NCBI GenBank assembly: GCA_002753495.1
Contig: PEAJ01000006.1
Location: forward strand, 1-37,386
Origin: Magnetococcales bacterium HA3dbin3
GTDB lineage: Bacteria > Pseudomonadota > Magnetococcia > Magnetococcales > DC0425bin3
Length of the DNA: 37,386 nt
Reading direction: 5' to 3'
The stretch's first letter is position 1. The number at the start of each line of letters is the position of its first letter. Shown piece after piece: positions 1 to 37,386 of the stretch. The notes under the pieces are model-generated. The model ran no database searches, had not been told where the DNA came from, and saw only the letters and a list, made by a program, of their open reading frames with translations. The translations under genes and the position numbers were made by a program.

Positions 1-581
1 ATCTTCGCCGCAAGCGGCCGACGCTCCTCCCGCACCAACACACCGGCACCCGAAACAGGGCGTGCGGACGATGTCGGTCGATGCTCCTCCCGCACCGACA
101 CGCCGGCGCCGGGGGCGGCTCCCGTCGATACAAGCGGCCGACGCTCCTCCCGCACCGACACGCCGGCACCCGAAACAGGGCGTGCGGACGATGTCGGTCG
201 ATGCTCCTCCCGCACCGACACGCCGGCGCCGGGGGCGGCTCCCATCGATGCAAGCGGCCGACGCTCCTCCCGCACCGATACACCGGCGCCTTGCGGCGGA
301 GCCGTGGGTTGCGCCGGGCGTTGCTCGACGCGGGCCGGCGCGACGGCGCCTTGCGGCGGAGCCGTGGGTTGCGCCGGGCGCTGCTCGACGCGGGCCGGCG
401 CGACGGCAACGGCCGGAGGAACCTGGGGCGCGGGCTGTGCCGGGCGGCGCTCCTCCCTGGCGCGCGGGTTGGGCCCCTGGGCGGGGTCGGCGGCCTGCGC
501 GCATCGCCCCGGCGATAACACCAGCCCGAACAAAAGAAACAACGACATGGAAACGGCGGTGGACGGCCTGATTGCTTTCAT
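1..581 (-). CDS. Secreted Pro/Ala/Arg-rich repeat protein, N-terminal part; 3' end beyond window start
   Basis: Minus-strand reading from ATG at 581 is open to position 1: MKAIRPSTAVSMSLFLLFGLVLSPGRCAQAADPAQG... (signal peptide), then 20-aa repeats (APARVEQRPAQPTAPPQGAV x2; GAGVSVREERRPLxSxGAAP / GAGVSVREEHRPTSSARPVS alternating). GGGGAAGG ribosome-binding-like sequence upstream. Not in the ORF track because it runs off the edge. Confidence 0.72.
   Translation of the reverse strand, partial: MKAIRPSTAVSMSLFLLFGLVLSPGRCAQAADPAQGPNPRAREERRPAQPAPQVPPAVAVAPARVEQRPAQPTAPPQGAVAPARVEQRPAQPTAPPQGAGVSVREERRPLASMGAAPGAGVSVREEHRPTSSARPVSGAGVSVREERRPLVSTGAAPGAGVSVREEHRPTSSARPVSGAGVLVREERRPLAAK
12..290. 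repeat. 120-bp tandem repeat (two alternating 60-bp subunits), coding
   Basis: aagcggccgacgctcctcccgcacc recurs at 12, 132 and 252 (exact 120-bp period). Confidence 0.9.
291..410. repeat. 60-bp direct tandem repeat, two copies, coding
   Basis: ttgcggcggagccgtgggttgcgccgggcg(t/c)tgctcgacgcgggccggcgcgacggc at 291 and 351. Confidence 0.9.
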
Positions 582-680
582 GGCGAGCCTTCCCCAAACC
601 ACAACCACGCACAAACCGAGCCCGGAACAACGGGCAGGCCCGGCCGCCGCTTGCAAGGGAAGCGGCGGCCGGGAGCGACC

Positions 681-1289
681 TCACTTCCCGGTGTCGGCAT
701 CGTGCCCCTTGCCCTTGTGTTGCCACGCCTCGCGGCGGGCTTCCCGATGTGCCAGCTGCTCCTTGAGGGCATTTTTGACGACCCCCTTCTGCTCCGCTGT
801 CAACCCATTATAGAAGGCAACCCAGCGATCGCGGACGCGCCGGTGCGTGGCCATCCGCGCATCCATCTTCTTGTCATGTTCGGCGAGCAGGGCGGCCGGA
901 TCGGCACTCTCCTCGCTCAGAAACTTCTTGAACAACGCCCCGTGCTCTTCCCTCTGCTGACGCTTCTCTTCCCGGGTGGCCTTGGCCTCCTTTTCCAGGG
1001 TCTGCCAGTGCTGTTCCTGTTCCGGCGTCAGTTTGAGCAGGGGGTGAATCTTGGCGAGAAGGGCATCGTGCCCCTCTCCATGCCGACGATGTGGCCTGTC
1101 CTTGGCAGCCGACCCCTCTTCCCTGGGTGTCGTTGCCGCCGGACGGGTTTGCGGGTTGTCACCTTTTTGCGTGATGGTGGCGGCCTTGTCGGCTGCCTCG
1201 CCCTCCCGCGCCTGGGCCTGCGCAAAAAATCCGCCGACAAGCAGGGCGGTGGCGACAACGAGAAGGGATTTACGGCTCTTTTGCAACAT
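681..1289 (-). CDS. Spy/CpxP-like periplasmic protein (LTxxQ-type motif)
   Basis: Signal peptide (MLQKSRKSLLVVATALLVGGFFAQAQA); LTPEQEQHW and LTAEQKG motifs; charged helical body. Confidence 0.65.
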   Translation of the reverse strand: MLQKSRKSLLVVATALLVGGFFAQAQAREGEAADKAATITQKGDNPQTRPAATTPREEGSAAKDRPHRRHGEGHDALLAKIHPLLKLTPEQEQHWQTLEKEAKATREEKRQQREEHGALFKKFLSEESADPAALLAEHDKKMDARMATHRRVRDRWVAFYNGLTAEQKGVVKNALKEQLAHREARREAWQHKGKGHDADTGK

Positions 1290-1549
1290 GTTTTGATCCT
1301 CCGTGCTGGTGCGCTCAACTTCTGGTTCCCCGGCACTCCTGGTCTTGAGGGTGGCGGGCCACCCGGACCGCCGGGATTTTCGTTGGGGGTGCTCCCCGCG
1401 TGTGCGACCATACGCTACACATCATTTGTGAATGGATTGTTTCCCGCAACCGATCATGCGTAACAATTCGTTTCAGTCGGCGTGGCGTGACATGTTTGGT
1501 AACATCCGCGCGATGTCCTTTTGCATGAAAATTTGCCAGGATGCGGATC

Positions 1550-2284
1550 ATGTCCAATCCAACCGTCTCTCTTCTGATCATCGACGACGACCCGCGCATG
1601 CAGAAGCTTCTGAAGCGCTATTTGAGCGAGCAGGGGTTTCAAGTGTGGACGGCGGAATCGACCCATGCGGCGGACAAGGTGTTGGAGAAGCACCGCGTCG
1701 ATCTGCTTGTGCTCGATCTGATGCTGCCCGGCGAGGATGGCTTGAGTTATTGTCGACGCTTGCGCGGCCGGGAGAATCCGGTGCCGATTGTCATGCTCAC
1801 TGCCAAGGGTGAGGATGTCGATCGGATCATCGGTCTGGAGATGGGAGCCGACGATTATCTGCCCAAGCCGTTCAATCCGCGCGAATTGGTGGCGCGCATT
1901 CAGGCGGTGCTGCGGCGGCGTCCGCGGCTGGTTCCCGGAGCGCCGGAGCTGGATGGGAAGGAGATTCGGTTTGGTCGTTATCAGCTCAACCTGACCACGC
2001 GGCGTCTGCTTGCCGATGGGGAGATGGTGCCGCTGACGACGGGTGAATTTTCCCTGTTGAAGGTTCTGGTGACGCATCCGCGCAAGCCTTTGTCGCGTGA
2101 CAAGCTGCTTGATCTTGCCCGTGGTCGCGAGCATGAGGCCTTTGATCGCAGCATTGATGTGCAGATTTCCCGTCTGCGGCGTTTGCTTGAGGAGGATTCT
2201 GCCGCGCCGCGTTTTATCCAGACGGTGTGGGGGTTTGGCTATGTTTTTGTGCCGGATGGGGATCTGCCGTCCGATAGGTCGTGA
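1550..2284 (+). CDS. ompR: OmpR-family response regulator
   Basis: Receiver domain (IIDDDPRMQKLLKRYLSEQGFQVWTAES, VLDLMLPGEDGLSYCRRLRG, MLTAKGEDVDRIIGLEMGADDYLPKPFNPRELVARIQAVLRRR), near-canonical OmpR signatures, plus winged-helix C-terminus. Confidence 0.93.
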   Translation: MSNPTVSLLIIDDDPRMQKLLKRYLSEQGFQVWTAESTHAADKVLEKHRVDLLVLDLMLPGEDGLSYCRRLRGRENPVPIVMLTAKGEDVDRIIGLEMGADDYLPKPFNPRELVARIQAVLRRRPRLVPGAPELDGKEIRFGRYQLNLTTRRLLADGEMVPLTTGEFSLLKVLVTHPRKPLSRDKLLDLARGREHEAFDRSIDVQISRLRRLLEEDSAAPRFIQTVWGFGYVFVPDGDLPSDRS

Positions 2285-2291
2285 TTGTTGT

Positions 2292-2508
2292 GCAGATCCC
2301 AGGTTATTTGTGGCGTCGGAAATGGGGTCCAGGGGGCCGCGCTCCCTGGTGGGTCCAGGGCAAAGCCCTGGTGGGGTTCGGGGCGAAGCCCCGAGGTTTT
2401 TCGCCCCCCTACCCACGGGCGATTTTCGCATGCCTTTCGCGAAAATCGCCCCCAGGGGGCGGCCATGGCCACGTCGCCTTGCGCTGTTTGCGATTTGGTT
2501 GATCACGC
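2292..2508 (+). repeat. Dispersed modular hairpin repeat, copy A (between ompR and envZ)
   Basis: cagatcccaggttatttgtggcg...ggggtccagggggccgcgctccctggtgggtccagggcaaagccctggtggggttcggggcgaagccccgaggtttttcgcccccctacccacgggcg[hairpin]cgcccccagggggcggcc; same modules at about 20222, 20809 and 37067. Confidence 0.9.
2379..2401 (+). terminator. Intrinsic-terminator-like hairpin in copy A
   Basis: CGGGGC-GAA-GCCCCG stem followed by aggTTTTT. Confidence 0.6.
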
Positions 2509-2529
2509 CTGCTGATGGGGGAATTGCGT

Positions 2530-2587
2530 GCGCGGCAGCGACGCGGGAGGGAAAGATGGCGCGGCAGCGACGCGGGAGGGGAAGATG
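2530..2587 (+). repeat. 29-bp tandem duplication spanning RBS and start codon ahead of envZ
   Basis: gcgcggcagcgacgcgggaggg(a/g)aagatg at 2530-2558 and 2559-2587. Confidence 0.9.
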
Positions 2588-3952
2588 GCCTGGTTCGGGT
2601 CGATGATCATGTCCCGGTTGCGGGGGAGATGGGGTTTGCCGCGCTGGCGGCTGCCGCGCTCCCTGTTCGGGCGTTTGGCCCTGTTGTTTTTTCTCGTCAT
2701 GGCGGTGCGCGATATTGGCGCCTACCTTCTGTTCCATGCCATGACCGATGCGACGCGCGCGCAGCGCCAGGCTGCGCACCTGGCGATCCGGGCCGAGGCC
2801 TTGAGCGAGCTTCTCCTGGGCCTGGATGCCGAGGATCGCGCGGCGACCATCGCGCGCATGGCACAGGGGCGTTATCTGCGCCTGCTGCCGGATGGCCCCG
2901 ACCTGCCGGGGCAGCCCCTGGCGCCCGAGCGGCGCGAGAGGGTGCTTGAGGCCTTGCAGGAGCAGCTGGGTTATCCGGTCGATCTGCGCTCCGCGCGCGA
3001 GGGGATGTGGTTGCGCGTGCAGTTCGCCGGGCGTGGCTACTGGCTGCTTTCGCCACGACAGCCGTTGGAACGTTCGTTCCCGTGGCACTGGTTTGCCGGT
3101 GTTGCCTTGATGGGGATACTGGCGCTGCTGGGGGCGTTTCTTGTGGTTTGGCGCCTGAATGGCCCCTTGCGCCGGCTGGTCGAGGCAACCACCCGGCTCG
3201 GGCAGGGGAAGATGACGACGCTGACCGTGCCGAAGGGTCCCGAGGAGCTGCGTGCCTTGACGGTTGCCTTCAACCACATGCAGGCGGATCTGGCGGCGAT
3301 GGAGGCCAATCGTGCCTTGTTGCTGGCCGGGGTGTCGCATGATCTGCGGACACCGCTGGCGCGTTTACGCTTGAGTCTGGAGATGGGGGTGGAGGAGGCC
3401 GAGCTGCGCGCGGGGATGATCCAGGACATCGAGGAGATGGGGGGGCTGCTCGACCAGTTTCTCGACTTTGCCAAGAGCGAGCAGATCGAGGGGTTGACGA
3501 AGGTGGACCCGGATGCGGTGGTGGCGGCAGTGTGCGCCCGCTATGCGCGTTTGGGCAAGGGGGTGCATTTTCGCACCGGGGCGTTGCCGGTGGTGCTTTT
3601 GCGCCCGGCGGCCTGGCAGCGTCTGGTGACCAATCTGGTCGACAATGCCGTGCGTTATGGCGCGGGCGGCGATGTTGATGTCGAAACCGGGCGCGATGGG
3701 GCGACATTCTGGTTGCGGGTGCTTGATCGCGGGCCGGGGATTCCGGCGGCGGAGCGCGCGCGCATGATGCGTCCCTTTACCCGACTTGATGGCGCGCGCA
3801 GCGGCGGTGGGCGGGCGGGTTTGGGGTTGGCAATCGTCGAGCGGATTGTGCATGCACACGGGGGGACGGTGGTATTGCGCGATCGTGACGGAGGTGGGCT
3901 TGAGGCGCGGGTGGTGTTGCCGATGACGGGACAGAAGGCTGGTGAGATCTGA
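2585..3952 (+). CDS. envZ: EnvZ-like sensor histidine kinase
   Basis: Two TM segments, HAMP-like region, H-box LLAGVSHDLRTPLARLRLSLEMG (EnvZ-like), N-box NLVDNAVRYG, DRGPGIP and GLGLAIVERIV ATPase motifs. Start chosen at 2585 (MAWFGSM) after GGAGGGGAAG. Confidence 0.9.
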   Translation: MAWFGSMIMSRLRGRWGLPRWRLPRSLFGRLALLFFLVMAVRDIGAYLLFHAMTDATRAQRQAAHLAIRAEALSELLLGLDAEDRAATIARMAQGRYLRLLPDGPDLPGQPLAPERRERVLEALQEQLGYPVDLRSAREGMWLRVQFAGRGYWLLSPRQPLERSFPWHWFAGVALMGILALLGAFLVVWRLNGPLRRLVEATTRLGQGKMTTLTVPKGPEELRALTVAFNHMQADLAAMEANRALLLAGVSHDLRTPLARLRLSLEMGVEEAELRAGMIQDIEEMGGLLDQFLDFAKSEQIEGLTKVDPDAVVAAVCARYARLGKGVHFRTGALPVVLLRPAAWQRLVTNLVDNAVRYGAGGDVDVETGRDGATFWLRVLDRGPGIPAAERARMMRPFTRLDGARSGGGRAGLGLAIVERIVHAHGGTVVLRDRDGGGLEARVVLPMTGQKAGEI

Positions 3953-4024
3953 TTCCAATTCCAGATCAGGCGCCTACTTCGTTGGCTGCTTTGTATCCAT
4001 CTCAACTTGGAATTGGCATGCAAT

Positions 4025-4438
4025 TTACAACTCAAGAAACTGCCTTGGTGAAACCACGGCAACGCTGCCATATTCGGTATTCTTGAAATCTTTCAGGTTT
4101 CCTGTGACAAGAAAATCAGCATTCCCGGAAATTCCGGCCTCAAGATATTTCAGGTCATCCTCATCAGGAAGAGATATTTCGAGGTGTTCAGGCTGCACAA
4201 ATATTGCAATATTTGAAATAATATCAATAAGTTCACTCAACTCATCAAAGCGTTCTGCGAAATATTTCCTTTTTGAAACCTCGCGATATTCATTCAGAAT
4301 TTCATCTGATAAAATCACAACCCCCTCACGAACGGCCCTCTCAATCACTTTATAACAAACACCTCTCGTCAAACCTGCGGATATGACAACGTTGCAATCT
4401 ATTATGACCCTCGTTTTCCTCTTCTTTCCGCACGCCAC
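4025..4438 (-). CDS. PIN-domain putative toxin (type II TA)
   Basis: TRVIIDCNVVISAGL N-terminal acidic motif, ILSDEILNEYREV, PDEDDLKYLEAGISGNADFLVTGNLKDF core motifs of the PIN toxin family; overlaps an AbrB-type antitoxin upstream. Exact start uncertain. Confidence 0.85.
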   Translation of the reverse strand: MACGKKRKTRVIIDCNVVISAGLTRGVCYKVIERAVREGVVILSDEILNEYREVSKRKYFAERFDELSELIDIISNIAIFVQPEHLEISLPDEDDLKYLEAGISGNADFLVTGNLKDFKNTEYGSVAVVSPRQFLEL

Positions 4439-4683
4439 TCTTTCAACTCCACTCGCACATCTTCCATGATTTTCTCCTCCTCATGGGGCCTGTCTGGAAT
4501 TCTTGCAAATAAAGCGTCAAGCCTGCCCGTCGCCCTCTTCGAAACCACGGCAACCGGAGTGAAGACAATCCTCCCCTCTTCCGCCTTTGCCTCCAACATG
4601 TCACCAATCCCAACCGGGATCGCCTCCCTCACACGAGCGGGGATCGTAACCTGAAACCTTCTTGTCACCCGGATCGATGCCAT
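4402..4683 (-). CDS. AbrB/MazE/SpoVT-type antitoxin
   Basis: MASIRVTRRFQVTIPARVREAIPVGIGDMLEAKAEEGRIVFTPV is a swapped-hairpin AbrB motif; immediately upstream of the PIN gene. Confidence 0.85.
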   Translation of the reverse strand: MASIRVTRRFQVTIPARVREAIPVGIGDMLEAKAEEGRIVFTPVAVVSKRATGRLDALFARIPDRPHEEEKIMEDVRVELKEWRAERRGKRGS

Positions 4684-4809
4684 GCTCTGTCCCTCTTTGT
4701 TGGCAACCACCGGCGGTGGAATTATTCCACCCGGCTGATTGGATCCTGCGCAAAAGGAGATTTCAAGTCAACGTCATTCTCAATGATCCACGCTTCGATT
4801 CCCTCCCCC

Positions 4810-7800
4810 CTACATCACCACCGACTCAACCTCATGCCAGCCAGCCAGGATCAGGCCGCGCCGACCATCCAGGCTCAGTCGATCCCCACAACGCACCGGA
4901 TGCCCGCTCAGTTCGCCATGATCGCGCGCCGCGCCGCGCACATTGAGCGCCTCGCAGCCCACCACGCACACCTTCGAAAGCCGCGCCGCGACGATGGATG
5001 CATGCGACGTCTGACCGCCGCGCGCCGTCAACAACCCTTGCGTCAGGGCGATCTCCTTGATGTCCTCGGGAACGGTGTCGTAGCGGATCAGGATCAACGG
5101 TGTGTTCGGATCCTCGGCGCGCAGGCTCTGGATCTGCTCGAGATTGAACACCGCGCGTCCACACAAGGTCGCCCCGCTCACGCCAATCCCCTGCGCCAAG
5201 AAGGGATCACCACTCCGGGCATCGACCTTGAAACGCCGCGCCACCAGCGGTTTTTCCGCCGTGGTGATCATGTCGCGCGTCTGCAACAACCAGACGTTGC
5301 CGGCACCGGGGCCATCAAAGGTGAACTCGATCTCCTGCGGACTCCAGCGACGATCGTAGATCAAGGATTTGGCCAGACGCAGCAGCTCGGCATAAACCTC
5401 CGGAAAACAACGTTCAAGGGAGGTGGCCGGATCGCGACCGTCGCTTGTGCACTGTTCGACCGAGATTGGCTGTGTCGCCACCAGCCCGCCGACAATATCC
5501 TCGCCCTGGTTGCCAGGCGTGAAATCCCCCCAAAGCATCACCCGGTTGAGACGCTGCCCGGGGTGCGCGGTAAAAAGCACGCCGGTGCCGGCGTTCTGGC
5601 CGACGTTGCCAAAGATCATCGTTTGCAGGACCACCGCCGTTCCCCAATCGTTGGCGATGCCGAGAATGCGGCGATAATCCTTGGCCTTGAGGGCGTTCCA
5701 GGAGTGTAGAACCTGCTGGATGCTCGCAAGCAGTTGCTCCCAGGGATCCTCGGGGATGACGATGCCGAACGTGCGCGCGGCCGTCTCGTAGGCAAGGGCG
5801 AGCTCCCGCATCTGTGTTGAGGTGAGCTCGCGTTTTTTTGTCACCCCGTGCCGACGCTTCGTCTCGCGCATCAGGTCGGAGAAAGTGGCGCGCCCGAGGT
5901 CGAAACTCATGGCCCAGGATTGGATGAAACGGCGATAATTGTCCCAGGCGAAGTAGGGATTGGCGGTCTCTACGCTGATGCCTTCGACGATGTCGCGATT
6001 GATGCCGACGTTGTGGATGGTCTGCATCATGCCGGGCATCGAGATCATCGCCCCGCTGCGCACGGAAAGCAGCAGCGGCCGCGTCGTCGACCCGTAGCGT
6101 CGCCCGATGCGCGCCTCGATCGCCGCCAGCCGCAGCCGCAGCCGGTCGGTGAAGTCGTTCCAGGCCGGCTGGTAGTGGCGGATGATCTGCCGGCAGCGGA
6201 AAAATTCGGTGGTGAGGATCGTCCCCGGCGGCACCGGCAGGCCAAGATCGCCCATCCGCACCAGATTGAACCCCTTGTTGCCAAGGAGCATCGGGTTGCC
6301 TTCCGGACAATCGGCGGCATCATCGTGAAGATCACGGAAAAGCCGCTCGGGGTTGTAGGTCATGAGCAGGTCCATGCCGCGCGGATCAAGATGGTGCTGC
6401 TGCGCGACCAGTACCTTGAGGATGCGGGCGAGATAACGATCGAGCGCCTGCAACCCGAAGGTGCCGGCAACCAGATCGCGGAAAAACACCTCGCTGATCC
6501 GTTCCAGGGCCAGGACCGGATCATCCCCACGCAGGGCACGATAACGCGGCAAGAGCATCTCTGGTGGCACCTGGGTGATGATCAGGGCGAGATTGTCGCG
6601 ATGATGGCTGGCATAGCACGTCTCGATGATCCCCTTCACCCCCTCCGACAGGCCGCGGAACAGATCCAGATACTGGTAGAAGGTGAGCGGCCGCGTGCGC
6701 AGGGAGTCTTCGAGGATGGCCAGGTAATCACGGAGCCTGTGCGAGGTGATGCCGTCGATGGCCAGGGCGCGCTGGAAGTGTCGCAACTGGCGGGCAATGC
6801 CGCGAAACCCGGCCTGGGTGATAAAATCGTCGGGGATGGTCGCGATCAACGCTTCCAGACTGACATTGGCGAGGTTTTCCAGGCGAAAGGTGAGCGAAAG
6901 GGCATCAAATTTGCGCTCGCGATATTGGCCATAGACCGACGGAATCCCGACCGCGATGTGACGTTTCTGGTAGATCTCCTCATGCGCCGGAAACACCTCC
7001 GGCGACAGGATGACCGCCTGCAACCCTTCGAGGACATCGAGCAGGGTGACGAGGAGGGCTTCATGTTCCACCTCGGCATCGAGGTCGGCGAGCAGGCGGT
7101 CGAGGTGCGGAAAACCCTGAAACGAAGCCTCGCGCAGGGCGGTGTGGATCCCCTCGAACCCCAGATTGTACTTGCGATGCAGCATGTGGTGGAGATGGAG
7201 CAGATGCGCCACCCGCCGCCGATCGCCCTCCGGCAGGTCGGCTGCCCCCATGATCCCGGGCAGGATCCGTTCCAGCGGCGTGGTGAGCAGGCTGGCCGGA
7301 TCGGCGAACCCGGCGGCGACGCAGGCGCGCTGCATCACCCGCCGCACGCCATCGACGAGCGGTCCCGTTTCGGGAATCTCCTCGAGCAACGACGCAGGCA
7401 AGAAAGGCACGAGCGGGGCCTTGTCGCCATCGAACCAGAAACGCACCGCCGCCGCCGCCAGCCCGACCGTGAGGTTGGTGCTTTCGACGTGGCACTGCTT
7501 GCGCAGGAAGTGGATCATGCGATCCTGGCGTTGCGTGAGTTCGTCGAGGTCGGTGGAGACGTTGCGCAGCTCCCCCTCGGCGCCGATCTCGTTGAAATAG
7601 ACCGGCAACAGGCGCGCAAGCTGCTTGATGAGGTTGAACACCGGCTCGATGGCGCTGTTGAGGAGACGGGTGATCTCCTTCTGGAACAGGTCGGTATCCT
7701 TGATGCAGGTGCCGGTGAGGTGAAGATTGACGATCAACGCCGACAACAGCGTCGCGCTCCATTTCGGATTCTGCCCGATCAGGGCAAGCCAGATGCGCAC

Positions 7801-9072
7801 GTTGTACAGATGTGCCGGATTGGCCACCGGTTGCCAGTCGACATCAACCCCCTGCACCGCGCTGTACTGAAAGCCGAAACGCACCGCCTCGCCCAAAAAC
7901 ATCTCCGCGAGCGCGCCGCGATTGCCCTGAAACACCTCACTGCCGATCGCCTCGATGCACTGCAAGGCGGTATGCGGAAAATGAACGACGTTGGCCTTGA
8001 GGAAGGCAAAGGTGCGCTGGAAGACATCGCGCATCCGTTCCGGCGTCTGCTCCTGACGGTGCATGAGATGAACGAGGGTGCGGTTGATGGCGCGCAGGGT
8101 CTCTTCGTGAATCAGGCCAAGCCCTTCGGTCTCCATGATGTGAAACAGAAAGGCCAGTGCCCGCTCCTCGGCCAATGCCTTCGCCTCGGAGGCGGTGGCC
8201 AGCTGTCCGAGCGCGTTCGCGGCGCGCCGATAGCCGCGGACAAGGTCGATGAAGGTGGGCAGCATGCACAGCCGCGTCGCGGCGGCGATGGCGTTTTCGG
8301 GGGTATCGCGCGTCGTGTCGTCCGGGGTCAGGATGGTGCGCAGGCTCGCCTGTTGTTCGCGCAGCCCGCGGTGGGTGATCAGGGTAAGATCGTCGGCCAT
8401 GCCGGGCAGAAAGAAGGCCTCCGGATCCGGGCGCTGCCGCCAGTAGGCGTGGCTGACATCAAGCAGGCGCGCGAGCAGATCGCGCACGATGCGCGGATCG
8501 GGCATGGTTGTCGTCGGCGATTGCCGGCAAAGCGCGAGCAGCCCGTCAAGCGCGCGCGCGAGCGGGTAGTGGCTCTGCACGAGCAGAAACAACGGGCGTT
8601 CGGGCAAGGCGGCCACCTGGCGCAACAGGCGATCAAGGCTTGCGGCGTAGGCGGCCAGGCGCGCAGGCGAAAGCTGTGCGATGACCCGCTCGAGGAAGGC
8701 GGTCAAACCCTCCAGGGCATCGCGGATGTGCTCCTCCCTGCCGTCGGCGGCCTGGAGGAAGAATGTGCCGAAGAGGTCGAGAGCCGCCGGTCCCTCGGGA
8801 TGATCGCGGTAGAGGGACCAGTTGCCAAGGGCAAACCCCTTAAGCTCCGGCAGGATCAGCGGCCAGTTGCGAAAGGGGTGGTTGAGCTCCTCGAGCAGGC
8901 GCTTGAGGGCGTCGCTGAGACCGACATACCCCGCCACCACCTCTTGCAGCACCGCGTGGCGCGGATCGACTTCGACCCGCGCCACGGCGGTATTGCGTAA
9001 ATTGACCCGGAGGGCATCCGAAGCGAGCGGCGGCCCTCCGGTTTTGCCAGCGTCTGGGCGTCTGGCGGTCAC
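4810..9072 (-). CDS. PPDK-like protein: about 920-aa N-terminal extension, ATP-grasp PEP/pyruvate-binding-type domain, phospho-His domain; no C-terminal PEP barrel
   Basis: LLGNKGFNLVRMGDLGLPVPPGTILTTE, LLLSVRSGAMISMPGMMQTIHNVG, mobile-His motif TARGGQTSHASIVAARLSKVCVVGC; ends shortly after GDRLSLDGRRGLILAGW. GTG start at 9072 preferred (GGGAG upstream) over the 9141 ORF start, which overlaps gap. Confidence 0.85.
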   Translation of the reverse strand: MTARRPDAGKTGGPPLASDALRVNLRNTAVARVEVDPRHAVLQEVVAGYVGLSDALKRLLEELNHPFRNWPLILPELKGFALGNWSLYRDHPEGPAALDLFGTFFLQAADGREEHIRDALEGLTAFLERVIAQLSPARLAAYAASLDRLLRQVAALPERPLFLLVQSHYPLARALDGLLALCRQSPTTTMPDPRIVRDLLARLLDVSHAYWRQRPDPEAFFLPGMADDLTLITHRGLREQQASLRTILTPDDTTRDTPENAIAAATRLCMLPTFIDLVRGYRRAANALGQLATASEAKALAEERALAFLFHIMETEGLGLIHEETLRAINRTLVHLMHRQEQTPERMRDVFQRTFAFLKANVVHFPHTALQCIEAIGSEVFQGNRGALAEMFLGEAVRFGFQYSAVQGVDVDWQPVANPAHLYNVRIWLALIGQNPKWSATLLSALIVNLHLTGTCIKDTDLFQKEITRLLNSAIEPVFNLIKQLARLLPVYFNEIGAEGELRNVSTDLDELTQRQDRMIHFLRKQCHVESTNLTVGLAAAAVRFWFDGDKAPLVPFLPASLLEEIPETGPLVDGVRRVMQRACVAAGFADPASLLTTPLERILPGIMGAADLPEGDRRRVAHLLHLHHMLHRKYNLGFEGIHTALREASFQGFPHLDRLLADLDAEVEHEALLVTLLDVLEGLQAVILSPEVFPAHEEIYQKRHIAVGIPSVYGQYRERKFDALSLTFRLENLANVSLEALIATIPDDFITQAGFRGIARQLRHFQRALAIDGITSHRLRDYLAILEDSLRTRPLTFYQYLDLFRGLSEGVKGIIETCYASHHRDNLALIITQVPPEMLLPRYRALRGDDPVLALERISEVFFRDLVAGTFGLQALDRYLARILKVLVAQQHHLDPRGMDLLMTYNPERLFRDLHDDAADCPEGNPMLLGNKGFNLVRMGDLGLPVPPGTILTTEFFRCRQIIRHYQPAWNDFTDRLRLRLAAIEARIGRRYGSTTRPLLLSVRSGAMISMPGMMQTIHNVGINRDIVEGISVETANPYFAWDNYRRFIQSWAMSFDLGRATFSDLMRETKRRHGVTKKRELTSTQMRELALAYETAARTFGIVIPEDPWEQLLASIQQVLHSWNALKAKDYRRILGIANDWGTAVVLQTMIFGNVGQNAGTGVLFTAHPGQRLNRVMLWGDFTPGNQGEDIVGGLVATQPISVEQCTSDGRDPATSLERCFPEVYAELLRLAKSLIYDRRWSPQEIEFTFDGPGAGNVWLLQTRDMITTAEKPLVARRFKVDARSGDPFLAQGIGVSGATLCGRAVFNLEQIQSLRAEDPNTPLILIRYDTVPEDIKEIALTQGLLTARGGQTSHASIVAARLSKVCVVGCEALNVRGAARDHGELSGHPVRCGDRLSLDGRRGLILAGWHEVESVVM

Positions 9073-9080
9073 GGCGCTCC

Positions 9081-10082
9081 CTAGATTTCGCGCGCGGCCA
9101 TGTGGTTGATCAGGTCGAGCACGCGGTTGGAGTAGCCCCACTCGTTGTCATACCAGGAGAGCACCTTCACGGTGTTGCCGATGACGTAGGTCGAGGGGCC
9201 GTCGACGATCGAGGAGCGGGGATCGCCCAGGAAGTCGATGGAGACCAGCGGGATGTCGGTGTAGCCGAGGTAGCGGCTGGTGCTTGAGCGCAGGGCATCC
9301 TGCACATCCTTCACCGTCGTCTCCTTGTCGGTGATGATGGTGGCATCAACGACGGAGACGTTCGGGGTCGGGACGCGCAGGGACATGCCGTCCAGCTTGC
9401 CCTTCAGGGAGGGAAACACCTCGCCGATCGCCTTGGCGGCGCCGGTGGAGGTCGGGATCATCGACAGGTTGGCGGCGCGGGCGCGGCGCGGATCGGAGTG
9501 CGGCATGTCGGTCAAGCGCTGGTCACCGGTGTAGGAGTGCACGGTGGTGATCAAGCCACGCTGCACGCCAAACTTCTCCAGGATCACCTTGACCACCGGC
9601 GCCAGACAGTTGGTGGTGCAGGAGGCGTTGGAAACGACGTAGTGCTGCTTGGGGTCGTACTCGTTCTCGTTGATGCCCATGACGAAGGTCTTCACGCCAC
9701 CCTTGGCCGGGGCGGAGATGATGACGCGCTTGGCGCCGGACTTGATGTGCGGCTGGGCGGCTTCGGCGTTGGTCATGCGGCCGGAGGCCTCGATGACGTA
9801 GTCGACACCGGCTTCGTTCCACTTCAGGGCATCGGGCTTGGTCTCGCCGGTGAAACGAATCTCGCGACCGTTGACGGACATGCCGTTGGCGGTTTCCTTC
9901 ACCTCCCCTTCCATGGTACGGAAGATGGAGTCATACTTGAGCAGGTGCACGAGGGAGGCACGCGGGGCCGGGTCGTTGATGGCCACGATCTGGATGTTCT
10001 TGAAAGCGGGATCCTTGTCGATGGCGCGAAACACGCAACGACCGATACGTCCAAACCCGTTGATGCCGATTTTGATGGTCAT
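9081..10082 (-). CDS. gap: Type I glyceraldehyde-3-phosphate dehydrogenase
   Basis: MTIKIGINGFGRIGRCVFRA, active site SNASCTTNCLAP, WYDNEWGYSNRVLDL. Confidence 0.97.
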   Translation of the reverse strand: MTIKIGINGFGRIGRCVFRAIDKDPAFKNIQIVAINDPAPRASLVHLLKYDSIFRTMEGEVKETANGMSVNGREIRFTGETKPDALKWNEAGVDYVIEASGRMTNAEAAQPHIKSGAKRVIISAPAKGGVKTFVMGINENEYDPKQHYVVSNASCTTNCLAPVVKVILEKFGVQRGLITTVHSYTGDQRLTDMPHSDPRRARAANLSMIPTSTGAAKAIGEVFPSLKGKLDGMSLRVPTPNVSVVDATIITDKETTVKDVQDALRSSTSRYLGYTDIPLVSIDFLGDPRSSIVDGPSTYVIGNTVKVLSWYDNEWGYSNRVLDLINHMAAREI

Positions 10083-10303
10083 GTTCTCTCTACTCCTGAA
10101 TGGATGTGGCCGACAGGCCTGTTGAATCATGTTCCGGGCCGCCCCGACCGGACCCCGCCACGACCGGCGGCGCATTGTCGCCGATCGGTGAACCCTGAAC
10201 GAAAAAAAAGTGAGCTAGAAGATATTGGATTCCTCCCCAAAAGACAACTCGGACACCCGACCCCGCGCCGATTTCCCTCCGGGTGCGCGCTGAAGGTACC
10301 TGC

Positions 10304-10753
10304 ATGCCACGCATCCAACTTTCCGACACCGTTCCGTTTGAGCCGGCGCAAATGTTCGATCTGGTTCTGGATGTACGCCGCTATCCTGAGTTTCTCCCCT
10401 GGTGCACCAAAACGCGGGTCTTCAACGAGGAGGAACGGCAGTTTGTCGCCGAACTGACCATCAGCTTTCGCGGCATGCGCGAAAGCTTCCAAACCGTCGA
10501 CCGCTTTGTGCCGTCACGCAAGGTGGAAGTCAAGTTGCGATCTGGTCCCTTTCAACATTTGGAGAACGAGTGGGTCTTCACCCCCACCGCGCAAGGGACG
10601 CGCGTCGACTTCTTCATCGACTTCAAATTCAAGAGTCGCCTGATGAATGTCACTCTGGGGCCGCTTTTTGCCCAGGTTTCGAAGCAGATGCTCGAGGCCT
10701 TTCGCAACCGCGCCTTTGTCCTTTACGGCCAAACCCTGATTGCGCCACCTTAA
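10304..10753 (+). CDS. COQ10/RatA-like START-domain protein (paralog 1)
   Basis: MPRIQLSDTVPFEPAQMFDLVLDVRRYPEFLPWCTKTRV...SGPFQHLENEWVF...FFIDFKFKSRLMN is the coenzyme Q-binding COQ10/RatA family pattern. Confidence 0.85.
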   Translation: MPRIQLSDTVPFEPAQMFDLVLDVRRYPEFLPWCTKTRVFNEEERQFVAELTISFRGMRESFQTVDRFVPSRKVEVKLRSGPFQHLENEWVFTPTAQGTRVDFFIDFKFKSRLMNVTLGPLFAQVSKQMLEAFRNRAFVLYGQTLIAPP

Positions 10754-10803
10754 GGCCCCGCCTGCCCCTTTTGCCGAATCGCAACACCGAGGAAGAGTGC
10801 CGC

Positions 10804-11253
10804 ATGTCTCGACACCAAGTCAACGCCGTCGTCCCCTACACCCCGCGGCAGATGTACGATCTGGTCGTGGACATGGACAGCTACCCGCAATTTTTGCCGT
10901 GGTGTGTCCAGGCGCGCAAGTACGACATCACCCCGACGCAGTTCACGGCGGAAATGACCATCGCCTTCAAGGGGCTGCGCGAAACCTTTCGCACGATCGA
11001 CACGCTCGTCCCCGGGCGCAGCATCCGCATTTCGCTCCTCTCCGGACCCTTCAAGCACCTGCAGAACTCCTGGGATTTCATCGCCGTGCCCGAGGGGACG
11101 CGCATCGAGTTCAGCATCGATTTCAAATTCAGCAACAAACTGCTCAGTGTCGCCATGGGGCCGCTGTTCGGCAACGTGACCCAGCGCATGGTGACCGCCT
11201 TTCGTCAACGCGCCGATGTCGTTTATGGTTCCAACCCTTCCGCCACCACTTAA
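10804..11253 (+). CDS. COQ10/RatA-like START-domain protein (paralog 2)
   Basis: MSRHQVNAVVPYTPRQMYDLVVDMDSYPQFLPWCVQARK...SGPFKHLQNSWDF...FSIDFKFSNKLLS; colinear with paralog 1. Confidence 0.85.
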   Translation: MSRHQVNAVVPYTPRQMYDLVVDMDSYPQFLPWCVQARKYDITPTQFTAEMTIAFKGLRETFRTIDTLVPGRSIRISLLSGPFKHLQNSWDFIAVPEGTRIEFSIDFKFSNKLLSVAMGPLFGNVTQRMVTAFRQRADVVYGSNPSATT

Positions 11254-11268
11254 AGGAGAAACACCCTC

Positions 11269-12306
11269 ATGATCAGAATGGGCAACACCCCGCGCCGGGA
11301 ACTTCAACTCTTCATGCTGCTGGCGTTGACGCTGTTTGTCTGGGCGGCCCCGATCACGGCCGCTTACGCCGCGGATGATGGGGTGATCGCCCGCATCGGC
11401 GACTGGAAATTGACCCTGCATGAGCTCGACAAGGGCCTCGCCGGCCGCATCTACGACATCGAGCAGCAGCTCTACCAGATGCGCGTCCAGAAGCTGCAGG
11501 AGATCATGGCCGACCACATGCTCGCCCAGGAGGCCAAGCAGCGCGGCATCGCTTTAGACAAGCTGCGCGACGAAATCGGCAACAAGCGCGAGAAGGTCAG
11601 CGATGAGATGGTCGGCAATTTCATCAAGACCAACCAGGAGCGTCTGCCGGACCAAGGCAAGGGGATGGAGGAGAAGATTCGCGGCTTCCTCGAAAATCGT
11701 GCGAGCGAAGAGGCGGTGACCAAATACCTGGCCGGCCTCGCCAAAAAGTACGATGCCCAGATTACCCTGCCGCAACCGAAGGCGCCGCGCATCCCGGTCA
11801 CCGGTCCTGAGGATCTGGCCAAGGGTCCTTCGAAGGCACCGATCACCATCGTCGAGTTCTCCGACTTCCAGTGCCCCTATTGCCGCAACATCCAAGGGAC
11901 CCTGCGCAAGGTGTTCGAGCACTATCCGGAGAAGGTGCGCCTGATTTTCCGGCACTATCCGCTGCCGATCCATCCGCTCGCGGCCAAGGCGGCCGAGGCC
12001 TCGCAGTGCGCCGCCGATCAGGGCGGATTCTGGGCCTACCACGATGCCCTCTTCGCCACCGATGCCGACCCGGAAATCCCCTTCCTCAAGGAGCTTGCCG
12101 CCAAGCAGAAGCTCGACACCGCCAAGTTTGACGACTGCCTGAGCAAGGGCAAGCATGCCGCGCGCGTGCAAGGCGATGTCACCGACGGCGAAAATCTCGG
12201 GATCAGCGGCACGCCGGCCTTTTTCATCAATGGCATTCCCCTGGTCGGGGCACGGCCGTTCTCGGAGTATCGTCGCATCATCGACGAGGAGCTGGCCAAG
12301 AAGTAA
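11269..12306 (+). CDS. Exported DsbA-family thioredoxin-fold protein with helical N-terminal region
   Basis: N-terminal hydrophobic signal; VEFSDFQCPYCRNIQGTL (CPYC), cis-Pro loop ISGTPAFFINGIPLVGARPF. Confidence 0.85.
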   Translation: MIRMGNTPRRELQLFMLLALTLFVWAAPITAAYAADDGVIARIGDWKLTLHELDKGLAGRIYDIEQQLYQMRVQKLQEIMADHMLAQEAKQRGIALDKLRDEIGNKREKVSDEMVGNFIKTNQERLPDQGKGMEEKIRGFLENRASEEAVTKYLAGLAKKYDAQITLPQPKAPRIPVTGPEDLAKGPSKAPITIVEFSDFQCPYCRNIQGTLRKVFEHYPEKVRLIFRHYPLPIHPLAAKAAEASQCAADQGGFWAYHDALFATDADPEIPFLKELAAKQKLDTAKFDDCLSKGKHAARVQGDVTDGENLGISGTPAFFINGIPLVGARPFSEYRRIIDEELAKK

Positions 12307-12320
12307 AATGACCTGACCAC

Positions 12321-12373
12321 GTGGACAAACCCGGGGCGGGGTATCCCGAATCCACGCCCTGCCCCGGGTCCAC
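12321..12373 (+). terminator. Strong GC hairpin downstream of the DsbA-like gene
   Basis: GTGGAC aaa CCCGGGGCGGGG ... CCCTGCCCCGGG TCCAC; no clear T-tract follows. Confidence 0.4.
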
Positions 12374-12595
12374 CGCCACCGCCCGCGTCGTCGACCCCGG
12401 GCCTCTCTCCCCAGGTGGCAGCCCCGCACCGAGAGTTCCCTATCCGGTTTGCTTCGGCCAGATAACCGGAATCATCCCTTTCCTGTTACAGCGTGATCAA
12501 CTGAGATCGTATTCCAGGGCTTCTTCTGTTCGATTGTGGATCAGGCTGCCCGCGGTGGCGTGCGCGCGGTGCGGTGACGCAAGCTCCGGCGCGGC

Positions 12596-14491
12596 ATGAG
12601 GGCGGGAGGGCAGGCGACAAAGCGGTTGTTTGACCAGGCGGTAAAATACGCCGCCTGGTCTGATGGCGAAAAGGAGCACGATGTGGAAGGTACGGCGCGC
12701 TTTTTGTCACCGGAGGAGGTCCCGGGTCGAGATGGCTGGGACCGGCTGACCGCGCTCCTGTTTTTGTGTGCCGCCGCCCTGGCGTTCGATCTGGCCACCG
12801 ACTTTGGCGTCAGCGCCGACGAGCCGCGCCATTGGGAGTATGGCGAGCAGATTCGCGCCTTTTTTACCTCGCATTTCCGGGACACCCGGGCAGCCGAGCC
12901 GATTTTTCTCAATTTTTACGGCGGGGCCTACGACCTGCCCGCCACCCTTGTCGGGCATCTGCTGGGTCTTGACCCTTACCGCACCGCCAGGGTGCTCCTG
13001 CCCGTCCTGGGATTGCTCGGCGTTGCCGGGTGTTGGCGGTTGGCGCGGATGATCGCAGGGCCCCAGGCGGGGTTTTGGGCCGCGCTGCTGCTGCTCACCA
13101 CCCCGGTCTATGTCGGCCACATGTGCATCAACCCCAAGGATCTCCCTTTTGCCGTTGGCTACATCTGGTCGCTCTATTTTCTGGCGCGCATCCTCCTGGC
13201 CTGCCCGCGCATCCCGCCGGGGCTTGTCGTGCGTGGCGGCGTGGTCATCGGTTTGACCATGAACGTGCGCATCTACGGTGGCCTTCTGCTGATCTATCTG
13301 ATTTTGTTGCTGATTTGGCAACGGCGGCACCTGACCGGGGCGGGACTGGCACCGGCGCCCTTCTGGCGACAGCAGCTGCCGCCGCTGCTGGGGGTGCTCG
13401 CGTTGGCGACATTTTTTACCGTCTTGTTCTGGCCGGCGATGCTCATGCATCCGTTCGCCACCCTGCGCGCTGCGCTTGCGACCGCCGCCAACGCGCCGGT
13501 TCTCTGGCCCATCCTTTTCGCCGGCAGGGAGTACACCCCGGCCACTCTGCCCGCGATCTACATCCCGGTCTACTTTGCCATCACCGCGCCGGAGGTGCTG
13601 TTGATCCTTTTGCCTCCGGCTTTGTTGTGGTCATGCTGGCGTGTGTTTGCCGGGGCGGAATCCGGGTCGATGGTTGTGCGTGTCGGTCATGGGGTTCTGC
13701 TCCTGGGCATTGTCTGCCCGGTGTTGCCGGTCCTTCTGTTGCGGCCGTCGACCTACAATGGCATCCGCCACTTCCTGTTCCTTCTGCCCCCCCTCGCCGT
13801 TTTGCAGGCGCTGTTCATCGTCGCCGTGGGCGATGCATGGCGTCGACGCTCCTGGAAGGATGCATGGCGTCGACGCTCCTGGAAGGTGGTTCACGGTCTG
13901 GGTAGCGTCGTTTTCGTCCTGGCCCTGCTCAGCCAGGTTGTGCGCATGGCGTTTTTGCACCCGCTGGAGTACTCCTTTTACAATGTGCTGGTGGGAGGTT
14001 TGCAGGGAGCGGCCGGGCGGTTTGAGGTCGACTATTGGTTCCTCGGTTACAAACCCATCGCCGATTATCTCGGGCAACGGGTCAAAAATGACCCCGACCT
14101 GCACCCCAGGGCGGGTGCGGGGCAGCCTTTCCGGCTTTTCGTCTCCCCTCAACCCGAACTCGTCACCCCTTTTCTGGATGATGGCATTGTCCCGACCCGG
14201 GATGCCCTGGAGGCGGATTTTGTTCTTGTGCGCCCGGGTTTGTTCACCACCACGATATTCGATGGCGATCGCAAGTTTCCTGTCGCCCGCCTGCCCGGAA
14301 GGAATCTGCATCGGATCAAAGTGACTAAGGCATTGTATAATAAAAGATTTGGTACATCCTTGAGCGCCATCCTGTTCGTTCACCCGAAGGAGGCAGACAA
14401 GGTGTGCATCCCAGGTGCCGACGAAAACTATTTTGAGAGAGGGTGGCGCAAGGCCGAACCCGAGTGCGCGGGTTTGGATGCGACTCGATGA
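12596..14491 (+). CDS. Polytopic membrane glycosyltransferase, GT39/PMT-like
   Basis: Early luminal DEPRHWEYGEQ acidic motif; many TM helices; MCINPKDLPFAVGYIWSLYFLAR; followed by a GT2 dolichol-phosphate-mannose-synthase-like gene. Start uncertain. Confidence 0.65.
   Translation: MRAGGQATKRLFDQAVKYAAWSDGEKEHDVEGTARFLSPEEVPGRDGWDRLTALLFLCAAALAFDLATDFGVSADEPRHWEYGEQIRAFFTSHFRDTRAAEPIFLNFYGGAYDLPATLVGHLLGLDPYRTARVLLPVLGLLGVAGCWRLARMIAGPQAGFWAALLLLTTPVYVGHMCINPKDLPFAVGYIWSLYFLARILLACPRIPPGLVVRGGVVIGLTMNVRIYGGLLLIYLILLLIWQRRHLTGAGLAPAPFWRQQLPPLLGVLALATFFTVLFWPAMLMHPFATLRAALATAANAPVLWPILFAGREYTPATLPAIYIPVYFAITAPEVLLILLPPALLWSCWRVFAGAESGSMVVRVGHGVLLLGIVCPVLPVLLLRPSTYNGIRHFLFLLPPLAVLQALFIVAVGDAWRRRSWKDAWRRRSWKVVHGLGSVVFVLALLSQVVRMAFLHPLEYSFYNVLVGGLQGAAGRFEVDYWFLGYKPIADYLGQRVKNDPDLHPRAGAGQPFRLFVSPQPELVTPFLDDGIVPTRDALEADFVLVRPGLFTTTIFDGDRKFPVARLPGRNLHRIKVTKALYNKRFGTSLSAILFVHPKEADKVCIPGADENYFERGWRKAEPECAGLDATR
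13832..13885 (+). repeat. 27-bp perfect in-frame tandem duplication
   Basis: gatgcatggcgtcgacgctcctggaag x2 (DAWRRRSWK DAWRRRSWK). Confidence 0.95.
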
Positions 14492-14575
14492 ACCGGTGAC
14501 ACGGCGCCGTTACCAAGAAGAACGTAGCGTTGCAACCCTAGCAGGACGCGTCAACTTTTTTGGCGGTGATTGGCC

Positions 14576-15574
14576 ATGGCGCAGAGTGTCGAAGTCAGTG
14601 TCCTTATTCCCCTCTACAACGAAGCCGAAACGATTGCCGCCTTGTACCAGCAGGTCACGGAGGTGATGCAGCCGAGCGGGCGATCGTTCGAGATTCTCTT
14701 TGTCGATGATGGCAGTACCGATGCCGGTCCGGCGATCCTTGCCAATCTGGCGGCAAAGGACCCACGGCTGGTCGTCATCCGTCTGCGGCGCAACTTTGGC
14801 AAGGCCGTCGCCCTCGACACCGGCTTTCGGCAGGCGCGCGGCAGGGTTGTCGTCACCCTCGACGCCGACCTGCAGGATGACCCGACCGAAATCCCGCGCC
14901 TGCTTGCCGCGCTCGAACGCGGCTATCAGCTGGTCAACGGGCACAAGCAGATTCGTCACGACCCCTGGCACAAGGTGTGGCCATCACGACTCTTCAACGG
15001 GCTGGTGCGTCTGCTGACCGGTATTCCGTTTTGGGACTTCAATTGCGGTCTCAAAGCCTATTCGGCGGAGGTCACCCGCCGCCTGCACCTGTACGGGGAG
15101 CTGCATCGTTTCATCCCCGTGCTTGTGCATGCCATGGGGTTTGCCATGGTCGAGATGCCGGTGCGGCACCATCCGCGGCGGCATGGTCGTTCCAAGTATG
15201 GTCCGGCCCGCCTGTACAAGGGGTTTTTCGATCTGCTTACCATTCTGCTCACCACCCGCTTTGCCACCCGGCCGTTGCATCTGTTTGGTGGTGTCGGTCT
15301 GGGATTGGGCGCCGCGGGTTTGTTGATCCTGGGTTATCTGACCCTGCTGTGGTTTCACGGGAGTGGGCCGATCGGCACGCGGCCGCTGCTGTTTCTGGGC
15401 ATGTTGTTGCTGATGGTGGGTGTTCAGCTGGTCGGTGTCGGTTTGTTGGGGGAGCTGCTTCTGCATACACGTGCCACCAATGCCTTTCCCTATGCCATTG
15501 AGTCCATCCAGCGGGACGGAAGCGGCGCCGAGCCCCCGGTCTGTGATCGCCTGGATGAGAGACATCGCGGGTGA
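14576..15574 (+). CDS. Family 2 glycosyltransferase, DPM/GtrB-like with C-terminal TM helices
   Basis: VSVLIPLYNEAETIAALYQQV, EILFVDDGSTDAG, VVTLDADLQDDPTEIPRLL, KYGPARLYKGFFDLLT. Confidence 0.9.
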   Translation: MAQSVEVSVLIPLYNEAETIAALYQQVTEVMQPSGRSFEILFVDDGSTDAGPAILANLAAKDPRLVVIRLRRNFGKAVALDTGFRQARGRVVVTLDADLQDDPTEIPRLLAALERGYQLVNGHKQIRHDPWHKVWPSRLFNGLVRLLTGIPFWDFNCGLKAYSAEVTRRLHLYGELHRFIPVLVHAMGFAMVEMPVRHHPRRHGRSKYGPARLYKGFFDLLTILLTTRFATRPLHLFGGVGLGLGAAGLLILGYLTLLWFHGSGPIGTRPLLFLGMLLLMVGVQLVGVGLLGELLLHTRATNAFPYAIESIQRDGSGAEPPVCDRLDERHRG

Positions 15575-15871
15575 TGAGCAGAAATTTATCTTGTCGGCAC
15601 GCTCGCCGATCGCAAAAAAATTGTTCACATGATAGGCAATCCGGGCAGGATATGCCCATCTTGCAGGCATCTCTTGACAGATCGGCCCAACCGTGATGCG
15701 GATAACATCATGAATGTTCGATACTTTAAAATTGGCATGAATTGTGCTTAACGTAAAAGTCAAGGCGCGCAGCCGGTCATCGCCACCCCCTGCACGCCAA
15801 GCCGGGCCCTTGCGCCCCTGCGCGGGAGGTTTTCTCCGAACAATGCCCGTGTCTGCCGGGGAGAAACAATC

Positions 15872-16444
15872 ATGTTCACGATGGCCATCGCCGACCTGTC
15901 CTGCCCCACACAACCCAATACCGGGTCGAACAACCCGAACCCGGGCTTCGTTGGACAGATGATTGCCAGCCAGCGTCTCGGGCGTGGCGCGATGCCTTCG
16001 CGGCTGGGTCTGTCAAAAACGGCCTTTGCCCGCATGGCGCGATCCTACCGCCTGCAGACGACACACCCATCAGGGTCGGGCGTGCCGCAACACGACCTTT
16101 TCCTGACACCGGAACGCAACGACCTGCTCTACCTGCTCGACGACCACGGTACGGTGGTCCAGCACGAGGTGCTGTGGATGGCGTCGATCGTCGCCACCGG
16201 CTACATCGGACCGGACACGCTGTGGGCGAACCTCGGCCTGCGCGGCGAGGAGGAGCTTGATCGTCTCATGCTGCACAATTTTCGCACCCTGGCGCAGCGT
16301 AACGCCGGCCACGTCGAATGGAAGGAGTTCCTGCGCTGCCAGCTGTGCGAACAGGAGGGGATCATCCCCGCCGCGCCTTCCGTGCGCCTGGCGCGACGGG
16401 GTCACCTCTTCGGTCTCGGCCTCGAGCGCCCGGTCATGCCGTAA
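15872..16444 (+). CDS. NifQ-like protein lacking the canonical C-terminal cysteine cluster
   Basis: LWMASIVATGYIGPDTLWANLGLRGEEELDRLMLHNFRTLAQRNAGHVEWKEFLRCQLCEQEG...APS...LFG resembles the NifQ C-terminal region (WKKF..QLCE.EG ... APSC..C ... CFG). Confidence 0.55.
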   Translation: MFTMAIADLSCPTQPNTGSNNPNPGFVGQMIASQRLGRGAMPSRLGLSKTAFARMARSYRLQTTHPSGSGVPQHDLFLTPERNDLLYLLDDHGTVVQHEVLWMASIVATGYIGPDTLWANLGLRGEEELDRLMLHNFRTLAQRNAGHVEWKEFLRCQLCEQEGIIPAAPSVRLARRGHLFGLGLERPVMP

Positions 16445-16521
16445 CAGCTGGCACCGAATCGCCGTCATACGCACGCCGACCTCGGCGACACCCCGCCGCC
16501 AAACGCCCGCGCCAACGCCAA

Positions 16522-16556
16522 ACGCCCCGGCGAGACGTGCCCCTTGCCCGGGGCGT
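16522..16556. terminator. GC hairpin 1 between convergent genes
   Basis: ACGCCCCGG ... CCGGGGCGT inverted repeat. Confidence 0.45.
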
Positions 16557-16630
16557 GCGGCGCGGCACCGCCGGCGACCGGCGAGGAAAAGCCTCGGCGG
16601 GAAAACCCCCACCCCGCCGCCAAACGCAAA

Positions 16631-16662
16631 ACGCCCCAGCGAGGGGTACCCCGCCGGGGCGT
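16631..16662. terminator. GC hairpin 2 downstream of fba
   Basis: ACGCCCCagcgaGGGGTACCCCgccGGGGCGT; similar arms to hairpin 1; AAAA on its left gives a U-tract for minus-strand transcription. Confidence 0.5.
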
Positions 16663-16693
16663 GCATGCCATCGATAATCGGCGAAGAGAGACT

Positions 16694-17704
16694 CTAGCCG
16701 AAGATCGCCTTGCCCTGACCGGCCGAACCAAGGACGGTCTTGTTCTTCTCGATGATCATCTTTTTCAGCTCATCGCGCGCCGGGCCGAGGTACTTGCGCG
16801 GGTCAAACTCGGCGGGCTTTTCGGCGAAGGTTTTGCGGATGATGGCGGTCATCGCCAGGCGGCCATCGGAGTCGATGTTGATCTTGCACACCGCCGACTG
16901 CGTGGCACGACGCAGCTGCTCGGCCGGAATGCCGACCGCATCCTTCAACTTGCCGCCGTTGGAGTTGATCATGTTGACATAGCTCGGCACCACCGAGGAG
17001 GCGCCGTGCAAAACGATCGGGAAACCGGGGATGCGCTTTTCGATCTCTTCGAGGATGTCGAAGCGCAAGGGGGGCGGCACCAGCACGCCCTCGGCGTTGC
17101 GGGTGCACTGATCGGGCTTGAACTTGTTGGCGCCGTGCGAGGTACCGATCGAGATCGCCAGGGAGTCAACACCGGTCTTGCTGACAAACTCCTCGACTTC
17201 CGAGGGCTGCGTGTAGGTGGACTTTTCGGCGACGACATCATCCTCGATGCCGGCAAGCACACCCAGCTCGCCCTCGACCGTCACGTCATGCTGGTGGGCA
17301 TACTCGACCACCTGCCTGGTCAGGGCGATGTTGTCGGCGAAGGAGTGGTGCGAACCGTCGATCATCACCGAGGAGAACCCGGTGTCGATGCAGGACTTGC
17401 ACAGCTCCAGGGTGTCGCCGTGGTCAAGATGCAGGGCAAACTTGAGGTGCGGATTGGTCTCCTTCAACATCTGTGCCGCGCCCTGGGCCAGGAAACGCAA
17501 CAGGGTCTGGTTGGCATACTTGCGCGCGCCGCTCGACACCTGCAGGATGAAGGGGGAATCGGACTCGCCGCAGCCGGTGACAATGGCTTGCAGCTGCTCC
17601 ATGTTATTGAAATTATAGGCAGGAATGGCGAACTTTCCCTTGAATGCCGCTTCGAACATCTTCCTGGTGTTCACCAGACCGAGATCTTTGTAGCTGATAC
17701 CCAT
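16694..17704 (-). CDS. fba: Class II fructose-bisphosphate aldolase
   Basis: FAIPAYNFNNMEQLQAIV, ALHLDHGDTLELCKSCIDTGFSSVMIDGSHH, VEGELGVLAG, LAISIGTSHGANKF, VLHGASSVV, INIDSDGRLAMT. Confidence 0.95.
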   Translation of the reverse strand: MGISYKDLGLVNTRKMFEAAFKGKFAIPAYNFNNMEQLQAIVTGCGESDSPFILQVSSGARKYANQTLLRFLAQGAAQMLKETNPHLKFALHLDHGDTLELCKSCIDTGFSSVMIDGSHHSFADNIALTRQVVEYAHQHDVTVEGELGVLAGIEDDVVAEKSTYTQPSEVEEFVSKTGVDSLAISIGTSHGANKFKPDQCTRNAEGVLVPPPLRFDILEEIEKRIPGFPIVLHGASSVVPSYVNMINSNGGKLKDAVGIPAEQLRRATQSAVCKINIDSDGRLAMTAIIRKTFAEKPAEFDPRKYLGPARDELKKMIIEKNKTVLGSAGQGKAIFG

Positions 17705-17954
17705 AAGAACCCTCTTTTCTATCGCTGCACGTTTAGGGATGACCCCGACTTTCACGGATGGTAACAACTTACCCAGGGCGCTTCAACCCTAAATTCGGCG
17801 ACCCACCGCTTCCGCCCTGGAATTTCGATTCCGGCAACACGGTTGCCGGCGGGCGTTGCAAGGCACGCTGTTCTTTGGTCGGCAACATGGTAGAATCGGC
17901 CCATCGTTCATTGTTCGCACCCGCATCGAAAACCCCAAGGCGAGGGAGAGGACC

Positions 17955-18215
17955 ATGCCCGAGGTTGTCATCTACTCCACCACCACCTGCCCCTATTGCG
18001 TCAAGGCGAAGAAACTGCTCGACAAAAAGCAGGTCGCCTACCAGGAGATCAACCTCACCCTCGACCCCGGCCGCCGCGACGAGATGCTCAAGCGCGCAAA
18101 CGGGCGCAAGACCGTGCCACAAATCTTCATCGGCAATCATCACGTCGGCGGTTGTGACGACCTCTACGCCCTGGAGTCGGAGGGCAGGCTCGACCCGCTC
18201 CTGACGGGTGCCTGA
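17955..18215 (+). CDS. grxC: Glutaredoxin 3
   Basis: MPEVVIYSTTTCPYCVKAKKLLDKK, TVPQIFIGNHHVGGCDDLYALE. Confidence 0.95.
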   Translation: MPEVVIYSTTTCPYCVKAKKLLDKKQVAYQEINLTLDPGRRDEMLKRANGRKTVPQIFIGNHHVGGCDDLYALESEGRLDPLLTGA

Positions 18216-18221
18216 CCACCC

Positions 18222-19064
18222 ATGCCGACGCAAGAGCCGCCATCGATTGCAACCAGGCCTTTTCTGGCCGCGGTCGTTCAGCTCTGTTCCGGGGCCGATC
18301 GCGCCGCCAACCTGGAGACGACGACGCACCTTCTGGAGCGCGCGGCGGCACGCGGCGCCGAGCTTGTGGTGTTGCCGGAAAATTTCTCCTTCATGGGCAA
18401 AACCGAGGAGAAAAAGCGACGCCACCATGAGGATCCCGAGGCCAGCCCAAGCCTGCGATTTCTCCTCGATTGTGCGCGTCGACTGCATCTGTGGATCGTC
18501 GGCGGCTCAATCCCGCTGCGCATCCCCGGCGGGGAGACGTGCACGAGCAGTTGTTTCGTCGTTGACCCGACTGGAGAGATACGCGCCCGCTACGACAAGA
18601 TTCACCTCTTCGATGTCACGCTCGGGGGTGGCGAGCCTTATCGGGAGTCGGCGGTGATCACCCCCGGCCATGTGCCGGTGACCGTTGCCACCCCCTTTGG
18701 CGTGCTTGGGCTTTCCATCTGCTATGATCTGCGCTTTCCGGAGCTTTACCGCCATCTGGTCAGCGCCGGGGCGACGATTCTGACCGTCCCTTCCGCCTTT
18801 ACCCTCACCACCGGCAAGGATCACTGGGAGGTGTTGCTGCGCGCGCGCGCGGTGGAAAATTTTGCCTTCGTTCTCGCTCCCAATCAGGGCGGCATCCACC
18901 CGGGCGGGCGTCGCACTTATGGTCATTCCCTGATCGTCGACCCCTGGGGCAGCGTCATTGCCCGTTGTGCCGATGGGGTGGGGTTGGCCCTGGCCGAGGT
19001 TGATCCGGCGCGCGTGCATGCGTGTCGCGAACAGATTCCCTGCCTGACGCATCGGGTCTTGTGA
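18222..19064 (+). CDS. Carbon-nitrogen hydrolase (Nit1-like / deaminated-glutathione-amidase-like)
   Basis: Catalytic triad motifs LVVLPENF, YDKIHLFDV, LGLSICYDLRFPELYR; adjacent to grxC. Confidence 0.88.
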   Translation: MPTQEPPSIATRPFLAAVVQLCSGADRAANLETTTHLLERAAARGAELVVLPENFSFMGKTEEKKRRHHEDPEASPSLRFLLDCARRLHLWIVGGSIPLRIPGGETCTSSCFVVDPTGEIRARYDKIHLFDVTLGGGEPYRESAVITPGHVPVTVATPFGVLGLSICYDLRFPELYRHLVSAGATILTVPSAFTLTTGKDHWEVLLRARAVENFAFVLAPNQGGIHPGGRRTYGHSLIVDPWGSVIARCADGVGLALAEVDPARVHACREQIPCLTHRVL

Positions 19065-19076
19065 TTCCGATTCCCC

Positions 19077-20222
19077 ATGAACACCCCCGTCTCTTTCTAT
19101 CAGCACCACGGCATTCTCCCGGGCGTACACAAGGTTGACGATCTCCGGTCGCATTTTTCCCAGCGGGAGGCGTTGTTCCGGCAGTTGGGGATTGTGCCCC
19201 GACTTTTGCGTGATGCCAGGATTCTGGATATTGGCCCCGGCGGCGGGTATTACGCCTTGTACAATCTGGCGCAGCGCCCGCGTGCTTATGTCGTGCTTGA
19301 CCGCAACGCGCGGGCGATCGAACATCTAAAGCAAACGATCGCGCCGGTGCTGCATCCGGAGACCGTTCTCACCTTTCGCTGCGCGGATCTGCTGGAGATG
19401 GCGGTTGACGACACCTTCGACCTGGTCATCTGCGAGGCGGTGATTGCCTGGCAGCAGGAGCAGCCGGAGACGTTTCTTGAGCGCGTATCGGCGTTTGTGG
19501 CACCCGGCGGGGTGTTGTTGATCACCTGCATGGATTCGGCTTCGTGGTTGTTCGAGATGTTGCGTCGTCTGGCCGGGCGGCTGATCACCGGTCATGCGCT
19601 GGCGTTGGATGCGAGGCTTGCCTTGCTGGAGCCGGTTTTTGCCCCGCATTTGCACACCCTGGCGGCCGGCAATCGTCTGCCGGCGCAGTGGGTCATGACC
19701 AATCTGCTGGTGCCGCTGGTGGGTGGGCCGCTCTCCATGGGCACGGCGATCGCGACCCTGGCGGATGATTTTGTGCCGTTGGGCAGCGCGCCGCATTTCC
19801 TGACCGACTGGAGCTGGTACAAGCGTTATGCCGCGGGTTCGGGGGAGTATTGGCGCGAGGCGCGCACCCAGTATCACCGGAACCTGCACAATTTGCTCGA
19901 CCAGCGGCGGCTGCATCCGCCCAATCCGGAGGAGGCCAACCTGGAGCTCCTGGCCGCATGTGATTGGGCTTGTCGGCACATCCAGGCTTATGAAACCGAC
20001 CCTGACGTTGCACACGTGCGGGAGGCGCGGGAGGCAGTGGCGCGGATTGCCGATCTTGTCCGCGTCTACGATCCGGAGGTTGGTGCGGTGTTGTGTGCTT
20101 TTGGTCGGGCGTTGGACGATCACGCCAAAGCCGGTGCGTTTCTTTTCCCGGACGGATTTGCGCCTCTGTTTGGGCGCACGCAGCAGCATCTTTCTTTTGT
20201 GCGTCGTGTCGATGCGGGGTGA
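19077..20222 (+). CDS. Class I SAM-dependent methyltransferase
   Basis: RILDIGPGGGYYALYNLAQ (motif I), VVLDRNARAIEHLKQ, FDLVICEAVIAW, VAPGGVLLITCMDS. Confidence 0.75.
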   Translation: MNTPVSFYQHHGILPGVHKVDDLRSHFSQREALFRQLGIVPRLLRDARILDIGPGGGYYALYNLAQRPRAYVVLDRNARAIEHLKQTIAPVLHPETVLTFRCADLLEMAVDDTFDLVICEAVIAWQQEQPETFLERVSAFVAPGGVLLITCMDSASWLFEMLRRLAGRLITGHALALDARLALLEPVFAPHLHTLAAGNRLPAQWVMTNLLVPLVGGPLSMGTAIATLADDFVPLGSAPHFLTDWSWYKRYAAGSGEYWREARTQYHRNLHNLLDQRRLHPPNPEEANLELLAACDWACRHIQAYETDPDVAHVREAREAVARIADLVRVYDPEVGAVLCAFGRALDDHAKAGAFLFPDGFAPLFGRTQQHLSFVRRVDAG

Positions 20223-20580
20223 TTGGATTCCGGGTTATTTGTGGTGGGCGGGATGGGATTCGGGGCAGGGTCCTGGTTGGGTTTGGGGCGAAGCCTTGAT
20301 TTTAAACTGTTAAAAGTGGTTGGGGGGTCCGGGGGGAGGCTTAAGCCTGCCCCCCGGCTTAGTCCAGGGCGAAGCCCTGGCGGGTCCAGGGCTCCGCCCT
20401 GGCGGGGTTCGGGGCGGAGCCCCGATGTTTTTGTATTCTTTTCTTCTTTTCTTCTTTTCTCTTCTTCTCTTTTGCTTTTCCGCCCCCCTACCCACGGGCG
20501 TATGTCGCATGCTTTTCGCGACATGCGCCCGCAGGGGGCGGCCATTGCCGTGTTGCTTTGCGCCGTTTGCAAAGCAACAC
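20222..20580 (+). repeat. Dispersed modular hairpin repeat, copy B
   Basis: Starts at the methyltransferase stop: gattggattccgggttatttgtgg..., GC hairpins (ccagggcgaagccctgg, ccagggctccgccctgg, cggggcggagccccg), about 60-nt pyrimidine tract, distal box ccgcccccctacccacgggcg...cgcccgcagggggcggccattgcc. Confidence 0.9.
20410..20432 (+). terminator. Intrinsic-terminator-like hairpin in copy B
   Basis: CGGGGC-GGA-GCCCCG followed by atgTTTTT and a long T/C tract. Confidence 0.65.
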
Positions 20581-20876
20581 GGCGGATTGCAGGTTTTTGC
20601 GGTGCCGGAACTGTCTTCCTTCTCCTTGAGGGCGCGTTGCGTCTTTTTTCGAGGGGGCGCGTTGCACCCTTTTTTGCGGGCGCGTTGCGCAGGCAACACA
20701 CAACGCACGGCGGTGTGGAAACCGGGAAAAAAGACTCTGAAGGCGCTCTGGCCTTTGGAAACCTGCAATCCGCCTGACGATTTTTGCTGGAAAACGCAAA
20801 AATCGTCAGGCAATGGCCGCCCCCTGCGGGCGCATGTCGCGAAAAGCATGCGACATACGCCCGTGGGTAGGGGGGC
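20482..20876. repeat. 68-bp perfect inverted repeat (20482-20549 / 20809-20876) flanking nested hairpins
   Basis: gcccccctacccacgggcgtatgtcgcatgcttttcgcgacatgcgcccgcagggggcggccattgcc and its reverse complement. Inside: 12-bp stem 20550-20580, 16-bp IR 20581-20596/20759-20774, 15-bp stem 20773-20810. Confidence 0.92.
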
Positions 20877-20947
20877 AAAAAAACAAAAAAATGTCGCGAA
20901 AAGCATGCGACATACGCCCGTGGGTAGGGGGGCAAAAAAACAAAAAA
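20834..20947 (-). repeat. 57-bp tandem duplication of the distal hairpin module in copy C
   Basis: atgtcgcgaaaagcatgcgacatacgcccgtgggtaggggggcaaaaaaacaaaaaa at 20834 and 20891. Confidence 0.95.
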
Positions 20948-20951
20948 GAAG

Positions 20952-20981
20952 AAAAAACAAAAGACTCGGGGCTTCGCCCCG
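20952..20981 (-). terminator. Intrinsic-terminator-like hairpin in copy C
   Basis: Minus strand CGGGGC-GAA-GCCCCG followed by agtcTTTTGTTTTTTC. Confidence 0.65.
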
Positions 20982-21077
20982 AACCCCACCAGGGAGCGCG
21001 GCCCCCTGGACCCCATCTCACTCGCCACAAATGGCCCGGAATCCAATCAACATCAACAACTACCACCACCACACCCA

Positions 21078-21497
21078 CTACACCCCACCACGACACACAA
21101 ACTGCAACTCAAGATCGGCAAGCTGAATACGATCCCCGGGATGCAACGCCGCCGGCAAGGAGATCCGCGCCCCCTCCTCCGGTGTCAGCGCAACACCATT
21201 GATACGCGTGCCATTACGACTGCCAAGATCGACAAGATACATCCGCCCCTCGATCCAATGCACCTCGGCATGACGACGCGAGATCATCGGCTCCACACCC
21301 AACTCGCAAGCAGTCAGATCAATCTGCACCATCACCGACGGCGGATCGCTGCGCCCAAGCAACATGCGCGCCTGGTTGAGCGGCCACTCCCGACCCACAC
21401 CCGGGCCGTTAAGCACGCACAAGGAACAACCACCGGGGACCGTCCGGTCGGCAGTCCCAAGCCCGGGAATGAGATCGAAGTCACGCACATCGCGCAC
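21078..21497 (-). CDS. FHA-domain protein
   Basis: MLLGRSD...ISRRHAEVHWIEGRMYLVDLGSRNGTRINGVAL. GTG start at about 21497 preferred (GGAGAG upstream); the ORF can extend to 21530. Confidence 0.88.
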   Translation of the reverse strand: MRDVRDFDLIPGLGTADRTVPGGCSLCVLNGPGVGREWPLNQARMLLGRSDPPSVMVQIDLTACELGVEPMISRRHAEVHWIEGRMYLVDLGSRNGTRINGVALTPEEGARISLPAALHPGDRIQLADLELQFVCRGGV

Positions 21498-21542
21498 CTT
21501 GTTCTCTCCATCCACGCAGCGGCAACACACGCGCGACGGCGA

Positions 21543-22994
21543 CTACATAAACGGCGTCACCGACCACTCCACCCAGGCGAGCAGACGCCCCGGCTGCACC
21601 CCCCAAACCAGAACCAGCAAGGCGCTGACGGCAATCACCAGACCGCTGAACCCCCCCACCGGCATTTGGAATGCCGCCTCGGGCTGCTCAAAATAGAGAA
21701 TCTTGACGATGCGCAGGTAGTAAAACGCCGCCACCGCCGAGGCCAGCACACCAACCAGGGCAAGCCCGACATGACCGGCATTCACCGCCGCCATGAAGAT
21801 GTGCAACTTGCCGATGAACCCGGCCAGAGGCGGGATACCGGCCATCGAGAACATCAGCAGGGCCATGATCGCCGCCAGCACCGGACGCTTGTGCGCCAAC
21901 CCCCGATAATCCTGGATCGACTCGCCGATACCATCACGACCAAGAACCAGGATCAAGGCAAAGGTGCCCATATTCATGAAAAGATAGATCGCCAGATAAA
22001 CCATGACGGCACGGTAGCCAAGCACGCTCCCGGGGACGAGACCGATCAAAGCGTAGCCAACGTGACCGACCGAGGAGTAGGCAAGCATGCGCTTGATGTT
22101 GGTCTGCGGGATCGCCGCCAGGGCACCAACCGCAAGCGATACCACGCTCAAGAATTGCAGGATCACCCCCCATTGTTCGTGCAGAGAGGCAAAAGCCCCG
22201 GGCAACACGCGGTAGATCGCGGCAAAACCAGCGATCTTCGGCAGCGCGGACATGAAGGCGGTCACCGGTGTCGCCGACCCCTCATAGACATCCGGCGACC
22301 ACATATGGAACGGGGCGGCGGCAATCTTGAACGCCATGCCGGCAGCAACGAGAACCACCCCCAGACGGGTACCCAGATGCGTGGTGCCGCCGGCACCCAT
22401 CGCCTCCTGCACCGCGGTGAAGGTGATGCCACCGGTGCCACCATAAATCAAACTGACACCGTACAGGAACAACCCCGACGCCAACGACCCGAGAACGAAA
22501 TATTTCAACCCCGCCTCGTTGGCCAGGGCATCGTCGCGACGATAGCCGGCAAGGACATAGATCGACAACGACATCAGCTCCAGACCCAGGTAGAGGGTCA
22601 GGAAATCGCCGCTCGAGGCCATGATCATGCCGCCGAGCAGGGCAAAAAGGATGAGGACAAAATATTCGAGGGTCCGCATCTCCAGACGGTGCAGGGTGTC
22701 CCACGCCATCAGGATCGGGAAGAGCGCGCCGGCATACATCAGCATTTTCATGAAGGCGGCAAACGGGTCGGCGATGAACATGCCGCCAAACGTCTCACCC
22801 ATCTTGACATCGGCGCCGATCCAGGTGATGACCGCCGCGAGCAGAATCGCCGCCATCGCCCCGTAACCGGCGAGGGTGCCGCCACTCTCCTTGTCGCGCC
22901 AAGCCCCCGCGAGCAGCAGACCCATCGCCGCCAGGGCGATGACAATCTCCGGTAACAGGGGAACCAGGTTGATCTCCGGCATGGGAACGGACAT
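21543..22994 (-). CDS. nuoN: NADH-quinone oxidoreductase subunit N
   Basis: Polytopic; YFVLILFALLGGMIMASSGDFLTLYLGLELMSLSIYVLAGYRRDD, VYEGSATPVTAFMSALPKIAGFA; operon position. Confidence 0.95.
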   Translation of the reverse strand: MSVPMPEINLVPLLPEIVIALAAMGLLLAGAWRDKESGGTLAGYGAMAAILLAAVITWIGADVKMGETFGGMFIADPFAAFMKMLMYAGALFPILMAWDTLHRLEMRTLEYFVLILFALLGGMIMASSGDFLTLYLGLELMSLSIYVLAGYRRDDALANEAGLKYFVLGSLASGLFLYGVSLIYGGTGGITFTAVQEAMGAGGTTHLGTRLGVVLVAAGMAFKIAAAPFHMWSPDVYEGSATPVTAFMSALPKIAGFAAIYRVLPGAFASLHEQWGVILQFLSVVSLAVGALAAIPQTNIKRMLAYSSVGHVGYALIGLVPGSVLGYRAVMVYLAIYLFMNMGTFALILVLGRDGIGESIQDYRGLAHKRPVLAAIMALLMFSMAGIPPLAGFIGKLHIFMAAVNAGHVGLALVGVLASAVAAFYYLRIVKILYFEQPEAAFQMPVGGFSGLVIAVSALLVLVWGVQPGRLLAWVEWSVTPFM

Positions 22995-23096
22995 GGGTGA
23001 CACGATCTCCAATTTCAAGTCTGATTCCGAGAGAAAAAACAACGACCCGACACCATTCAGGAGCGGTGCGGGGACCCTACTTTCTTGTCGATACGA

Positions 23097-23315
23097 TCAC
23101 TCATGAAACCTGGTCCCCAGGGCGCGGCGCCTGAGCGCGTCGGCATCGGATTCGGTAAGGTAGCACCCCATCTGTAGGTTGCAATTTCCATCCCCGTATT
23201 GCGCAACAAGTTTCCGTAGGTACCGTTTTCTTCGGGCTTTGACCTTTTCCAGAGAAGGCGGCTTGGCCATAAGAACCGCCCCGATGGCCATTCCGATTTT
23301 CGACAGGAAATCCAC
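23097..23315 (-). CDS. Small 72-aa protein of unknown function within the nuo operon
   Basis: GTG start after GAAGGGAGAAAAAG; MDFLSKIGMAIGAVLMAKPPSLEKVKARRKRYLRKLVAQYGDGNCNLQMGCYLTESDADALRRRALGTRFHE. Confidence 0.6.
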   Translation of the reverse strand: MDFLSKIGMAIGAVLMAKPPSLEKVKARRKRYLRKLVAQYGDGNCNLQMGCYLTESDADALRRRALGTRFHE

Positions 23316-23395
23316 CTTTTTCTCCCTTCACATCTATCGGAGCACGGCACACTGTCGGCTAATCGATGGTATCAAACAAGTCCGTTGTTCACCCC

Positions 23396-24883
23396 TCATG
23401 GTGCCACCAGCGTCGCATGTTCGGCGCCAACGCCACCGGCGGCCATCTGTGTCAGCAAACCATTGACCGAGGCATGCAGCAACCGCAGGAAGGGGTCCGG
23501 ATAGAAGCCGATCCAAAACACCAAAACCAGCAGGGGCACGAACAGGGCCAGTTCGCGCGGGGTGATATCGGTCAGGGCGTCGACATCGGCGTGACGAATC
23601 TCGCCGAACACCACCTTCTTGAACATCCACAACATGTAAGCCGCGCCGAGCACCACACCGGTGGCGGCGACGGTCGCCACCCCCTTGCTGGTGGCAAACA
23701 CACCGAGCAGAACAAGAAATTCGCCGACAAAGCCGTTGGTTCCCGGCAGACCGACCGCGGCCATGGTGAAGACCATGAACAGCGTCGCATAGACCGGCAT
23801 GCGCAGGGCCAAACCACCAAAGCGGGCGATCTCGCGCGTGTGCAGGCGGTCATAAACCACCCCGACCAGCAAAAAGAGCGCGCCCGAGACCAGACCATGG
23901 TTGATCATCTGCAACACGCCGCCCTCGATGCCCAACCGGTTGAAGGCAAACAGCCCGAGGGTGACAAAGCCCATGTGCGACACCGACGAATAGGCGATCA
24001 GCTTCTTCAGGTCGGTCTGCATCAGGGCAACCAGGGCGGTATAGACCACCGCCACCAGCGACAAGCCGTAAATGAAGGGGGCAAAGTAGTGCGACGCCTC
24101 CGGCAACATCGGCAGGGAGAAACGCAAGAAACCATAAGCCCCCATCTTCAGCAGGATGCCGGCCAGAATGACCGAACCGGCAGTCGGCGCCTCGACATGG
24201 GCATCCGGCAGCCAGGTATGCACCGGCCACATCGGCACCTTGACGGCAAAAGAGACAAAAAAGCCAAGGAAAAGCCAGACCTGTACGTTGAGCGGCAGGT
24301 GCAGCTTCATCAACTCGGGGATGCTGAAGGTGTGTCCCTGGTGCGCCAGCACAAGCACCGCGATCAGCATCACCACCGACCCGGCCAGGGTGTAGAGGAA
24401 AAACTTGAGCGCGGCATAGACGCGACGCGGCCCGCCCCAGATGCCGATGAGCAAAAACATCGGAATCAGCATCGCCTCCCACAGGATGTAGAAGAGCAGA
24501 AAGTCGAGGGCACAGAAGACACCGATGACAAAGCTCTCCAGGGCAAGGAAGGCCATCATGTACTCGCGCACGCGCGTCTTGATCGACTCCCAGGAGGCAA
24601 GGATGCAGATCGGCGTCAGCAAGGTGGTGAGCAACAAAAGCGACAGGCTGATGCCATCGACCCCCATGCGGTAGGCGATACCCAGCCCCGGCAGCCAGGG
24701 CACCTCCTCCAGGAACTGGAACTCGGCGGTGCTGGTGTCGAAGGCGGCGTAAAGACCCAAGCTGAGCAGAAAGGTCGCCAGCGACACACCGAGGGCGACG
24801 ATGCGCGCCGAGGCATCGCGATGCACCGCGAACAAAATCGCTGCCGCGCCCACCAGGGGAAGAAAGGTCACCAGACTCAACAT
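23396..24883 (-). CDS. nuoM: NADH-quinone oxidoreductase subunit M
   Basis: RMGVDGISLSLLLLTTLLTP, FYILWEAMLIPMFLLIGIWGG, KVPMWPVHTWLPDAHVEAPTAGSVILAGILLKMG. Confidence 0.97.
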   Translation of the reverse strand: MLSLVTFLPLVGAAAILFAVHRDASARIVALGVSLATFLLSLGLYAAFDTSTAEFQFLEEVPWLPGLGIAYRMGVDGISLSLLLLTTLLTPICILASWESIKTRVREYMMAFLALESFVIGVFCALDFLLFYILWEAMLIPMFLLIGIWGGPRRVYAALKFFLYTLAGSVVMLIAVLVLAHQGHTFSIPELMKLHLPLNVQVWLFLGFFVSFAVKVPMWPVHTWLPDAHVEAPTAGSVILAGILLKMGAYGFLRFSLPMLPEASHYFAPFIYGLSLVAVVYTALVALMQTDLKKLIAYSSVSHMGFVTLGLFAFNRLGIEGGVLQMINHGLVSGALFLLVGVVYDRLHTREIARFGGLALRMPVYATLFMVFTMAAVGLPGTNGFVGEFLVLLGVFATSKGVATVAATGVVLGAAYMLWMFKKVVFGEIRHADVDALTDITPRELALFVPLLVLVFWIGFYPDPFLRLLHASVNGLLTQMAAGGVGAEHATLVAP

Positions 24884-24956
24884 GGTCGCTGCCCCGCTCC
24901 TCTTGCTTACGTCTTATGTTTGATCGGCCAACCCGCCATCCCACCCGCCTGGATGG

Positions 24957-26873
24957 TCACACACACCAGGTGATCAAGACCACCAGACCAACAAGCATCG
25001 CCAGGGCATAGTGGTAAAGGTATCCGGTCTGGCGTCGCCGCAGCCAGCCGGCCAGCAGGCCGATGCGGTTGGCCAGACCATTGACGCCATAACCATCGAT
25101 GATGGTCTCGTCGCCGACACGCCACAACCCCGTGCCAAGCGCGCGCGCCGATTGCACGAACAGGCGATCGTAAAGCCGATCAAAGAACCAGGCGTTGGCG
25201 AGGAATCGGTAGAGTTTCGGCCAACGCCCGGCGATCTGGCCAGACAACCCCGGCTGCAGGATGTAAAGGCGCCAGGCGAGGAAGAGACCGAACAGGAACA
25301 TCCCAAACGGCAACCAGCCAATGATCCAATGGACATGATGGGCATGCGCCAGGGCCTCATGTCCCGGGGCGAGGGGGATCGCCCCCTTGAACCACCCCTC
25401 CTCGACCATCGGCCGGCCAATGTAGCCGGCGCCGATCGCCCCCGCCGCCAGCACCAGCAGCGGCGCGCGCATGCTTAAAGGCGGCTCGTGCGCATGATCG
25501 TAGGCGTGGGTATCGGCCGGACGACCATGGAAGGTCATGAAAATGAGGCGGAAGGAGTAGAAGGTGGTCATCGCCGCCGCGGTGATGCCCAGCAGCCAAG
25601 CCACCGTTCCCGTCACCGAGTGCGCGGCGAAGGCCGATTCGAGGATGATATCCTTGGAGTAAAACCCGGCCAGGAACGGAAAACCGGTCAGCGCCAGGGT
25701 GCCGATCATCATCAGGAGATAGGTCTCGGGGATCTTTTTCCTCAGACCACCCATGCGCCGCATATCCTGCTCATGGTGCATGGCGTTGATCACCGCGCCG
25801 CTGCCCAAGAAGAGCAGGGCCTTGAAAAAGGCGTGCGTCATCAGGTGAAACATCGAGGCAGCGTAAGCGGAGACGCCGGCGGCGAAGAACATGTAGCCAA
25901 GCTGCGAGCAGGTGGAGTAGGCGACAACGCGCTTGATATCGTTCTGGACAAGACCGACGCTCGCGGCAAAAAAGGCGGTCGCCGCACCGACCAGCGTCAC
26001 CACCGCCAGCGCCGTCTCCGACAGCTCAAACAGGGGCGAGGCGCGACAAACCATGAAAACGCCAGCGGTGACCATGGTCGCAGCATGGATCAGGGCGGAA
26101 ACCGGGGTCGGGCCCTCCATCGCATCCGGCAGCCAGGTGTGCAGACCCAGCTGCGCCGATTTGCCCATGGCACCGACGAACAACAACAGACAAATCAGGG
26201 TGATGGTGTCGACCGGCCCGAAAAAGAGAAAGTCGATGCCGTGCGGATAGTGACCGCTGCCGGCAAGGCGAAACACCTCGGCATAGTCGAGAGTGTCAAA
26301 CACCATATAGATCGTGAAGATGCCCAGCGCAAAGCCGAAGTCGCCGACGCGATTGACGAGAAAGGCCTTGATCGCGGCGTTGCAGGCCGACTCCTTCTTG
26401 AACCAAAAGCCGATCAGCAGGTAGGAGGCCAACCCCACCCCCTCCCAGCCGAAGAAGAGCTGCAAAAAATTGTCCCCGGTCACCAGCATGAGCATGGCGA
26501 AGGTGAAGAGGGAGAGGTAGCTGAAGAAACGCGGATGGTCGGGGTCTTCATCCATGTACCCGACCGAGTAGATGTGTACCATGCACGACACGCCGGTCAC
26601 CACGATCAGCATCACCGCCGTCAGGCGATCGATGAACATGGCAAAGTCGACGTGAAAGGTGCCGGAGATGATCCAGGAGAAGATCGGGGTGTGTTCGACT
26701 GCCCCGTCGTCGACGGCGATGCGGAAAAAAGCCCCGATCGACAAGACCAGGGCGACCATCACCCCGAGGATGGTCACCTTCTGGCTCATGGCCTTGCCCA
26801 GGCGATGCCCAAAGAGACCGGCGATCAGGGCACCCAGCAAGGGCGCGAAGAGAATCAGGGGATTTGTGCTCAT
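24957..26873 (-). CDS. nuoL: NADH-quinone oxidoreductase subunit L
   Basis: FFGWEGVGLASYLLIGFW, LHTWLPDAMEGPTPVSALIHAATMVTAGVF, AYSTCSQLGYMF. Confidence 0.97.
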   Translation of the reverse strand: MSTNPLILFAPLLGALIAGLFGHRLGKAMSQKVTILGVMVALVLSIGAFFRIAVDDGAVEHTPIFSWIISGTFHVDFAMFIDRLTAVMLIVVTGVSCMVHIYSVGYMDEDPDHPRFFSYLSLFTFAMLMLVTGDNFLQLFFGWEGVGLASYLLIGFWFKKESACNAAIKAFLVNRVGDFGFALGIFTIYMVFDTLDYAEVFRLAGSGHYPHGIDFLFFGPVDTITLICLLLFVGAMGKSAQLGLHTWLPDAMEGPTPVSALIHAATMVTAGVFMVCRASPLFELSETALAVVTLVGAATAFFAASVGLVQNDIKRVVAYSTCSQLGYMFFAAGVSAYAASMFHLMTHAFFKALLFLGSGAVINAMHHEQDMRRMGGLRKKIPETYLLMMIGTLALTGFPFLAGFYSKDIILESAFAAHSVTGTVAWLLGITAAAMTTFYSFRLIFMTFHGRPADTHAYDHAHEPPLSMRAPLLVLAAGAIGAGYIGRPMVEEGWFKGAIPLAPGHEALAHAHHVHWIIGWLPFGMFLFGLFLAWRLYILQPGLSGQIAGRWPKLYRFLANAWFFDRLYDRLFVQSARALGTGLWRVGDETIIDGYGVNGLANRIGLLAGWLRRRQTGYLYHYALAMLVGLVVLITWCV

Positions 26874-26955
26874 GGTGCCATGGCCATCCACATAAAAGGG
26901 TGACACGTCATTGCGTGGGTGATACGTCGTTGCGTCGAGGAAGTCACGGGGGGGA

Positions 26956-27267
26956 TCACCCCTTCAGGGAGTCAATCTCCTCCACGTCGATGGTGGCGCG
27001 CGTGCGGAAAAAGGCGACAAGCAGCGCCAGGCCAATCGCCGCCTCCGCCGCCGCCACCGCCATGACAAAAAAGGTGAAAATCTGCCCCGTCGCATCGCCT
27101 AAGTACTTGGAAAAGGCGACAAAGTTGATGTTGACCGCGAGCAGGATCAGCTCGATGCTCATCAGGATGATGATGACGTTTTTCCGGTTGAGGAAGATGC
27201 CGAACAGGCCGACGACAAAGAGCATGGCACCGAGGATCAGGTAGTGATGCAGGCCAACCGCGCTCAT
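26956..27267 (-). CDS. nuoK: NADH-quinone oxidoreductase subunit K
   Basis: [33 protein letters not shown]; overlaps nuoJ stop. Confidence 0.96.
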
Positions 27268-27854
27268 GCGCCTTCTCCCGGGGCAACTTTTTTCAGGGTC
27301 ACCGCCTCGGCGCTTGTGCGCGCCACCTGCAACGAAATGCACTGCCGCCGCACGCGCCGCTGGCGCAAGGTAAGGACGATCGCCCCGACCAGGGCGAGCA
27401 GCAGAACCAGCGAGGCAATCTCGAAGGGGTAGAGGTAGCGGGTGTAGAGCAGCCGTCCGAGGGTGAGGGTATTGGCCACCTCCTCGCCCGTGGCCGTCGG
27501 TGTCGCCGGATGGTAGGCGAGGAGCAGCGCACCCATTTCAACCAGGATCGTCGCGCCGATCACCAATCCCAGCGGCAGATGGCGGCGCGCGCCACGGCGC
27601 AAGGCGGCGAAGTCGACATCGAGCAGCATCACCACAAACAGGAACAGCACCGCCACCGCCCCCATGTAGACCATCACCAGGATCGCGGCCAAAAACTCCG
27701 CCCCAAGCAGCACAAACAGTCCCGCGGCCGAAAAGAAGGTCAAGACCAGGAACAGGGCGGCATGCACCGGGTTGCGCACGCTGATCACCCGCGTTGCCGC
27801 AATCAGGAGCACCGCCGCGAAGAGGTAAAAAACGACATCCGCCACCGAGGACAT
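27264..27854 (-). CDS. nuoJ: NADH-quinone oxidoreductase subunit J
   Basis: [52 protein letters not shown]. Confidence 0.96.
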
Positions 27855-28005
27855 GAACCCTCCACTCCGTCAGAAAACACCGTCTTGCTTGCCGCGGCTT
27901 CGTCAGATCGGTGCTCGATTGCTCGTGTACGACACAGTACACTGCGCATCTGCGCGCCGCTCTTCCTCGCCGGGGCGGCGCAATCCGGCGTTTTCAAACA
28001 GCCTC

Positions 28006-28494
28006 CTAGCGATACTTGGCGTTGAGCCTTAAATTTTCATCAATACGCGCGCCAAAGCGCACGCCGTTGGCGAGCAGTTTCTCCTTGCGGTAGATCATCG
28101 CCGCGCGCGTCTCCTCGGTAAACTCAAAGTTGGGACCCATAACGATGGCATCGACCGGACAGGCCTCCTGGCAGAAACCACAGTAGATGCACTTGGCCAT
28201 GTCGATGTCATAGACGCGGGTGAGGCGTTGCGCGGCGGTCGAGGTCGGGTCGATCTCGATGTAGATTGCCTGCGCCGGGCAGACCGCCTCGCACAGCTTG
28301 CACGCCACACAGCGCTCGGAGCCGTCGGTATGGCGGCGCAGCACGTGCTCACCACGAAAACGCGGCGAGAGGGGGGTCTTTTGCTCCGGGTATTCAATGG
28401 TGATGCGCGGCTTGAACATGTGCCGCAAGGTCACTTGCATGCCAGAAAAGAGGTCGAGCAGACCAAAGGTTCCCAGCCAATCCTTGAGATTCAT
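28006..28494 (-). CDS. nuoI: NADH-quinone oxidoreductase subunit I (2x[4Fe-4S])
   Basis: [19 protein letters not shown] and [24 protein letters not shown]. Confidence 0.96.
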
Positions 28495-28514
28495 GTGCAG
28501 GCCCATGCGCGTTC

Positions 28515-29549
28515 TCACCCGGGGACACGCCCGGTCAGATGCAACACCACCCCGGTCACCCCGATCCAGAACAGGGAGAGCGGCAGAAACACCTTCCAGC
28601 CCAGACGCATGAGTTGGTCATAGCGGTAGCGCGGGAAGGTGGCGCGGATCCAGAGGAAGAAAAAGAGCAGCACGCCGATCTTGATGATCAGCCAGACAAT
28701 GCCCGGGATGAAACCGAGAAACGCGAGCGGCGGCAGCCACCCCCCCAGGAACATGAGCGCCCCCAGGGTCGAGACCAGGATCATGTTGGCGTATTCGCCG
28801 AGGAAGAACATGCCGTAGGCCATCGCCGAATAGTCGGTGGCAAAGCCGGCGACCAGCTCGGCCTCCGCCTCGACCATGTCAAACGGGGCGCGGTTGGTTT
28901 CGGCAACGCCGGAGATGAAATAGATCACGAAGAGCGGAAGCAAAGGGATGATGTTCCACATGTCGCTTTGGGCGGCGACGATATCCTTCAGGCTGAGGCT
29001 GCCGGCGAGCATGATCACCGGGATGATGGTAAAGCCGAGGGCGACCTCGTAGGAGACCATCTGTGCCGCCGAGCGCATCGAGCCCAGGAAGGCGTAGCGG
29101 GAATTCGACGCCCACCCCGACACAAGGACGCCGTAGACGCCTAAGGAAGAGATGGCGAGCACGTAGAGGATGCCGATATTGACATCGGCCAGGATCAACT
29201 CCGCCGAGAAGGGGACCACCGCCCAGGCCACCAGCGCCGCGCCGAGGGTGATGAGCGGCGCCAGGAGAAAGACCGGCACATCGGCGCCGGTCGGGATCAA
29301 CGTCTCCTTGACGAAGAGCTTGACCGCGTCGGCCAGGGGTTGCAGCAGGCCGAAGATCCCCACCCGATTCGGCCCCGGCCGCACCTGCATGGCGCCGATG
29401 ATGCGTCGTTCGGCCCAGGTCAGGTAGGTGACGCAAAACATCAGCGGCGCGAGCAGAACGGCGATCTTGATCACCGTCCACAGCGGTATCCACGCCACCC
29501 CGAGCAACTCCTGCCCGCTTCCCTGTATTGACGCCAAAAATTCAGCCAT
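28515..29549 (-). CDS. nuoH: NADH-quinone oxidoreductase subunit H
   Basis: [63 protein letters not shown]. Confidence 0.97.
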
Positions 29550-29565
29550 GCCTCATCCCGGTTTC

Positions 29566-29692
29566 ATTCCAATTTGCATTCATAGCGATCACTTCGTGAG
29601 CTTCGTCGTCGTCTTCCCGCCGTACTAAAAACGTATCCGTCTCCTCGCCTCCTCCTCGCTGCCTTGTTCTCGTGTCGCATGCAAATTGGAAT
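29566..29692. repeat. Perfect 14-bp inverted repeat bounding about 127 bp in the nuoG-nuoH spacer
   Basis: ATTCCAATTTGCAT at 29566-29579 and ATGCAAATTGGAAT at 29679-29692. Confidence 0.85.
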
Positions 29693-29759
29693 CACTCACG
29701 ACAGCGCACCGTTTACAGGTTGCGAAGCGGCGCATGATGCGTTCACGACAACGTTTTTT

Positions 29760-32153
29760 TTACGACAGAGGCGTCACCTCCACTTCCGGGAATGCCTCGG
29801 CGACATCGCCCAGGTGGTGGGCCTCCTCCTCCCCCTGGCCGTAGCGGCCAAAAAGGGTGCCGGCGGGGATGGTGGCGTCGATACCGGCGCGCAGGTCGAT
29901 GCTGCGTTCGCCGCTGGTCAGGCGCACGCGCTGACCGTCACGCACCCCCAGGCGCGTGGCATCCTCGGGGTTGAGGCGCACCTGGCGGCGGGGTGCCAGC
30001 TTGTCCAGGGTGGTCGAGGCCCGGGCGACGGCGTCGGCGAACCAGAAGGCGGGTTCGAGCACCAGGGTCAGGCCATGGCCGTTGGCGGCGGCGGGAACCT
30101 TCTTGAACTTGTCGGCCAGGCTGCGCGTCACGCTGGGGGGCGCATCGTCGCCGGTCGCGGCCAGGTCGTAGACGGGCACGGCGGCGGCCAGGGCGGCACG
30201 CAGGGTAACCAGGGTGTTGTAGCCAAGCGGCCGGGCCAGGGTGTCGCTTAAAGCACGCAAAATGCGCCAGGCCGGACGGGCATCACCCGGCGGCGGAATC
30301 GCCTGCGCGCTCCGCTGCACGCACCCCTCGCCATTGACGAGAAGCGCATCCTGCTCCGGGGTGGCCACCGCCGCCGGCAGCACCACCGCCGCGCGTTCGG
30401 TCGCCGGCGAACGATGCGTCGCCAGGGCAATCACCCGCACCCCGGCGAGGGCGGCGCGGGCAAGGTCAGGGTCGACACCATCGAGTATCGGGTCGGCACC
30501 AAGGAGCAGCAGCACCTTGATCTTGCCGGCGGCGGCCTGGCGCAGGATTTCGCCGGCGTTGTGACCGACCGGCGTCACCGGGCGATACCCCGGCCCGCGG
30601 TGGGGCACCACGCCGAGATCCTGCGCGGCGACGGCGGTAGCCGACGGAGCAAGGAGATTGTAACCGTTCCACTTTTCGCTTAAGGCACCGCAGGCGTCAA
30701 GGATCGCCACCCCCTGCCGGCGCAGGGTTTCGGCTTGCGGGTGGTGGAGCGCCTGGGCGCCGAGGAGAATCACCGGGCGTTTGGCCTCTTTCAGGGCAGC
30801 GGCGAGCCGGGCGGCGGGGGTGGCACCGGGCTTTTTCGCCTTGAGCGCCTTTTGCACCTGGTCGAGAAACTCCGCCTCGCGACCCGGGGGTTGCACCCAC
30901 GTCTCCAGGCCCGGCAGCGTGCTCTGCAGGCGGCGGGTGTTGAGGACAAAGGTGCGTGCGCCGGCAAGGGCGGCCTGGCGCAGCCGCCAGTTGAGGATCG
31001 GCGCCTCCTGCCGCGGGTCGCAGCCAACCAGCACAATGCAATCAGCGCTTGGCAGGTCGGCAAGCCGGGTGTTGAGCAAAAAATCGCCGCGCGTCAGGGG
31101 CTGTTCATCGGCGCTGAAGTCGCGTTGTTGCAAACGATGATCCAGGTGCGGCGTGCCGATGGCGTGGCGCAGCAAATCCTGGAAGGCAAACAGATCCTCC
31201 GCCGCCAGGTGATACCCCCCGGCAAGCCCGGCCACCTCTTCCGGCGCCACCCCTTGCAGGATCTCCCCGGCACGGGCAAGGGCCTGCGGCCAGGTGGTCA
31301 CCGTCAGCGCCTCTTCCTTGCGGATCATCGGCACGGTCAGGCGGGCGTGGCTCAGGCCGTCGCAGGCAAAGCGCCCCTTGTCGCAAATCCAGCTGCTGTT
31401 GATCGTCGGGCAGGTATCGGCAAGGATGCGTTTGACCTGCCCTTGCAGCTGCTGCCAGCGCAGGTGGCAACCAACGGCGCAGTGACCGCACACCCCGGCG
31501 CTGGTGGTAAGTTCCCAGCTGCGTGCCTGGAAGTGAAACGGCTTGTCATTCAGGGCGCCAACCGGGCAAATTTCCGCCATGTTGCCGGAGAGTTCCGAGG
31601 TAAGGGGTCCTTCGACCCAGGGGCCGACCTCCATGTGGTCGCCGCGGTGCATCGCCCCCATCTCCTCGGTGCCGGCCACTTCCGCCGAGAAACGGATGCA
31701 GCGCGTGCAGTGGATGCAGCGATCCATTTCGGTTTCGATCAGGGGACCTAAGTCCTTGTTGCGCACCTGACGCTTGTCGACGCTGAAGCGGCTGCGGTCG
31801 GGGCCGTACTTCAGGGCGAGATCCTGCAGATCGCAGGCACCACCCTGGTCGCAGACCGGGCAGTCGAGGGGATGGTTGATGAGCAGAAACTCCATCACCC
31901 CCTTGCGTGCCTGCAACACCATCGGGCTTTCGGTCCGCACCACCATCCCCTCGGAGGCGGGCATGGCGCAGGCGACGACCGGGCGCGGCATCTTCTCCAC
32001 CTCGACCATGCACATCCGGCAGTTGCCCGCCACCGGCAGGCTGGGATGATAGCAGAAGTGAGGAATATAGATCGCGAGCTGGCGGGCGGCCTCCATGATG
32101 GTCGTGCCCGGTGCGACCGTGATCTCCTTACCGTTGATGATCAGGGTAGGCAT
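29760..32153 (-). CDS. nuoG: NADH-quinone oxidoreductase subunit G
   Basis: MPTLIINGKEITVAPGTTIMEAARQLAIYIPHFCYHPSLPVAGNCRMCMVEVE; CPVCDQGGACDLQD; CIHCTRCIRF; molybdopterin-type domain. Confidence 0.96.
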   Translation of the reverse strand: MPTLIINGKEITVAPGTTIMEAARQLAIYIPHFCYHPSLPVAGNCRMCMVEVEKMPRPVVACAMPASEGMVVRTESPMVLQARKGVMEFLLINHPLDCPVCDQGGACDLQDLALKYGPDRSRFSVDKRQVRNKDLGPLIETEMDRCIHCTRCIRFSAEVAGTEEMGAMHRGDHMEVGPWVEGPLTSELSGNMAEICPVGALNDKPFHFQARSWELTTSAGVCGHCAVGCHLRWQQLQGQVKRILADTCPTINSSWICDKGRFACDGLSHARLTVPMIRKEEALTVTTWPQALARAGEILQGVAPEEVAGLAGGYHLAAEDLFAFQDLLRHAIGTPHLDHRLQQRDFSADEQPLTRGDFLLNTRLADLPSADCIVLVGCDPRQEAPILNWRLRQAALAGARTFVLNTRRLQSTLPGLETWVQPPGREAEFLDQVQKALKAKKPGATPAARLAAALKEAKRPVILLGAQALHHPQAETLRRQGVAILDACGALSEKWNGYNLLAPSATAVAAQDLGVVPHRGPGYRPVTPVGHNAGEILRQAAAGKIKVLLLLGADPILDGVDPDLARAALAGVRVIALATHRSPATERAAVVLPAAVATPEQDALLVNGEGCVQRSAQAIPPPGDARPAWRILRALSDTLARPLGYNTLVTLRAALAAAVPVYDLAATGDDAPPSVTRSLADKFKKVPAAANGHGLTLVLEPAFWFADAVARASTTLDKLAPRRQVRLNPEDATRLGVRDGQRVRLTSGERSIDLRAGIDATIPAGTLFGRYGQGEEEAHHLGDVAEAFPEVEVTPLS

Positions 32154-32169
32154 CGTCTTCCGTCGCTCC

Positions 32170-33453
32170 TCATCCCACCATGCACCGACCGTGTTTGATA
32201 TGGTACGCAAACTCCTCGGGAAAAGCCCGGATCGCCCCGGCCACCGGCATCGCCGCCGCATCGCCCAGGGCACAGATGGTCTTGCCCGACATGCTGGCGC
32301 AAACATCTTGAAGCAGTTCAACATCCCCGTTCTTGCCCTCGCCCGCCTCCAGGCGACGCATGATTTGGGCGAGCCAGCCGGTCCCTTCGCGGCAGGGGGT
32401 GCACTGACCGCAGGATTCATGGCGATAAAATCGCGACAGGCGGGCGATGGCGCGGACGATGCAGACCGACTTGTCCATCACAATCACCGATCCCGCCCCG
32501 AGCATGCTGCCGGCCTTGGCCAGGGATTCGTAGTCCATGGCGATGGTTTCGCACACCTCGGCACGCAAAACCGGGGTCGAGGAGCCACCGGGAATCACCC
32601 CTTTCAGGTTTTCCCAGCCGCCGCGCACGCCGCCGGCGTAATCCTCGATCAGGCTCTTCAAGGGGATGCCAAGCGGTACCTCATAGTTGCCGGGGCGCAA
32701 GACGTGGCCGGAGACCGAGAACACCTTGGTGCCATTGGACTTCGGCACGCCGAGGCTGGCATACCAATCGCCGCCGCGTTCGATGATCATCGGCACCGCC
32801 GCCAGGGTTTCGACGTTGTTGATCACCGTCGGGCAGTCGTAGAGGCCGACGTTGGCCGGAAACGGCGGCTTCACGCGCGGCTGACCCTTCTTCCCTTCGA
32901 GCGATTCGATCAAACCGGTCTCTTCGCCGCAGACGTAGGCGCCGGCGCCGCGATGTACCGCAAGATGAAAGCGAAAGCCGCTGCCCAGGCAGTTCTCGCC
33001 AAGCAGGCCGGCGGTGAGGGCGTCATCGATGGCGCGTTGCAGCACCTCCGCCTCGCGGGTGAACTCGCCACGAATGTAGATGTAGCCGCGCTCGGCCTGC
33101 ACGGCGAAGGCGGCGATGATCATCCCCTCGATCAGCAGGTGGGGGTCGCGGCGCAGGATTTCACGATCCTTGCAGGTGCCGGGTTCCCCTTCGTCGGCGT
33201 TGCAAATCAGGTAGTGTGGTCGGCTCGTATCCTTAGGGATGAACGACCATTTCATCCCGGCCGGAAAGCCGGCGCCGCCGCGACCGCGCAGGTTGGATTT
33301 CTTCACCTCCTCGATCACCGCCGCGCTGCCCATGACAAAGGCCTTGCGCGCGGCTTCGTAGGCGCCACGTTCCCGGGCGACGGCCAGCAGATGGCCATCC
33401 TGAAGACCCATATGGCGATAGACAACTTGCTCCCCGGGGGGTGTTTCGCGCAT
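32170..33453 (-). CDS. nuoF: NADH-quinone oxidoreductase subunit F
   Basis: SNLRGRGGAGFPAGMKWSF, ICNADEGEPGTCKDREIL, ESCGQCTPCREGTGWLAQIM. Confidence 0.97.
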   Translation of the reverse strand: MRETPPGEQVVYRHMGLQDGHLLAVARERGAYEAARKAFVMGSAAVIEEVKKSNLRGRGGAGFPAGMKWSFIPKDTSRPHYLICNADEGEPGTCKDREILRRDPHLLIEGMIIAAFAVQAERGYIYIRGEFTREAEVLQRAIDDALTAGLLGENCLGSGFRFHLAVHRGAGAYVCGEETGLIESLEGKKGQPRVKPPFPANVGLYDCPTVINNVETLAAVPMIIERGGDWYASLGVPKSNGTKVFSVSGHVLRPGNYEVPLGIPLKSLIEDYAGGVRGGWENLKGVIPGGSSTPVLRAEVCETIAMDYESLAKAGSMLGAGSVIVMDKSVCIVRAIARLSRFYRHESCGQCTPCREGTGWLAQIMRRLEAGEGKNGDVELLQDVCASMSGKTICALGDAAAMPVAGAIRAFPEEFAYHIKHGRCMVG

Positions 33454-33482
33454 GCCAGCACCTTTCACTGGACCGTCCGCCG

Positions 33483-33998
33483 TCAGGGCAGGCGGTCCAT
33501 GATCTCCGTCACCTTCTCTGGAGTCAGCTCTTCGTGGTAATCGTCGTTGATCTGCAGTGCCGGGGCGTTGACGCAGGCCCCAAGGCACTCAACCTCGCTT
33601 AAGGTGAAGCGGCCGTCGGCGCTGGTTTCGCCCCATTGCAGTTGCAGCTTCTCTTGCAGCGCTTGCGCCACCGCGTCCGATCCGCACAGCCAGCAGGAGA
33701 TGTTGGTACACACCTGCACGTGGTACCGACCCACCGGCTTCAGGTTGTACATGGTGTAGAAGGTGGCCACCTCGCCCACACGCACCGGCGGAATGTCTGT
33801 CAACTCGGCGACGTAGGCGAGGGCTTCATGCGAGAGCCAGCCGCCAAATTCACGCTGCGCCAGGTGCAGGATTGGCAGCAGCGCCGAACGCCGGTGCTCG
33901 GGCGGGTAGCGCGCGTAAATCGCCTCCACCTCGGCCAGGGCGGTGGTGGAAAAACGGGGTTTGCCCTCCCCTTCCCTTTCTGTCGACGACACGCTCAT
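33483..33998 (-). CDS. nuoE: NADH-quinone oxidoreductase subunit E ([2Fe-2S])
   Basis: FYTMYNLKPVGRYHVQVCTNISCWLCGSDAV, LSEVECLGACVNAPALQINDDYHEELTPEKV. Confidence 0.96.
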   Translation of the reverse strand: MSVSSTEREGEGKPRFSTTALAEVEAIYARYPPEHRRSALLPILHLAQREFGGWLSHEALAYVAELTDIPPVRVGEVATFYTMYNLKPVGRYHVQVCTNISCWLCGSDAVAQALQEKLQLQWGETSADGRFTLSEVECLGACVNAPALQINDDYHEELTPEKVTEIMDRLP

Positions 33999-34051
33999 GG
34001 ACGGCTGCCCAAATCCTTGTCAAAACGAGGTTGAAACCCTTCTTTGGTTCC

Positions 34052-35233
34052 TCAGCGGTCGATTTCGCCGAAGACGATATCGATGGTGCCGACGCAGGTG
34101 GTGACATCGGCCAGCAGGTGCCCCCTGACCATGGTGTCAAGCGCCTGTAGATGATTGAATCCAGCGGCGCGGATCTTCACCCGATACGGTTTGTTGCTGC
34201 CGTCGGCGATGAGGTAGACCCCCATCTCCCCCTTGGGGGTTTCGACGGCGGTGTAGATCTCTCCGGCCGGGATGGTCAACCCTTCCGTGTGCAGCTTGAA
34301 GTGGTGGATCAACGACTCCATGCCGCTTTTCATCTCTTCCCGATAGGGGGTGGAGACCTTGAAATTGTCGTGGCGGACCGGACCATCGGGCATTTGTTCC
34401 AGGCATTGGCGGATGATGCTTGTGCTTTGTCTGAGTTCGTTGACGCGCACCAGGTAGCGGTCGTAGCAGTCGCCATTCTTGCCGACCGGAATGTCAAAGT
34501 CGAGCCGGTCGTAGACATCGTAGGGTTCGGCCTTGCGCAGGTCGTAGGCGATCCCCGATCCGCGCAGCATCGGCCCGACGAACCCCAGGTCGAGCGCCTG
34601 ATCCGGACCAACGACGCCGATGCCGACCAGCCGCTGTTTCCAGATGCGATTGCCGGTGAGCAGGGTTTCGTAGTCGTCAATTTTCGAGGGAAAGTCGGCG
34701 ACGAACTCGGCGATGCGGTCGACCAGGCCGTCGGGCAGATCCATCGCCACGCCGCCGGGGCGGAAGTAGGCGGCGTGGATGCGCGCGCCGCAAGCCGCCT
34801 CGGACATGTCGAGGATCCGCTCGCGTTCGCGGAAGCAGTAGATGAACATGGTCATCGCACCGACATCGAGGCCGTGCGCGCCGAGAAAGAGCAGGTGGTT
34901 CAGGATGCGTGTCAGTTCGGCGAAGATGACGCGGATGTACTGGGCGCGCGGCGGCGCCTCGATCCCGAGCAGCCGCTCGATCGCCAGCACCCAGGGGTAC
35001 TCCTGCGCCATTGGCGACATGTAGTCCAGGCGGTCAAAGTAGGGAAGCCCTTGCAGGTAGGTTTTGTGTTCGAGCAGTTTTTCCGTCCCGCGGTGCAAAA
35101 AGCCGATGTGCGGGTCGGCGCGCACCACCATTTCGCCGTCCAGCTCCAGCACCAGGCGCAGCACGCCGTGCGCCGCCGGATGTTGCGGCCCAAAGTTGAG
35201 GGTGTAATTGTCGAGCTGCGCGCTTGCGGACAT
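34052..35233 (-). CDS. nuoD: NADH-quinone oxidoreductase subunit D
   Basis: [38 protein letters not shown]; ends [15 protein letters not shown]. Confidence 0.97.
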
Positions 35234-35268
35234 CGGATGCCTGCCTCACTCCCCTTGCGTCGTGTCGT

Positions 35269-35302
35269 CCTGCCCTGCCCTGCCCTGCCCTGCCCTGCCC
35301 TG
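35269..35302. repeat. Pentanucleotide microsatellite (CCTGC)6.8
   Basis: cctgccctgccctgccctgccctgccctgccctg in the nuoC-nuoD spacer. Confidence 0.97.
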
Positions 35303-35409
35303 AATCGTTGCGACTTTGATCCTCGATCGTGTTTTCGTTCGGCAATTCGCCTTGCTTGTCCGGCGACCTTGACCCCACGCCCTCTCTTCCCTGGTCTGGC
35401 CGATCAGGG

Positions 35410-35970
35410 TTACGGCCGTGTTCGCTCCGGGCGGTAGTACTCCCGGTTTGGCAGGGTCAGTTGGACCGGTTCGCGCACCACGCGGCCCTGATCGGCATCG
35501 TATCTCACCTCAAAGCGACCGCTGACCGGAAACTCCTTGCGCAGGGGGTGGCCGTCGAAGTCATACTCGGTCAACAGGCGGCGCAGGTCGGGGTGGCCGG
35601 AGAAGAGGATGCCGAACATCTCGTAGGCTTCGCGCTCATACCAGTTGGCGCTGCTCCAGACGCCGATCAACGACGGCACCGGCTCCCCCTCGCCGACCGC
35701 CACCTTGACGCGCAGGCGCTGGTTGCGATGCACCGACAGCAGCTGGTAGACCACCTCCAGCGGCTTCTCCCGTCCCGGATAATGGACGCCGGCCAGATCA
35801 ATGAGCAGGCGAAAATCAAGTTCGGGCGCATCGCGCAGGCGGGTCATTGTCGCCACCAGCTCTGCCGTGGTGATGCGGAGCACCAGCGCCGCGCCCGCCC
35901 GTTCGACCGGAAGTTCGGGGAGGAGTTGGTTCAGGGCCGCTTCCAGGCGCGTCAATTTTTCCGGTGTCAT
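35410..35970 (-). CDS. nuoC: NADH-quinone oxidoreductase subunit C
   Basis: [75 protein letters not shown]. Start set at 35970 rather than ORF start 36378. Confidence 0.95.
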
Positions 35971-36476
35971 GTCTGGGCACCCCAGCCGGTCGAGAGGGTG
36001 TGGGTGCGGTGAATCTTGCGGTGCAGTTGCAAAATTCCGTAAAGCAGGGCCTCGGCGGTCGGCGGGCAGCCTGGGACGTAGATATCCACCGGCAACACGC
36101 GCGCGCAGCCCCTGACCACCGAATAGGAGTAGTGGTAGTAGCCGCCGCCGTTGGCGCAGGAGCCCATCGAGATCACCCAGCGTGGTTCGGGCATCTGGTC
36201 GTAGAGTTTGCGCAGCACTGGTGCCATTTTGTTGGTCAGGGTGCCGGCGACGATGATCACGTCCGACTGGCGCGGGCTGGCGCGCGGGACCATGCCGAAG
36301 CGGTCGAGGTCGTAGCGGCTGCCGCCGGCCTGCATGAACTCCACCGCGCAGCAGGCGAGGCCGAAGGTCATTGGCCACATGGAGGAGGTGCGCGCCCAGT
36401 TGACCAGTTTGTCGACGCCGGTGAGCAGGAAGCCCCGCTCGTCAAGTCCCTGGTGAATCTCCTCGATCATTCCCAT
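35967..36476 (-). CDS. nuoB: NADH-quinone oxidoreductase subunit B
   Basis: [91 protein letters not shown]. Confidence 0.97.
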
Positions 36477-36823
36477 TCCAGGGCCCCCTTTTTCCAGGCG
36501 TAGGCGTAGCCGACGAGCAGCACGAGCAGGAACAGCATCATCTCGACGAAGCCGATGAAGCCGATGTCGCGGAAGGCCACCGCCCAGGGAAACATGAACG
36601 CCGCCTCGATATCGAAGACGATGAACAGGATTGCCAGGAGGTAGTAGCGCACATCGAAGCGGATACGGATCCGTTCCGCGGGGGAGAAGCCGCATTCGTA
36701 TTGGCTCTCTTTTTCCGCGTCCGGGCGTTTGAACCCAAGAAAATAGGAGCCGGCGAGCATGGCCGCGCCGAGGCCGCCGGCGACGAACAGGAAAACCAGG
36801 ATCGGAAAGTAGTTCTCCAGCAT
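36467..36823 (-). CDS. nuoA: NADH-quinone oxidoreductase subunit A
   Basis: [41 protein letters not shown]. Confidence 0.96.
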
Positions 36824-37066
36824 GCATATTTCCTGTCGTTGCGGGTTTTTGCGTCGTCGCTTCGGGTGGGGGCGGGCAGATGCGAGGGCCCCAAGTGGCA
36901 CCGTATCCAGGCCTGGCCGACATCGTTTTCCCCTCCCCCGGAGTTTGGTAACACGACGGATACAATGTCGTCAAGCCGTCGCAACCAAGGGTGGCCGGGG
37001 GCCGTCATCCAACAAATTTTGCCATGGAAGGCCAAACCGGGGACAGGGATGATGCGGATTCCGGGT

Positions 37067-37294
37067 GCGGATCCCGAGCTGTTTGTGGCAAGTAAATGGG
37101 GTCCAGGGGACGCGGCGATTCACGCAGATCCCAAGCTGTTTGTGGCGAGTAAGTGGGGGCCAGGGGACGCGGCGATTCACGCAGATCCCAAGCTGTTTGT
37201 GGCGAGTAAGTGGGGGCCAGGGGACGCGGCGATTCGCGCAGATCCCAAGCTGTTTGTGGCGAGTAAGTGGGGGCCAGGGGACGCGGCGATTCGC
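37067..37294 (+). repeat. 57-bp tandem array (four units) of the head module of the dispersed repeat
   Basis: gc(g/a)gatccc(g/a)agctgtttgtggc(g/a)agtaa(g/a)tggggkccaggggacgcggcgattc begins at 37067, 37124, 37181 and 37238. Confidence 0.95.
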
Positions 37295-37386
37295 GCAGAT
37301 CCCAAGCTGTTTGTGGCGAGTAAAATGGGGTCCAGGGGGCCGCGCTCCCTGGTGGGTCCAGGGCGAAGCCCTGGTGGGGTTCGGGG
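37295..37386 (+). repeat. Dispersed modular hairpin repeat, copy D (truncated by window end)
   Basis: gcagatcccaagctgtttgtggcgagtaaaatggggtccagggggccgcgctccctggtgggtccagggcgaagccctggtggggttcgggg, near-identical to copy A. Confidence 0.9.

Follow-up and report, generated by a model that had tools for sequence, protein, structure and literature searches.

The window analysed here, a 37,386-nucleotide stretch of contig PEAJ01000006.1 from Magnetococcales bacterium HA3dbin3 (assembly GCA_002753495.1), carries a dikinase-like gene between a canonical type I gap (405.6 bits against TIGR01534, above the cut-off of 367.2) and a MazE-like antitoxin plus PIN-domain gene (Table 1). The gap stop codon (TAG, 9083-9081) and the GTG of the dikinase are separated by the bases GGAGCGCC, so that the spacing of 9 bp given in the original prediction was right to within one base. 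A 1050-aa ORF that runs across the dikinase stretch on the plus strand is an antisense shadow, as the homologues match the minus strand, which is the strand of the dikinase and was left unspecified in the original prediction.

Table 1. Coordinates of the dikinase gene, its domains and its neighbours in the window
Feature	Position	Strand	Details and basis
Canonical type I gap, directly upstream of the dikinase	9081..10082	minus	ATG at 10082; a longer ORF reaches 10175
Spacer between gap and dikinase	9073..9080	minus	8 bases, with a GGAG Shine-Dalgarno-like string
Dikinase-like gene (GapX-associated dikinase)	4810..9072	minus	1420 aa; GTG start at 9072-9070, stop at 4810-4812; ORF and orthologues
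N-terminal region, residues 1-905	6358..9072	minus	No Pfam match; all-helical in the model
Conserved N-terminal core, residues 395-905, proposed acceptor or partner-binding domain	6358..7890	minus	Conservation and model
Most conserved N-terminal motif, K703-R-H-I-A-x-G-I-P-S-x-Y-G-x-Y-x-E-x-K-F-D723	6904..6966	minus	Alignment of 52 members
PPDK-type ATP-grasp domain	5254..6288	minus	Residues ~929-1273; Pfam, model scores, alignment
Phospho-His swivel domain (PEP-utilizers)	4855..5100	minus	Residues 1325-1406; Pfam match
Codon of phospho-acceptor His1357 (= PPDK His455)	5002..5004	minus	Alignment to H455; invariant in 15 sequences
MazE-like antitoxin and PIN-domain gene, directly downstream of the dikinase	4025..4710	minus	Outside the dikinase system

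Architecture and distribution of the dikinase family

The only Pfam matches in the dikinase are PPDK_N and PEP-utilizers (phospho-His), and ~928 aa without a Pfam match precede the ATP-grasp region, which confirms the predicted architecture of an ATP-grasp region and a His motif behind an extension of about 920 aa. The C-terminal PEP/pyruvate-binding barrel is missing from this protein and from every family member examined. The 63 aa that follow H1357 complete the swivel domain, and the protein ends where the barrel would start; all ORFs examined end 0-29 aa past the His-domain match, whereas full PPDKs run on for ~350-375 aa.

The ATP-grasp and swivel domains align to residues 17-512 of PPDK (TIGR01828; C. 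symbiosum 1DIK/1KBL), catalytic residues included. In this alignment K22, R92, R135, E279, D280, E323, Q335, R337 and H455 of the C. symbiosum enzyme are all invariant in the dikinase family (the ATP-grasp invariants being K933, R1005, R1048, E1191, D1192, E1249, Q1264 and R1266), and the position of D321 is uniformly Glu. Judged from its sequence, the dikinase very probably autophosphorylates. It differs from PPDK in lacking the barrel, in its ~928 extra N-terminal residues, in a score of 351 bits against TIGR01828 (cut-off 843) and in the separate branch that its family forms in the tree; the host also encodes two complete PPDKs. The PpsA models score 48-58 bits and the RPH model 18, and the analogy to water dikinases originally drawn is not the closest one, the ATP-grasp half being PPDK-like.

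Members were found in 45 of 48 Magnetococcales genomes, in 84 of 297 genomes from the phylum of a 'Deltaproteobacteria' MAG, in 5 of 300 from the phylum of a Christensenella MAG, and within giant Omnitrophota ORFs. The same architecture, a similar length and the invariant residues recur in more than 130 genomes of at least three phyla; the family is old and conserved. Since full-length orthologues are 34-61% identical with invariant motifs, the architecture is far beyond chance. A few members, such as that at locus L016, contain in-frame stops.

Other dikinases share parts of this layout. Alpha-glucan, water dikinase (GWD/PWD) also has a large N-terminal region before its dikinase modules; however, GWD carries carbohydrate-binding modules and has its His before the ATP-grasp, whereas in the GapX-associated dikinase the ATP-grasp comes first and Pfam shows no carbohydrate-binding domain. 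A carbohydrate-binding or GWD-like N-terminus was dropped, as no match supported it. Rifampin phosphotransferase and the two-component dikinase HpeHI likewise join one ATP-grasp and a His swivel to an acceptor domain that has been exchanged (PMC4844700, PMC12167813), but no similarity to their acceptor domains was found, and rifampin phosphotransferase is of the water dikinase type, releasing Pi, while the dikinase described here has a PPDK-type ATP-grasp. VadK (Rv1127c) of Mycobacterium tuberculosis is also built from a PPDK-derived ATP-grasp and phospho-His domain without a barrel and is encoded near linked metabolic enzymes; only a 17-residue N-terminal stretch lies ahead of its ATP-binding domain and its link is to the methylcitrate cycle (PMC13400623), in contrast to the 900-aa N-terminal region and the GapX/gap link of the present family.

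The N-terminal region

AlphaFold models residues 1-905 as nearly all helix (pLDDT 81, pTM 0.65), within which residues 395-905 form a confident, mostly helical core (pLDDT 90.4, pTM 0.87; 50 sequences). A Foldseek search of the core against PDB folds gave no match, with nothing below E 0.06, and the core has no PDB sequence match and no consistent Pfam match; the whole region returned generic HEAT/karyopherin matches alone, at TM ~0.2 or lower. As modelled, the core is a confident helical domain unlike any solved structure. No barrel, rifampin-binding or carbohydrate-binding acceptor domain was detected in the dikinase by Pfam or, for the core, by the PDB fold search. A barrel hidden in the N-terminal region, whose absence had been predicted, is ruled out by the helical models together with the lack of a Pfam match.

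The core model contains only one long beta hairpin (strands 697-704 and 711-718), which overlaps the K703-D723 motif. The key residues of this motif are at least 97% conserved among the 52 aligned members, and the motif is also kept in Omnitrophota (L120 and L038). Basic and polar residues abound among the conserved positions of the N-terminal region (E499, R503, R515, R524, H528, K703, R704, H705, S712, Y714, Y717, E719 and K721).

GapX, a GAPDH paralogue

GapX is a second GAPDH paralogue of ~415 aa with insertions, ~30% identical to type I GAPDH, and in the host it is encoded outside the window (G000:C71:104-1336). It is present in 74 of 75 dikinase-positive genomes and in 1 of 70 dikinase-negative genomes, across two phyla (Fisher p about 2e-39, phylogeny ignored). 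The Magnetococcales alone are uninformative on this pairing (p 0.19) because nearly all have both genes, and the evidence therefore comes from other phyla. In about half of the loci gapX adjoins the dikinase gene, and the operon gap-dik-gapX-pgk-tpiA-secG occurs at L071, L075, L101 and L102. In a same-genus genome (G001), gapX occupies the position where the window has the MazE-like antitoxin and PIN-domain gene, and in two Omnitrophota genomes a GAPDH-like domain resides in the same ORF as the dikinase. The gap linkage noted in the original prediction is real, being found again in several distant genomes, but the most constant partner is GapX rather than the adjacent gap. We consider a functional partnership between the dikinase and GapX highly probable. 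A link to glycogen synthase was seen at few loci (L016, L064 and L069, with a more distant one at L014) and is weaker than that to GapX.

By sequence GapX belongs to the same superfamily as type I GAPDH, although it scores 280-344 bits against TIGR01534, under the cut-off of 367. It keeps the catalytic C149 and H176 as well as T179, T208, R231 and N313, among which T179 and R231 are phosphate-binding residues in GAPDH. An NxGR signature replaces the region near the NAD-binding Asp32, D181 is Ser in most members, and 37 invariant positions differ from canonical GAPDH. With its catalytic residues kept but with the NxGR and D181 changes, GapX has the appearance of an active dehydrogenase that forms an acyl phosphate and whose cofactor or substrate is altered.

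Possible roles of the dikinase and GapX

We propose, with a probability of roughly 40%, that the protein is a PPDK-derived His-phosphotransfer dikinase which has its acceptor site in the N-terminal domain and works with GapX on a triose-level acyl phosphate. The large, mostly helical N-terminal domain would replace the C-terminal pyruvate/PEP barrel of PPDK. The ATP-grasp domain would phosphorylate His1357, probably by PPDK chemistry (ATP + Pi -> AMP + PPi + His~P), and the swivel domain would deliver the phosphate to an acceptor site within ~395-905, with KRH...YGxYxExKFD and IGAEGELR...HFLRxxxHxES as its candidate motifs. The PPDK-type ATP-grasp in itself suggests Pi as the second phosphate acceptor, with PPi as product, and since the host genome encodes a membrane pyrophosphatase, PPi turnover is plausible. 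We lean towards a small molecule, rather than a protein, as what the N-terminal domain accepts. Its identity we infer more tentatively: the best candidate would be a phosphorylated triose-level carboxylate (3-phosphoglycerate or a close relative), and assignment to a triose-level acyl phosphate is a working guess. The resulting acyl phosphate would be passed to GapX, which would reduce it, or in reverse would be supplied by GapX, and together the two would make up a dikinase form of the PGK/GAPDH step. The fully specified reaction, ATP + Pi + 3-phosphoglycerate <-> AMP + PPi + 1,3-bisphosphoglycerate, channelled from a helical acceptor domain to GapX as a dedicated NADP-type GAPDH, is speculative and unlikely to be correct in every part. 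It should be noted that the host has an ordinary gap and the operons an ordinary pgk, so that a PGK-like reaction has no obvious need, and that proteins, and not metabolites, are often the ligands of helical domains, which also counts against the proposal. A further point against it is that VadK, which likewise derives from PPDK and lacks the barrel, has been described as a protein kinase with a regulatory function.

A comparable regulatory role is a strong rival, somewhat less probable than the proposal above: autophosphorylated at His1357, the dikinase would pass its phosphate to GapX and/or GAPDH, or control them otherwise, and the helical N-terminal region would be a docking platform for the dehydrogenase. 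VadK autophosphorylates and interacts with the methylcitrate-cycle enzymes encoded nearby (PMC13400623). The mostly helical N-terminal region, whose sole, weak Foldseek matches are protein-binding HEAT-type solenoids, would fit such a role, and near-obligate pairing with GapX suits an enzyme and its regulator; yet the well-folded core has no HEAT match, and its charged and aromatic invariants and beta hairpin resemble a ligand site more than a generic scaffold. Regulation by itself also leaves the absence of GapX from dikinase-negative genomes unexplained, as an enzyme usually outlives its regulator.

That the dikinase acts on a small molecule outside the triose level, for example another aldehyde/acid pair via GapX, with the glycolysis operons reflecting co-regulation only, seems to us rather improbable. 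Dikinases with swapped acceptor domains do use rifampin, phenols and glucans (PMC4844700, PMC12167813, PMC7569903), and the D181 change and 37 positions particular to GapX could mean another substrate, but the recurrence, in distant genomes, of operons that contain gap, pgk and tpi and the retention of T179 and R231 argue for the triose level. The aligned catalytic residues, indicating intact PPDK chemistry, would also allow a split PPDK that donates its phosphate to a separate PEP/pyruvate barrel. This is very unlikely, as all PF02896 barrels of the genome lie inside the two complete PPDKs and no separate barrel partner, which would have counted against the original prediction, was found in the host assembly, a MAG that is 77% complete. 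The in-frame stops mentioned above might hint that the gene is degenerate or an assembly error, in which a truncated PPDK has come by chance to adjoin unrelated sequence; its conservation across genomes and phyla refutes this, leaving it a negligible probability.

In the literature we found nothing specific on a barrel-less dikinase architecture with this N-terminal region, or on a link of such a protein to GAPDH. Central glycolysis is generally regarded as completely catalogued. A 1400-aa enzyme with an unassigned 900-aa region, encoded in several genomes within a gap–pgk–tpi operon and nearly always accompanied by the likewise unassigned GapX, suggests that central carbon metabolism includes a step, not yet described, that takes two proteins; at the triose level this would be a new reaction or else a new control by phosphorelay. 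With so nearly absolute a pairing with GapX, a dikinase that had been an orphan becomes part of a two-protein hypothesis open to direct test, and structural work could start from the core domain, for which there is a confident model but no PDB match. If the PGK-like reading is true, the dikinase would be to PGK as PPDK is to pyruvate kinase.

Architecture of the dikinase

Pfam finds only PPDK_N (about residues 929-1209) and PEP-utilizers (1325-1406) in the 1420-aa dikinase, and phmmer matches it to residues 17-512 of C. symbiosum PPDK, which are the entire ATP-grasp and swivel halves; its C-terminus is the point where the PPDK barrel would start. The best NCBIfam model is PPDK at 351 bits, far under that model's cut-off of 843, while the PEP synthase models score 48-58 bits. 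These searches bear out the original prediction of a PPDK-like protein without a barrel, small numbers and strand aside. Its coordinates hold, although the strand, which is minus, was absent; the gene does start just past the gap stop codon, but with eight bases between them rather than 9 bp; and no barrel follows the His motif, but the protein ends 63 aa after the phospho-acceptor His1357 rather than about 45 aa past the motif. A 1050-aa open frame antisense to the gene has no homologue support and was rejected as a shadow frame arising from GC-rich coding sequence.

An alignment of 15 members shows no variation at the equivalents of PPDK K22, R92, R135, E279, D280, E323, Q335, R337 and H455, which argues that the dikinase should phosphorylate His1357 from ATP. 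The barrel-less VadK of Mycobacterium tuberculosis phosphorylates its own His from ATP (PMC13400623).

A first model of residues 1-905 was helical almost throughout (pLDDT 81, pTM 0.65). Modelled with 50 diverse homologues, the core (395-905; pLDDT 90.4, pTM 0.87) is almost entirely helix plus one long beta hairpin (697-704 / 711-718) that overlaps the most conserved motif, KRHIAxxIPSxYGxYxExKFD. This core had no match among solved structures with Foldseek (best E 0.065) or in a PDB sequence search, and no Pfam family matched more than one member. An alignment of 52 full sequences shows conservation of 97% or more at 47 positions of the N-terminal region; these include E499, R503, R515, R524, H528, K703, R704, H705, Y714, Y717, E719 and K721. 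Two Omnitrophota relatives retain both hairpin motif and phospho-His, and in a third (L121) the N-terminal motif is no longer recognisable and the His motif is degenerate; that the two are kept or lost together suggests, from sequence, that both sites function jointly.

Distribution of the family

The dikinase family is old, and literature searches turned up no experimental work on it. A genome scan found full-length relatives in Magnetococcales (49-61% identity), in the MAG DeMMO2_17 ('Deltaproteobacteria'), and in one MAG each from Pseudomonadota and from Christensenella (34%). To keep ordinary PPDKs from matching, a search used only the N-terminal region as query; it detected the family in 45 of 48 Magnetococcales genomes, 0 of 201 Pseudomonadota genomes outside Magnetococcales, 84 of 297 genomes from the phylum of DeMMO2_17 (probably Desulfobacterota) and 5 of 300 from that of the Christensenella MAG, the genomes being mostly MAGs of mixed completeness. 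Nearly all matches lie in ORFs of about 1360-1590 aa, and the His-domain match ends 0-29 aa before the ORF end in members examined, compared with about 350-375 aa in full PPDKs. A tree built from the domains common to PPDKs and the dikinase family, in which Omnitrophota rows sit on long branches with unsure placement, puts PPDKs in a single group (support 100/100) separate from the family; the two near-identical PPDKs of the window's genome have very short branches. Another type of barrel-less PPDK relative, 581-626 aa long and with only about 105 aa past the His-domain match, occurs in four gammaproteobacterial MAGs (L032, L033, L034, L035), one labelled, probably wrongly, Klebsiella pneumoniae.

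Features of the window and of compared genomes
Feature	Location	Strand	Remarks
Dikinase gene	window 9072 (GTG) to 4810 (stop)	minus	1420-aa product
MazE-like antitoxin and PIN-domain toxin pair	window 4025-4710	minus	directly downstream of dikinase
Two tandem paralogous SRPBCC (polyketide cyclase-like) proteins, then DsbA-like protein	window 10283-11253	plus	divergent to gap; set recurs next to dikinase in many Magnetococcales
Rejected antisense frame	window 5848-9000	plus
Repetitive stretch, DAPPAPTRR-type peptides	window 62-571 (contig start)	plus frame	possibly tandem repeat or low-complexity artefact
GapX gene of the window's genome	C71:104-1336		separate contig; 64% identical to L019 GapX
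Full-length PPDK genes, same genome	G000:C1:12196-14784; G000:C292:9644-12232
Omnitrophota joined ORF	L038:2235-15668		about 4480 aa; dikinase-like region, GAPDH-like domain, CsrA domain
Omnitrophota joined ORF	L120:4778-16405		3876 aa; dikinase-like region, GAPDH-like domain
Dikinase gene of one MAG, in-frame TGA	L016:7755-12104		sequencing error, pseudogene or recoding possible
gapX of another MAG, in-frame TAG	G062:C47:67288-68517		sequencing error, pseudogene or recoding possible

Pairing with GapX

In 52 neighbourhoods, whose genes were called with a simple ORF caller, canonical gap often lies directly upstream of the dikinase, and a more constant neighbour is another GAPDH-like gene, here named GapX, whose product has about 415 aa. 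GapX is a member of the type I GAPDH superfamily but scores under the TIGR01534 cut-off; it retains Cys149, His176, Thr179, Thr208, Arg231 and Asn313, and has 37 invariant positions absent from canonical GAPDHs. An NxGR signature in place of the NAD-binding Asp32 region suggests that its cofactor is NADP.

In the phyla of DeMMO2_17 and Christensenella, GapX is present in 74 of 75 dikinase-positive versus 1 of 70 dikinase-negative genomes (p about 2e-39, ignoring shared ancestry); the sole positive without it has no GAPDH match of any kind, and the GapX of the sole negative is cut by a contig end. Among Pseudomonadota, 26 of 28 dikinase-positives carry GapX; the two that lack it have their dikinase close to a contig end. 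The pairing recurs in several distant groups. Four genomes (L071, L075, L101, L102) have the order gap–dik–gapX–pgk–tpiA–secG, and two Omnitrophota genomes hold dikinase-like and GAPDH-like domains within a single ORF (4482 or 3876 codons); these giant ORFs resemble fused central-metabolism proteins. The same-genus genome G001 has gap–dik–gapX, and in the window the MazE/PIN pair takes the place held there by gapX.

Proposed reaction

The dikinase combines a barrel-less architecture, intact catalytic residues and a conserved, unmatched N-terminal domain with GapX pairing and a glycolysis-operon context. Regulatory phosphotransfer from the dikinase to GapX or GAPDH, analogous to the regulatory role proposed for VadK, is a strong rival explanation, with a probability not far below that of the favoured reading. 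We tentatively favour, with a probability of about 0.4, a small-molecule, triose-level phosphotransfer enzyme. His1357 would be charged by ATP, probably together with Pi, and the swivel domain would carry the phosphate to the N-terminal core, where the acceptor would be a small triose-level carboxylate and the resulting acyl phosphate would be exchanged with GapX. We propose such compounds because GAPDH-type enzymes make or consume exactly these, and because the kinase–reductase pairs PGK/GAPDH and aspartokinase/ASADH follow the same logic. Succinyl-CoA synthetase-type acyl-CoA synthetases provide a precedent for transfer from a phosphohistidine to an acyl phosphate. The window's genome also encodes a membrane pyrophosphatase, so that PPi turnover in this host is plausible.
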